Positions 1-45,851 of a stretch of DNA of 45,851 nucleotides are shown here, piece after piece. Under the pieces are notes generated by a model that made no database searches, was not told where the DNA came from, and saw only the letters and a list, made by a program, of their open reading frames with translations. Source of the DNA: Candidatus Zixiibacteriota bacterium (GTDB lineage Bacteria; Zixibacteria; MSB-5A5; GN15; PGXB01); contig JAPLUR010000123.1 of the NCBI GenBank assembly GCA_026397505.1, positions 1 to 45,851 on the forward strand, given 5' to 3'. The position numbers were made by a program, and so were the translations under genes. Position 1 is the first letter of the stretch. Each line of letters opens with the position of its first letter.

Positions 1-26
1 GGATGTTTTTAAAAAAGGAGGTTACG

Positions 27-263
27 ATGGCATCATTTGAAGTTCGCGTGGTCAACGATGATCAAAAGGGTTTGAAGGGTGTGCGGGTAAGACTGTCATT
101 TAAAGGATTGACCCGCGGCATGTCATCCGAGGAATATACCGATTCAGACGGCTCAGCTTATTTCGATGGTTATGAAAAAGGCGATATTACCGTCTATATT
201 GATGGCCGCGATTACGGCTCTTATTATTACGTGGATGGCGGGAGTATTACAGTAACAAAATGA
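27..263 (+). CDS. Small beta-rich protein, possible transthyretin/Ig-like domain
   Basis: Encodes 78 residues. The frame is open from base 3, but the ATG at 27 sits 5 nt after a strong GGAGG (17-21), so I take it as the start. The protein has no signal peptide or membrane segment. It alternates short hydrophobic stretches with Gly/Asp turns, and the middle motif DSDGSAYFDG resembles the turn in carboxypeptidase-regulatory-like (transthyretin-fold) domains. That fold is an inference from pattern only and no function can be given. It opens a run of small plus-strand genes of unknown role. The promoter lies upstream of the window. Confidence 0.6.
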   Translation: MASFEVRVVNDDQKGLKGVRVRLSFKGLTRGMSSEEYTDSDGSAYFDGYEKGDITVYIDGRDYGSYYYVDGGSITVTK

Positions 264-322
264 AGAAAAGCGTCGGAACCGCCAGCGTCTACGACCTATA
301 AGACACGATAAGGGATTAAGAA

Positions 323-982
323 ATGGTTAATAATGATCAAATCATACCGGCAGAAGAATCAGGTGATGAGGCTCTAGAAATTATTTCGTTCATTTCAAGT
401 GCAGTGCCTTACATCGGTGGCCCTGTCAGCAATATCATTAGTGGTGCACTTACAAAACGCAAATTAGCTCGAATCAGGGAATTTTTGCTTGGTTTGGCAA
501 GTGATCTGAAAGAATTCAAATCGACTGTCACTGAGGAGTATGTTAAAACTGACGAATTCGAGGAGCTATTAGAGACCACTTTGCATAAAGTAGCTGAAGA
601 ACGTAATGAGCAGAAAAGACAGATTTTCAGATCCTTTTTAGAGGAGGCAATTAAATCGCCGGGTGAGTCTTACGATGAACAAAGGCGATTTATCCATATA
701 TTAGAACAACTCCAGGATGCACATATAGCGTTGATGAAAGTGATTATACAGACGCCAGACCCAAATCCACCGGGCATTACAGGTTCCATCGGCCAGACTT
801 TGCAAAGAAGACTGCCCAATATACCCAGAGAAAAGATTGTTGAACTACTTTCCCAGTTGAAGGATTTGCGTCTGGCCATGCTGGCTGATCCCAATATGAT
901 GCTGACGCCGCACGGAGCTGAAGATTTGCGTTCCGGGCTGACAGACTACGGTCGCCGGTTTCTGAAATATCTAAAGCAGTAA
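323..982 (+). CDS. Uncharacterised alpha-helical protein
   Basis: Encodes 219 residues. Residues 20-45 form a hydrophobic, glycine-bearing segment (SAVPYIGGPVSNIISG) followed by a basic patch (TKRKLARIREFL). The rest is charged and helical, with heptad-like Leu/Ile spacing to about residue 145, and the C-terminal third carries Pro-rich turns. The mix of one amphipathic or hydrophobic N-terminal helix and a soluble helical body recalls uncharacterised proteins seen near phage-defence genes, but I cannot assign a family. No SD is obvious before the ATG (AAGGGATTAAGAA lies upstream). It follows the 78-residue gene by 59 nt. Confidence 0.7.
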   Translation: MVNNDQIIPAEESGDEALEIISFISSAVPYIGGPVSNIISGALTKRKLARIREFLLGLASDLKEFKSTVTEEYVKTDEFEELLETTLHKVAEERNEQKRQIFRSFLEEAIKSPGESYDEQRRFIHILEQLQDAHIALMKVIIQTPDPNPPGITGSIGQTLQRRLPNIPREKIVELLSQLKDLRLAMLADPNMMLTPHGAEDLRSGLTDYGRRFLKYLKQ

Positions 983-1131
983 TTAATGGTTCTATACTTC
1001 AAGAGAGCACAATGGACTGTAGTGGATCAATTTGGTGGATGAAATTGGATGCCGGGATTGAATAGATCGAATGGACTTAATGGGTGACCTATCCGGTCTT
1101 ATGAAGACTCTTAGATAAATGAGGTAACGCT

Positions 1132-1605
1132 ATGACCAAATTCATTACAATATTTAGTCTTTTCGCTGGTGCCGCATCCATGGGAGGTCTGTACGTGACT
1201 TTAAAAGGGCCGCAGGATTTTTGGATCATGATCTTTCTATTTGGCATTTCGCTTGCCGTTTCCATATATGTACTTTTTGTTCCAAATACCAAATTTGAGC
1301 AAAATGTTGCTTCAAAGATTAGAAAATATCGTTATCCCGGCATATCATTTGGGGAACAGGAGGTTGGTATCCAGAAGGGCGACTTTTCCATATTACAGAA
1401 TGGACCGGCCGTAGTTGAGTTTGAGGTCCCATTTGCCGAAGTACCGTCATTCGAGATAATTAATTTTAAAGGGAACGGCGATCCTCAGCCTGTTGTGGAG
1501 TGCCTTACACCTCATCAAGCAGTCATAAGGAGAAATCGTTCTGGTTCTTATGTTAGAAGTGAGTATCGTTGGGTAGCCAGGGGATTGACTCTCATTCCAA
1601 AGTAG
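1132..1605 (+). CDS. Two-helix membrane protein of unknown function
   Basis: Encodes 157 residues. Two hydrophobic helices (about 5-24 and 31-50) form a hairpin at the N-terminus. A soluble domain of about 105 residues follows, rich in beta-type sequence and ending in VARGLTLIPK. The ATG follows GAGGTAACGCT, a usable SD. The soluble part contains a Trp near the C-terminus (YRWVARG) and a single Cys, but no recognised catalytic motif. The gene stands alone, about 150 nt from the gene before and 93 nt before the next ATG. An inverted repeat at 1641-1663 may end its transcript. Confidence 0.7.
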   Translation: MTKFITIFSLFAGAASMGGLYVTLKGPQDFWIMIFLFGISLAVSIYVLFVPNTKFEQNVASKIRKYRYPGISFGEQEVGIQKGDFSILQNGPAVVEFEVPFAEVPSFEIINFKGNGDPQPVVECLTPHQAVIRRNRSGSYVRSEYRWVARGLTLIPK

Positions 1606-1640
1606 CTTCTGACAATATCATTATGACATAAATAAAAATT

Positions 1641-1663
1641 GTCGAAACCCCCGTGGTTTCGAC
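1641..1663 (+). terminator. Inverted repeat, possible weak terminator
   Basis: Nine-bp arms GTCGAAACC (1641-1649) and GGTTTCGAC (1655-1663) surround a 5-nt loop, 35 nt past the preceding stop codon. No T-run follows, so it would be a poor intrinsic terminator. It could instead be an operator or an mRNA-stabilising hairpin for the downstream protease gene. Confidence 0.35.
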
Positions 1664-1698
1664 ATCATAATCAGAAAACCCTAAACGCAGATTCATTT

Positions 1699-2448
1699 AT
1701 GAATGATAACAAGCAAAACGAAAAGATAATAACTTCAGCAAACCCTACACGATCTCTAATAATAATACCCATTGGCGTTGCTATTTTCATTGCTGCCAAT
1801 CTGCTTGCCAGGATCCCGCTCGGGATACACAAAGTCCTCACGATTCAATTATCCCTTCTTGTGCTCTCGCTTCTTTTAATCGCCGTTTTCAGCAAGGGGA
1901 AATTCGCCGAATATGGTTTCCGATGGCCCAGAGAATTCATGGCGAAACACTGGATGCCGGCAGGACTCGCCGCCCTGGCGCTCGGCATTATCTCCACCCT
2001 GACCATCGCTTTTTCCGGCGCCGGTGGTTTGCCCCTGACCAAACAGCTTTCCATCCCGCAGATCATATTCTATACCTGGTTTGTCGCCAGCATCTGTGAG
2101 GAGGTCTTCACCCGCGGTTTAATACAAGGGCATCTCGCGCCTTACAATGACAAAAATATCAAAGTGCCATTCGGAACCATAAATCTCCCGACTTTGATCA
2201 GCGCCTTAATGTTCGGCTCCATGCATATCGTAGTGGCTTTCTCCGGGGCCGATATAGCAACTATTATTATCATAATTTTCTTTACTTTTTTTCTCGGTCT
2301 TCTGGCCGGCCATGTACGGGCGCGTTCTCAAAGTCTCTTACCGGCCGTTATTATTCACTTCCTTGGCAATTTCGGAGGCATCTTCGGGGGAATAATATAC
2401 GCTGTTCTGACATTTCTGATAACCGGCCATCCCCCCAAAATGCCATAA
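1699..2448 (+). CDS. CPBP family intramembrane metalloprotease (Abi/CAAX-like)
   Basis: Encodes 249 residues from the ATG at 1699. A TTG at 1639 in the same frame would add 20 residues but lies within the inverted repeat, so I reject it. Multiple hydrophobic helices fill the protein. The family motifs are present in order: EEVFTRG (EExxxR), FGSMH (FxxxH), and HFLGNFGG near the C-terminus. These are the glutamates and histidines expected to form the intramembrane active site of CPBP (Rce1-like) proteases. In bacteria such proteins cleave or modify membrane or lipidated peptides, and some give bacteriocin self-immunity. The substrate is unknown. Confidence 0.88.
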   Translation: MNDNKQNEKIITSANPTRSLIIIPIGVAIFIAANLLARIPLGIHKVLTIQLSLLVLSLLLIAVFSKGKFAEYGFRWPREFMAKHWMPAGLAALALGIISTLTIAFSGAGGLPLTKQLSIPQIIFYTWFVASICEEVFTRGLIQGHLAPYNDKNIKVPFGTINLPTLISALMFGSMHIVVAFSGADIATIIIIIFFTFFLGLLAGHVRARSQSLLPAVIIHFLGNFGGIFGGIIYAVLTFLITGHPPKMP

Positions 2449-2663
2449 CGATATTTCATCTTTTCACCGCTCCTTCAGGCACCTCTCCTGACGAATAGTC
2501 TTAGCAGTCGTAATTATTACAGTATCGACGTTTTCATATATATAAGACCATCATACAATTATCCGAAAGAAACTTCTCCCTGAATGCCACGTATTACAAA
2601 ATAATGGTTCAGAATAATTATCATTCTATCGAATGAGTGGAAAATTCATTGAGGAGGAGAAAA

Positions 2664-3626
2664 ATGAGAAATCCAATTAAAGCAGCCTTCTGCGCTCTCT
2701 GCGCCTTTGCCTTTATTTCCGTGGCAACTTCCGCCCATGACCACTTCAATATAGAAAAGACCTTTGAGGCAAAATCTCTGGTCGAAATCAAAACCGTCAG
2801 CGGTGACTGCATCGTGAAAAAAGGACTGACCGACAAAATTGAGGTCGCCGTCAGCGCCTCCTATGATCCCGAGGACTCGTTTGAGCCGGAATTTTCCGAG
2901 AAGGGGAACAGGTTGGTCGTTGAGGAGATCATTCATGGCTCCAACAGCGGAAGCGCCACCTGGACCATAATTGTCCCCGAAAAAACCGACATCAGTTTCT
3001 CCTCCGCTTCCGGGGATCTCGAAGTCTCGGGACTGAACAACGATATCTCCGTTAGTACTGCCTCGGGTGATATCCTGATCTCCAACGGCAAAGGAGAATT
3101 GGATATTGCCACGGCCAGCGGCTCGGTGGATATTAGCAATTGCTCCGGGCAAATAAGTGTCAGTCTGGCGAGTGGCAACATCGTCGCTTCCCGGCTGAGC
3201 GGGAATGTCAAACTGGCGACCGCTTCAGGGGATATCGAGGTACGTGAGATGGAGGGGCGCCTCAAAGTCGGGAGCGCCAGCGGCTCGATATTCGGAACCG
3301 ATATCAAGGTCACCCAAAGGTGCTCTTTCGGCGCCGCTTCCGGCGATGTCGAGGTGAAACTGGCCGCGAGTCCGTCGGCGGAGTTGAATATATCCTCGGC
3401 TTCCGGAAAGGCTGTCCTCAACTATAACGGAAATCCTATCTCCGGTTATTTTGAATTTACCGCCCAGGTTAATCATGGGCGGATAAAAGCCCCGTTCAAA
3501 TTCGACAGGGAAGAGGAATTCCATCGCAATGGAGAGGAATATGTAACCAAATCCTGCACGAAAGGGGCCGATTCCCCGGAGATATTTATCGGAACCGCCT
3601 CGGGAGTAGCCATCCTCGAGGAATAG
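2664..3626 (+). CDS. Exported DUF4097-type beta-helix protein
   Basis: Encodes 320 residues. The ATG at 2664 follows GAGGAGGAG and is preferred over an upstream in-frame start at 2637. A signal peptide spans about residues 1-23 (FISVATSA before HDHF). From about residue 114 the protein is built of coils beginning xASGxI, with a strict 18-residue period for the first five intervals and 20-21 residues later. Nine ASG turns are visible, the last three residues before the C-terminal VAILEE. This is the DUF4097/DUF4098 pattern, predicted to be a right-handed beta-helix of unknown, probably envelope-related function. It is a single-gene unit with its own terminator. Confidence 0.85.
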   Translation: MRNPIKAAFCALCAFAFISVATSAHDHFNIEKTFEAKSLVEIKTVSGDCIVKKGLTDKIEVAVSASYDPEDSFEPEFSEKGNRLVVEEIIHGSNSGSATWTIIVPEKTDISFSSASGDLEVSGLNNDISVSTASGDILISNGKGELDIATASGSVDISNCSGQISVSLASGNIVASRLSGNVKLATASGDIEVREMEGRLKVGSASGSIFGTDIKVTQRCSFGAASGDVEVKLAASPSAELNISSASGKAVLNYNGNPISGYFEFTAQVNHGRIKAPFKFDREEEFHRNGEEYVTKSCTKGADSPEIFIGTASGVAILEE

Positions 3627-3678
3627 TTTCCGGTGTCCATATAAAGTCGCCTCATCCGCATCCAGAAATGCGCACATG

Positions 3679-3713
3679 GCGGGAGCCCTCGATAGAAGGC
3701 TCTCGCTTTTTTT
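3679..3713 (+). terminator. Rho-independent terminator after the DUF4097 gene
   Basis: Arms GCGGGAGCC (3679-3687) and GGCTCTCGC (3698-3706) pair with one G-U and a 10-nt loop. TTTTTTT follows at 3707-3713. It lies 52 nt past the stop codon at 3626. Confidence 0.85.
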
Positions 3714-3752
3714 CTTGCCGATGCCCATCCCATTCTTAAGTCACAATCAGCC

Positions 3753-3780
3753 TTGACAAAATCAGGCGGAGAATTAGATT
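3753..3780 (+). promoter_or_regulatory. Predicted sigma-70-type promoter
   Basis: TTGACA at 3753-3758 and TAGATT at 3775-3780 are separated by 16 nt. The same box pair and spacing recurs upstream of the CtpA-type gene (22377-22404), which supports it as this organism's housekeeping consensus. It would drive the small ORF at 3834 and the glycosyltransferase at 4051. Confidence 0.5.
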
Positions 3781-3808
3781 AGGCAGGTGATAATAATATT
3801 TAATCTAT

Positions 3809-3825
3809 CACTCCTTAAAGGAGTG
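3809..3825. promoter_or_regulatory. Perfect 17-bp palindrome, operator-like
   Basis: CACTCCTT and AAGGAGTG flank a single central A. It lies about 29 bp downstream of the predicted -10 box, and its right arm contains the SD (AAGGAG) of the ORF starting at 3834. It could be a repressor operator or an RNA hairpin hiding that SD. Confidence 0.45.
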
Positions 3826-3833
3826 CCGATTCC

Positions 3834-4025
3834 TTGAGAATTCATAGATTACTTGCATCATATATTCATTTCCGGGCATCCCTGCTTATTATTCTCCTTA
3901 TGGGGATTGCCATTCCGACCCATCTTCCCCTGTCCGCGCAATCAGGCTATTATTGGGCTGAGAAGTATCCTCACAATTGGAAACCGGTAATGACGCTTCA
4001 CGGTTTCATATTTGCGGTCCAATGA
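3834..4025 (+). CDS. Possible small exported or membrane peptide
   Basis: This is an open frame of 63 codons from a TTG placed 10 nt after AAGGAG. It has a basic N-terminus, one hydrophobic helix (about residues 15-33) and a possible cleavage site (LSAQ), then about 28 residues rich in Tyr, Trp and His. It is not recognised. The frame stops 25 nt before the glycosyltransferase ATG. It could be a real small protein, a leader that couples translation to the next gene, or the broken 5' end of an older gene. Confidence 0.35.
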   Translation: MRIHRLLASYIHFRASLLIILLMGIAIPTHLPLSAQSGYYWAEKYPHNWKPVMTLHGFIFAVQ

Positions 4026-4050
4026 CATTCTAAGAGGGGAACAGAATCTA

Positions 4051-5427
4051 ATGCCGGTTGATAAATACAAAAAGATGCGGTGGCTGAACCGGCCGTTGAT
4101 TCTACTCTTTTTAGCATTAATAGTTGTTCTGATAACGCGATTCCCTTTTCTGTCCGCTGGATATGGTGGCGACGCGGATGCCTGGCGGGTCGCCAATACC
4201 GCCAGGAACATTGCTGTCAGCGGCGAATATGCGGCCTCGCGTTTCCCCGGGTATCCCTTACAGGAGCTGGTCTATTCCCTTATTTGGAACGCAGGGCCGC
4301 AGGTTCTGAACGGTCTTTCCGCCCTGATGTGCGCGGCCGGCATTCTCTTCTTTATGCTCTGTTTTAGGCACTATGGGGGCAAAGATTATTTTCCTGCCGG
4401 GCTTGCACTGGCATTTGTCCCGGTGATTTATATCAACAGCACCAGCGCCATAGATTATGTTTGGGCTCTGGCATTTGTCATGGCATCGGTATATTGTCTT
4501 CTACGGAAACTGCCGATCCTTGCAGGTATATTGCTTGGCCTTGCGATCGGCAGCCGGATAATCTCGGCGGCCATGTTGATCCCGGGCGCGGTTATGCTCT
4601 GGCACGGGGCCGATGGGCGCAATTACCGGCGCACCCTGCTGCGGTTTGTATTGACTGCTCTCTTGGTTGGCGGTCTCTGTTTTCTGCCTGTGATTTTAAA
4701 ATATGGATTGAAATTTCTCACATTCTATGCCGGGAGTTACCCGTCACTTCAGAATATTATAACTACTGCGGGGGAGGGGGTATGGGGAATGGTTGGAGCA
4801 ACGGCACTGATTCTGGCTCTGGCGGCAGGTTTATGGACGTGGAATAAAAGACACGGAAATACCGCCATCGCGGAGCCCATTTCTCAAAAAGACTCTGTCG
4901 CCTGGATTCTGACAATTGTGATTTATTCCCTGGCGTTCTTCTTATTACCGCACGAATCGGGGTACCTGATAACCCCGCTACCTTTCCTATTCTTCCTGAT
5001 AGCTCGCTTTCTGTACCGCAGAATATTTCTGTTCTTCTGCGTAGCATTGTTGCTGTCTCCCTTTATTGACTTCGGGAAATCCGGAATCGGCCCCGGGCCT
5101 ATTTTGCGCGACCATGAGGGGAGACTAAAACAGATGTCCATGGCCAAACAGGTAAATGATCGCGCGAATCGCTTTACACAAAAATCGGTGGTGGTTGCCG
5201 GTTGGTATCTACCTCTCATTGAGGCCGGTTTCACTGCGAAGGGGTCGGGACTAACTGAATATAAGTATTTTCTTGACAGCAATTCCCTGCCGAAATTCCG
5301 AAATCAGGGATATGATCTTTATTACCTCCCCGGGATTCGAGAGTATAATCTCCGGACACGGGGTGTTGACTTAATACATTATGGGGCGACCCCCTTAATT
5401 GATATGTCGTCGTCCGGCAATAAATAA
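4051..5427 (+). CDS. GT-C-type membrane glycosyltransferase (ArnT/PMT-like)
   Basis: Encodes 458 residues, with about 10-11 hydrophobic helices and a soluble C-terminal tail from about residue 350. The ATG at 4051 follows AGAGGGGA; an in-frame start at 4012 overlaps the small ORF and lacks an SD. The first external loop carries GYGGDADAWRVA, matching the acidic loop-1 motif that GT-C enzymes use to bind lipid-phosphate sugar donors. Helical pairs rich in Gly and Arg (IGSRIISAA) follow. The enzyme would move a sugar from a polyprenyl-phosphate carrier to a protein or glycolipid on the outer face of the inner membrane. Donor and acceptor are not predictable. Confidence 0.72.
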   Translation: MPVDKYKKMRWLNRPLILLFLALIVVLITRFPFLSAGYGGDADAWRVANTARNIAVSGEYAASRFPGYPLQELVYSLIWNAGPQVLNGLSALMCAAGILFFMLCFRHYGGKDYFPAGLALAFVPVIYINSTSAIDYVWALAFVMASVYCLLRKLPILAGILLGLAIGSRIISAAMLIPGAVMLWHGADGRNYRRTLLRFVLTALLVGGLCFLPVILKYGLKFLTFYAGSYPSLQNIITTAGEGVWGMVGATALILALAAGLWTWNKRHGNTAIAEPISQKDSVAWILTIVIYSLAFFLLPHESGYLITPLPFLFFLIARFLYRRIFLFFCVALLLSPFIDFGKSGIGPGPILRDHEGRLKQMSMAKQVNDRANRFTQKSVVVAGWYLPLIEAGFTAKGSGLTEYKYFLDSNSLPKFRNQGYDLYYLPGIREYNLRTRGVDLIHYGATPLIDMSSSGNK

Positions 5428-5460
5428 TACCGGCACCATTGGATAGATAAGGATTAATTG

Positions 5461-5961
5461 ATGAAAGAGATCGGTGTCAAGGGAAAAAGATGGCTCAAGG
5501 GGTTTCATGTCACTTTCGCTTGCCTGTGGGTGAGCGGTGGATTGACACTGACGCTTATGCAGTTGGCAATGCATGCCACTACCGGCGGAGAGCTATATGG
5601 CATTGACCGTTCCATGAAATTCATTGACGATTTTATCATTATTCCGGGCGCTCTGGGAAGTTTATTGACCGGACTGCTTTACTCTCTCTTTACTAATTGG
5701 GGATTCTTCAAGCACAATTGGATCACAGTCAAATGGGTGATAAATATCGGGGGGATCATTTTCGGTACTTTCTGGCTCGGCCATTGGATGAACGGCATGC
5801 CGCCTGTATCAGAGGCTCACGGCCTTGGCGCACTGTCCAACCCGATATATGATCACTATAAGCATATGAATACGCTCTGGGGAAGTGTGCAGGTGACAAC
5901 CCTGGTTTTTGCCCTGTTTGTCTCCGTGTTTAAGCCCTGGAGCAGTCGAAAGGCCATTTAA
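5461..5961 (+). CDS. DUF2269-like integral membrane protein
   Basis: Encodes 166 residues, ATG at 5461 after AAGGATTAATTG. Four hydrophobic helices are visible (about 12-35, 55-80, 85-110, 135-158). Conserved-looking features are FHVTFACLWVSGG in helix 1, a Gly/Leu-rich helix 2 (IIPGALGSLLTGLLYS) and FWLGHWMNGMPP after helix 3. These His/Trp/Gly signatures resemble the DUF2269 predicted membrane proteins. The molecular function is unknown. It starts 33 nt after the glycosyltransferase and is probably cotranscribed with it. Confidence 0.65.
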   Translation: MKEIGVKGKRWLKGFHVTFACLWVSGGLTLTLMQLAMHATTGGELYGIDRSMKFIDDFIIIPGALGSLLTGLLYSLFTNWGFFKHNWITVKWVINIGGIIFGTFWLGHWMNGMPPVSEAHGLGALSNPIYDHYKHMNTLWGSVQVTTLVFALFVSVFKPWSSRKAI

Positions 5962-6052
5962 AGCCGGGATCAAAGTGTCTCATAAGTCTCATCTCAATAT
6001 CTTCCGCCGCCATATTGAATAGCGCCGGAATAGACGAACCCGCAGCTTTTGC

Positions 6053-6805
6053 TCAGCCACCGCTCGAATACATCCATGTACCGGAGGCGGAAAGCTGGCC
6101 GTTGTTATATATGTACCACATCCCTGAGGCCGAGGCTCCCGCGGCCGCCCAGGAGACTTTCCGCAGGATAGTTCCATTTTCATAATATTCCAGAAGTCCG
6201 GTTCCATTGGAATTGGCAGCCATTGATACTCTGATATTATTTTGCCCTTCAACCCAGGTCATGTTAACTGTCACATTGCGATGAGTGTCGGAACTCCATT
6301 CCCAGCAGCGGTCAATTTGAGTCGTGTTCTCTCGGTGCAGCTCCATCCAGCCGGAACTTCCGTCTTTCATCTGCTCGGCTCTGATGATGGTCCAATTAAA
6401 ATATTGTATTCCGGCCTTACTGCCATCGTATATTACTTCCCAGCTATAGGCATCGGAGGTCGTTTTGCGAATCAATTTGATGGTCAACTGGTCAACCGTC
6501 CAGACGTAAACCGAGGAATCGTCCCCGGCAAGCGCGGCGGTCGAAATCTTCCCCGATCCGGGTGGGGGGGCAAAAAGATCTTTGAACGATTTGGATACGC
6601 CAATTAGTTCCGAGGCCTGGCCGGCATAATTATTGCCCGAAAGCATCATGGCCCGGTCCGGAGCATTCAAAATCACGATTAATGGTTCTTTGGGTATCGA
6701 ATTTACCGGGCCGGTGGGATTTGTATCTTTATCGCCGGAACAGCCCAATGATGCGAACAATCCCAACAGGCCTATGAAGAGCATCCACCTTCTTGAATAA
6801 GACAT
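6053..6805 (-). CDS. Lipoprotein of unknown function
   Basis: Encodes 250 residues. The ATG at 6805 follows GGAGAG and gives a clean type II signal peptide with lipobox SLGC (Cys22). An upstream in-frame start at 6832 would spoil it. The mature protein starts with a flexible SGDKDTNPTGP segment. It continues as a beta-rich domain with many Trp and Thr residues (VYVWTVDQLTIKL, EWSSDTHRNVTVNM) and closes with Gly/Ser-rich strands of the form GMWYIYNNGQLSASGTW. No family is recognised. It is transcribed alone, toward the DUF2269-like gene. Confidence 0.72.
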   Translation of the reverse strand: MSYSRRWMLFIGLLGLFASLGCSGDKDTNPTGPVNSIPKEPLIVILNAPDRAMMLSGNNYAGQASELIGVSKSFKDLFAPPPGSGKISTAALAGDDSSVYVWTVDQLTIKLIRKTTSDAYSWEVIYDGSKAGIQYFNWTIIRAEQMKDGSSGWMELHRENTTQIDRCWEWSSDTHRNVTVNMTWVEGQNNIRVSMAANSNGTGLLEYYENGTILRKVSWAAAGASASGMWYIYNNGQLSASGTWMYSSGG

Positions 6806-6996
6806 CGTTTCTCTCCGGTTTTCAGTTGACATTAATTGAATATATGAATACTATAAAGGGGCGTCAATGGTCGGTTTGATGAGGGTCGCGTTTAAACCGG
6901 ATGCCATTTCAATGTAATCGCGTCGGTAAAATTTGAAGAAACATGGTCTCCTGATTTCATTAAGAGAAAAGATAGATTGAAGGAAGGTCGAAACCA

Positions 6997-7194
6997 ATGA
7001 TCAAATTTCTCCTCTGGTGCATTCTCCTTGTGCTTTGCTGGCCGCTGGCTCTTATGGCGCTGGTGATTTATCCTTTTGTATGGCTGATACTCCTGCCATT
7101 CAGGCTGGTCGGCATTACGGTCGGGGGTCTGCTGGCGCTGCTGAAGGTCCTCATATTCCTGCCGGCCCGTCTCTTGGGCGGCAGGCGCCCGTGA
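6997..7194 (+). CDS. Small two-helix membrane protein
   Basis: Encodes 65 residues, nearly all hydrophobic: one helix at about 3-21, a second at about 22-36, and a third hydrophobic stretch at 40-55, ending PARLLGGRRP with a positive tail. The ATG at 6997 follows GAAGGAAGG. The composition (Leu, Trp, Pro, Val), the positive-inside ends and the good SD argue that it is a real small membrane protein. No function can be assigned. It diverges from the lipoprotein gene at 6805 across a 190-bp gap. Confidence 0.6.
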   Translation: MIKFLLWCILLVLCWPLALMALVIYPFVWLILLPFRLVGITVGGLLALLKVLIFLPARLLGGRRP

Positions 7195-7211
7195 AACTAT
7201 TGATGTCGTCT

Positions 7212-7346
7212 TCATAATTTAAGAACCACGGGACCCACTTTTACATCGATGCCGGGAACCATCAAAAACAGAGGATTTTCATATTTAATATAATTGCGGT
7301 TTGCCGTTTGGCACGCATCGGATTCCGCGCATTTGAGAAGTATCAT
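7212..7346 (-). CDS. Doubtful 44-codon ORF or gene remnant
   Basis: A minus-strand frame runs from ATG at 7346 to TGA at 7212 and reads as credible protein (KYENPLFLMVPGIDVKVGP), with two Cys near the start. The frame stays open for about 30 codons upstream of the ATG without a better start, and no SD is visible. It may be the 3' remnant of a decayed gene. No family is recognised. Confidence 0.25.
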   Translation of the reverse strand: MILLKCAESDACQTANRNYIKYENPLFLMVPGIDVKVGPVVLKL

Positions 7347-7464
7347 CGGTAATTGTAATCTGTTGCGGAATAATATTAGAATCGTACCAAATTCATATCC
7401 ACGATTGCGAGAATCTGCATTTTTTTCTTGTTTCCGGGGGCCTTCCTGCCGATATTATTGATAA

Positions 7465-7617
7465 GCTAGAAAGGAGGTGGTCCGGTCTTGATAACATACC
7501 ATAGTGAGGTGACTGTTACTTAGTCGCTACCTCGACAGATATCGTGTTGGGGTACACTGAGTAAATCCCAACAGTTCTACCGGCCTGACAGCTTCATGAG
7601 AGGCGTCAGGCTTTTTT
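7465..7617 (+). ncRNA. Structured orphan RNA with hyper-long SD and 11-codon ORF
   Basis: AGAAAGGAGGTGGTCC (7468-7483) is complementary to the usual 16S rRNA 3' tail over 16 nt, with one G-U pair. Four nt later a TTG (7488) opens an 11-codon frame reading MITYHSEVTVT, ending at TAG (7521-7523). Predicted helices are: CCGGT (7482-7486) with ACCGG (7579-7583) closing a junction; GAGGT (7506-7510) with ACCTC (7529-7533), extended by GACT/AGTC at 7511-7514 and 7522-7525; TGTTGGG (7545-7551) with CCCAACA (7567-7573); and a terminator. A -10-like TATTAT at 7453-7458 would start the RNA right before the SD. No gene follows in the same direction. It could be a small regulatory RNA, a ribosome-binding RNA or a peptide-coding leader. 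Confidence 0.6.
7583..7617 (+). terminator. Intrinsic terminator of the orphan RNA
   Basis: GCCTGAC (7583-7589) and GTCAGGC (7605-7611) form a 7-bp stem, followed by TTTTTT (7612-7617). It lies between the structured RNA and the convergent peptidase gene, so it most simply ends the RNA. Confidence 0.8.
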
Positions 7618-7652
7618 ATTCAATGCGAGATTTGAGAGGGAAAGTTGATTCG

Positions 7653-8735
7653 TTATTGAGGCATTAGATTGTTATGTTTAAGATAATCAAGCCATTCGGA
7701 AACACTTTTCTGCTCGACCCAGGCCTTTACCCGGCGGAAACCCTCACCATATATTCTGTCAGGATCCTTTATCATATTTCTTATCAGGTATTCCATTTCT
7801 TTCCCCTCATATCGCTGAAGGACAAGATAGGAGGCATAATTGCAGCTTCCCTCCCGCAAAGTGTCATCCATTTCCAATGATGCATTTCGATACAGCCAAA
7901 CATGCATCAACTCATGCGCGATCCCCTGAATATAGACGCTCCTTGGCAATCCGGCGAGCATATAGATTTTATATTTTCGAGTGGTCACTGGTATTCGAGT
8001 GCCGGTCGACCGCTCATAGAAAGTATAACCGGTGACATCAGTCTTGTTCAGGCCATTAATTTTGGCCATTTTGTCTTTATCCACCAGAAGCAACGGGATA
8101 TTTTCCTCTTCAATCTCGATCCCTTTATCCCATAAAACCGCTTTAATCTGTGACATGATTTCTTTCGCCGCCGACTCGTCCATGACAGCATATTGCAGGC
8201 AAATACCGCATATCCTGCGGCCGTCAGGATAAGTCGTACCCCCCATGGAAAGGGAATCGGAAATAAACCGGAGACAGTAATCACACTGGGGAGCAGTCCC
8301 CTGATGGAATTTATGATAGCTGTTGCCCCAATCGTCGATAATATATTCTCCCTGAATCAATTCTCCGCAGAGACTGCAACGAAGAGCCACATGTTCGCGA
8401 TAACATGTATCATGATATCTCGCATTCTCATAGGTGACGTAAATCCCGTCGATTGGCTTGCCACAGTAAGCGCACAGAGGGGCAAAGAGTTCGACATGGC
8501 AGACACTGTCATAATACTGACCGTTTTCTACAAAATATGCCGCTTGTCCAATCGGGTTGCCGCATCCGGCACAGAGGAAGTGCTCAGGATGATAATATTT
8601 GCCGTCTATCGTGAGGTATGATCCCTCGGTTATATCCTTTCGGCAATAGGCACAACGTATCTGGTCGGAGGCGAAAGCTCCGCAACAGGATATGGCTATC
8701 AGAAAAGCCGCAACTAATGCTTCGCGACATCGCAT
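7653..8735 (-). CDS. Secreted LIM-domain metallopeptidase, DA1-like
   Basis: Encodes 360 residues from ATG 8735; a GTG at 8744 lies closer to the GAGGAG SD and is possible. A signal peptide spans about residues 1-23 (cut near AFASD). Paired-Cys LIM-type zinc modules follow: CAYC at 28-31 with HPEHFLCAGC, a second CAYC module with ARYHDTCYREH, then CSLC and CDYC. The C-terminal half holds the zincin motif HELMH (274-278) with a downstream glutamate in LREGSC (Glu295). That spacing matches the peptidase domain of plant DA1 proteins, where LIM and DA1-like peptidase domains also occur together. It is probably a periplasmic or extracellular zinc peptidase. The substrate is unknown. Confidence 0.82.
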   Translation of the reverse strand: MRCREALVAAFLIAISCCGAFASDQIRCAYCRKDITEGSYLTIDGKYYHPEHFLCAGCGNPIGQAAYFVENGQYYDSVCHVELFAPLCAYCGKPIDGIYVTYENARYHDTCYREHVALRCSLCGELIQGEYIIDDWGNSYHKFHQGTAPQCDYCLRFISDSLSMGGTTYPDGRRICGICLQYAVMDESAAKEIMSQIKAVLWDKGIEIEEENIPLLLVDKDKMAKINGLNKTDVTGYTFYERSTGTRIPVTTRKYKIYMLAGLPRSVYIQGIAHELMHVWLYRNASLEMDDTLREGSCNYASYLVLQRYEGKEMEYLIRNMIKDPDRIYGEGFRRVKAWVEQKSVSEWLDYLKHNNLMPQ

Positions 8736-8873
8736 TGCCGCCACACAACTCCTCAGTCGCAAATAAAAATTCTTCCAGATTATACTAATATTTATACAGC
8801 TAATTATATAAGGTGAAGCGATCAATTCCAAGAATAATTGTCCGGATGATTTTCGATAGTGGGTCTTTTTGTC

Positions 8874-8920
8874 AAAAATAAAGCATTCTCCGGCGCACCT
8901 TAATGGGACGCCGGAATGCT
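8874..8920 (-). terminator. Terminator downstream of the YceI gene
   Basis: On the minus strand, arms at 8909-8920 and 8882-8895 pair as two 6-bp helices (AGCATT/AATGCT and CCGGCG/CGCCGG) with a 2-nt bulge. TTATTTTT follows (8881 down to 8874). It is 23 nt past the YceI stop codon. Confidence 0.75.
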
Positions 8921-8942
8921 ATTCGATCAACTGGAGACAGTT

Positions 8943-9533
8943 TTATTGCTGCTTGACCGCTTCCACACTCAGGTCGATTTTTACTTCGTCTCCCACCACC
9001 AAGCCGCCGCTATCCAGAGCCTTATTCCAGGAGATACCATAATCCCGACGGTTTACTGATGTCGAGCCCTCGATTCCTATGCGAAAATTTCCCCAGGGAT
9101 CCTTGACGGTTCCCAGAAAATCAAATGTAATCGAAACTTCCTTCGTTACCCCGTGCATAATCAGCTTGCCTATCGCCACGAATCTTTCGCCCTTCTTTTC
9201 AATGCGGTCGCTTTTGAAAGTGATATTGGGAAATTTCTCAACGTCGAAGAAATCCGTGCCTTTCAAGTGCTTGTCGCGGTCGGGATTGTCGGTATTTATG
9301 CCGGCCGCCTTAATAGTGACATCGACCGACGACTTGGCCAGGTCGACAGAATCATAAATTATCGTTCCCGAGAAATCGGTAAAATTACCTTTGACATTAC
9401 TGATTACCAAATGCCTGACAGCAAAACCGATATACGAATGCACGGGATCAATTTTATAGGTGTCGGCGGCCATGGCCGTCGCAGCCATTATAAAAAAAAC
9501 CGCCGATGTGATTAAAACCTTTCTGGAAAACAT
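8943..9533 (-). CDS. YceI family periplasmic lipid-binding-like protein
   Basis: Encodes 196 residues. Three ATGs follow AAGGAGGA closely; the one at 9533 has the best spacing. A signal peptide ends near AATAMAAD. The mature protein has the YceI signatures: YKIDPVHSYIGFAVRHL at the N-terminus, NPDRDKHLKGTDFFDVEKFP in the middle, and RRDYGISWNKALDSGG near the end. YceI proteins fold as a lipocalin-like beta-barrel that binds polyisoprenoids in the periplasm, and some are induced by stress or high pH. It lies 47 nt downstream of a CDGSH protein gene and is probably cotranscribed with it. Confidence 0.93.
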   Translation of the reverse strand: MFSRKVLITSAVFFIMAATAMAADTYKIDPVHSYIGFAVRHLVISNVKGNFTDFSGTIIYDSVDLAKSSVDVTIKAAGINTDNPDRDKHLKGTDFFDVEKFPNITFKSDRIEKKGERFVAIGKLIMHGVTKEVSITFDFLGTVKDPWGNFRIGIEGSTSVNRRDYGISWNKALDSGGLVVGDEVKIDLSVEAVKQQ

Positions 9534-9580
9534 CATTTCCTCCTTCATCATATAAATAAAAATTGATTTACTTCTTGATT

Positions 9581-9826
9581 TTACTCCGGCAAAGCCTTAT
9601 GTGTTCCATCACAGTAAGGGGCGTTGCCGCTTCGCTTACACTGGCAATAGGACCTTTTCTTCTTCTCGGCGATTTTGAATTCGAGCGGCGTAAATCCGGG
9701 TAACTGCTTGTGAGAGCCGTCACAAAAAGGCTGGTTCTTTGAATGACCGCAACGGCACCAGTAATAGGTACCATGTTCTAATTCCAAAGGAATCGGGATA
9801 CGGGCAGCAATCTTGGGCTCACTCAC
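9581..9826 (-). CDS. Tandem CDGSH iron-sulfur protein
   Basis: Encodes 81 residues from GTG 9826, placed after AAGGAGATAGAATA. It carries two complete CDGSH-type motifs, C-x-C-x2-S-x3-P-x-C-D-G-(S/T)-H: Cys24, Cys26, Cys35, His39, and Cys61, Cys63, Cys72, His76. Each should bind one [2Fe-2S] cluster through three Cys and one His. The fold is the small mitoNEET-like iron-sulfur type, here in a single chain with no membrane anchor. Roles proposed for the family are electron transfer, cluster transfer or redox sensing. The neighbouring yceI gene hints at a stress setting but proves nothing. Confidence 0.93.
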   Translation of the reverse strand: MSEPKIAARIPIPLELEHGTYYWCRCGHSKNQPFCDGSHKQLPGFTPLEFKIAEKKKRSYCQCKRSGNAPYCDGTHKALPE

Positions 9827-10038
9827 TATTCTATCTCCTTCATTAAGGCAATCTACTCCAAAGGATTAATGAATTCATTGCTTTAAACCAACGATTCTCG
9901 GGCGATGTTCCCATTGGGTAGAAGGTCGGTGGATTTTTCTGTCACGCGGCCGATGCCCAGACGAAAGCATTCTCTGCCCGGCAGAATAAAACAACCACCG
10001 GGCAAGATGGGAGTCAAGTAAAAAACGAAAGTGATGGG

Positions 10039-10893
10039 TCAGAATCTGATCAGATTTCTTATATTCTGATAGATATATCTGATCTTCAGCTTCCGGTTCT
10101 TATTTTCGCCGGAAATATTTTCAATTCGGATTTTGGCATAATTGCCGTCGGCTGTTTTGATCAGGTAGCTTTCACCGGTTCTGACAGGCATTTTTTCCAC
10201 TGGTTCAACATCGATCTGAAATTGCGGGTACTGATATATATCTTTAGTTTTCCCCAGAGAGAAAATTCCCGATTTGCGCAAAAAACCATTCAAACGGTCG
10301 GGAGAGGCGATAAAGTCATAGCCGTCCTTATCGAAGAAGTAGATATCATTGGCGCTCGCATCGGCCCTGGCCGAAATTCCTCGGGCGAAAGAAAAACCAT
10401 CGTTAAGATTGGCATACCGAAAGGCCAGCACGAATTCTCCTTCAGGGCGGCAAATAACGCCTACTTCATTGGACGAGGCAGAAACATTTCCATCGGGAAA
10501 CACCGACCTCACCGAGACAAAATATTCCACCCCGTTTTCAAGGCCGTCGATTTCCATGGTCTCGAAACTGTCATTCGGGTCGGTATCGCCGGGATAGGGA
10601 GTTGCATTGAATGGTCCTATATCCGACGGCGGATTGACATAGAAGTATTTTTTTTCCAGCGGCTCGCGCAAGAGATAGATATTATACCCTGAGAGCAGGA
10701 CCGTCTCGGCGCAATTTGTAAACCATTTGAGCAAGAGTTTTTTATTGCCGGGTTTGATAGCCAGCCCCGTAGGACTGCAGGGGATACTAATTGTAATCTG
10801 TTTTTCCTCTTCCCGGACTTTACCCTTCTCGGCCGGAGGGGCACACTGCAAAAAAAGAGCAGCAAGTATAAGCAGGGACAGGATTCTTTTCAT
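10039..10893 (-). CDS. Lipoprotein with fibronectin type III-like domain
   Basis: Encodes 284 residues. Its ATG overlaps the stop of the upstream M24 peptidase gene (ATGA), showing translational coupling. The lipobox is LFLQC (Cys17). Residues about 40-140 read as an FN3-like domain: PTGLAIKPGNKKLLLKW, then SGYNIYLL, then NGVEYFVSVRSV and NVSASSNEVGV. The C-terminal half is beta-rich and unrecognised. It is the last gene of the smpB operon. A structural or binding role in the envelope is likely, but there is no direct link to its operon partners. Confidence 0.75.
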   Translation of the reverse strand: MKRILSLLILAALFLQCAPPAEKGKVREEEKQITISIPCSPTGLAIKPGNKKLLLKWFTNCAETVLLSGYNIYLLREPLEKKYFYVNPPSDIGPFNATPYPGDTDPNDSFETMEIDGLENGVEYFVSVRSVFPDGNVSASSNEVGVICRPEGEFVLAFRYANLNDGFSFARGISARADASANDIYFFDKDGYDFIASPDRLNGFLRKSGIFSLGKTKDIYQYPQFQIDVEPVEKMPVRTGESYLIKTADGNYAKIRIENISGENKNRKLKIRYIYQNIRNLIRF

Positions 10894-11993
10894 AGAACGA
10901 TCAATTCGGTCTGTCGCGGGCAGAGAAACTTGCCCCCCTCTCTGGTAACCGCCAGATCCTCCTCCAGACCGACATACCCGATCCCCGCCAGTTCTATTCC
11001 CAGCTCCACCGTAAAAACATTCCCTTCTTCCAGTGGAATCATCGGGGTGTCACCGTATCTTTTCCATCTGGGACCGATGATGGCGGCGCCATCATGAACC
11101 GACCGTCCGATCTGATGCCCCAGTGCGTGCTGATATTCCACGTAACCGTTCTCTTTAAGCATCTTCCTGGCCACCGCATCAATCCGGTAGCCTTTGGCGC
11201 CCGGCCTGTAGAGCAGGGATGTCGCGTCAATTACGTCGCGAACTTTATTAAAAGCCGCCCCCAATTTCGCGGGCGGAGTCATCTCGTTTTTCTTTCTCAC
11301 ATAGGCCAGCCTTTGAATGTCAGAGCAATATCCCTCCAGTCTGGCGCCGAAATCTATATGGAGCAGATCTCCCGGTTCCAAAATCGCCTCGGTGGGGTGG
11401 CCATGTCCGGGACTGGTCTTAGCCCCGGCGTTGACAATCGTCTCGAAGGAGTTGACCGCGCCCAATTTGGCAATATTGGTATCAATGATTCCGGCAATCT
11501 CCTTTTCGGTCATCCCGGCCTTAATCTCCTTCAATGATTTATTCCAGCAGTCGGCGGCCAGAAAGGCTGCCGATGATATCAGGTTGATTTCCTCTTTGGT
11601 CTTCCTGCCGCGGAGAAGCGACATAAATTCTTCCGACGAGACAAATCGTTTGGGGTAGATAGTCCCTTTCAAATATTCACTCAGCAGAAGAAACATCCCG
11701 TGTGTGATACCATCGGCGGCATCATTGTCACGCGAGAAATTGAGCGCGATACTTCGGGGATTGATTTTCTTTATGATTTTCTGAATTTCCTTGCCGCAGT
11801 CCTGAACATATATCGTTTCCCCCTTGCGGGTGAAGAAAAAGGCCGACTGCCAGACAATATTATGGCCTACCACCAGCGGCAGGGTCGGGTCGGCCATCAT
11901 GTCCGATTCGCGGCAGAATATGATCCACAAATCAATATCCAGTTCATCAAGAATCTCGATGGCCTGCTCTATTTTGGCTTTTACCAAATCCAT
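10890..11993 (-). CDS. M24 family metallopeptidase (Xaa-Pro aminopeptidase-like)
   Basis: Encodes 367 residues from ATG 11993, after GGA in the end of rmuC; ATG 12008 also fits. The N-terminal half is a creatinase-like domain (DLWIIFCRESDMMADPTLP). The C-terminal pita-bread domain carries the metal ligands in order: two Asp in HIDFGARLEGYCSDIQR, His in HALGHQIGRSVHD, Glu in FTVELGIE and Glu in VGLEEDLAV. It is expected to cleave N-terminal residues from Xaa-Pro peptides in the cytoplasm with two metal ions. The start lies 4 nt past the rmuC stop codon. A role in peptide turnover is the simplest reading. Confidence 0.88.
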   Translation of the reverse strand: MDLVKAKIEQAIEILDELDIDLWIIFCRESDMMADPTLPLVVGHNIVWQSAFFFTRKGETIYVQDCGKEIQKIIKKINPRSIALNFSRDNDAADGITHGMFLLLSEYLKGTIYPKRFVSSEEFMSLLRGRKTKEEINLISSAAFLAADCWNKSLKEIKAGMTEKEIAGIIDTNIAKLGAVNSFETIVNAGAKTSPGHGHPTEAILEPGDLLHIDFGARLEGYCSDIQRLAYVRKKNEMTPPAKLGAAFNKVRDVIDATSLLYRPGAKGYRIDAVARKMLKENGYVEYQHALGHQIGRSVHDGAAIIGPRWKRYGDTPMIPLEEGNVFTVELGIELAGIGYVGLEEDLAVTREGGKFLCPRQTELIVL

Positions 11994-11997
11994 AATT

Positions 11998-13185
11998 TTA
12001 CATTCCATTATTGGAGTGGTTATTTTTGAAGGAATCTGCCGTCCCATTCGGAGTTGGGCCGGAAAGCTCGCGCTCCGAAAGCTCTCTCTGCCGTGCAAGC
12101 TGCTCAATCTGTTGCAGCGGCTTTTCCAGCTGATTGCGGCGGGTGGTGACCAGAGCCAAGTATTCGCTCTGCAACTCCTCGATTTTCTTGCCCATCTTCT
12201 CCATACCTTTCAGGTAGCTGTCCCACTGCTTATAGAAACTGTTCATCAGTTCCAGTATCTTATGCGCGGAACGCTCTAGGTTGAAGTTGTCGATTGATTG
12301 CCGTATTATGGCCAGCATGGCATAGAGCGTCCAGGGGGAACAGAGTATCACCCGCGACTTCAGCGCATCATCCATAAAAGTGGAATCGTTCTCCATGATA
12401 AACGCATAGGCCTGCTCCAGAGGAATGAAGACAATCGCAAAATCGAGAGTGTTGGCATCGGTATTAATATAATCCCGGGAGGTCACCTGCTTGATCATGT
12501 TGCGAGCATCTTTGAAGAATTGATTCTTGTAGCCCTGACGCACCCCTTCGTTGGTCTCCTCGAGATACCTTTTAAAATTATCGAGTGGGAATTTTACATC
12601 CATGTTGATTATCTTATTGTTGGACAGGATGAATGTGAAATCGGGGCGGCCGGAGGAGGATGACAGGGTTTTCTGTGAAATGTAGTTGATTCCTTCCTCC
12701 ATTCCTACCATTCGCAGTATGTCGTCGGCAATCCGCTGGCCCCAGAGCCCACGCTGCCGTGAATCGGAGAGGATGGTATTCAATTTGCCGGTTACTTCCT
12801 GAAGCCGGGCTGTCTGCTCGGAATTGGTTTGAAGTCCCTTACTGAGGGCGCCGAATTTTTGATCCCGGTCTTTTTCAAAAGCCGCTATAAGATTCCCCAC
12901 TTTTTCCATTTCGGCTTTCATCTGCTGAAGGGTACTGTCAATCAGCTCTTTCTTGGCCGCCAGCTCCTGAGTATTGGTCTGAGTTTCCTTCGAAAGACGT
13001 TCCTTGGCCAGCTTCAGGAACTGGTCGGTATTCTGCGAGAGAGCTTCCAGAGAGGCTCTGCTGAACGAATCCTGAATCTTGACCAGGACATCACTTTCTA
13101 TGCGACGGGAGAAAATTCTAACCACAACATATACAGTGACAGGGATGACAATAACCATAACGGCAACAGCGATAAAAATACTCAT
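11998..13185 (-). CDS. rmuC: RmuC-type DNA recombination protein
   Basis: Encodes 395 residues. One N-terminal hydrophobic helix (about 3-24) is followed by a long coiled coil (about 30-140, rich in Gln/Glu/Leu/Lys). The conserved RmuC core has RGLWGQRIADDILRMVGMEEG, SSGRPDFTFIL and NMDVKFPLDNFKRY. The PDFT...DVKFP segment is the PD-(D/E)xK-type nuclease-fold region of the family. A second coiled coil lies near the C-terminus. RmuC limits inversion at short inverted repeats, and other reports link it to phage resistance. It starts 3 nt after the murI stop codon. Confidence 0.93.
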   Translation of the reverse strand: MSIFIAVAVMVIVIPVTVYVVVRIFSRRIESDVLVKIQDSFSRASLEALSQNTDQFLKLAKERLSKETQTNTQELAAKKELIDSTLQQMKAEMEKVGNLIAAFEKDRDQKFGALSKGLQTNSEQTARLQEVTGKLNTILSDSRQRGLWGQRIADDILRMVGMEEGINYISQKTLSSSSGRPDFTFILSNNKIINMDVKFPLDNFKRYLEETNEGVRQGYKNQFFKDARNMIKQVTSRDYINTDANTLDFAIVFIPLEQAYAFIMENDSTFMDDALKSRVILCSPWTLYAMLAIIRQSIDNFNLERSAHKILELMNSFYKQWDSYLKGMEKMGKKIEELQSEYLALVTTRRNQLEKPLQQIEQLARQRELSERELSGPTPNGTADSFKNNHSNNGM

Positions 13186-13188
13186 TCC

Positions 13189-14013
13189 TTAGTACCTCGT
13201 AATGTCGACTCGGGTAATATTATTGACATGGCGTCCCATGAACTGCCCCACCAGTTGCGAAAATCGATCCGGAACATCGGAAACATAAAATTTGAGGAAT
13301 GCTCCCTCGGTTCCGGACCGAAGTAGATTTTTCAAGGAAAGAACGGCGGCCACCTCGCGGGCGGTTTCCTCAGCCGAATCAATCAACCGCACCTTCGGCC
13401 CAACGACTTTACCGATAATCTTTTTCAGTAAGGGATAGTGGGTGCATCCCAGAACAAGGGTGTCAATATCAACATCAACAAGGGTCTTGAGATAATCGCG
13501 GGCAATCAATTCGGTCGCTTCCTTCTCAATGTATCCTTCCTCTACCAGCGGGACAAACAGGGGACAGGCAAGAGAGAAGACCTTGATTTTATCGTTGCGT
13601 CCGTGAATCGCTCTTACATAGCTGTCCGACCCGATCGTCGCCACCGTCCCGATAATTCCCACGCGACTGTTGCGGGTTTGATTAACCGCCGCCTTAGCGC
13701 CCGGCTCGATAACACCCAGAATATCAGTGTTAAATTCGTGGCGAACAGTCTCCAAAGCGACCGCCGAAGCCGAATTGCAAGCAGCCACAATGTACTTTAC
13801 CTTATGCTCGAGAAGGAAACTAATATCCTGTCGGGTAAATTGGGTGATGATCTCTTTGGAACGACCGCCGTATGGAGTCCGGCCGACATCTCCGAAATAG
13901 ACTATATTCTCGCCGGGGAGAAGTTTGATTATCTCCGCCACGACCGTCAGTCCGCCTACGCCCGAATCGAAAATCCCTATCGGTCTATTCTGAATGGCAT
14001 CTTCCATCATCAT
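13189..14013 (-). CDS. murI: Glutamate racemase
   Basis: Encodes 274 residues. MurI makes D-glutamate from L-glutamate for peptidoglycan precursors. The N-terminal IGIFDSGVGGLTV, YFGDVGRTPYGGRS, first catalytic cysteine in VAACNSASAVA and second in LGCTHYPLL are all present. Three consecutive ATGs (14013, 14010, 14007) are possible starts; the first overlaps the amidase stop (ATGATGATGG). It sits between a wall amidase and rmuC, consistent with a cell-wall operon. Confidence 0.95.
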   Translation of the reverse strand: MMMEDAIQNRPIGIFDSGVGGLTVVAEIIKLLPGENIVYFGDVGRTPYGGRSKEIITQFTRQDISFLLEHKVKYIVAACNSASAVALETVRHEFNTDILGVIEPGAKAAVNQTRNSRVGIIGTVATIGSDSYVRAIHGRNDKIKVFSLACPLFVPLVEEGYIEKEATELIARDYLKTLVDVDIDTLVLGCTHYPLLKKIIGKVVGPKVRLIDSAEETAREVAAVLSLKNLLRSGTEGAFLKFYVSDVPDRFSQLVGQFMGRHVNNITRVDITRY

Positions 14014-15497
14014 CTACTCTCATATTTGGCTTTTAATTTTTTTAGTCCCTCGTAAATAGACCTGGCCATCTGCTCCCGGTACTCTTTGTTGTTGAGCAGT
14101 TTTTCGTCCTCGCGATTGGTGATAAAGGCGGTCTCCACCAGTACCGATGGCATATAAACGCCGTTGAGAACAAAGAAACCGGCCTGGTCGATGCCCCGAT
14201 TGGATGTTTCCGATACCGAACGCCGTAGCTCCTTTTCCATCATGGCCGCCAGATCGGATGACTCGGTCTGAAATTCCGTCTGTATCATATCGCTCAAAAT
14301 GTAGCTCAAATTATCTTTCCCTTCTTCGGAGCGAGTCCTCTTTTCAGCCAGAAACGGGGCATTTTCCAGCTGGGCCGCCGCCCGCGCCGAATCATTCTTG
14401 GCCGGCGCCAGGAAAAAAACCTGGAAGCCACGCACCCCTCGCTTTATCGAGGCATTGGCATGAATGGAAACAAATATGTCCCCTTTGGATCTGTTAGCCA
14501 TGTCGGCGCGCTCTTTCAGCGAGACATTAATGTCTTTGTCTCGAGTCATGTAAGCTACGAAAAGCTTGTCTTTTCGTATCAGCTTGGCCAAACGCCGTGC
14601 AATATCCAGAACGATTTCCTTCTCCCTGGTGGATTTGGGTCCGATAGCACCGTAATCTGTCCCGCCATGGCCGGGATCAATTATCACCCGGTCAATCAAT
14701 TTATCCGGGCCGACCGGTCCCGGCCCTCCGGGCGCTAAAGCGGCGGCTGATGTATCCAACAGCGAAATCTGAATTCTGACCGGATTGGATTGGAGACGAT
14801 GAGTATATTTGCCGATATCCCTTTTGAATCGCATTGATATCTGTGCCGAATTTTCAAACTGAAATGCATTCAGATCAAGGAGAAGAGAACTCGATTTATG
14901 TGATAATATCTGCCGCTGATTAATCTTACCGCCTGCAATCGTAACATTAATCCAGTTTCCTTCGGAGGTGAATAATTCATATTCCTTGGGTTCGTTGAGG
15001 AATATCTCGATCAGCAAGCCATTGGCCTTGGGAGCTAAGTCGATATCAGTGACATTGTACCGCTCGGAATTAACCTTTACCGATCTCCGCCCGGAATCCC
15101 AGGCAATATGCTCCTGGCGAACGTTATCGAGGAAAGGAAAGAATGTCTGGGCGGGAAGATACAGCTGGCCGTCTTTCAATTTCGCCGCATAGGTCAGGTT
15201 TTTAACCGAATCATCCACGCGGAAATAGGGTGAGCCGGGAAAGAAAATCATCCGATGATAATCAGTAACAAATAATATCGAAAGGCCTACCTCCTCCCAG
15301 GAGAGCCTCTCTCCCAGAAGTCCGGCCATCTGCGACATTGAAAAATAGACGATACTGTTATTTTCCAGAAAGTAGTCTATTTTTTCCAGTCCGCCGGGCA
15401 TCTGAACCGACAACTCCTGGGCCATCAGACAAGGTGTCAGAAAGAGCACTGCGATTAGAATCATCCGGGCAAGCATATTCGATATCATGTTTCTCAT
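14010..15497 (-). CDS. N-acetylmuramoyl-L-alanine amidase (AmiC-type)
   Basis: Encodes 495 residues. The signal peptide ends near PCLMAQ. Residues about 28-135 form a copper-amine-oxidase-N-like domain (SMSQMAGLLGERLSW, LYLPAQTFFPFLD). An AMIN-like domain follows to about residue 240, then a Pro/Gly linker. The catalytic Amidase_3 domain has zinc ligands in IDPGHGGTDYGA (His), EKEIVLDIA (Glu), and SIHANAS (His), with the catalytic Glu in VETAFITN. It cleaves the lactyl-amide bond of peptidoglycan in the periplasm, typically in cell separation. An insertion between the last two zinc motifs may be the regulatory helix of division amidases. Start and stop overlap both neighbours. Confidence 0.92.
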   Translation of the reverse strand: MRNMISNMLARMILIAVLFLTPCLMAQELSVQMPGGLEKIDYFLENNSIVYFSMSQMAGLLGERLSWEEVGLSILFVTDYHRMIFFPGSPYFRVDDSVKNLTYAAKLKDGQLYLPAQTFFPFLDNVRQEHIAWDSGRRSVKVNSERYNVTDIDLAPKANGLLIEIFLNEPKEYELFTSEGNWINVTIAGGKINQRQILSHKSSSLLLDLNAFQFENSAQISMRFKRDIGKYTHRLQSNPVRIQISLLDTSAAALAPGGPGPVGPDKLIDRVIIDPGHGGTDYGAIGPKSTREKEIVLDIARRLAKLIRKDKLFVAYMTRDKDINVSLKERADMANRSKGDIFVSIHANASIKRGVRGFQVFFLAPAKNDSARAAAQLENAPFLAEKRTRSEEGKDNLSYILSDMIQTEFQTESSDLAAMMEKELRRSVSETSNRGIDQAGFFVLNGVYMPSVLVETAFITNREDEKLLNNKEYREQMARSIYEGLKKLKAKYESR

Positions 15498-15964
15498 TTA
15501 TTTCTCCGACGAACGGCTCTTTCGATTGCCCTATCGGCCTCCTGTTTGGCGGTTCTTTCCCGCTTGTCGTACATCTTACGCCCCCGTGCCGTGGCCAGTT
15601 CGATTTTCACATAAGGTCCTTTAAAATAAATTCTCAGCGGTATAAGTGTAAGTCCTTTTTCCGCAGTAGCGGTATAGAGGCGCCCAATCTCTCTTTTATG
15701 AAGAAGCAGCCGCCTCGGACGGGTCGGGTCATGGGTATCCCGACCGGATTGCTCATAAGGAGAAATATGCAAATTGAAAAGAATCACCTCGCCATCCTCG
15801 ACCGAGGCATAGCTGTCTGAAAGATTCACTTTCCCCTCCCGCAGAGCTTTCACCTCGGTGCCTCGCAGAGAGATACCTGCTTCCCGTTTCTCCAGAATTT
15901 CATAATCACGAAAGGCTTTGCGATTGGTGACAACATTCTTTTCTTTTGGATCTTTTTCCCGCAT
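15494..15964 (-). CDS. smpB: SsrA-binding protein SmpB
   Basis: Encodes 156 residues, the usual length. Family blocks are VTNRKAFRDYEILEKREAG, LRGTEVKALREGKVNL and, near the end, GRKMYDKRERTAKQEADR, the basic tail that enters the decoding centre. SmpB binds tmRNA and carries it to stalled ribosomes. The ATG at 15964 has no SD, and the predicted -10 box lies only 7 nt upstream, so the mRNA may be leaderless. It is the first gene of a six-gene operon and overlaps the amidase gene by 4 nt. No tmRNA gene was seen in the window. Confidence 0.96.
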   Translation of the reverse strand: MREKDPKEKNVVTNRKAFRDYEILEKREAGISLRGTEVKALREGKVNLSDSYASVEDGEVILFNLHISPYEQSGRDTHDPTRPRRLLLHKREIGRLYTATAEKGLTLIPLRIYFKGPYVKIELATARGRKMYDKRERTAKQEADRAIERAVRRRNK

Positions 15965-15971
15965 GGCGATT

Positions 15972-16023
15972 AATATAGATTTATATCATACCCGTTGCAA
16001 TTACTTTATTGTCTCCATATTAT
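15972..16023. promoter_or_regulatory. Divergent promoter pair sharing one -35 box
   Basis: The palindromic hexamer TTGCAA (15995-16000) serves as -35 in both directions. Leftward, 17 nt separates it from TATATT (plus-strand 15972-15977) before smpB. Rightward, 17 nt separates it from TATTAT (16018-16023) before the nitrilase gene. Both fit the sigma-70 layout, but two polymerases could not bind at once. Confidence 0.5.
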
Positions 16024-16053
16024 AGTCATGCGCAGGCCTGTGAGGATCTTATT

Positions 16054-16836
16054 ATGAGAGTGGCATTATATCAGAATTCACCCCGTTTCGGTCAAATCAG
16101 AGAGAATGTTGATATCGCCATTAAGACGGTGGAAGACTTTGACTTTGATATACTTGTATTTCCCGAGCTGTTTGCCTCCGGCTATCAGTTCCATGATCCT
16201 GATGAAGCGGCCGGGCTTGCCGATCCGGCTGGGGAGGGTTACACTTTTATGGCCCTGAAAGAGCTTTCGTTTCGCAAGAACTCCCTGATAATCTATGGCT
16301 TTCCGGAAAAGAAAGGAGAAAGACTGTATAATTCCGCCGCCGCCACTCTTCCTGACGGGATTTTTTATGTTTATCAGAAGACCCACCTTTTCGATACCGA
16401 AAAGGATATTTTTTCACCCGGTGCGACCGGCTTTTTTGTCTTCCCATTCCGGCAGTCAAAAATTGGAATGATGATATGTTTCGATTGGCGTTTCCCCGAA
16501 TCGGCCCGAAAGCTTGCCCTCCTGGGAGCGCAGATGATCTGTCATCCTTCCAATCTGGTATTACCCCATTGTCCTGATGCCATGATAACCCGCGCGCTGG
16601 AAAACAACGTTTTCACCATGACCGCCAATCGAGTGGGGGTCGAACAGAGAACCGGCAAGTCGCTTAAATTCATCGGGCACTCCCGGATAATCGCACCTGA
16701 TGGTCAGGTTCTGGCCGAACTGGGGGGTGAAGAAGCAGGCTTTCTGGCCGTCGATGTCGCTCCGGAACTGGCTGATAACAAAATGGTTACCGGGAGGAAT
16801 GACCTGTTTGGGGATCGACGCCCGGAGTATTACTAA
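16054..16836 (+). CDS. Carbon-nitrogen hydrolase (nitrilase superfamily)
   Basis: Encodes 260 residues from ATG 16054, after GAGGATCTTATT. The catalytic triad is visible as Glu38 (VFPELFASGY), Lys109 (YQKTHLFD) and Cys142 (MMICFDWRFPE). The C-terminal GRNDLFGDRRPEYY and the HPSNLVLP segment resemble, from memory, the archaeal nitrilase PH0642 type, which acts on small amides. The enzyme hydrolyses a nonpeptide C-N bond, perhaps an omega-amide or a damaged metabolite; the substrate is not predictable. It diverges from smpB and is followed by 171 nt with weak hairpins only. Confidence 0.9.
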   Translation: MRVALYQNSPRFGQIRENVDIAIKTVEDFDFDILVFPELFASGYQFHDPDEAAGLADPAGEGYTFMALKELSFRKNSLIIYGFPEKKGERLYNSAAATLPDGIFYVYQKTHLFDTEKDIFSPGATGFFVFPFRQSKIGMMICFDWRFPESARKLALLGAQMICHPSNLVLPHCPDAMITRALENNVFTMTANRVGVEQRTGKSLKFIGHSRIIAPDGQVLAELGGEEAGFLAVDVAPELADNKMVTGRNDLFGDRRPEYY

Positions 16837-17007
16837 GTCCTGATTCTGATTCAAAACTCAACTGCCCCCCATATTTCCACTTTCCGCGCATAGCTTGTTC
16901 CATGACCGGGTCAATTATATTACCCGCCGGAGCGATAGAAATCACTTAAACTCTCCGGTCTTTCTGCCGATACAGCTTATGGATAGAGACATTTTTAGAG
17001 AGTGTTT

Positions 17008-17409
17008 ATGGCTTTAGCACAAAAAGTAGCAGCAGCGAAAATCATGGTAATCGACGATGAACCTCAGATTACCGAGATTATTGAAGCATTTCTGACAAAC
17101 GCCGGTCATCAGGTTTTTGTCAACAATGTTGCGTCCGAGGGGCTAAAAAAAGCCAGGGCGATCAAGCCGGATATCATTCTTCTCGACATCATGATGCCCG
17201 GAACTGATGGTTACGGGGTCTGTAATGAGTTGAAAAATGATCCGGTCACGGCTAACATTCCGGTCGTGTTTCTGACCGGCAAGGATCGAAATGATGATAT
17301 GGGGCGGTCATTCAAGGTCGGGGGCGACATGTTTATCAAGAAGCCTTTCTCCTGTGAAAGACTCCTGGAAATAGTCAATATTATATTGATGTCCACCGGG
17401 AAACACTGA
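17008..17409 (+). CDS. Stand-alone response regulator receiver
   Basis: Encodes 133 residues from ATG 17008, after AGAGAG; a GTG at 17002 is less likely. It is a single CheY-like receiver with the acidic pair VIDDEP (Asp16, Asp17), phospho-acceptor Asp60 in LLDIMMPG, Thr in VFLTGK and Lys in FIKKPF. There is no output domain, so it would signal by binding a partner protein. No histidine kinase gene lies in the window, so the partner must be elsewhere. Confidence 0.93.
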   Translation: MALAQKVAAAKIMVIDDEPQITEIIEAFLTNAGHQVFVNNVASEGLKKARAIKPDIILLDIMMPGTDGYGVCNELKNDPVTANIPVVFLTGKDRNDDMGRSFKVGGDMFIKKPFSCERLLEIVNIILMSTGKH

Positions 17410-17599
17410 CCGATTCCCCTCTCTGAAATCTGCGGCGACCCGCAGCCATCTTGCCGAAATTACCCGACGGCTGATTTTACCTTATTTCCGTTTTGCCGTA
17501 TCGGGAGAAGATCTCTCCAATTCCCTCAGAACTTTGGTCATCTATTATTAATAATTTAAACCGCTTGAAAAATCCGCAATTAAGTATAAATTTATATTT

Positions 17600-18634
17600 A
17601 TGGAACGGGTTAATCTCTTGGGGACAACTCTCGTCGACCTGGAAAATCTGGTGCAGGAGTTGGGAGCGGCGAGATTCAAGGGTCGACAATTGTTCAAATG
17701 GCTGTATAATTCTCTTCAGCCCGATTTCCAAAAAATGACCGACCTTTCTCTTGAGCTTCGGGGAAAACTCGCCGAGAAATATTTCTTTGTCGGGCTCAAA
17801 CTCGCGAAAGCCTCCCGCTCGGTTGATGGTACCGAGAAATTCCTCTTTGCTCTGGGGGACGGCGAATTTGTGGAGACGGTCTTGATTCCCGAGAAGGGAA
17901 AGAACACGGTCTGCATTTCAAGTCAGGCCGGTTGTGGATTAGGGTGTAAATTCTGCGCCACCGGGCAGATGGGTCCGAAACGAAATCTCACCGTTGGGGA
18001 AATGGTGGGACAACTTCTCTTTCTTCGAGGCCGCAATGGCGCGGAAGCCTTCGAAAATATCGTTTTCATGGGTATGGGCGAACCCCTTCTCAATTATGAC
18101 AATCTGCTCCGGGCGGTCGAAATCATTTCCTCCGAGATGGGTCTCTCCGTTTCTGCTAAGAAAGTGACCGTCTCAACCGTGGGAATTGTCCCCCAGATTT
18201 ACACCCTGGCTGATTCGGGAGTGAAAGTAAATTTGGCAATATCGCTTCACGCTGCCAGTGATGAAAAAAGAAGGAAGATTATGCCGGTGGCCAAGTCATT
18301 TCCCCTGGAGAAACTGATGGAGGCCGCCCGATATTTCGCAGCTAAAAGAAAAAAAAGAGTCACCTTTGAATATATTATCTTCGCCGGGTTCAATGATACT
18401 CCGCAGGATGTCAAAGAGCTGGCTGCCTTGATAAAAGGAATTCCCTGCAAAATTAATATATTGGCCTATAATCCGATTCCGTCACTGCCCTATCGGAGGC
18501 CCTCCGACGAACAGGTGGATGAATTTGCGAAGCTTTTATATCCCCGCGCTTCGGCGGTTACGGTAAGAAAGAGCCGGGGTCTGGATATTGAAGCCGCTTG
18601 CGGCCAGCTGGCCGGGAAATATCAATTAACTTAG
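17600..18634 (+). CDS. rlmN: 23S rRNA (adenine-C2)-methyltransferase RlmN
   Basis: Encodes 344 residues. This radical SAM enzyme methylates C2 of A2503 in 23S rRNA and A37 of some tRNAs. The cluster-binding CxxxCxxC is Cys112, Cys116 and Cys119 (CGLGCKFC). MGMGEPLLNYD binds SAM. The second catalytic Cys is Cys334 in EAACGQLAGKY near the C-terminus. The N-terminal ARFKGRQLFKWLY is the RNA-binding part. The length is normal. The ATG lacks a clear SD; the sequence upstream is A/T rich. The next gene follows by 13 nt and may be cotranscribed. Confidence 0.96.
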   Translation: MERVNLLGTTLVDLENLVQELGAARFKGRQLFKWLYNSLQPDFQKMTDLSLELRGKLAEKYFFVGLKLAKASRSVDGTEKFLFALGDGEFVETVLIPEKGKNTVCISSQAGCGLGCKFCATGQMGPKRNLTVGEMVGQLLFLRGRNGAEAFENIVFMGMGEPLLNYDNLLRAVEIISSEMGLSVSAKKVTVSTVGIVPQIYTLADSGVKVNLAISLHAASDEKRRKIMPVAKSFPLEKLMEAARYFAAKRKKRVTFEYIIFAGFNDTPQDVKELAALIKGIPCKINILAYNPIPSLPYRRPSDEQVDEFAKLLYPRASAVTVRKSRGLDIEAACGQLAGKYQLT

Positions 18635-18647
18635 AATTGGAGAAATT

Positions 18648-20051
18648 ATGCTGTTTCGACACAAAGTAGTCTTCTGCATGCTGCTGTTCCTTCTTGCGGG
18701 AGGCATGACCGCTTCATCTTCTGATTGCCAGGTTGGCGATGTCAGTTTTTCCTCGACCGACTGGGGCAAACAGAGAGCCTGGGTGAGTCTGACCGATTCG
18801 TCTGGCGACTATAAGTTCGTTGTTGCCCGGATTGAAGTCAGTTTCCCCCACAGCGCCATCTCTCCGAAAAGAATCTCCATGAGTGCCTTCATATTGGAGC
18901 CGCTGACAACAACCAGGATTGAAGTTCCCTTTGAAATACCCTGCAATTTTGACACCGGATTCATTCAGTTCGACCTTTATAATGTGGTCGATACGCTGGA
19001 CACATTGCTGGAATCGCAGAAATTACTTTCCAATAAATATCCCACGGTACATGCGCTTCCTGAGGGGCTCAAGATGCTCCTTCCCGAGAAAATAGAGGTC
19101 CCCGCCTTTGTCGATAAGAACGTGACCTTTGATAATTATTTCACCAGAGTGTTTTTTGTTTTGCTTCATCAGGGGAAAAGTCTTGATGAGATTTCCGTGC
19201 TCTCGGGCGCCGGCGCCGACTATATCAGCAGTCTGACCGCCCAGCTGCAATCATGGCAATATATTAAGCAGGAAGCTTCGGGCCCGAAACCGGCCTTTGC
19301 CGTGATTGATAAACCCGCCATAGATAGACTTAGACCGATGATTGACAGCGCCGTTGAAGATCTTTATAAAACCATAAGTGTTAACATCCCCCGATACGAC
19401 AGCACCATTGAGGCGCTGGCTTCATCGGGAAAACTGACCCGTGATAAATTCAATCTCTTTGATGGCGGTTCCATTCTTTACCATAAATACCCGGTGATAT
19501 TGACTCTTTTCCTGTGGGATAAGCTGGGGCGCGATTTCGTCAATGACGGAGTGGAATTCAATATTTTCGCGAATTCAAATCCCTGCAACGCTTTTATGCT
19601 TGAATATATGTACCTCGTCGGCGCCGACAAAGGTAATGCCGGGCGCTCTTTCTATCATTATCAGAAAGATCCCGACGGTGAGCGAATTTATTGCGCCGAT
19701 TCGGAAATAGCTATTAACTGTACCCCCCGGACCGGTATTTCTGCGGATGGTCGTGCCTTGTATGACTGGTCTTTTGCTGAGAATTCCCCTTCAACTTATT
19801 TTTCTTATGATGAAAGTAAAGTGGCTCCGGGGTTGTCCATTCTCGCTCATGGCGCTGGAACATCTGTCGCAAATTTGAAAGCGGAAATTACAAAAATGTT
19901 CTCCGGCCCTCCTTACGGAACATATTTCCGCGGAGCGCGATACTGGTGCTGGAATTTGATTGTTACCGAATTGCTGGATAAGCTGACAAAGGGCAATCTC
20001 CTCACCCGGGAAGGAAGCGGATTTTATATATTGAATAAGGTGACCGATTGA
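18648..20051 (+). CDS. Large exported protein of unknown function
   Basis: Encodes 467 residues, ATG after GGAGAA. A signal peptide spans about 1-23. An N-terminal domain (about 25-135) looks like a beta-sandwich. The middle (about 160-330) is helical, with winged-helix-like wording (GKSLDEISVLSGAGADYIS then LQSWQYIKQE). The last 140 residues carry Trp, Tyr and Cys (ARYWCWNLIVTELLDKL), and the final 30 residues again resemble a winged-helix turn. I do not recognise the family. It is followed by, and its stop overlaps, a small lipoprotein gene, so the two products probably work together in the envelope. Confidence 0.75.
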   Translation: MLFRHKVVFCMLLFLLAGGMTASSSDCQVGDVSFSSTDWGKQRAWVSLTDSSGDYKFVVARIEVSFPHSAISPKRISMSAFILEPLTTTRIEVPFEIPCNFDTGFIQFDLYNVVDTLDTLLESQKLLSNKYPTVHALPEGLKMLLPEKIEVPAFVDKNVTFDNYFTRVFFVLLHQGKSLDEISVLSGAGADYISSLTAQLQSWQYIKQEASGPKPAFAVIDKPAIDRLRPMIDSAVEDLYKTISVNIPRYDSTIEALASSGKLTRDKFNLFDGGSILYHKYPVILTLFLWDKLGRDFVNDGVEFNIFANSNPCNAFMLEYMYLVGADKGNAGRSFYHYQKDPDGERIYCADSEIAINCTPRTGISADGRALYDWSFAENSPSTYFSYDESKVAPGLSILAHGAGTSVANLKAEITKMFSGPPYGTYFRGARYWCWNLIVTELLDKLTKGNLLTREGSGFYILNKVTD

Positions 20052-20458
20052 TGAGAAAGACAATTCATAAGAGTCTGGCGCTTCTGCTGGCGGTGCTTCT
20101 GCTGTTGACGCTTGCCTGCACCAGAAGGAATCCGCCTCGCGATGAAATCCCCGTCATCAAAAACCTGCTGGCGAAACTGGATCGCGCCGTCAAAGAGCAG
20201 AATGCCGCCGCAATAGATTCATTGATAATTGGCGAGGCCTTTAATCAGGGATATAGCTCGACAAAGATATTGGATGACGTTTACGCCGGAGGCCGAAGTT
20301 TCTACACTTTCGGTCGGAGAGAATTTTTCTATACCCGGGATCGGGGGGTGGTCAACTGTTTTATCATGGCCGACAGCGCCGATATCGGACGTCCGACTGA
20401 GATTACCCTGGTGAAAGCCGGTGACCGCTGGCTGATTAAGAGGTTCGATCTAAAATAA
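20051..20458 (+). CDS. Small lipoprotein, possible NTF2-like fold
   Basis: Encodes 135 residues. The ATG shares a base with the preceding TGA (TGATG), so translation is coupled. Lipobox LTLAC (Cys23). The mature part starts with a helix (IPVIKNLLAKLDRAVKEQNAAAIDSLI) and ends with beta strands closing on VKAGDRWLIKRFDL. That order, helix first then a sheet with a terminal GDRWLI, resembles NTF2-like/nuclear transport factor-type domains, but this is only a pattern match. The partner is probably the 467-residue exported protein. Confidence 0.7.
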   Translation: MRKTIHKSLALLLAVLLLLTLACTRRNPPRDEIPVIKNLLAKLDRAVKEQNAAAIDSLIIGEAFNQGYSSTKILDDVYAGGRSFYTFGRREFFYTRDRGVVNCFIMADSADIGRPTEITLVKAGDRWLIKRFDLK

Positions 20459-20484
20459 GAAAGCCCCGCCGATGGGCGGGGCTT
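20452..20484 (-). terminator. Shared terminator between convergent genes
   Basis: AAGCCCCGCC (20461-20470) and GGCGGGGCTT (20475-20484) form a perfect 10-bp stem with a GATG loop. On the minus strand TCTTATTTTA follows, serving the CtpA-type gene. It lies 2 nt past the lipoprotein stop codon, so it likely also helps end plus-strand transcripts. Confidence 0.8.
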
Positions 20485-20498
20485 CGATACTCGGGAAC

Positions 20499-22340
20499 TC
20501 AATCCTGCGGCTTTTGACCTTGCGACAGGTTTCCCTGAAGAAGTTTGCTGTATTCGGTTTTATTCCTCAGAAGATCCATGGCCTGTACGACACCGGGGTC
20601 GGTTTTGAGAATGATCTCCTCATAAATTCCCCGTTCGCCTGCAATCTTGGCCACGATTTCCCGCTTGATTGCCTTCTTTAAATAATCGATGGATTTGGCA
20701 AAATCAGCTTCCTTTTCCTTTTTTATTTTTTCCTCGAAATTGGATATAGCCGGAGCGAATAAAGTATCCTTCTTTTCCTCTTTGACTAAATCCTTGATTT
20801 TATCCAGGGAGACTTCAAGCGAGGTCTTATATGTGAAATTTTTGCTTTCAATAAATGATCTTAATTCCTTGACCATTTCATCGGTGACAGGCGTCTCGCG
20901 ACCGAAATCCGGGTGGGCTACCAGATATTTCACCGCAAAATCAAAGAACATCTGTTTTCTTTCCAAATTGATCTCCAGTGGAGTGAGGAAAGGATCCTGA
21001 GCGATTTCGACATCGGGCAGGATGCCGCCGCTGCCATAAACCACCCGGCCATTACTGGTGTTGAATGTTTCTTTCTTGGAAACGGCGATGGAATCGGCCC
21101 CGATAGAGTCTGCACTTTGTCCCTCAAGAGTGTCCAGACCGGCCATATCGGCACGAGCCCCATCTTTCCACTCCTTCTCCGGTTTTTGTATGCATCTTCC
21201 GGAAGGGACATAATATTTAGCCGTAGTCAGTTTCAGCGCCACCTCATCATCGGTTCCGACCGGGAAAATCTGCTGCACTAATCCCTTGCCGTAAGTGGGA
21301 TGTCCCATGATAATACCGCGGTCCCAATCCTGAATGGCTCCGGCCACGATTTCCGAGGCTGAGGCGGTGCCCTCATCAACCAACACCACTAGCGGCTTAT
21401 CCGGAAACATCGGCAGACGGCGGGAATAATACCTGCGCTCCGAATCCGAGAACCGGCCGCGGGTGTAAACAATCAGTTTCCCTTCCGGCACAAACAGTTC
21501 GCCTGTTTCGACCGCCTGCTGCAGAAGGCCGCCGCCATTGGATCGCAAGTCAAAAATCAATCCGTCGATCCCTTTCGTATTCAGATCCGAAATTGCCTGA
21601 GTTAACTCGTTGCTGGTTTCTTCGGCAAAGCGGGAGAGCCGGATATAACCGATATTGCTCCCTGGGATAACTCCATAGTAACTTACCGATTTGAGTTCGA
21701 TAATTGCCCGTTCCATTTCGAAATCGAGCATATCGGGAATACCTTCCCGCTTGATCTTGAGAATGACTTTGGTCCCGCTGGGACCGCGCATTAGTTTTGA
21801 GGCATCGGCTGTGGATAATTTATAAGTTGATTTGCCGTTGATTTCAAATATGAGATCTCCCGATTTCAGCCCCCTCTTATAGGCGGGCGAGCCTTCCATC
21901 GGAGTCACTATGATGATGTGATCATCACGGGCATCAATCTCCATCCCCAAACCCTCATATTTCCCATGAGTGCTTTCCATCAATGCATCATATGATTTCT
22001 TCTCCATCAAAACGGAATAGCGATCCAGATCCTCCAGCATTCCGCGAATACCGGCGTTAATCAATTCTTTGGTATCGACATCCTCCATATAACGATTCTT
22101 AACATCGAAAACCGTCTGATTGAATTTCTTTATCTCGCGCAGAAGCGTTTCACGCGGATCCTGGCCGACACTATCCGCCGCATTTGATGGTGTCTCATCG
22201 AGATTTATATGAAGAGTATCCGCGGCCAAATAGATGGTTTTGGTCTCAGGAGGCTGGACAGCTTCCCCGCTTCCAACCACCCAGATCAATCCCATCATAA
22301 ATGCTGTCAGCGCCAGTATCATCATAGTAAATCTTTTCAT
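20499..22340 (-). CDS. S41 C-terminal processing peptidase (CtpA/Prc type)
   Basis: Encodes 613 residues from ATG 22340, which follows GGAGG by 8 nt. The signal anchor is residues 1-24. A PDZ domain (about 100-180) has YEGLGMEIDARDDHIII and GLKSGDLIFEING. The S41 catalytic domain has SNGGGLLQQ, the Ser-bearing GTASASEIVAGA and the Lys-bearing TYGKGLVQQ, forming the Ser-Lys dyad. A charged helical C-terminal extension of about 150 residues (LVKEEKKDTLFAP) is longer than in minimal CtpA. It is a periplasmic protease that trims or degrades envelope proteins from their C-termini. Confidence 0.94.
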   Translation of the reverse strand: MKRFTMMILALTAFMMGLIWVVGSGEAVQPPETKTIYLAADTLHINLDETPSNAADSVGQDPRETLLREIKKFNQTVFDVKNRYMEDVDTKELINAGIRGMLEDLDRYSVLMEKKSYDALMESTHGKYEGLGMEIDARDDHIIIVTPMEGSPAYKRGLKSGDLIFEINGKSTYKLSTADASKLMRGPSGTKVILKIKREGIPDMLDFEMERAIIELKSVSYYGVIPGSNIGYIRLSRFAEETSNELTQAISDLNTKGIDGLIFDLRSNGGGLLQQAVETGELFVPEGKLIVYTRGRFSDSERRYYSRRLPMFPDKPLVVLVDEGTASASEIVAGAIQDWDRGIIMGHPTYGKGLVQQIFPVGTDDEVALKLTTAKYYVPSGRCIQKPEKEWKDGARADMAGLDTLEGQSADSIGADSIAVSKKETFNTSNGRVVYGSGGILPDVEIAQDPFLTPLEINLERKQMFFDFAVKYLVAHPDFGRETPVTDEMVKELRSFIESKNFTYKTSLEVSLDKIKDLVKEEKKDTLFAPAISNFEEKIKKEKEADFAKSIDYLKKAIKREIVAKIAGERGIYEEIILKTDPGVVQAMDLLRNKTEYSKLLQGNLSQGQKPQD

Positions 22341-22376
22341 CCCAAAGACCTCCAATATGAGTAGTTCACCAATGTC

Positions 22377-22404
22377 AATCTATCTGTTTACCACATTTTG
22401 TCAA
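22377..22404 (-). promoter_or_regulatory. Predicted promoter of the CtpA-type protease gene
   Basis: On the minus strand TTGACA (22404 to 22399), 16 nt, then TAGATT (22382 to 22377). It lies 37 nt upstream of the ATG and matches the boxes at 3753-3780. Confidence 0.55.
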
Positions 22405-22700
22405 GCAAGATGAGAACCGTGATTATATCCTATCTGCTTGACAATTTAACAGTTAAGACGGAAATTAAGTTTCACTTTTTTTACGATGGTGGCATGCTAC
22501 CTGCAAATCGTTAGACAGCAAGATGTTATCTGAACCAACTGGCTTCACTGTGAGACCCGTCATAAATTCCCGCCTTCCTGTTCGACCCGGAATCTCATAT
22601 CATGTTGAGTTTCAATGAAAAATGCTCTCTTATGCAAGTTTCTGCAATAATATTGTTCAAGTGCTTAACAGCTTAGAGCGATTTCGGGGGTGGATTATGT
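22405..22700. other. Divergent intergenic region with no gene seen
   Basis: Part of the 434-bp gap between the CtpA-type gene (minus) and the HAD gene (plus). It holds the two predicted promoters at its edges. The middle is A/T-rich and stop-rich in all frames. I see no convincing RNA, repeat or ORF. TTGACA at 22438-22443 lacks a good -10 partner. Confidence 0.4.
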
Positions 22701-22729
22701 TTGACATAAGTGGCGACCAACCCTATTTT
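22701..22729 (+). promoter_or_regulatory. Predicted promoter of the HAD-alkA-ogt unit
   Basis: TTGACA (22701-22706), 17 nt, TATTTT (22724-22729). It is 45 nt upstream of the HAD gene start codon. Confidence 0.55.
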
Positions 22730-22774
22730 GATTCGAGTAATACCGCTCTATTATGCAAGAAAGTTCATTAAATT

Positions 22775-23419
22775 TTGAAAATTGACAACATTAGACACCT
22801 CCTCTTTGACTTTGATGGTACACTCATCGATTCCTCGCGCGGGGTGATAATCGCAACCAATTACGCGTTGAAAGCCTTGGGAGAACCGCCTCGGACCGAT
22901 GAGGAAATCAAGCGTTTTATCGGTTACCCGTTGGAAGAGATGTTCCATTCCTTTTCAAATAAGCCGTACAGAGAATTCTGGAGGCACTTTCAGGAGATCG
23001 GCCTGGGTGCGATTGCCGCCTCGGCTGAACCGGTCGGTGAGGCTGATCGGGTGCTTGATGTCCTTTTCAAAAGGGGATATGTAATCGGAATCGGCACCAC
23101 CAAGATGCGCGTGCATGTAAACAAGATTCTTGAAAAGCTGCATTGGAATCATATGGTATATGCGTTTGTCGGGGCCGATGATGTCGCAAAGGTCAAGCCG
23201 GCGCCGGAAGCATATCAGAAATTACTGCAGATGCTGGGCGGGAAAATTGAAGATTCGGTTGTCATTGGCGACACCGTCAATGATATTCAGGCCGCGCGGG
23301 CGGCCGGCCTCCCGGCCATTGGCGTAAGCTCCCCTTTCGGTCGTGAAAATGATCTTCAGGCGGCCCGGCCGGATCTTTTTTTGCATCGCCTCGAGGAATT
23401 GCTGGAGATACTGAAATGA
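22775..23419 (+). CDS. HAD superfamily phosphatase (phosphoglycolate phosphatase-like)
   Basis: Encodes 214 residues from a TTG at 22775 with no strong SD. HAD motif I is LFDFDGTLIDSS (nucleophile Asp and acid/base Asp), motif II IGIGTTKMR, motif III the Lys in VAKVKPAPE, and motif IV VIGDTVNDIQAARAAG. A helical cap lies between motifs I and II (C1 type), as in Gph and beta-phosphoglucomutase relatives. The substrate is uncertain. Its stop overlaps alkA (ATGA). Phosphoglycolate arises from DNA damage repair, so pairing with repair genes fits a Gph role, but that is inference. Confidence 0.88.
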   Translation: MKIDNIRHLLFDFDGTLIDSSRGVIIATNYALKALGEPPRTDEEIKRFIGYPLEEMFHSFSNKPYREFWRHFQEIGLGAIAASAEPVGEADRVLDVLFKRGYVIGIGTTKMRVHVNKILEKLHWNHMVYAFVGADDVAKVKPAPEAYQKLLQMLGGKIEDSVVIGDTVNDIQAARAAGLPAIGVSSPFGRENDLQAARPDLFLHRLEELLEILK

Positions 23420-24360
23420 GTAAGCGCGGCAGTAAAGTGACTTCATGGCACGCGGCCCATTTCAGCATCACCCCTCCGCACGACTTTGCTCTTTCTCTTC
23501 GATTTTCACAAAGAAGCCGTTTCGAGAATGTCGATGACGTTCACGATAAGAAGCTGCGCCGAGCGCTTCTGATTGGCGATGTGCCGGTGCTGGCGGAAAT
23601 TGAATGTCTCGGCGATATCGAATCTCCTCACGGAGTAGTGCGCTGGACGGCCTTGAACACCGGGAAAGTGAAGCGATCCGATGTCATTAATGCCGCCCGG
23701 AAAATCATATGCGCCGATCTCGACCTGCTCCCCTTCTATCTAAAAGCGTCTCGGGACAGACATCTTATGACTTTGATCGAGAAATTTCGCGGCCTCAAAC
23801 CGCTTTTGACATCGACCATATTTGAATCTGCAGCCTGGGCGATGATGGGTCAGCAGGTGAATCTGCATTTTGCATATACCCTCAAAAAGAGACTGGTGGA
23901 AAATTTCGGCAGAAAATTCCATCATGCTGGTCGAGAATGGTTTCTCTTTCCTCGCCCGGCCGATCTCGCAAAATTGGAGGTCGCTGAATTGAGGAGTCTT
24001 CAATTTTCCGCTCGCAAAGCGGAATATCTTCGTGACCTTTCGTTTTACCTCTCCAAAGACAGCTCGCTTTTCGATTCTGTTGTGGAACAAACATATTTGT
24101 CCGCCGTACATTATCTTATGAGTATTCGCGGGATCGGAATCTGGTCGGCCAATTATATTCTGCTGCGCGGCGCGGGCTTCCTTGATTGCCTTCCACTCGG
24201 CGATTCCGGCCTGCATCGCGCTGTCAGGATTGCCTACCGGATGCGCGCCATCCCCGACAACAAGAAAATTGAAAAACTGGCGCGCCCCATGATACCTTAC
24301 CGCTCGCTGTTTACCATATACTTGTGGTTTTCTTTGATGAAAGAGGAGAATGGCATATGA
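23416..24360 (+). CDS. DNA-3-methyladenine glycosylase, AlkA type
   Basis: Encodes 314 residues. It belongs to the HhH-GPD superfamily: helix-hairpin-helix LMSIRGIGIWSANYILLRG, followed by the catalytic Asp263 in LPLGDSGLHRAV. The N-terminal 110 residues form the AlkA-type beta domain, and WAMMGQQVNLHFAYTLKKRL is the typical helix before the HhH. It removes alkylated bases from DNA. It overlaps the HAD gene upstream and the methyltransferase gene downstream by 4 nt each, so the three are translated as a coupled set. Confidence 0.93.
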   Translation: MSKRGSKVTSWHAAHFSITPPHDFALSLRFSQRSRFENVDDVHDKKLRRALLIGDVPVLAEIECLGDIESPHGVVRWTALNTGKVKRSDVINAARKIICADLDLLPFYLKASRDRHLMTLIEKFRGLKPLLTSTIFESAAWAMMGQQVNLHFAYTLKKRLVENFGRKFHHAGREWFLFPRPADLAKLEVAELRSLQFSARKAEYLRDLSFYLSKDSSLFDSVVEQTYLSAVHYLMSIRGIGIWSANYILLRGAGFLDCLPLGDSGLHRAVRIAYRMRAIPDNKKIEKLARPMIPYRSLFTIYLWFSLMKEENGI

Positions 24361-24863
24361 AATGCCTGTTTGTTCATCAGTTCAGCACCAGATTCGGGCG
24401 GTTTCAACTTGCTGAAACCGAAAAGGGAATCGCCGTAATCGGGCTTCCCACCGAGAGTTCGACCCGCTTTCTATCCGTGCTGGCAAAGAAATTTGACGGT
24501 TACAAAATTGCGCAGGGGGGTAGCGAAAATAGAAAAGCTGAAAAACAAATACAAGCTTATTTGAGAGGGAAATTGAAAAAGTTCTCCCTTCGACTTGATC
24601 TCAGAGGAACTCCTTTTCAAAGAAAGGTGCTGCGACAGGTAGCGGCGATTCCCTATGGCCGGACGAAGACTTATGGTGCCATTGCGATCGCAATAGGACT
24701 ACCGGGCGCCGCACGGGCGGTCGGCATGGCCAATGCCCGTAATCTGCATCCTCTGATCATCCCGTGTCATCGGGTCGTCGCCTCCAATGGCCTCGGTGGT
24801 TATGGCGGCGGATTGAAATTGAAAAAGCAACTTCTTGAAATTGAAAATATAAAAATCTGTTGA
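24357..24863 (+). CDS. ogt: Methylated-DNA--protein-cysteine methyltransferase
   Basis: Encodes 168 residues from ATG 24357, overlapping the alkA stop. The acceptor is Cys137 in LIIPCHRVV, preceded by VGMANARNLHP and followed by NGLGGYGGGLKLKKQLLEIE. The winged-helix part GTPFQRKVLRQVAAIPYGRTKTYG is complete. It transfers a methyl group from O6-methylguanine to itself and is used once. The N-terminal domain is short and there is no Ada regulatory part, hence the Ogt-like naming. Confidence 0.94.
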   Translation: MKCLFVHQFSTRFGRFQLAETEKGIAVIGLPTESSTRFLSVLAKKFDGYKIAQGGSENRKAEKQIQAYLRGKLKKFSLRLDLRGTPFQRKVLRQVAAIPYGRTKTYGAIAIAIGLPGAARAVGMANARNLHPLIIPCHRVVASNGLGGYGGGLKLKKQLLEIENIKIC

Positions 24864-24878
24864 GCGATAGGAGATTCT

Positions 24879-25979
24879 ATGGATTCCAGAGTAAGGAACT
24901 TGGCCAAAATTCTGGTGCATTATTCATTGAAAATTAAGCCCGGTCAGTTGTTCAAGATTGCGGCCGAACCGGTGGCTGAGCCGCTGGTCAAGGCTGTTTA
25001 TGAAGAGGCTCTGGCCGCGGGAGCATATCCCTATGTGGAAATTTCGCTTATCGACCTCAAAGAGATGTTCTACAAAAAGGCCAACGATGCCCAGTTGAAA
25101 TACATCTCTCCCATCCGGGAATTCGAGATTGAAAAGATCGATGCCTATCTTTATATCTGGGGATCGACCAATACCAAATATCTTTCCGGCATTGATCCCT
25201 CCCGCCAGCAGTTGAACAATAAAGCCGGGCGTAAGTGGATGGATAGATACATTGCCAGAATAGGGGATGGCTCGCTCCATTGGTGCGGCACACAGTTTCC
25301 CACCCCCGCGCATGCCCAGGATGCCGAAATGTCCATCACCGAATATGAGAATTTTGTCTATCGCGCCGGGCATGTCGACGAAGCCGACCCGGTGGCCTAT
25401 TGGCAGAAAGTGGAAAAGGAACAGGACCGATTGATCAAAATCCTGGACCAGGTGGAAATAATACATCTTTTGACCGACCAGACCGACCTGACTCTCAATG
25501 TTAAGGGACGAAAGTGGATCAATTGCTGCGGCCAGAAGAATTTCCCCGATGGTGAGATATTTACTTCTCCGATTGAAAATAGTGCCAATGGTACAATTCG
25601 GTTCAATTTCCCGGCCTTCCTTACTGGGCGTGAGGTTTCCGGAGTGCAGTTGACTTTCAAGAACGGCGAAGTGGTGAAAGCCGGCGCTGAAAAGGATGAA
25701 GACTATCTGATTAAAATGCTCGATACCGATGAAGGGTCGCGTCGAATCGGCGAATTTGCCATCGGCACCAACTACGAAATCACCCAATTCACGAAAAACA
25801 CCCTCTTTGATGAAAAAATCGGCGGTACCTGTCATATGGCGGTGGGTGCTGGTCTCCCCGAGGCCGGCGGCCGGAATAAATCGGGCATTCACTGGGATAT
25901 GGTGCGTGATCTGAAAAAAGGCGGCGAAATCATCGCCGACGGCAAGCTCATATATAAAGACGGCATCTTTATAATCTAA
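24879..25979 (+). CDS. M29 family aminopeptidase (AmpS/AmpT type)
   Basis: Encodes 366 residues, ATG after GATAGGAG. The M29 metal ligands are visible: Glu in DGEIFTSP, Glu in RIGEFAIGTN, His in GTCHMAVG and His in IHWDMV (with Asp next to it). The N-terminal RNLAKILVHYSLKIKPGQL is the usual family start. It is a cytoplasmic dimetal aminopeptidase of broad specificity. It lies 15 nt after ogt, so it may be read from the same mRNA, although its function is unrelated to repair. Confidence 0.93.
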   Translation: MDSRVRNLAKILVHYSLKIKPGQLFKIAAEPVAEPLVKAVYEEALAAGAYPYVEISLIDLKEMFYKKANDAQLKYISPIREFEIEKIDAYLYIWGSTNTKYLSGIDPSRQQLNNKAGRKWMDRYIARIGDGSLHWCGTQFPTPAHAQDAEMSITEYENFVYRAGHVDEADPVAYWQKVEKEQDRLIKILDQVEIIHLLTDQTDLTLNVKGRKWINCCGQKNFPDGEIFTSPIENSANGTIRFNFPAFLTGREVSGVQLTFKNGEVVKAGAEKDEDYLIKMLDTDEGSRRIGEFAIGTNYEITQFTKNTLFDEKIGGTCHMAVGAGLPEAGGRNKSGIHWDMVRDLKKGGEIIADGKLIYKDGIFII

Positions 25980-25980
25980 T

Positions 25981-26010
25981 AAAAAGGCCCCGCCTTCTCC
26001 GGCGGGGCCT
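25981..26010 (-). terminator. Bidirectional terminator between convergent genes
   Basis: AGGCCCCGCC (25985-25994) and GGCGGGGCCT (26001-26010) form a 10-bp stem with a 6-nt loop. On the minus strand TTTTT follows, ending the subtilase transcript. It is directly after the M29 stop codon on the plus strand. Confidence 0.85.
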
Positions 26011-26020
26011 CAATCTGCCG

Positions 26021-28372
26021 TTAATCTTTAGGCGGAGGGCCGCCCTTAATAACGAAATTTATCAGATAACCTATATCACGAAGGGTGAGCATGTTATCCG
26101 AATTTGCATCCCCCGCCCTTATCGTTACTGGCGGAGGACCACTGAGATAGAGTGCAGCTATCATGTACATTATATCCTGCATATTTATTAAACCGTTATT
26201 ATCAGCATCACCTCTTCTGACATAACGGGCAATGACATCCCCGCCCACGACGACCGGACCGTATTGAACCCAGGCATTGGCCAGATTGATAATCTTGCCG
26301 TCGACTATGGAAGTGTCAACTGATGTCAACACTCCGGGTGGAGCATATCTGTCCAGGCCAAAATACAGACGGGCGATCTCTCCGTTACCCGGCGCCAAAC
26401 GCGACGTTCCGCCGCCGGTATCGGCAATGAGTTCGAACACCAGTTGATGCATGGGGTCATTTCGATAAAGCACCTTCAGCGCTTCGAAATTTGATGTGCG
26501 ACTACCGAAGCTCAGCGAATCAAATCTTAAATTCATTCCCGGCGAATAAGATACCGGGATAATAATTGAATTGAGTCTCTGTGAATTCTTTAATACAACT
26601 GGCATGACTGCGGTATATCCCGAATAGGCTGAATCGGTACCGAATGTGAGTGTATCCGCCACAACCGCTATCAATTCCTTTCTGGTGCGATTCAGCGTTC
26701 CTTCGGATGATTCAATTATCAGGGTAACATCATAAGAGCCGGGGGAATTGTATTGATGGGTCGGATTCGGCAGAGAAGAGGAATCCCCATCGCCGAAATA
26801 CCATTTCCAGCCGGCCGCAGCCGGATTGGAGATATCGGTAAAATTGACGCCCAGAGTACCATATCCCAGCGTACTGTCCGCAGTGAAATTGGCGCCCCAG
26901 TTGTAGGCCGCCAGAGCATCGATAACGCCCCATCCATAATTGTTATCCGGATTCTGCGCCTGGCCGGCCGTGAGCATCAAACTCTTTCTTATCTGAAGCG
27001 GCGTCAGGGAAGGGTTGGCCGATAAAATCAGCGCCGCAGATCCGGCGACCAGAGGCGCCGCGAATGAAGTTCCGCTGGCATAAGTATAAGCATTATCGGC
27101 CCAGGCACCGGCGGTGTAGTCTGAGACACCCATGGCACAGACTTCCGGTTTTATTCTGCCGTCATAGGTTGGGCCGCGGGAAGAAAATGTGGCGATATAT
27201 CTTGAGGCATCGACCGCCCCGCAGGCCAGAATATCAAAAGCATCTGCCGGGGCACTAAGAGTGCCCGCGTTCGGGCCTGCGTTCCCCATAGAGTTGCAGA
27301 CAATGATACCCAGTCCGGCGGCTAGATTGGCCGCTTTTGTCGTTACGGCGGTATTACCATTGAAATCGGCGTAGGTGTACCAATCCGAGTATCCCAGTGA
27401 AGATGATATGACATCGGCGCCGAGGGAATCGGCCCATTCCATCGCCGCCACCCAGTTGTCCTCTTCAACCTGGGTCTCGCTTCTCATATCCTCTGTCTTG
27501 GCCAGAAGGAAAGAGGCTCCATAAGCAGGACCGAAAATCCTGCCGGAATAGCTTCCCCCAAGAGTCGCCCATGTTTCCGTGCCGTGGTCGTGCTGGTTTA
27601 CATCATCTCCAGGCTGATTATCGGTGTTGCCGTCATTGAATATAAAATCATATTCGGCCAACACTCGCCCACTCTTATATGCCTGGGCGAATGCCTGATG
27701 TGATTTCCTGTAACCGGTGTCAAACATGGCCACAATGACATCCTGCCCTTTATATCCCATATCATGCATGGCGGGAATATTAATCATATTTACCTGCGCA
27801 TAAGAGAGACCATAATTAAGGCCGGTTATATCGCCTGGTTTTTCCAGACGTGAAGGAATGGGGGTTTCGGAAGTGGGTGGCCTATCACCCTTGAAGGAGG
27901 CCACCGGTTCAATCCGGCCGACAAAAGGCAATGCGGCAATCGTTTCAATCATGCTGACAGGAACCTCAAAACTGGCCGCGTTCAGCCAGCGCGAAATCCG
28001 GCGCAGAGACGCCCCCTCGAGAATAATTTGCGCAATATATCCCTCATTCACCGGAAGATCGGCAAAGGTAATTCCTGTGATGCCCATCTTCTGCCGCCTT
28101 GATACGGTATGCTCACTAATGGCTACTTTTGCCGCAGCCTGTCGAAAGGCGGATTCATCATAGACTCTCTTATCGAGGAAAAAGACCCAGATTTTTACCT
28201 TGTCCCTATTCTGTCCAAGCAGGTAGCTGCCGGCTTTTTCGGAAATTGCAGCCGGAGGCTTGGTTAGAACCAGGGGTTTTTCCAGAAGACTGCCGGAATC
28301 AGCGGCATAAAGGGAATTGGGGAGGATGGCGGTGAGGAATCCAATGGTCTTTATGATTCTTAGGAAATTCAT
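26021..28372 (-). CDS. Secreted subtilase with PKD and dockerin-like repeats
   Basis: Encodes 783 residues, ATG after AGGAAGGACTCGGC. Signal peptide about 1-23. A propeptide-like region (about 45-150) precedes the S8 domain, with Asp218 (AMFDTGY), His263 (HDHGTETW) and Ser436 (ASGTSFAAP). A PKD domain (about 495-575) has WKWYFGDGDSSSLPNPTHQY. A cohesin-like beta domain follows (SYSPGMNLRFDSLSFG). Two Ca-binding dockerin-type repeats, GDADNNGLINMQDIMY and GDANSDNMLTLRDIGY, close on GGPPPKD. The GGPPP ending is common in this lineage. It is a cell-surface or secreted serine protease, probably attached by a cohesin-dockerin-like contact. Confidence 0.93.
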   Translation of the reverse strand: MNFLRIIKTIGFLTAILPNSLYAADSGSLLEKPLVLTKPPAAISEKAGSYLLGQNRDKVKIWVFFLDKRVYDESAFRQAAAKVAISEHTVSRRQKMGITGITFADLPVNEGYIAQIILEGASLRRISRWLNAASFEVPVSMIETIAALPFVGRIEPVASFKGDRPPTSETPIPSRLEKPGDITGLNYGLSYAQVNMINIPAMHDMGYKGQDVIVAMFDTGYRKSHQAFAQAYKSGRVLAEYDFIFNDGNTDNQPGDDVNQHDHGTETWATLGGSYSGRIFGPAYGASFLLAKTEDMRSETQVEEDNWVAAMEWADSLGADVISSSLGYSDWYTYADFNGNTAVTTKAANLAAGLGIIVCNSMGNAGPNAGTLSAPADAFDILACGAVDASRYIATFSSRGPTYDGRIKPEVCAMGVSDYTAGAWADNAYTYASGTSFAAPLVAGSAALILSANPSLTPLQIRKSLMLTAGQAQNPDNNYGWGVIDALAAYNWGANFTADSTLGYGTLGVNFTDISNPAAAGWKWYFGDGDSSSLPNPTHQYNSPGSYDVTLIIESSEGTLNRTRKELIAVVADTLTFGTDSAYSGYTAVMPVVLKNSQRLNSIIIPVSYSPGMNLRFDSLSFGSRTSNFEALKVLYRNDPMHQLVFELIADTGGGTSRLAPGNGEIARLYFGLDRYAPPGVLTSVDTSIVDGKIINLANAWVQYGPVVVGGDVIARYVRRGDADNNGLINMQDIMYMIAALYLSGPPPVTIRAGDANSDNMLTLRDIGYLINFVIKGGPPPKD

Positions 28373-28683
28373 GCCGAGTCCTTCCTGTAAGCATTAAAGG
28401 CAAATCGTAATGAGTTGACTGATAATAAATTAATAAATCCTCGTCCGATGTCAAGGAGAAGTTGGCAAGGCGCTATTAATATGGGGAAGACCCCATATAT
28501 TTTGCGGCGCACAAGGATCATCCAGTCCGCTTTCACAATTTATTACCAATGACGTGTAAATCTAATGCTTTGTGCATCAAAAAGATATGTTGGATAACCG
28601 GTCGGTCGTCATATTTTCTCATAAAGGGCATCATTTATGCAAAATAAGTTCGCAGAAAAGCCAGATGGAAGGAAATGGAGATT
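28373..28683. other. Divergent intergenic region, promoter hints only
   Basis: This 311-bp gap separates the subtilase (minus) from the pilin gene (plus). A minus-strand TTGACA at 28454-28449 could drive the subtilase, with an A/T-rich -10 region about 16-17 nt on. On the plus side, A/T-rich stretches precede the pilin gene. No ORF, repeat or RNA structure stands out. Confidence 0.35.
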
Positions 28684-29190
28684 ATGAATAATAGATTGAA
28701 ATCGATTGCCGGTATTACAATAGTGGAATTAATGTCCACCGTGGTTGTGATCGGAATTATCTCGGCTGCTGCAGCCCCCAGTTTCAACCGTGCCGTCCAG
28801 AGAATAAAATTCCGCAGCGAAACCAAGAATCTGGTTTCAACTCTGCGGATGGCCAGATCGCAGGCGATTTCGGAGAAGGCCCCATACGGGATCTACTATG
28901 ACGCGACGAATCGCACCGTCACCACATTTAAAGATCTGACCAATCTCGCAAATTATACTTTTGAATCGGGCAGCGATTCGGTGATAAAGGTTGATCAGCT
29001 CCCCTATGATATTGCCTATCTATATGCCTCTTTTCCGAATTCGACAGTTATTTATGAGCCGAATGGAACCGCTTCGGCCAGTGGGGATATATATCTGCTT
29101 ACGACTGATCGTGGTATAGTTAATACCTCTCAGGTCAATGTCTTAGCTTCGACAGGTCGGGCCAAAGTGGCTTATATCCATAATTATTGA
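28684..29190 (+). CDS. Type IV pilin-like protein (FimT/GspH family)
   Basis: Encodes 168 residues from ATG 28684, after GGAAGGAAATGGAG; ATG 28675 is also possible. A class III signal peptide is visible: short basic leader MNNRLKSIAG, processing after Gly, then ITIVELMSTVVVIGI with Glu at position +5 and a 20-residue hydrophobic helix. Conserved NFMRLA-like wording (STLRMARSQAISEKAPYGI) matches GspH/FimT minor pseudopilins. It ends at a terminator and stands 257 nt ahead of pilM. It is probably a minor pilin that primes assembly. Confidence 0.85.
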   Translation: MNNRLKSIAGITIVELMSTVVVIGIISAAAAPSFNRAVQRIKFRSETKNLVSTLRMARSQAISEKAPYGIYYDATNRTVTTFKDLTNLANYTFESGSDSVIKVDQLPYDIAYLYASFPNSTVIYEPNGTASASGDIYLLTTDRGIVNTSQVNVLASTGRAKVAYIHNY

Positions 29191-29221
29191 CCAAAGCTCC
29201 CTCTTTCTCATCCTCCGGTAG

Positions 29222-29253
29222 AACCTCCCGTCCTATGGACGGGGGGTTTTTTT
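29222..29253 (+). terminator. Terminator after the pilin gene
   Basis: AACCTCCCGTCC (29222-29233) and GGACGGGGGGTT (29237-29248) form a 12-bp stem with one G-U and a 3-nt loop, then TTTTT to 29253. It separates the pilin from the pilMNOPQ operon. Confidence 0.85.
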
Positions 29254-29287
29254 ATAAATAAATTCGTTAAGTGTTAAAAAATTGAAC

Positions 29288-29297
29288 CGGACGTCCG
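29288..29297. promoter_or_regulatory. Perfect palindrome upstream of pilM
   Basis: CGGACGTCCG is a self-complementary 10-mer in the 193-bp gap between the pilin terminator and pilM. A regulator dimer could bind it, but no promoter boxes line up convincingly. TTGACG at 29391 has only a weak -10 partner. Confidence 0.25.
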
Positions 29298-29446
29298 ATA
29301 ATCTCAAAGAAAACCATATGTCAAAGGCTGATAAGGCGAATTGTTGAGGAGACTCGTATCAGATTGCCGGTGGTTAATTTTGAGGAATTATTGACGATAA
29401 ATGATAAAGATGAATAAAAAGACTCATAATAATAGAAGAGACGCCT

Positions 29447-30499
29447 ATGTTATTCTCTAAAAGGAGCAAGAGTACCGTCGGTCTGGACGTCGGTGCAAAT
29501 TCCGTCAAGCTGGTAAAGCTTGACCATAATAAGGGGGGGCTGGCTGTTGCGGCGATGGGAATCCGAGAACTCCCGCCCGAGGCCATTGTGGCCGACGAAG
29601 TGCGTGACCGCGATGCCGTTATATTCAATATTCAATCTCTTATCGATCAAGTCGATCCAAGGATCAAGGATGTCGTTGTTTCCATATCCGGATACGGCGT
29701 GATTACCGACAAATTCACGATCGACAAAAAATCCGGTTCCGAGGCGGAACAGGCCATACTCTTTGAGGCGGAACAACGCTCTCCCTTTGATGTTGAGGAT
29801 GTCACGCTTGATCATCATGTCATCCGGGTCGATGAAGAGACCAAGAAGGCCGAAATTCTGCTGGTCGCTGCCCGCAATGAATTCCTCAATTCCTATATCG
29901 AATTGATTCTGGATGCCGGTCTGCAGCCGGTTGTGGTCGATATCGATGCTTTCGCTACTCTGAATGCCTATGAGTTCAATTACGATATTGATCCTACCCG
30001 GACAACGGTTCTGGTCAATGTCGGCTATGATGTCACCAATGTCCTTTACCTCAATGAGGGCCTTTATCATTCGACGCGTGACATTTCCGCCGGAACCAGA
30101 GATATCTATAACTCGATCCAGAAGGAATTCCGGTTGAATGCCGAATTGGCCGGCAAGGCTCTGAAAGGGGAGATGAAAGACTCCATCGACCAGGATATGC
30201 TCAAGGCCACCATTATCTCTTCAATTGAGGAACTGATTTCCGGTTTGGAACTGGCCTTCTCATATTTCAAAACGCAGGCCAAGGTCAGCAAGATTGACTG
30301 GTTGGTGCTCTCCGGCGGAGGAGCTCTGGTGCCGTACCTTCCCGAATATCTGCAGTCGAAATTGAATATCCCTCTGGAGATACTCAATCCTCTGCGCAAT
30401 ATAGATTTTGACCCCGAGATGTTTCAATATCTGTCTCCCGAAAAGATCGCCCCCCTTCTGACCGTACCGGTAGGATTGGCGATTAGGAAGGTGAGGTAG
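29447..30499 (+). CDS. pilM: Type IV pilus assembly ATPase-like protein PilM
   Basis: Encodes 350 residues. It is an actin-like ATP-binding protein on the cytoplasmic face of the inner membrane that recruits PilN. N-terminal VGLDVGANSVKLVKL is the family start and the phosphate-1 loop of the actin fold. FVLSGGGALVPYLPEYLQ-type wording (LVLSGGGALVPYLPEYL) marks the second nucleotide loop. The length is normal. The start is the ATG after AGAAGAGACGCCT. First gene of pilMNOPQ, with pilN 4 nt downstream. Confidence 0.93.
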   Translation: MLFSKRSKSTVGLDVGANSVKLVKLDHNKGGLAVAAMGIRELPPEAIVADEVRDRDAVIFNIQSLIDQVDPRIKDVVVSISGYGVITDKFTIDKKSGSEAEQAILFEAEQRSPFDVEDVTLDHHVIRVDEETKKAEILLVAARNEFLNSYIELILDAGLQPVVVDIDAFATLNAYEFNYDIDPTRTTVLVNVGYDVTNVLYLNEGLYHSTRDISAGTRDIYNSIQKEFRLNAELAGKALKGEMKDSIDQDMLKATIISSIEELISGLELAFSYFKTQAKVSKIDWLVLSGGGALVPYLPEYLQSKLNIPLEILNPLRNIDFDPEMFQYLSPEKIAPLLTVPVGLAIRKVR

Positions 30500-30503
30500 G
30501 GCT

Positions 30504-31223
30504 ATGATAAATATAAATTTGATTCCCAAGCAGTACCTCAAACGTTCCGGGGGAGTCAGTCTGGGCAAACATGGCATTTATGCCGCGGCCGCTGTTTGTG
30601 GTATCATCCTGATGCTGGGGGCTGTCACGGTCTATCAGCTGCATCAGATGAGAGAGTTGAGCGGGCAGATGGAAATCGCCCGGTCGCGAACCGCCCAGTT
30701 GGAAAAGGATATCAAGATGGTCGATGCTCTGATTGATATCAAGGCCAAGATAACCAACCGCATGGAGGCGGTGGAGCGGTTGGATCGTCACCGCGGCGCC
30801 TGGGTCAGAATTATAGAGGATCTGACTCGTAACATTCCGGAATTTGTCTGGCTGTCCAGTTTCGTCGAAATTCCGGAAAAACCGGCGGTTTCCGCACCTA
30901 AGCCGGGGCAGGCCGGCAAGAATGCGCCGCCCCCCAAAGTCGAGACCGCGACCGTTGTTTCCGCTCCGACCGGGCCGATTGTCAGACCAGCCGAGATTGA
31001 AGGCTTCACTTTCACTCTCAACGCCCTGGCCTCTTTCATGATCAAGATGATGAGATCGAATTTCTTTGAAGATGTCGACCTGGTTTACTCCAAGGAAATC
31101 GCTTTTGGGAAACAGAAGGCATATAATTTTAAACTGAGCTGCAATGTCCATTATTTGTCCGACGAAGAGTTGGAAAAAATAGTCGCTCAGCAAACTGATA
31201 GTAATCTGGAAATTACAAACTAA
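30504..31223 (+). CDS. pilN: Type IV pilus assembly protein PilN
   Basis: Encodes 239 residues. The N-terminal MININLIPKQYLKRS is the conserved PilM-binding motif (INLLP-type). One membrane helix spans about residues 26-47. A periplasmic coiled coil (about 50-90) and a ferredoxin-like domain follow, with a Pro/Ala-rich insertion at about 128-160 (PKPGQAGKNAPPPK). With PilO and PilP it forms the periplasmic alignment ring. It is 4 nt downstream of pilM. Confidence 0.92.
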   Translation: MININLIPKQYLKRSGGVSLGKHGIYAAAAVCGIILMLGAVTVYQLHQMRELSGQMEIARSRTAQLEKDIKMVDALIDIKAKITNRMEAVERLDRHRGAWVRIIEDLTRNIPEFVWLSSFVEIPEKPAVSAPKPGQAGKNAPPPKVETATVVSAPTGPIVRPAEIEGFTFTLNALASFMIKMMRSNFFEDVDLVYSKEIAFGKQKAYNFKLSCNVHYLSDEELEKIVAQQTDSNLEITN

Positions 31224-31234
31224 AGAGAGGCGCC

Positions 31235-31855
31235 ATGGATTTCAGAGACCCAAAAATTCAGAAGATTTCCCTTGGCATAGTAGCCTTCTTTGTGGTGGTA
31301 TATTTTTGGTACACTAGACTGTATTCCAAATATGACATTCAACTGGCCGGCATGACCGGGGAATATGAGACGATGATCACCAACCTGAAGAATGTCGAGA
31401 TGAAGTCCAAGTCCTTAGACGCCCTCAAACTGGAATATGCCGATTTGCTTGGGCGTTATCAGGAAATTGAGCAGCTTCTTCCCGAAGTTAAGCAGATACC
31501 CTCTTTCCTGGTGCAGTTGCATACCGCCTCATCGTTGACCGGGACCAAGATTGTCAAAATTGAGCCGCAACCGATTAAACCGGAAAGCTTCTATAACGTG
31601 GCCAGTTTCAGTATCGAAATGACAGGTACTTACCACGATTTCGGCAAATTCATCGGCTATGTGGCCAATTTTCCGTTTATCGCCAATGTCTCCGGTCTTG
31701 ACCTGAAGGCTGTTGCCGGGAGCAACACCGCCACGCCGGCGACAAATGACGAAGGCATCGCGGTGGAATTACAAAAGCCTACGGTCACCGCAAGCTTCAC
31801 CCTCTCTACCTATTTTGTCAAACCGGAAGAGAGATTACAGGAACTGGTTATATAA
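31235..31855 (+). CDS. pilO: Type IV pilus assembly protein PilO
   Basis: Encodes 206 residues, ATG after AAGAGAGGCGCC. A membrane helix at about 10-30 (ISLGIVAFFVVVYFWY), a coiled coil (about 35-80) and a ferredoxin-like domain with YHDFGKFIGYVANFPFI match PilO. It pairs with PilN in the periplasm. A Ser/Thr/Ala loop at about 165-180 is typical of surface variation. Confidence 0.92.
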   Translation: MDFRDPKIQKISLGIVAFFVVVYFWYTRLYSKYDIQLAGMTGEYETMITNLKNVEMKSKSLDALKLEYADLLGRYQEIEQLLPEVKQIPSFLVQLHTASSLTGTKIVKIEPQPIKPESFYNVASFSIEMTGTYHDFGKFIGYVANFPFIANVSGLDLKAVAGSNTATPATNDEGIAVELQKPTVTASFTLSTYFVKPEERLQELVI

Positions 31856-31870
31856 GGAGATGGGGAAGTT

Positions 31871-33376
31871 ATGAAAATTAAATATCTAATTTTGTCAATA
31901 GCGATTCTGCTTCTCGATTCGGCCGTGTTTGCAGATGTCAACCTTGATCGGCTGCATCTCAAGCGGGCAAATGGCGAGACTGTCCTCAAGATAGATGTCT
32001 CGGGGCCTTTCCAGTTCACGCATCAGATTGAGGATGCCAAAGATGGAAAGCCATTCCGGGTCATCGTCGACCTTTTCCCGGCGGTGCATAATCTGGGGCA
32101 GAAAATATTTGCCGCACTGCCGCCTTCCATTGTCACTTCCATCAGAACCAGTCAGTACGCGGTGAAGCCGGAAAAGGTGGTCCGAGTCGTTCTGGACCTG
32201 AAAGAACCCTCGGTTTATCGCATAGAAAAAAGCGGCAATTTTGCCTGTCTCTATATTCCCGACAGCAAGACCGCTGATTTCCCGGAATGGGCCAGCACTT
32301 CCGATAATCCGATACCAACACCCGCGCCGGTAGTGACCGCCTCAGCAGAGAAAGAGGCGAAGCCAGCCGAAGCTTTGAAGCCTCAGCCGGCAACAGTTCA
32401 GAATAATGCTGTGGTTCCGGCCCCCGAGCCGGTAGTGACCGCCTCCGTGGAGAAGGAATCGAAACCAGCCGAAGTGGAAGAAGAGAATGTGACAGTCATT
32501 TCCACACCAGAGGTGACCGTGTCTGAGGCTCAAAATCAGCCGACCCCGCCCCAATCCCGTTACATTAAACCGAAGCAATCCTCATTAATTGAGCGGGACA
32601 TGGCGGCCGAAGAACGGAAACCTGTTCCGACTGCAACACCTTCGATACAGGCGGGCGCCCAGGTAGCTCAGAGTGAAGCTAAACCGTCTGAGAAACAGAC
32701 AGAACCCCCCGTCATATCGACCACAGTCCCCGCGCCAACGGTGACCACTCCCGTGACTGCCCCGCAGCCTGTCAAGCAGGAAGAGAAAAAGCCGATTGTC
32801 GCCACGGTGACGCCTGCTCCGGCCAGACCAGAGGCCAAGAATATTGGTACTGCGCCCATTACGGATTCTTCGGTCAATCAGGATGACATCTATTTTGACT
32901 CTGACGTTGTGGCCGGAGGAGTCTCGGCCGACGATATGCCGGCTGTGGAAGGCCCCGGAACGAATGATTCTGCCGCCGCCAAATCGACTTCGCGCTTTCG
33001 CCGCGAACCGGCGATGCCAACTAAGCTGAAAGGAACCATTGTCGCTGAATTTCCGCAGCGAATGGTTATTGAATATGCCCCGGGCGTTTTCCGGGATCCC
33101 TTTGAAACCCTGATTGATGATGCGAGACCGTCCGACGAATCTCGGGAAAACAAGATTCCTGATGTTGAAACCTCGCGGCTGGTGGGAATCCTGGAATCTG
33201 GCACCGGCAACAACCGGGCCATTCTGGAAGATCTCGACGGCTATGGCTATTTTCTCAAATCCGGTGACAAGGTCCAGAAAGGTTTTGTCGATCGGATTGA
33301 AGGCGATAAAGCATTTTTCCAGTTGTTTGAATTTGGATGGAGTCGAACCATTGCACTCTATCTCGGTCATAATTAA
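31871..33376 (+). CDS. AMIN-domain and PilP-domain fusion protein
   Basis: Encodes 501 residues, preceded by AAGGAG. Signal peptide ends near AVFAD. Residues about 25-125 form an AMIN domain (GPFQFTHQIEDAKDGKPFRVIVDL), normally at the N-terminus of PilQ secretins. A long Pro/Ala/Thr/Val/Glu linker (about 145-375) contains a near-duplicate PVVTAS(A/V)EKE(A/S)KPAE. The C-terminal part (about 380-501) is PilP-like: FRDPFETLIDD, SRLVGILES and GYFLKSGDKVQKGFVDRI. It occupies the pilP position. It may bind peptidoglycan by the AMIN domain and link PilNO to the secretin. Confidence 0.82.
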   Translation: MKIKYLILSIAILLLDSAVFADVNLDRLHLKRANGETVLKIDVSGPFQFTHQIEDAKDGKPFRVIVDLFPAVHNLGQKIFAALPPSIVTSIRTSQYAVKPEKVVRVVLDLKEPSVYRIEKSGNFACLYIPDSKTADFPEWASTSDNPIPTPAPVVTASAEKEAKPAEALKPQPATVQNNAVVPAPEPVVTASVEKESKPAEVEEENVTVISTPEVTVSEAQNQPTPPQSRYIKPKQSSLIERDMAAEERKPVPTATPSIQAGAQVAQSEAKPSEKQTEPPVISTTVPAPTVTTPVTAPQPVKQEEKKPIVATVTPAPARPEAKNIGTAPITDSSVNQDDIYFDSDVVAGGVSADDMPAVEGPGTNDSAAAKSTSRFRREPAMPTKLKGTIVAEFPQRMVIEYAPGVFRDPFETLIDDARPSDESRENKIPDVETSRLVGILESGTGNNRAILEDLDGYGYFLKSGDKVQKGFVDRIEGDKAFFQLFEFGWSRTIALYLGHN

Positions 33377-33394
33377 TGAAAGGCGGGATTGAAT

Positions 33395-34696
33395 ATGATT
33401 AGTTCCAGATTAAGAAAATATGACTGGCTGTTCATGACCCTCATGATGACGGTCGGTCTGTTCAGCTTGGCGGCTTCACAGGCTATCACCGGCAGTGGCG
33501 ACCCTTCGCAGCCGATCGAGAATATCACCTATCAGGCCGCCGATATAAGAACGGTCATAAGGTCTCTCGCCGAATATGGCAAAGTCAACGTCGTTGTGGC
33601 CCCCAACGTTCAGGGGAGTGTGACGATTACTCTCCGCAATGTCGCCTGGGATCAGGCCCTGAAGATTATCGGGCAGACATATGACCTGGCCGTGGTTTTT
33701 GAAAAGGACAACTACATTAGAGTCCTGGCCGCCCCGGATTATCGTAAGGAGCAGACCGAAGTAGAAAAACATAACATGGAAAAAGAAACCCTGGCCCGGC
33801 TGGATGTCAAAATTGTAAGATTGGCCAATACTGCCGCCGCCGAAGTGGTCGCCTCGGTTAAGTCTCTGATGACCGCCCGGGGAAAAGTCGATGCCGACGA
33901 GCGCACCAACTCACTCATTCTCCAGGAGGTTCCCGAAAATCTCGATCGGGTGGTGAGTTTCATCAAGGAATTGGATAAGCCTTCTCGTCAGATAAAGATA
34001 TCGGCTCAGATTCTTGAAATCTATTCCACTGATGCTAATGAACTGGGTATCGACTGGACCGCCGGCGGAAAGAAGATTTATGCCGACGGCGATCGCTCTA
34101 TCTCGCAAACCGCCACGCAGAGCGGCGACCGGGTAACCGATCCGTTTGTTAACTACAATATAGTCGCCATACAGAGAGGCTGGGATGTTAACGCCGCCAT
34201 CTCTGCGATCGTGAGCGAAGGCAAGGGCAAAATTATCGCTCATCCCGAAATTACAACTATTGATAATAAGGAAGCTCGCATTCAGATGGGTCAGCGCGTG
34301 CCTATCAAGCAGTTTGACCAATCCGGAAATGTGGTTATCCAGTTTGAGGAAGTCGGCACGATTCTGAGCTGCACGCCTCATATTACCGCGGAAAACCAGA
34401 TTCTCATGCATCTGAAGCCGGAACGAAGCACTCTGCAGCCCGACCCGAGCGGTATTATCATCAATACCAATAACGCCGAAACCAATGTCGTTGTGAATAA
34501 TGGTCAGACGGCGGTTATTGGCGGCCTGACGACCCAGGACGAGAAAGAATCGGAAGTCGGCGTGCCGATTTTAAAAGATATTCCGATTATCGGCGCCATT
34601 TTCAAATATACACGAAAAGGTGTTGAAAATCGTGACCTCGTAATCTTTGTTACCCCGACCATCGTGGAGCTGGATATAGCCGAAACGGCGCCGTAA
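33395..34696 (+). CDS. pilQ: Type IV pilus secretin PilQ, short form without AMIN
   Basis: Encodes 433 residues from ATG 33395, after AAAGGCGGG; a TTG at 33389 is less likely. Signal peptide ends near SLAASQA. An STN/N0 domain (about 40-110; YQAADIRTVIRSLAEYGKVN), an N1 domain (about 130-190) and the secretin pore domain follow, with VPILKDIPIIGAIFKYT and VIFVTPTIVE at the end. The AMIN repeats seen in PilQ of model species are absent and appear on the preceding gene. It forms the outer-membrane pore of the pilus. The operon ends at a terminator. Confidence 0.93.
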   Translation: MISSRLRKYDWLFMTLMMTVGLFSLAASQAITGSGDPSQPIENITYQAADIRTVIRSLAEYGKVNVVVAPNVQGSVTITLRNVAWDQALKIIGQTYDLAVVFEKDNYIRVLAAPDYRKEQTEVEKHNMEKETLARLDVKIVRLANTAAAEVVASVKSLMTARGKVDADERTNSLILQEVPENLDRVVSFIKELDKPSRQIKISAQILEIYSTDANELGIDWTAGGKKIYADGDRSISQTATQSGDRVTDPFVNYNIVAIQRGWDVNAAISAIVSEGKGKIIAHPEITTIDNKEARIQMGQRVPIKQFDQSGNVVIQFEEVGTILSCTPHITAENQILMHLKPERSTLQPDPSGIIINTNNAETNVVVNNGQTAVIGGLTTQDEKESEVGVPILKDIPIIGAIFKYTRKGVENRDLVIFVTPTIVELDIAETAP

Positions 34697-34714
34697 GATA
34701 CCGTCATAATTCCC

Positions 34715-34742
34715 AACCCGCCCCTTCGGGCGGGTTTTTTTT
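34715..34742 (+). terminator. Terminator of the pilMNOPQ operon
   Basis: AACCCGCCC (34715-34723) and GGGCGGGTT (34728-34736) pair perfectly with a CTTC loop, followed by a T-run to 34742. It is 19 nt past the pilQ stop codon. Confidence 0.9.
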
Positions 34743-34847
34743 GGTTAAAAGTAATCCCAATTATTCCGATAATATCATAAAGGAGATTAAAGAATTCAAT
34801 TCTCATTGAATCGTCAGTCATAACATTACATAAAAACAGGAGTTGTC

Positions 34848-36947
34848 ATGAGACTCAAAAAACATTTTGTCGGTGCGCTTGTTCTGGCTCTGTCGGCCCT
34901 GATGATAATGTTCATCGGCGGTTGCAGTTCCTCCTCAAACGATTCCAAGTCTGAAGGAACGTTGCAGGTGTCCAGCGTGACGGCCAGCCCGGCATTGATC
35001 ACTGTCGGCGCCACCACCGTGGTGGAGGCGGAAGTTTCCGATGGCAGCAAACCGCTGCCCAATCGCGTGGTTACTTTCACGGCCACACCCACGACGGCCG
35101 GTTATTTCAATCCGGCAGTCGATACTACCGATGCGGATGGTATCGTTGCGTCCGTATTCACGGCCACCCAGTCGGGCGGGACAGTTATAACGGCGACCCT
35201 CTCCGCAGGCTCCTCCAAGAGCGTCTCGGTCAATATCACTCCGAGACAGCAGACCGGCTCGGGGAATGTTGACCTGGCCATTTCGCCCACGTTGCTTCTG
35301 GCCGACGGGCTTTCGACCTCGCAGGTGACCATAACTATCAGAGATGCCAATCTTCAGCCCGCGCCCGATTCGACCGTTGTCAAGCTGACGGCGGGAGAAA
35401 AATTTGTCGATGTGGACCATAACGGTTATTTTTCGAGTGGCGTTGACTCCGTGGTCTATGACGCCATTCCCAACGGACACTGGGATCCGATCGGGATCAT
35501 TCCCGCCACAGTTCTGACATCGGGAGGGAATGGTCAAGCAGTGGTTAATTATACCTCCGGGACCGAGGCCATTACAGTCTATATCAAAGCGACTGTCACA
35601 GACATCGGTTTGCAGGGAGATGCCGAGACATCAATACAGTTGACTCCGGATGCCTCTATTGCCAGCATTGCCCTGATGGCACAGGATATTCACCTGGCCG
35701 TAAAATCAACCGGCGGCATAGAGCATTCTCTACTCCAGGCAGTGGCGTATGATGCCAACGGCAACCGTGTTCCCGAAGGTTTGCAGATTTCATTTATTAT
35801 CACCGATGGCCCTGGGGGCGGCGAGCATCTTGGCGCCATGGGGTATGGCCCTTATGTTGCCACCACCAATTCTCTCGGCCTGGCCAGTTGTCCGATCGCC
35901 TCCGGCACGGTCGCGGGAACGGTTCGCATTCGGGCCTATGCCGATACGGTTCTTTCAAACGCTACTCAGATTATGGTCCATGCCGGTCCTCCGGCCAAAA
36001 TTGTCGTCGGTGCTTCCAACTGTAATGTTCCCTATTGGGGATGGCTCAATAAGCGAGTTACGGTTACGGCACTGATTTCCGACATCTACCACAATCCCGT
36101 GGCCGATTCGACCGCCGTTTATTTCACTTGCGATGAAGGGACCATTAAAGCGCACGAGGCCAGAACCATGTATGAGGAAGGGTTGGCCACAACGGAATGG
36201 ATTTCCGGTTATGATGCCTCCGGCACCGACGGTATTGTGAAGGTCTATGCCGAGACCAATGGCGGTACTCTTATTGATTCCGGATATTTCATCAACAGCT
36301 GGATTCCCGACTCGCTCTGGTTCGTCGGCTTCCCGACCTCGCTCCAGGCCGATGGAAAATCCAAGGCGACTTTCTATGTTGAAGTCCGTGATCTCAATGG
36401 GAACTTTGTGGCTGACCAAACCAAAATCGATTTTAGCAGCAATTTTGTCGCGATAGCCTCCGGAGTCGTGGAAGACGGCTGCAACTCGTCTGTCGTCAAA
36501 GCGACCGTGACATCCACTATCCTGGACTATGACCATTCCATGACCGGAGTCATAGATGACGGTATCGGCGCTATCGACTATATCAACTCGGGTTATAAGG
36601 GATTTGTAAACAGCAATGTCACTTGCGCTCTTCTGACCGGTCCGGCTTATTACTCCGGCTGTAATTTGAATATAACCCAGACTGCGAATTATGGCACCTC
36701 GGTGCCGTTCTCGGTCGTAATCAAGGATCGCTGGAGTAATTTACTGGGAAATCATACTCTCGTGGCGAGTGCTACCGGCGGTACGGTCAGCAATGGAACC
36801 CAAAAGACGAATATGTATGGGGAAGCTTCCGGTTTCATGTTCAACGCCCCAAGCGATACGACTATAACCTCGGTTACCCTCAGCGTTCAGGATATTGACC
36901 CGAGGGGTAGCGTAACATTGAGCAAGACAATTTCATTGACCAAATAG
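34848..36947 (+). CDS. Large Ig-like (Big_1-type) surface lipoprotein
   Basis: Encodes 699 residues, ATG after ACAGGAGTTGTC. Lipobox FIGGC (Cys26), then a Ser/Lys-rich tether. The rest is a string of about five to six immunoglobulin-like domains. Repeated wording such as LLADGLSTSQVTITIRD and SLQADGKSKATFYVEVRDLNG is typical of invasin/intimin Big_1 domains. A Ca-binding-like VDHNGYFSSGVDS sits in the second domain. No catalytic domain is visible. It is probably an adhesin or structural surface protein. It has its own transcript between two terminators, just after the pilus operon. Confidence 0.85.
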   Translation: MRLKKHFVGALVLALSALMIMFIGGCSSSSNDSKSEGTLQVSSVTASPALITVGATTVVEAEVSDGSKPLPNRVVTFTATPTTAGYFNPAVDTTDADGIVASVFTATQSGGTVITATLSAGSSKSVSVNITPRQQTGSGNVDLAISPTLLLADGLSTSQVTITIRDANLQPAPDSTVVKLTAGEKFVDVDHNGYFSSGVDSVVYDAIPNGHWDPIGIIPATVLTSGGNGQAVVNYTSGTEAITVYIKATVTDIGLQGDAETSIQLTPDASIASIALMAQDIHLAVKSTGGIEHSLLQAVAYDANGNRVPEGLQISFIITDGPGGGEHLGAMGYGPYVATTNSLGLASCPIASGTVAGTVRIRAYADTVLSNATQIMVHAGPPAKIVVGASNCNVPYWGWLNKRVTVTALISDIYHNPVADSTAVYFTCDEGTIKAHEARTMYEEGLATTEWISGYDASGTDGIVKVYAETNGGTLIDSGYFINSWIPDSLWFVGFPTSLQADGKSKATFYVEVRDLNGNFVADQTKIDFSSNFVAIASGVVEDGCNSSVVKATVTSTILDYDHSMTGVIDDGIGAIDYINSGYKGFVNSNVTCALLTGPAYYSGCNLNITQTANYGTSVPFSVVIKDRWSNLLGNHTLVASATGGTVSNGTQKTNMYGEASGFMFNAPSDTTITSVTLSVQDIDPRGSVTLSKTISLTK

Positions 36948-36971
36948 ATCTCGCTCCTGTTTTGTTTCGAG

Positions 36972-37007
36972 AGGGTCATCCCATTCCCGGGATGGCCCTT
37001 TAATTTT
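36972..37007 (+). terminator. Terminator after the Ig-like lipoprotein gene
   Basis: AGGGTCATCCC (36972-36982) and GGGATGGCCCT (36989-36999) form an 11-bp stem with one G-U pair and a 6-nt loop. TTTAATTTT follows. Confidence 0.75.
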
Positions 37008-37053
37008 GGGAAAAATGCTTGATGTCCGGGGTTCCGCCATATAGATTTCCCAT

Positions 37054-38736
37054 ATGCAGTTGATTAATCCGGAGAAACTAAAAATCCTTCCCTCCCTTCA
37101 TTTGACAATAATTGAAAGCTGCCGGAAACAGCCCCATAAAATTGCAATGCTCGGGAAGGCCGGCACATCCCGCCAATACACTTATGGCGAGTTGGCCGGC
37201 TATATTCTTAAGCTGGCCGGCGGATTGAGGTCGCTGGGGCTGAAAGCAGGAGACAGAGTCGGCATTCTTTCGGAGAATTGTCCTGAATGGGGATTAACCT
37301 ATCTGGCCATTCTGAACGCCGGAGGGATAGTCGTTCCCTTTGATAGTGCCTGGAAAGAAATGGAACTGCGCAACATCCTTAAAATGTCTGGCATCCGTTT
37401 CATTTTCTGTTCCGGAAAGTATGCTGGGGTTGCCCGGGAGATTATTAATCAGTCGGCATTAGACACGCAATTGATTGGTTTTGAACCCGATAACGCACCT
37501 AATCTGGAAATATTGGCGAAGGCTGTACCACTGATCGGCGAATTAAGGAGTATGGAGGACCCCGCGGCGCTGATATATACTTCCGGAACGACCGGTGACC
37601 CCAAGGGGGTAATTCTAACTCATCGCAATATACTTTCCAATATTGAGGCGATAATACATTGCATTGAATTTTATTCCGACGACATATACTTATCCGTCCT
37701 GCCGCTTCATCACACTCTTGAAGCCACCTGCGGTTTTCTCCTCCCGCTTTGCATCGGAACGACGATAGCCTACTCAAAGTCGCTTAAATCACGCGATATC
37801 CTTGAGGATATCAGGAATCATGGGGTCACTTGCATGGTGGGGGTACCTCTTCTGTTCGAGAAGATGTATAAAACAATTGAAAAGAGAATTGAGGAATCGC
37901 CATTTGCTCGACGGTTGACTTACCGATTGCTCTATGGGGTCAGCAGACTCGCGTGGAATTTTAAAATCAGGGCTGGAAAATCCCTGTTTCGGAAATTGCG
38001 AAATAATGCCGGCCTCGGTTCCATACGCCTGCTCATTTCCGGCGGCGCCCCGCTTCCGGCCGAAATTGCCGAATGGTTCAATCTGGTCGGATTTGACTTC
38101 CTGCAGGGATACGGAATGACCGAATGCTCGCCGGTCGTCTCTGTCCATCGCCCTCATGATATAAGATTTGAATCGGTCGGGTCGCCCCTTCCCGCTCTGT
38201 CTGTTGAAATCGACAATCCGTCGCCGGAAGGTATAGGGGAAATAAAGGTGAAAGGGCCATCCAATACCCCCGGATACCTTGATAACGCCAAAGCTACCGC
38301 GGAGTTAATCAGGGACGGCTGGCTTTATACGGGCGATATGGGGCGCCTCTCGAATGGCCATCTGTATATAACAGGACGAAAGAAAAACCTCATCGTCAGC
38401 GCCGCCGGAAAAAATATTTACCCCGAGGAAATTGAAAACGCCCTGCTTATGTCGCCCTATATATTGGAATCGGTCGTTCTGGGCAGAAAGAAAGACAACA
38501 AAATGGGCGAGGAAATCTTTGCCGCTATCGTGCCCGATTTGGAAAGGATAAAATCCCATGAAAAGGTTCAGGGGCAGGAACCCGGCCCGGAGCAGATTCA
38601 GCAGATTATTGATGCCGAGGTGACAGCGGTTAACGACCGTCTGGCCGATTACAAGAGAATCAATCGATTCGAAGTTCGTTATCAGGAGTTTGAGAAGACC
38701 TCCTCCAGAAAAATCAAGCGGAGCCTATACCGGTAG
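37054..38736 (+). CDS. Long-chain acyl-CoA synthetase/AMP-dependent ligase
   Basis: Encodes 560 residues. Core motifs of the ANL superfamily are present: IYTSGTTGDPKGV (about residue 172) for ATP binding, QGYGMTECSPV, YTGDMGRLSNGHLYITGRKKN, and a C-terminal Lys in SRKIKRSL. It activates a carboxylic acid as the acyl-adenylate, probably passing it to CoA. Fatty acid is the likeliest substrate from overall pattern, but aryl acids cannot be excluded. The start has no strong SD. It begins a three-gene unit with yjbQ and mtnA, which has no obvious metabolic link. Confidence 0.88.
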   Translation: MQLINPEKLKILPSLHLTIIESCRKQPHKIAMLGKAGTSRQYTYGELAGYILKLAGGLRSLGLKAGDRVGILSENCPEWGLTYLAILNAGGIVVPFDSAWKEMELRNILKMSGIRFIFCSGKYAGVAREIINQSALDTQLIGFEPDNAPNLEILAKAVPLIGELRSMEDPAALIYTSGTTGDPKGVILTHRNILSNIEAIIHCIEFYSDDIYLSVLPLHHTLEATCGFLLPLCIGTTIAYSKSLKSRDILEDIRNHGVTCMVGVPLLFEKMYKTIEKRIEESPFARRLTYRLLYGVSRLAWNFKIRAGKSLFRKLRNNAGLGSIRLLISGGAPLPAEIAEWFNLVGFDFLQGYGMTECSPVVSVHRPHDIRFESVGSPLPALSVEIDNPSPEGIGEIKVKGPSNTPGYLDNAKATAELIRDGWLYTGDMGRLSNGHLYITGRKKNLIVSAAGKNIYPEEIENALLMSPYILESVVLGRKKDNKMGEEIFAAIVPDLERIKSHEKVQGQEPGPEQIQQIIDAEVTAVNDRLADYKRINRFEVRYQEFEKTSSRKIKRSLYR

Positions 38737-38741
38737 CGAAA

Positions 38742-39158
38742 ATGGTGAAATCGGATCAAATCAGCTTTCATACCCGCGGTGACGGTGATATCGTTGACAT
38801 AACCGAAGCCATAGCCGGAAAAATCCAGGCAGCCGGAATAAGCTCGGGAGTTGTTACCGCCTTTGTCCCCGGTTCCACAGCCGCCCTGACTACGATAGAA
38901 TATGAACCGGGGCTTCTGGCAGACTTGCCCGAGCTATTTGAAAGGATTGTCCCTTCTAATGTCTCCTGTCAGCACGATAAGACCTGGCATGACGGCAACG
39001 GTTTTTCGCATTTGCGGGCGGCCCTGGTTGGGCCGGACATCAATATACCATTTGTCAATGGGCAACTGCAGCTTGGCACCTGGCAGCAGGTGGTTTTCCT
39101 CGAATTTGACAACCGCCCGCGAGACCGCAAGGTAATCCTTCAAATAATCGGAGAATGA
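38742..39158 (+). CDS. yjbQ: YjbQ/UPF0047 family protein
   Basis: Encodes 138 residues, 5 nt after the ligase. The UPF0047 pattern is clear: ISSGVVTAFVPGSTAALTT, the metal-binding His region HDKTWHDGNGFSHLRAAL, and LGTWQQVVFLEFDNRPRDR at the end. The family forms trimers with a His-rich site; some members show weak thiamine-phosphate synthase activity, and the true role is unsettled. Its neighbours suggest no pathway. Confidence 0.92.
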   Translation: MVKSDQISFHTRGDGDIVDITEAIAGKIQAAGISSGVVTAFVPGSTAALTTIEYEPGLLADLPELFERIVPSNVSCQHDKTWHDGNGFSHLRAALVGPDINIPFVNGQLQLGTWQQVVFLEFDNRPRDRKVILQIIGE

Positions 39159-39161
39159 ACG

Positions 39162-40175
39162 ATGCAGTTTAAGACCATAGAGCCGATCGGGACTAAAGTG
39201 AGAATACTTGACCAGCGGCGTCTTCCGGCTGAGATAATATATCATGAATATAATGACTACCGCGATATTATCCGGGCCATAAAAACTCTCGAGATTCGCG
39301 GCGCGCCGGCCATAGGCATTGCGGGTGCGTTTGCCCTGGCCGTTGCGGCACAGGCCCAGGTCAAAGCCGACAGCGAGCATCTTAAGAGGATTCTCGCTGA
39401 TGTCGCCGGGGAAATCAAAGCAGTCCGCCCAACAGCCGTCAATCTTGCTTGGGCCGTGGACAGAATCATGCGTATCTGCCATGCCTATGGGGGTGAGGAT
39501 ATTGACGAACTGGGGCAGTTCCTCTGGGATGAAGCGGTGACCATTCTCAGAGAGGATGAAGAGATGTGTCGCGCCATCGGGCGGAATGGCGCCGAATTGA
39601 TAAAGGACGGCGATTGCATTCTCACTCACTGCAATGCCGGGGCGCTGGCTACCGGCGGCATCGGTACGGCGCTGGCCGTGATATATACCGCCCATGAACA
39701 GGGAAAGAAAGTCAAAGTCTATGCCGATGAGACTCGCCCAATCCTTCAGGGGGCGCGCCTGACCTGCTGGGAACTAATGCAGGAGGGGATTGATGTCACC
39801 CTCATTTGCGACAATATGGCCGGATTCCTGATGCAGCAGGGAAAAATCACTAAAGTGATTGTCGGCGCCGACCGCATTGCAAAAAATGGCGATTTCGCCA
39901 ATAAGATCGGTACATACTGTGTGGCGGTTTTAGCAAAAGAGCATGGAATACCATTCTATGTCGCCGCGCCGTCATCGACATTTGACGATAATATTCCCTC
40001 CGGAAAAGAGATTCCCATTGAAGAGCGCGCCTCGGATGAAATAACCGACTGGGGCGGCGTGCAAACCGCACCTTCTGCGGTGAATGTATACAATCCCGCT
40101 TTTGATATCACGCCGGCAGAACTGGTCACCGCCTATATTTCCGACAAGGGAATAAGCAAGGGCAAAAGACGTTGA
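39162..40175 (+). CDS. mtnA: S-methyl-5-thioribose-1-phosphate isomerase
   Basis: Encodes 337 residues, 3 nt after yjbQ. MtnA interconverts methylthioribose-1-phosphate and methylthioribulose-1-phosphate in methionine salvage. The substrate-binding RGAPAIGIAGA, catalytic Cys in ILTHCNAGALATGG, DETRPILQGARLT and catalytic Asp in VIVGADRIAKNGDFANKIGT are all seen. No other salvage gene (mtnK, mtnB, mtnP) is in the window, so it may belong to a partial or alternative salvage route, or act on a related sugar phosphate. Confidence 0.95.
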   Translation: MQFKTIEPIGTKVRILDQRRLPAEIIYHEYNDYRDIIRAIKTLEIRGAPAIGIAGAFALAVAAQAQVKADSEHLKRILADVAGEIKAVRPTAVNLAWAVDRIMRICHAYGGEDIDELGQFLWDEAVTILREDEEMCRAIGRNGAELIKDGDCILTHCNAGALATGGIGTALAVIYTAHEQGKKVKVYADETRPILQGARLTCWELMQEGIDVTLICDNMAGFLMQQGKITKVIVGADRIAKNGDFANKIGTYCVAVLAKEHGIPFYVAAPSSTFDDNIPSGKEIPIEERASDEITDWGGVQTAPSAVNVYNPAFDITPAELVTAYISDKGISKGKRR

Positions 40176-40294
40176 CTTTTCTGTCAAACCGAATATCTTT
40201 CTTTCATGCTTTGGCAGATTATAGATAAAACTCCGGCGGGAAACTGCTTCTACTATCATTGCGTTACGTCCGTCTCCCGCTATCAGCCCAAATC

Positions 40295-40316
40295 CTCATC
40301 CGGCCTGCAGGATGAG
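40295..40316 (+). other. Hairpin upstream of the ammonia-lyase gene
   Basis: CTCATCC (40295-40301) and GGATGAG (40310-40316) form a 7-bp stem with an 8-nt loop. No T-run follows. It sits 73 nt before the lyase ATG and could be a weak terminator for mtnA or a 5'-leader element. Confidence 0.3.
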
Positions 40317-40388
40317 TAATCGTCATCTGTCAATTTCCGTTCCTTATAAATCTGATCACCATGAAATTATTTATATTGTGAGGTATAT

Positions 40389-41912
40389 ATGGCTATCCAA
40401 TTAGACGGTTCCGGCCTGACCATCGAAAAACTGGTCAAGATCGCCCGAGATAACGAAAAGGTGGAGCTCCCCGCCGCGGCGGTGGAGAGAATCAAGAAAT
40501 GCCGCGCGATGCTTGAGAAAAAGATCGAAGCTAAAGAAATCATGTATGGTATCAATACCGGTATCGGCGAATTCTCCGAGGTTGTCCTCAACGATGCACA
40601 GGTCGAGGATTTCCAGAAATATCTTGTTTACAACCATGCCGCCGGTATCGGCGATCCGGCGCCGATCGAATATGTCCGCGGCGCTCTGGCGGGGCGGGTC
40701 AATGTGCATGCCCACGGCAACTCCGGGATCCGCCCGGAGATAACTCTGACCATGGTCGAAATGCTCAACCGGGGGGTCACTCCCTTTGTCTGCCAGAAAG
40801 GTTCGGTCGGCGCCTGCGGCGATCTGGCGCCGATGGCTCAGATGGCGCTCCTGATGATGGGGGAGGGGCAAGCCTATTATAAAGGCGAGCTTCTTTCCGG
40901 TAAGGAAGCCATGGATAAGGCGGGCATCCCTATACCGGGGTTGAAAGCCCGCGATGGCCTCGGCTTTATCAACGGCTCCAATATGCTTACGGCAATGAGC
41001 GCCATATTTCTCTATGATGCCCGGAACTGGCTGAAACAGGCCGAAATCGCCTGCGCTATGTCGCTCGAGGCGCTCAAGGCCAATATGAAACCGTACCATC
41101 CCAAAATACACGAGGTGCGCGGTTTTGCCGGGGCGGTTCGAAGCGCCCGCGCCATTCTGAACTGTGTCGCCGGCGGGGATTTGGCCCTGGGCAAGGTCAA
41201 GTGCAAGGTGCAGGATGCCTACTCGATGCGCTCCACGCCGCAGGTGATCGGCGCCGCTCATGATGCACTCGCCTATGGCCGCGCGCAGGTCGAAATCGAA
41301 CTCAACGGGGTCGGCGACAACCCCATCTTTTTCCCCGAGGAAAATCTTCAGCTTTCCGGCGCCAATTTCCAGGGGTCGCCGGTCTCGCTCCCGATGGATA
41401 TGGCCGGCGCGGCGATAACCATGGTCAGTGTCATGTCGGAGCGAAGGATGAACCGTCTCAATAATCCGGCGCTCTCGGTCGGCCTGCCGCCGTTTTTAAC
41501 CAAAGGAGCGGGGATGTTTTCGGGCCTGATGCTCAGCCAGTACACCGCCGATTCGCTCATCGTGGAGCAGCGGATTCTTTCGGCGCCCGCCTCGGTGCAG
41601 TCGATCCCGGCCGCCGCCGACCAGGAGGATTTTGTCTCGATGGGGATGAATACCGCCATCAAGAATTTCCAGATTCTCGACAATGCGTACGGCGTGCTGG
41701 GGATTGAATTCATGGCCGCGGCGCAGGCGCTCGATTTCCGCGAGTACAAATTCGGGCAGGGCGTTACCAAAGCCAAAGAGGTGATCCGCAAGTATGTTGC
41801 TTTTCTCGATATCGACCGCCCGCTGTATCCCGACCATACCCGGATGCAAGAGCTGGTCAAATCGTGCGAGATATTGCACGAGGTGGAGAAAGCGATCGGC
41901 CCGCTGGGATAA
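40389..41912 (+). CDS. Histidine/aromatic amino acid ammonia-lyase with Cys in the MIO triad
   Basis: Encodes 507 residues, ATG after GAGGTATAT. By position it aligns with histidine ammonia-lyase numbering: Tyr53 (YGINTGIG), His83 (YNHAAG), triad Ala142-Cys143-Gly144 (GSVGACGDLAP), Asn195 (INGSNM), QDAYSMR near 275 and Glu413 (DQEDFVSM). The MIO cofactor normally forms from Ala-Ser-Gly; here the Ser is Cys. His83 suggests a histidine or tyrosine substrate rather than phenylalanine. Phe416 replaces the His of QEDH in typical HutH. No hutU, hutI or hutG gene is nearby. The coding sequence looks more GC-rich than its neighbours, hinting at transfer. The product would be urocanate or a cinnamate type. 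Confidence 0.85.
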   Translation: MAIQLDGSGLTIEKLVKIARDNEKVELPAAAVERIKKCRAMLEKKIEAKEIMYGINTGIGEFSEVVLNDAQVEDFQKYLVYNHAAGIGDPAPIEYVRGALAGRVNVHAHGNSGIRPEITLTMVEMLNRGVTPFVCQKGSVGACGDLAPMAQMALLMMGEGQAYYKGELLSGKEAMDKAGIPIPGLKARDGLGFINGSNMLTAMSAIFLYDARNWLKQAEIACAMSLEALKANMKPYHPKIHEVRGFAGAVRSARAILNCVAGGDLALGKVKCKVQDAYSMRSTPQVIGAAHDALAYGRAQVEIELNGVGDNPIFFPEENLQLSGANFQGSPVSLPMDMAGAAITMVSVMSERRMNRLNNPALSVGLPPFLTKGAGMFSGLMLSQYTADSLIVEQRILSAPASVQSIPAAADQEDFVSMGMNTAIKNFQILDNAYGVLGIEFMAAAQALDFREYKFGQGVTKAKEVIRKYVAFLDIDRPLYPDHTRMQELVKSCEILHEVEKAIGPLG

Positions 41913-41935
41913 ATTCTGTTCCCGATTGTATTGTG

Positions 41936-41966
41936 GGGGCGTATGGCATACGCCCCTCCTATTTTT
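41936..41966 (+). terminator. Palindrome and T-run after the lyase gene
   Basis: GGGGCGTATG (41936-41945) and CATACGCCCC (41947-41956) are fully complementary around one base, so the actual loop must be larger. ATTTTT follows at 41961-41966. It is a terminator or a member of a dispersed palindrome family. Confidence 0.6.
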
Positions 41967-42003
41967 GCGCAGATTCATACCATTTTCGCTGACACAAAAC
42001 TCA

Positions 42004-42110
42004 GGATGCTGGATCATGTCCAGCATGACATTAATCGAGCGATAATGGCAGAAGACTAGGCTTCCTGCAATAGACTTCTTTAAATGTCATTCTGGCGAAA
42101 GCCAGAATCC
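42004..42110 (+). repeat. 107-bp REPIN-like element, copy 1
   Basis: Two short hairpins face each other. The left (42004-42030) has ATGCTGGA/TCCAGCAT around a 5-nt loop. The right (42085-42110) has ATTCTGGC/GCCAGAAT around GAAA. Their inner ends are ATGACA and TGTCAT, separated by 54 nt. Outer ends read GGAT and ATCC. Read in reverse complement it matches copy 2 over its full length. Confidence 0.75.
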
Positions 42111-42166
42111 AGCCAATAGCGCAAAATCCCGAACGGTTTTACGACCGCCTGTGTGCGGCAGGCTTC

Positions 42167-42234
42167 AGCTTTGAAGTTGCGCAGGGTCTTGTCCCGACTT
42201 CAGGCGGGATGTGACCCTGCGCTTATTGGAATCT
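42167..42234 (+). repeat. 68-bp palindromic direct repeat, copy 1
   Basis: It contains a 10-bp outer stem GCGCAGGGTC (42179-42188) and GACCCTGCGC (42213-42222), enclosing an inner CCCG/CGGG hairpin. The whole 68 bp recurs at 44819-44886 with two mismatches and in the same orientation. Confidence 0.85.
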
Positions 42235-42260
42235 CGGGGTGCCCTATTAAATTGACATCC

Positions 42261-42482
42261 TCATTTGACTCTGCGGATTCTTGAGTGTCCTTTAAATATA
42301 ATATCCATTGGGACAAGATAGATGATCAGAGCTCCAAGCCACGCCGAACAATATACTGCAAAACACAGCCAGACGGATTCTGCCATCATTTCAAGGGTCT
42401 GATTTACTATAAGCCACAGAACAATGAGTGCCGCCACTTTGGGCCCCGCCTGCCTAAGTTCTGATAGAATTACATTTATCAT
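42261..42482 (-). CDS. Small membrane protein, unknown
   Basis: Encodes 73 residues, two hydrophobic helices (about 15-33 and 35-57), then a basic tail (KGHSRIRRVK). The N-terminal MINVILSELRQAGPKV is amphipathic. The ATG at 42482 has only a weak SD. It lies just inside the left direct repeat and is the sole minus-strand gene of the segment. Its helix organisation looks protein-like, but no family is recognised. Confidence 0.4.
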   Translation of the reverse strand: MINVILSELRQAGPKVAALIVLWLIVNQTLEMMAESVWLCFAVYCSAWLGALIIYLVPMDIIFKGHSRIRRVK

Positions 42483-42928
42483 CTCAATTGCACTATATTG
42501 TATAATTATTTGCTTCTAAATTCCATATCGACGCGCTTAATTCCAAGCGAAATCTTAGAGAATCGCACAAGCGACCGTACCGCCGGGGCTTATGCGAAAT
42601 CAAGATGAAAATATTGACAAGGAGTTTTCTTGTTACGCGGCCCGAAAACCGCCCCCTCCAATTCTGTCGGGGCAACCCCTCAAAGGACCAGTCGGAAGGC
42701 GCAGAGAATATTAATGATTGACATAATGGAAGATTCTATTAAGTTAACACTGATTCCCGCGAGCACACCGGCGGGCGCCGAGATTGAGTCAAGAGTCATT
42801 GACGGCGATGATGGTAGAAAGAGAGTGTCGCCACTTTGAGCACGATTGTGCCCTAGTTGTCGGAGGAAGATCAGTTCATCGCGAAGTTGGAATATGTAAT
42901 ACTAAGGATATTAAATTAATGGAGAGCT
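42483..42928. other. 446-bp stretch with no supported gene
   Basis: Short plus-strand frames here (one ending at 42839, another spanning 42784-43005) read as low-quality protein, and the latter overlaps the next gene. TTGACA occurs at 42614 and 42719 but lacks good -10 partners. It may be decayed sequence from an insertion. Confidence 0.35.
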
Positions 42929-43918
42929 ATGTTCAAGAAATCAGATGTAGCTCTGTTGTTTGCATTGGCGGCATTTATTCTTCTCTTATTCGTCAGCTGC
43001 GGTGACGATGATCCGGTAAGTCCAAATGATAAAGTGCCGATTTTAACGACCGCCGCTGTCAGCACCATAACGCAAACAACGGCACAATGCGGCGGAAATA
43101 TTATATCAGATGGCGGTGCGGCCGTAACCGCCCGCGGCGTATGCTGGAGTGCAAGTCCAACACCTACTATTGCTGACAGCAAGACTACCGATGGCGTAGG
43201 GGCAGGTGGTTTTACAAGTTCCGTAGCCGGTTTAACTGCCAGTACCCCTTATTATGTAAGGGCTTACGCAACCAATAGTGTCGGTACTGGCTATGGCAAT
43301 GAAGTAGCATTTACGACATTTGCTTTAGGTACAGTAATCGATATTGACGGCAATGGATATCAAACAGTAACGATTGGTACACAGGTGTGGTTGGCAGAGA
43401 ACCTGAAAGTGACACATTATCGTAATGGCGAAGCGATACCCAATGTGACTTACGATGCCACATGGAGCGGTCTTACTACCGGTGCCTATTGCGAATATAA
43501 TAATGATATAAATAATGTTGCTACTTATGGCAGATTATATAACTGGTATGCTGTAAGTGACAGCCGGAATATAGCGCCTGCTGGCTGCCATGTGCCAAGT
43601 GATGCTGAGTGGCAGACGTTAGTTGATTACCTTGGTGGCGGTGCAGTTGCAGGTGGCAAAATGAAAGAAACCGGAACCACGCATTGGAGCAGTCCCAACA
43701 TAGGCGCCACCAACGAAAGCGGTTTTTCCGGGTTGCCTGGCGGCTACCGTTACAACTATGGATATTACGACGCTGTGGGTAACGTCGCTCTCTATTGTTC
43801 TTCTACGGAGAACAATAGTAGCGCCTGGAACCGAATCCTGAGTTACTCTCTAGCAGGTGTTGGCCGCGGCTCTGACAATAAGCGCTACGGTTGGTCGGTT
43901 CGCTGTGTCAAGGATTAG
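42929..43918 (+). CDS. FISUMP-domain lipoprotein
   Basis: Encodes 329 residues, ATG after GGAGAGCT. Lipobox FVSC (Cys24). Residues about 35-130 are a FN3-like module (STITQTTAQCGGNI, ASTPYYVRAYATNSVGTGYG). From about 137 comes the Fibrobacter succinogenes major paralogous domain: GNGYQTVTIGTQVWLAENLK, YGRLYNWYAV, CHVPSDAEWQTLVDYLGG, SGFSGLPGGYR and a final GWSVRCVKD. This C-type-lectin-like domain is common in FCB-group genomes as surface lipoproteins of unclear function. It sits in the segment bounded by the 68-bp repeats. Confidence 0.92.
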   Translation: MFKKSDVALLFALAAFILLLFVSCGDDDPVSPNDKVPILTTAAVSTITQTTAQCGGNIISDGGAAVTARGVCWSASPTPTIADSKTTDGVGAGGFTSSVAGLTASTPYYVRAYATNSVGTGYGNEVAFTTFALGTVIDIDGNGYQTVTIGTQVWLAENLKVTHYRNGEAIPNVTYDATWSGLTTGAYCEYNNDINNVATYGRLYNWYAVSDSRNIAPAGCHVPSDAEWQTLVDYLGGGAVAGGKMKETGTTHWSSPNIGATNESGFSGLPGGYRYNYGYYDAVGNVALYCSSTENNSSAWNRILSYSLAGVGRGSDNKRYGWSVRCVKD

Positions 43919-44135
43919 GTTGACTTACCACTCCGTCGGATAACCTTGTAGCCACGTAGGTCGTAACTGATCTTCCCCTAATCTTGTGATTGACCAAACA
44001 TCTCTGAAATGAATACTTGACAGGTTGATGGAGCCGCATATATTCTATGGCATCAATGGCAATGCATTATTTGAAATACAAAGATTGTCAAATCCGCAGG
44101 AGAAATGAACTGCAAAACCAAGAGAGGTCGCAACC

Positions 44136-44819
44136 GTGAACAGTAGACAATATGAAGAGTTGTGCCGCCGATTCCTTGCTATTGAGTTAGGCTTACCTAT
44201 TGACAACGTGCGCTCTATAGATATACCTAACCCCAGATGTCCCGATCTACCTGAATACAGGCATCAAATTGACCTATATTGGGAAATCTGCAATAATGTT
44301 ACACTATATCTCAACATTGCCAATGCCAAGTGGCGGACAGCCGAAAAGGTCGACCAAGGTGAAGTAATGCTTCTCCAGAAAGTTAGGGAAAAAGTTAGGG
44401 CACACAAATGTGTGATGATCACAAATATAGATTTCACTCAAGGGGCGCGCGCTGCAGCACAGGATGAAGGCGTTGCCCTCCATATAGTACGGCCTACCTT
44501 TGACAACAAAATCTTGGATGAGAGTGATCGCCCCGCCATCCAAGTTCAATTTGAGCGACACTTATCTGACAGCAAGCAACTTTTTTCACATGAGGTAGTA
44601 TTCAAGGGATTTGATCTTGCGTCACCGATGTTACAGCAAATAGCCGACCACACGGTAATTGTGCAAGCGGCAAGAATAAACGAAATCGCGGATAACACAA
44701 ACAGAATAGACGACGGAGGTCCTTCCAACAAATCGATTGTAGGGACTGGTCATGCGAACGGACGAAGTGTGGGAGAAAATAGCAAAGGCGGAACGGGGGC
44801 AGATTACCGGCAGAAATGA
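44136..44819 (+). CDS. Mrr-like restriction endonuclease-fold protein
   Basis: Encodes 227 residues from a GTG after AGAGGTCGCAACC. The first 120 residues look like a Mrr_cat/PD-(D/E)xK core: QYEELCRRFLAIELG, HQIDLYWE (acidic residue), YLNIANAKWR at the (E/Q)xK position, and CVMITNIDFTQGARAAAQDEGV before a final strand. The usual Glu/Gln of (E/Q)xK is Asn here (NAK), so activity is uncertain. The C-terminal 50 residues are Gly/Ser/Asn rich and look unfolded. Its stop codon forms the first bases of the right 68-bp repeat, so the tail may have been rewritten by repeat insertion. Confidence 0.6.
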   Translation: MNSRQYEELCRRFLAIELGLPIDNVRSIDIPNPRCPDLPEYRHQIDLYWEICNNVTLYLNIANAKWRTAEKVDQGEVMLLQKVREKVRAHKCVMITNIDFTQGARAAAQDEGVALHIVRPTFDNKILDESDRPAIQVQFERHLSDSKQLFSHEVVFKGFDLASPMLQQIADHTVIVQAARINEIADNTNRIDDGGPSNKSIVGTGHANGRSVGENSKGGTGADYRQK

Positions 44820-44886
44820 GCTTTGAAGTTGCGCAGGGTCTTGTCCCGACTTCAGGCGGGATGTGACCCTGCGCCCATTGGAATCT
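44819..44886 (+). repeat. 68-bp palindromic direct repeat, copy 2
   Basis: It is identical to 42167-42234 at 66 of 68 positions; the two changes (TT to CC) lie just outside the 10-bp stem (44831-44840 with 44865-44874). It begins at the last base of the Mrr-like stop codon. Confidence 0.85.
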
Positions 44887-44900
44887 TGCTGCGCCCATTT

Positions 44901-44949
44901 GCCGCAGGGTCACGCCCGCCGCCAAAGGCGGCGACCTAAGACCCCGCGG
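44901..44949 (-). repeat. Inverted relative of the 68-bp palindrome family
   Basis: The outer arms GCAGGGTC (44904-44911) and GACCCCGC (44940-44947) pair with one mismatch. The inner hairpin is GCCGCC-AAA-GGCGGC (44918-44932), different from the CCCG/CGGG core of the 68-bp copies. Outer wording and orientation show the same family with a swapped inner stem. Confidence 0.65.
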
Positions 44950-45061
44950 AACTCCCAATATTTCCTTCCTAATCGCTTGCAATTCAATCCCCGCCTCGCA
45001 AAATTACCATTGATCCGATGGTGATTCTCCCCACTACCCCTATTTATAGGAGTATTTGAAT

Positions 45062-45319
45062 ATGCCTATTAGCGAAAGAAAACTCATCGCCAACTGTCTC
45101 AACGCCCAGAAATCCACCGGCCCTAAAACCCCGCTGGGCAAATTCCGCTCCAGCCGTAACGGTCTGAAACATGGCCTCTATTCCAAATTCAATCTTATGC
45201 GCGCCATCCAATTACTACCGGAGAAACATCAATATAAAGTCCTATTATCACTTATTCGCAGCCTCAAGCGCGACATCTCGGGCAAAACCTCCCGCGGTCA
45301 CCCCATTTCACCCCCTTAA
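45062..45319 (+). CDS. Small protein with STGPKT/SSRNGLKHGLYS motif, likely truncated
   Basis: Encodes 85 residues from ATG 45062, 9 nt after AGGAG. The N-terminal block (NAQKSTGPKTPLGKFRSSRN, then GLKHGLYS) is a recurrent motif of uncharacterised bacterial proteins, usually followed by a helical domain of a hundred or more residues. Here only about 30 residues of helix follow (LLPEKHQYKVLLSLIRSLKR) before a Pro/Ser-rich end (GHPISPP), so the gene is probably truncated. Function unknown. Confidence 0.6.
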   Translation: MPISERKLIANCLNAQKSTGPKTPLGKFRSSRNGLKHGLYSKFNLMRAIQLLPEKHQYKVLLSLIRSLKRDISGKTSRGHPISPP

Positions 45320-45425
45320 AATGAGAAGGAACCCAAAATGACGACCCTTCCCAAATCCATCCATTTCATTTACTGTCAATCTGTTACGAGGGGTAAATTG
45401 CATCCGTCAGAAGGGCAAAAAATTC

Positions 45426-45499
45426 AAAAAGCGAACCCACCAATTGACAATCCATTGTTATATATGGGTTTAAATGAAATAATGGTGGCTTCGCTTTTT
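45426..45499. repeat. Long imperfect inverted repeat
   Basis: AAAAAGCGAACCCACCA (45426-45442) and TGGTGGCTTCGCTTTTT (45483-45499) are complementary over 16 of 17 positions, with a 40-nt A/T-rich loop. The right arm ends in a T-run. It could be a strong hairpin terminator or a dispersed repeat. Confidence 0.6.
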
Positions 45500-45560
45500 T
45501 CGCCTATTTGCAATCGCTTATTATTCAACAACTTATATTACCCCTGGCCGCGCCACCCCT

Positions 45561-45667
45561 GGATGCTGGCTTCCGCCAGCATGACACTTCGAGAAGCCTG
45601 TAACGTGCGGCCCGCTCACCCTTCTTTAAAGTCCGATCATTGTCATGCTGGATTTGATCCAGCATCC
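45561..45667 (-). repeat. 107-bp REPIN-like element, copy 2 (inverted)
   Basis: Left hairpin 45561-45586 (ATGCTGGC/GCCAGCAT, TTCC loop), 54-nt spacer, right hairpin 45641-45667 (ATGCTGGA/TCCAGCAT, TTTGA loop). Against the reverse complement of copy 1 it aligns with no gaps: 23 of 26, 28 of 54 and 25 of 27 positions. Confidence 0.75.
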
Positions 45668-45851
45668 AGATTCTTGCGTTTAACGGCCCCAGAAGATGGC
45701 GGAACCGCAGGACTTCGGGAGTGTTGAAAAACCCTACTTTTATAGATTAGGGATGGCCGCTGACCTTATTCGGTTGATGGCATGGGAATTCTTTCGGAAT
45801 GGTCTTATATAGTCCCAGAAGGCGGCCAAGACGTGCATTATGATTCTGTAA
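45668..45851. other. Right edge, no supported feature
   Basis: No gene with an SD or family motif is seen. A few short ATG frames end quickly. The frame reaching across 45338-45727 is built mostly of repeat DNA. Confidence 0.4.

Follow-up and report, generated by a model that had tools for sequence, protein, structure and literature searches.

The RNA family Ms_IGR-5 (RF02471) is filed in Rfam as "Actinobacteria sRNA". According to the search output, the Rfam entry describes neither an open reading frame (ORF) nor non-actinobacterial members. Ms_IGR-5 is transcribed in Streptomyces lividans and S. avermitilis (PMC8079986, PMC8780764) and in Mycobacterium smegmatis (PMC10454040). Ribosome-protected reads were reported for its homologues in M. 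abscessus and M. smegmatis (PMC4974804). These footprints alone do not prove translation, because many non-coding RNAs show them, as the authors caution (PMC4974804). A search of the open-licence literature, including searches by peptide and by accession, found no functional study of Ms_IGR-5. Three other systems resemble the locus described here in part. The Caulobacter RNA CC2171 (RF01867), an alphaproteobacterial sRNA, begins with GAAAGGAGGUGAUCC, after which a GUG may serve as the start codon, but its consensus lacks the GAGGUG element described below. In Staphylococcus aureus, extended Shine–Dalgarno (SD) pairing supports weak or non-canonical starts (AUU/AUA), whereas these sites drive ordinary genes or uORFs and not a free-standing structured RNA (PMC13009471). 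The leader ORFs of amino-acid attenuators are short and overlap competing stems, but the RNA described here has neither a downstream structural gene nor a run of control codons.

The window is the whole analysed stretch of 45,851 nucleotides from a Zixibacteria genome. The locus at 7465–7617 was read on both strands and its RNA was folded; the features are listed in Table 1. The fold has an energy of −54.7 kcal/mol (z = −3.45), which is better than 200 of 200 dinucleotide shuffles. An Rfam scan of the window at the gathering threshold gave no match. Below the threshold, however, RF02471 aligns to 7463–7619 over positions 1–184 of its 184 model positions, with 33.4 bits and an E-value of 1e-5 (curated gathering cut-off, 45 bits). 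Thus, the locus is not an orphan, as the preliminary description had called it. It has the same order of elements as the family, that is, promoter, SD, TTG/ATG mini-ORF with E-V-x-x-x-stop, stop codon within a stem, and terminator, and it shares the AAUCC..CAGU.ACC strand. The window comes from Zixibacteria, not from Actinobacteria, and the score is below the cut-off, whereas the alignment runs from end to end of the model. On these comparisons, the window RNA is a homologous variant of Ms_IGR-5 outside the curated membership. The CC2171 model gave 15.1 bits (cut-off 75, E 0.31), and a search with it in the phylum of genome G139 returned a terminator match only. CC2171 was therefore rejected as the family of the RNA; it may be an analogue or a very distant relative, and we treat it as an analogy only. 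A match to sX11 (E 0.48) was attributed to chance.

Table 1. Features of the Ms_IGR-5-like RNA in the window.
Feature	Position	Strand	Basis
Whole RNA unit, Ms_IGR-5-like	7465–7617	+	RF02471 alignment; Zixibacteria model R1
Putative promoter (T-run, then TTGTTT 7428–7433)	7428–7458	+	inferred from homologue alignment
Putative −10, option 1, GATATT	7451–7456	+	17-nt spacer
Putative −10, option 2, TATTAT	7453–7458	+	19-nt spacer
16-nt Shine–Dalgarno AGAAAGGAGGTGGTCC, complement of 16S 3' tail	7468–7483	+	
Mini-ORF, TTG (7488–7490) to TAG (7521–7523), 11 codons, MITYHSEVTVT	7488–7523	+	frame kept in homologues
Internal SD-like GAGGUG, exactly three codons 5' of stop	7506–7511	+	invariant
Stem P1 5' strand (GGU, ACUG), within ORF	7508–7515	+	RNAalifold, pair counts
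Stem P1 3' strand (CAGU, ACC)	7572–7581	+	RNAalifold, pair counts
Stem P2 5' strand UUACUUAGU, holds stop codon	7516–7524	+	pair changes
Stem P2 3' strand ACUGAGUAA	7556–7564	+	pair changes
Upper hairpin P3, UACCUCGACA / UGUUGGGGUA	7528–7554	+	fold of window RNA
Alternative hairpin GUUGGG:CCCAAC, competes with P3	7546–7572	+	inference, folding without 5' part
Intrinsic terminator, stem + T6	7583–7617	+	fold; pair changes

Homologues were collected with a DNA pattern and with a covariance model. The pattern fixed only the SD and TGAGGTGNCTG, and specified neither start nor stop. It matched at least 120 loci, mostly actinobacteria among the matches listed; the others listed are Acidobacteria of several classes, Zixibacteria, a Spirochaetia MAG, a Binatia chromosome, an Eisenbacteria MAG and a "Proteobacteria" MAG. 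The model R1 was built from Zixibacteria only, with the window in its training set, and aligns to 7455–7622. Applied to 56 loci that came almost entirely from other phyla, R1 gave 55 matches with E-values from 1e-32 to 0.1. It detects the RNA, at one copy per genome, in Actinobacteria, Acidobacteria, Spirochaetes, Binatia, Eisenbacteria and the "Proteobacteria" MAG. One locus, L042 (16.9 bits), was dropped as a false match. Together, the listed pattern loci and the model-derived copies comprise 181 distinct sequences. By genome, R1 matched at least 46 of 132 in the phylum of the window, and matches were found in at least 17 of 199 acidobacterial genomes, 7 of 198 from the phylum of the spirochaetes and 2 of 297 from the phylum to which the "Proteobacteria" MAG belongs; the Rfam model matched at least 40 of 198 actinobacterial genomes. 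These counts are lower bounds because the first pass scores few candidates per genome, and the 86 genomes of the window's phylum with no match mean either that members of the group can do without the RNA or that the search missed copies. RF02471 itself, searched in 60 related genomes, reached its cut-off in 21 and fell just below it in a dozen, nearly always with one strong match per genome. Among the non-actinobacterial loci outside Zixibacteria, those that reach this cut-off are few: one acidobacterium and the MAGs of Eisenbacteria and Proteobacteria. Fourteen genomes from several phyla, each searched in full, contained a single copy apiece. The Ms_IGR-5 family reaches beyond Actinobacteria into several phyla.

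The 16S rRNA of the same genome, of which one copy was found in the assembly, ends in GGCTGGATCACCTCCTTTCTA. The SD pairs with this tail over 16 nt with one G-U, so the long contact that had been described against the near-universal tail holds for the organism's own 16S. Formally, the pairing extends over 7467–7487, 21 nt unbroken with three G-U and −34.8 kcal/mol, but the realistic pairing is 16–17 nt because the last four require helix 45 of 16S to be opened. The SD had been called far longer than any other in the window, and among the 32 other putative gene starts the best is 9 nt with −16.6 kcal/mol. In the family, the SD pairs with the universal 16S tail over at least 14 contiguous nt in 174 of the 181 copies. 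An extra base is present in the SD of the acidobacterial copies L178, L180–L183 and L188 (AGGAGGATGGTCC, AGGAGGTTGATCC), and it breaks the long 16S duplex.

Downstream of the SD, a canonical in-frame start is present in 166 of the 181 copies (ATG 77, TTG 66, GTG 23), against an expectation of 25 when the variable stretch is shuffled. At the same place, 14 of the other 15 copies have ATT, ATC, CTG or ACG, each one base off ATG. The start codons of the family are thus AUG, UUG or GUG, and rarely AUU, AUC or CUG. The near-cognate codons stand at an unchanged distance from the SD (L020, L038, L041, L201, L204, L208–L210, L212, L224–L226, L229 and L233). They form a natural series behind a maximal SD, which is possibly IF3-sensitive. 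The stop is located exactly three codons past GAGGTG in 179 of 180 complete copies, with TAG, TGA and TAA all used; among the pattern matches listed, this spacing is found in all 119 complete cases (TAG 91, TAA 16, TGA 12). The frame is preserved although the distance from SD to GAG occupies all three phases, and the ORF has a length of about 10–20 codons. The related copies are not independent, but because the ORF is spread over phyla and its stop codons are exchanged, translation of the family mini-ORF can be argued strongly from the sequences. The 11-codon ORF opened by TTG had been recognised correctly in the window. Conservation of the peptide MITYHSEVTVT, which the preliminary description had suggested looking for, is not supported: only the E-V stretch is fixed, and this looks like a constraint on the RNA. 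E-V is present near the C-terminus in all copies but one and is always encoded by GAG GTG. No synonymous change was found, even in model-search matches that were not selected for GAGGTG, which points to an RNA-level constraint. In three acidobacterial copies (L184, L185 and L187), the mini-ORF has a second in-frame GAGGTG (SEV...REV), which looks like a duplication of the element.

According to RNAalifold and the pair counts, a stem links the ORF to the strand just 5' of the terminator. It consists of P1 (GGU.ACUG/CAGU..ACC), continued by P2. Double changes were detected in 15 of 29 pairs in the Zixibacteria alignment and in 24 of 29 in the multi-phylum alignment, the latter fitted to R1; in each case 0 of 500 shuffles reached the observed value. 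By this covariation with the family sequences, too, the window RNA belongs with Ms_IGR-5. Both sides are changed in five of the eight pairs of P2 in Zixibacteria and in all eight in the multi-phylum alignment, and in 8 of 11 pairs of the terminator stem. That compensation arose independently can be seen by eye: in spirochaetes CUG:CAG has become CUC:GAG, and acidobacteria have CCUG:CAGG. These results bear out several points of the preliminary description. Homologues exist and their stems covary, the terminator is located where it had been placed, and the ORF overlaps a stem, with the 5' strand of P1 inside the ORF and the stop codon in P2. The proposed closing helix CCGGT/ACCGG is not conserved, and the covarying P1/P2 takes its place. 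A 5' hairpin CAC/GUG given by RNAalifold is invariant and is broken in the window, and was dropped from the model. A hairpin P0 at the start codon (GGUCC..GGACC) is not claimed, with only three pairs in the window (p 0.87); it passes the shuffling test in a quarter of the cross-phylum pattern loci listed, mainly actinobacteria.

The 33 Zixibacteria homologues share the promoter-like elements, SD, ORF, stems and terminator. In their alignment, the T-run, the TTG and the AT-rich −10 coincide and are conserved; the presumed start site is TACAC in these homologues and AAGC in the window. Independent transcription as a small RNA fits the putative promoter and the terminator, and the known transcripts are actinobacterial only (PMC8079986, PMC8780764, PMC10454040). 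Actinobacteria, acidobacteria and spirochaetes have a larger 3' domain, whereas Zixibacteria lack it and have GUUGGG/CCCAAC instead. In the larger domain, which follows P1 (for example in L175, L184, L193, L194 and L197), the terminator stem encloses hairpins; the loop of one of them has a recurrent GGUC or GUCC, for which GGAC 5' of GUGAGGUG is a possible pairing partner. In silico, removal of the 5' part that a ribosome would cover lets GUUGGG:CCCAAC form in 28 of the 33 Zixibacteria homologues. The separation of the two states is incomplete, because in 14 of 33 full folds CCCAAC is paired already. The pairing is invariant and thus gives no covariation evidence, and it is predicted here for the Zixibacteria homologues.

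Taken together, the comparison of homologues indicates an RNA that has an SD, a start, an open frame, a stop in a covarying stem, the GAGGUG element, and termination with no dedicated gene downstream. It supports the earlier proposal that the RNA binds ribosomes and that its mini-ORF, which overlaps a stem, is translated. We presume, with a probability of about 0.55, that this RNA, which is free-standing, present in a single copy and about 150 nt long, is a mini-mRNA and riboregulator in one, whose fold is set by the translating ribosome. The long SD would load 30S subunits even with a weak start codon. The ribosome reading the ORF would then melt P1/P2. When it reaches the stop, GAGGUG lies 6 nt 5' of the P-site codon, which is the spacing of an initiation SD; it may pair with the anti-SD again and keep the ribosome in place. 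In Zixibacteria, GUUGGG, once freed, could pair with the invariant CCCAAC, as the energy models suggest. Ribosome traffic would thus set which of two forms the RNA takes, ribosome-bound or ribosome-free. This form could report the cell's capacity for initiation, in free 30S and initiation factors, to a target in trans or to the stability of the RNA itself. The two-form switch is predicted by folding, and the sensor role and any target are conjectural.

The alternatives explain parts of these observations. An RNA that ties up 30S subunits by the 16-nt SD and the second GAGGUG, with an ORF for recycling or parking ribosomes, would fit the family-wide complementarity of 14–16 nt to the 16S tail and the initiation-like spacing of GAGGUG from the stop. 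However, conservation of the frame, start and stop, and a stop in a covarying stem, would not be needed in a pure decoy, and such a decoy would require a very high abundance of the RNA; we regard it as unlikely. It seems rather improbable that the product is the peptide of 10–20 residues and that the structure merely regulates its synthesis. The ORF is strongly conserved, and E-V is nearly invariant, but the constancy of the GAG GTG codons speaks for the RNA, the codons beside them change along with the stem as in the spirochaetes and acidobacteria above, and the N-terminal residues and the length vary freely. In the exceptional copy L216, the ORF runs in a different frame relative to GAGGTG (TTG CAG CAG GAC TGT GGA GGT GGC AGT AGC TAG), so that E-V is lost and the open frame is kept. 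The peptide is therefore the less convincing product, as only E-V is fixed.

A role in the maturation or quality control of the 16S 3' end, by pairing with the tail in the assembling 30S, would account for a complementarity that reaches the full tail. It leaves the conservation of ORF, start and stop unexplained, and the bulge in a few acidobacterial copies (AGGAGGATGGTCC) breaks the long duplex, so that we consider it very unlikely. A leader-peptide attenuator of a neighbouring gene is suggested by the leader ORF, the competing stems and the terminator. Of 138 loci, however, 72 have the next gene in the same orientation as the RNA and 66 in the opposite one, and no conserved neighbour gene family was found in about 140 loci compared. 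In the window, the next gene (7653–8831, − strand), which encodes a LIM/DA1-like protein, is convergent. With no accompanying gene family and a nearly even strand distribution, a cis-leader is highly improbable, and the RNA appears to be a free-standing unit. The same comparison gives no support to the idea that a leader-peptide sensor is present whose target gene is merely absent here. The product of the convergent gene combines a bacterial LIM domain with a DA1-like peptidase domain, an unusual pairing in bacteria. A chance arrangement, in which a strong SD merely happens to stand next to an ORF and a terminator, has a negligible probability, as homologues in different phyla retain the SD, the start, the frame, the stop and the stems.

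In our preferred reading, the Ms_IGR-5 RNA is probably a switch thrown by the ribosome itself. More tentatively, and with considerable doubt, it may be a cross-phylum RNA that measures translation, a free-standing mini-mRNA that has a maximal SD, a weak start and a ribosome-holding stop, and whose forms with and without a ribosome differ and signal the initiation capacity in trans. An RNA filed as an uncharacterised actinobacterial sRNA occurs in distant phyla, usually once per genome, and Ms_IGR-5 is thus a candidate for an old and general translation-linked RNA. The natural set of near-cognate starts (AUU, AUC, CUG) at one site would be useful for studies of initiation fidelity, and the function of Ms_IGR-5 becomes a testable question in Mycobacterium smegmatis and Streptomyces lividans.
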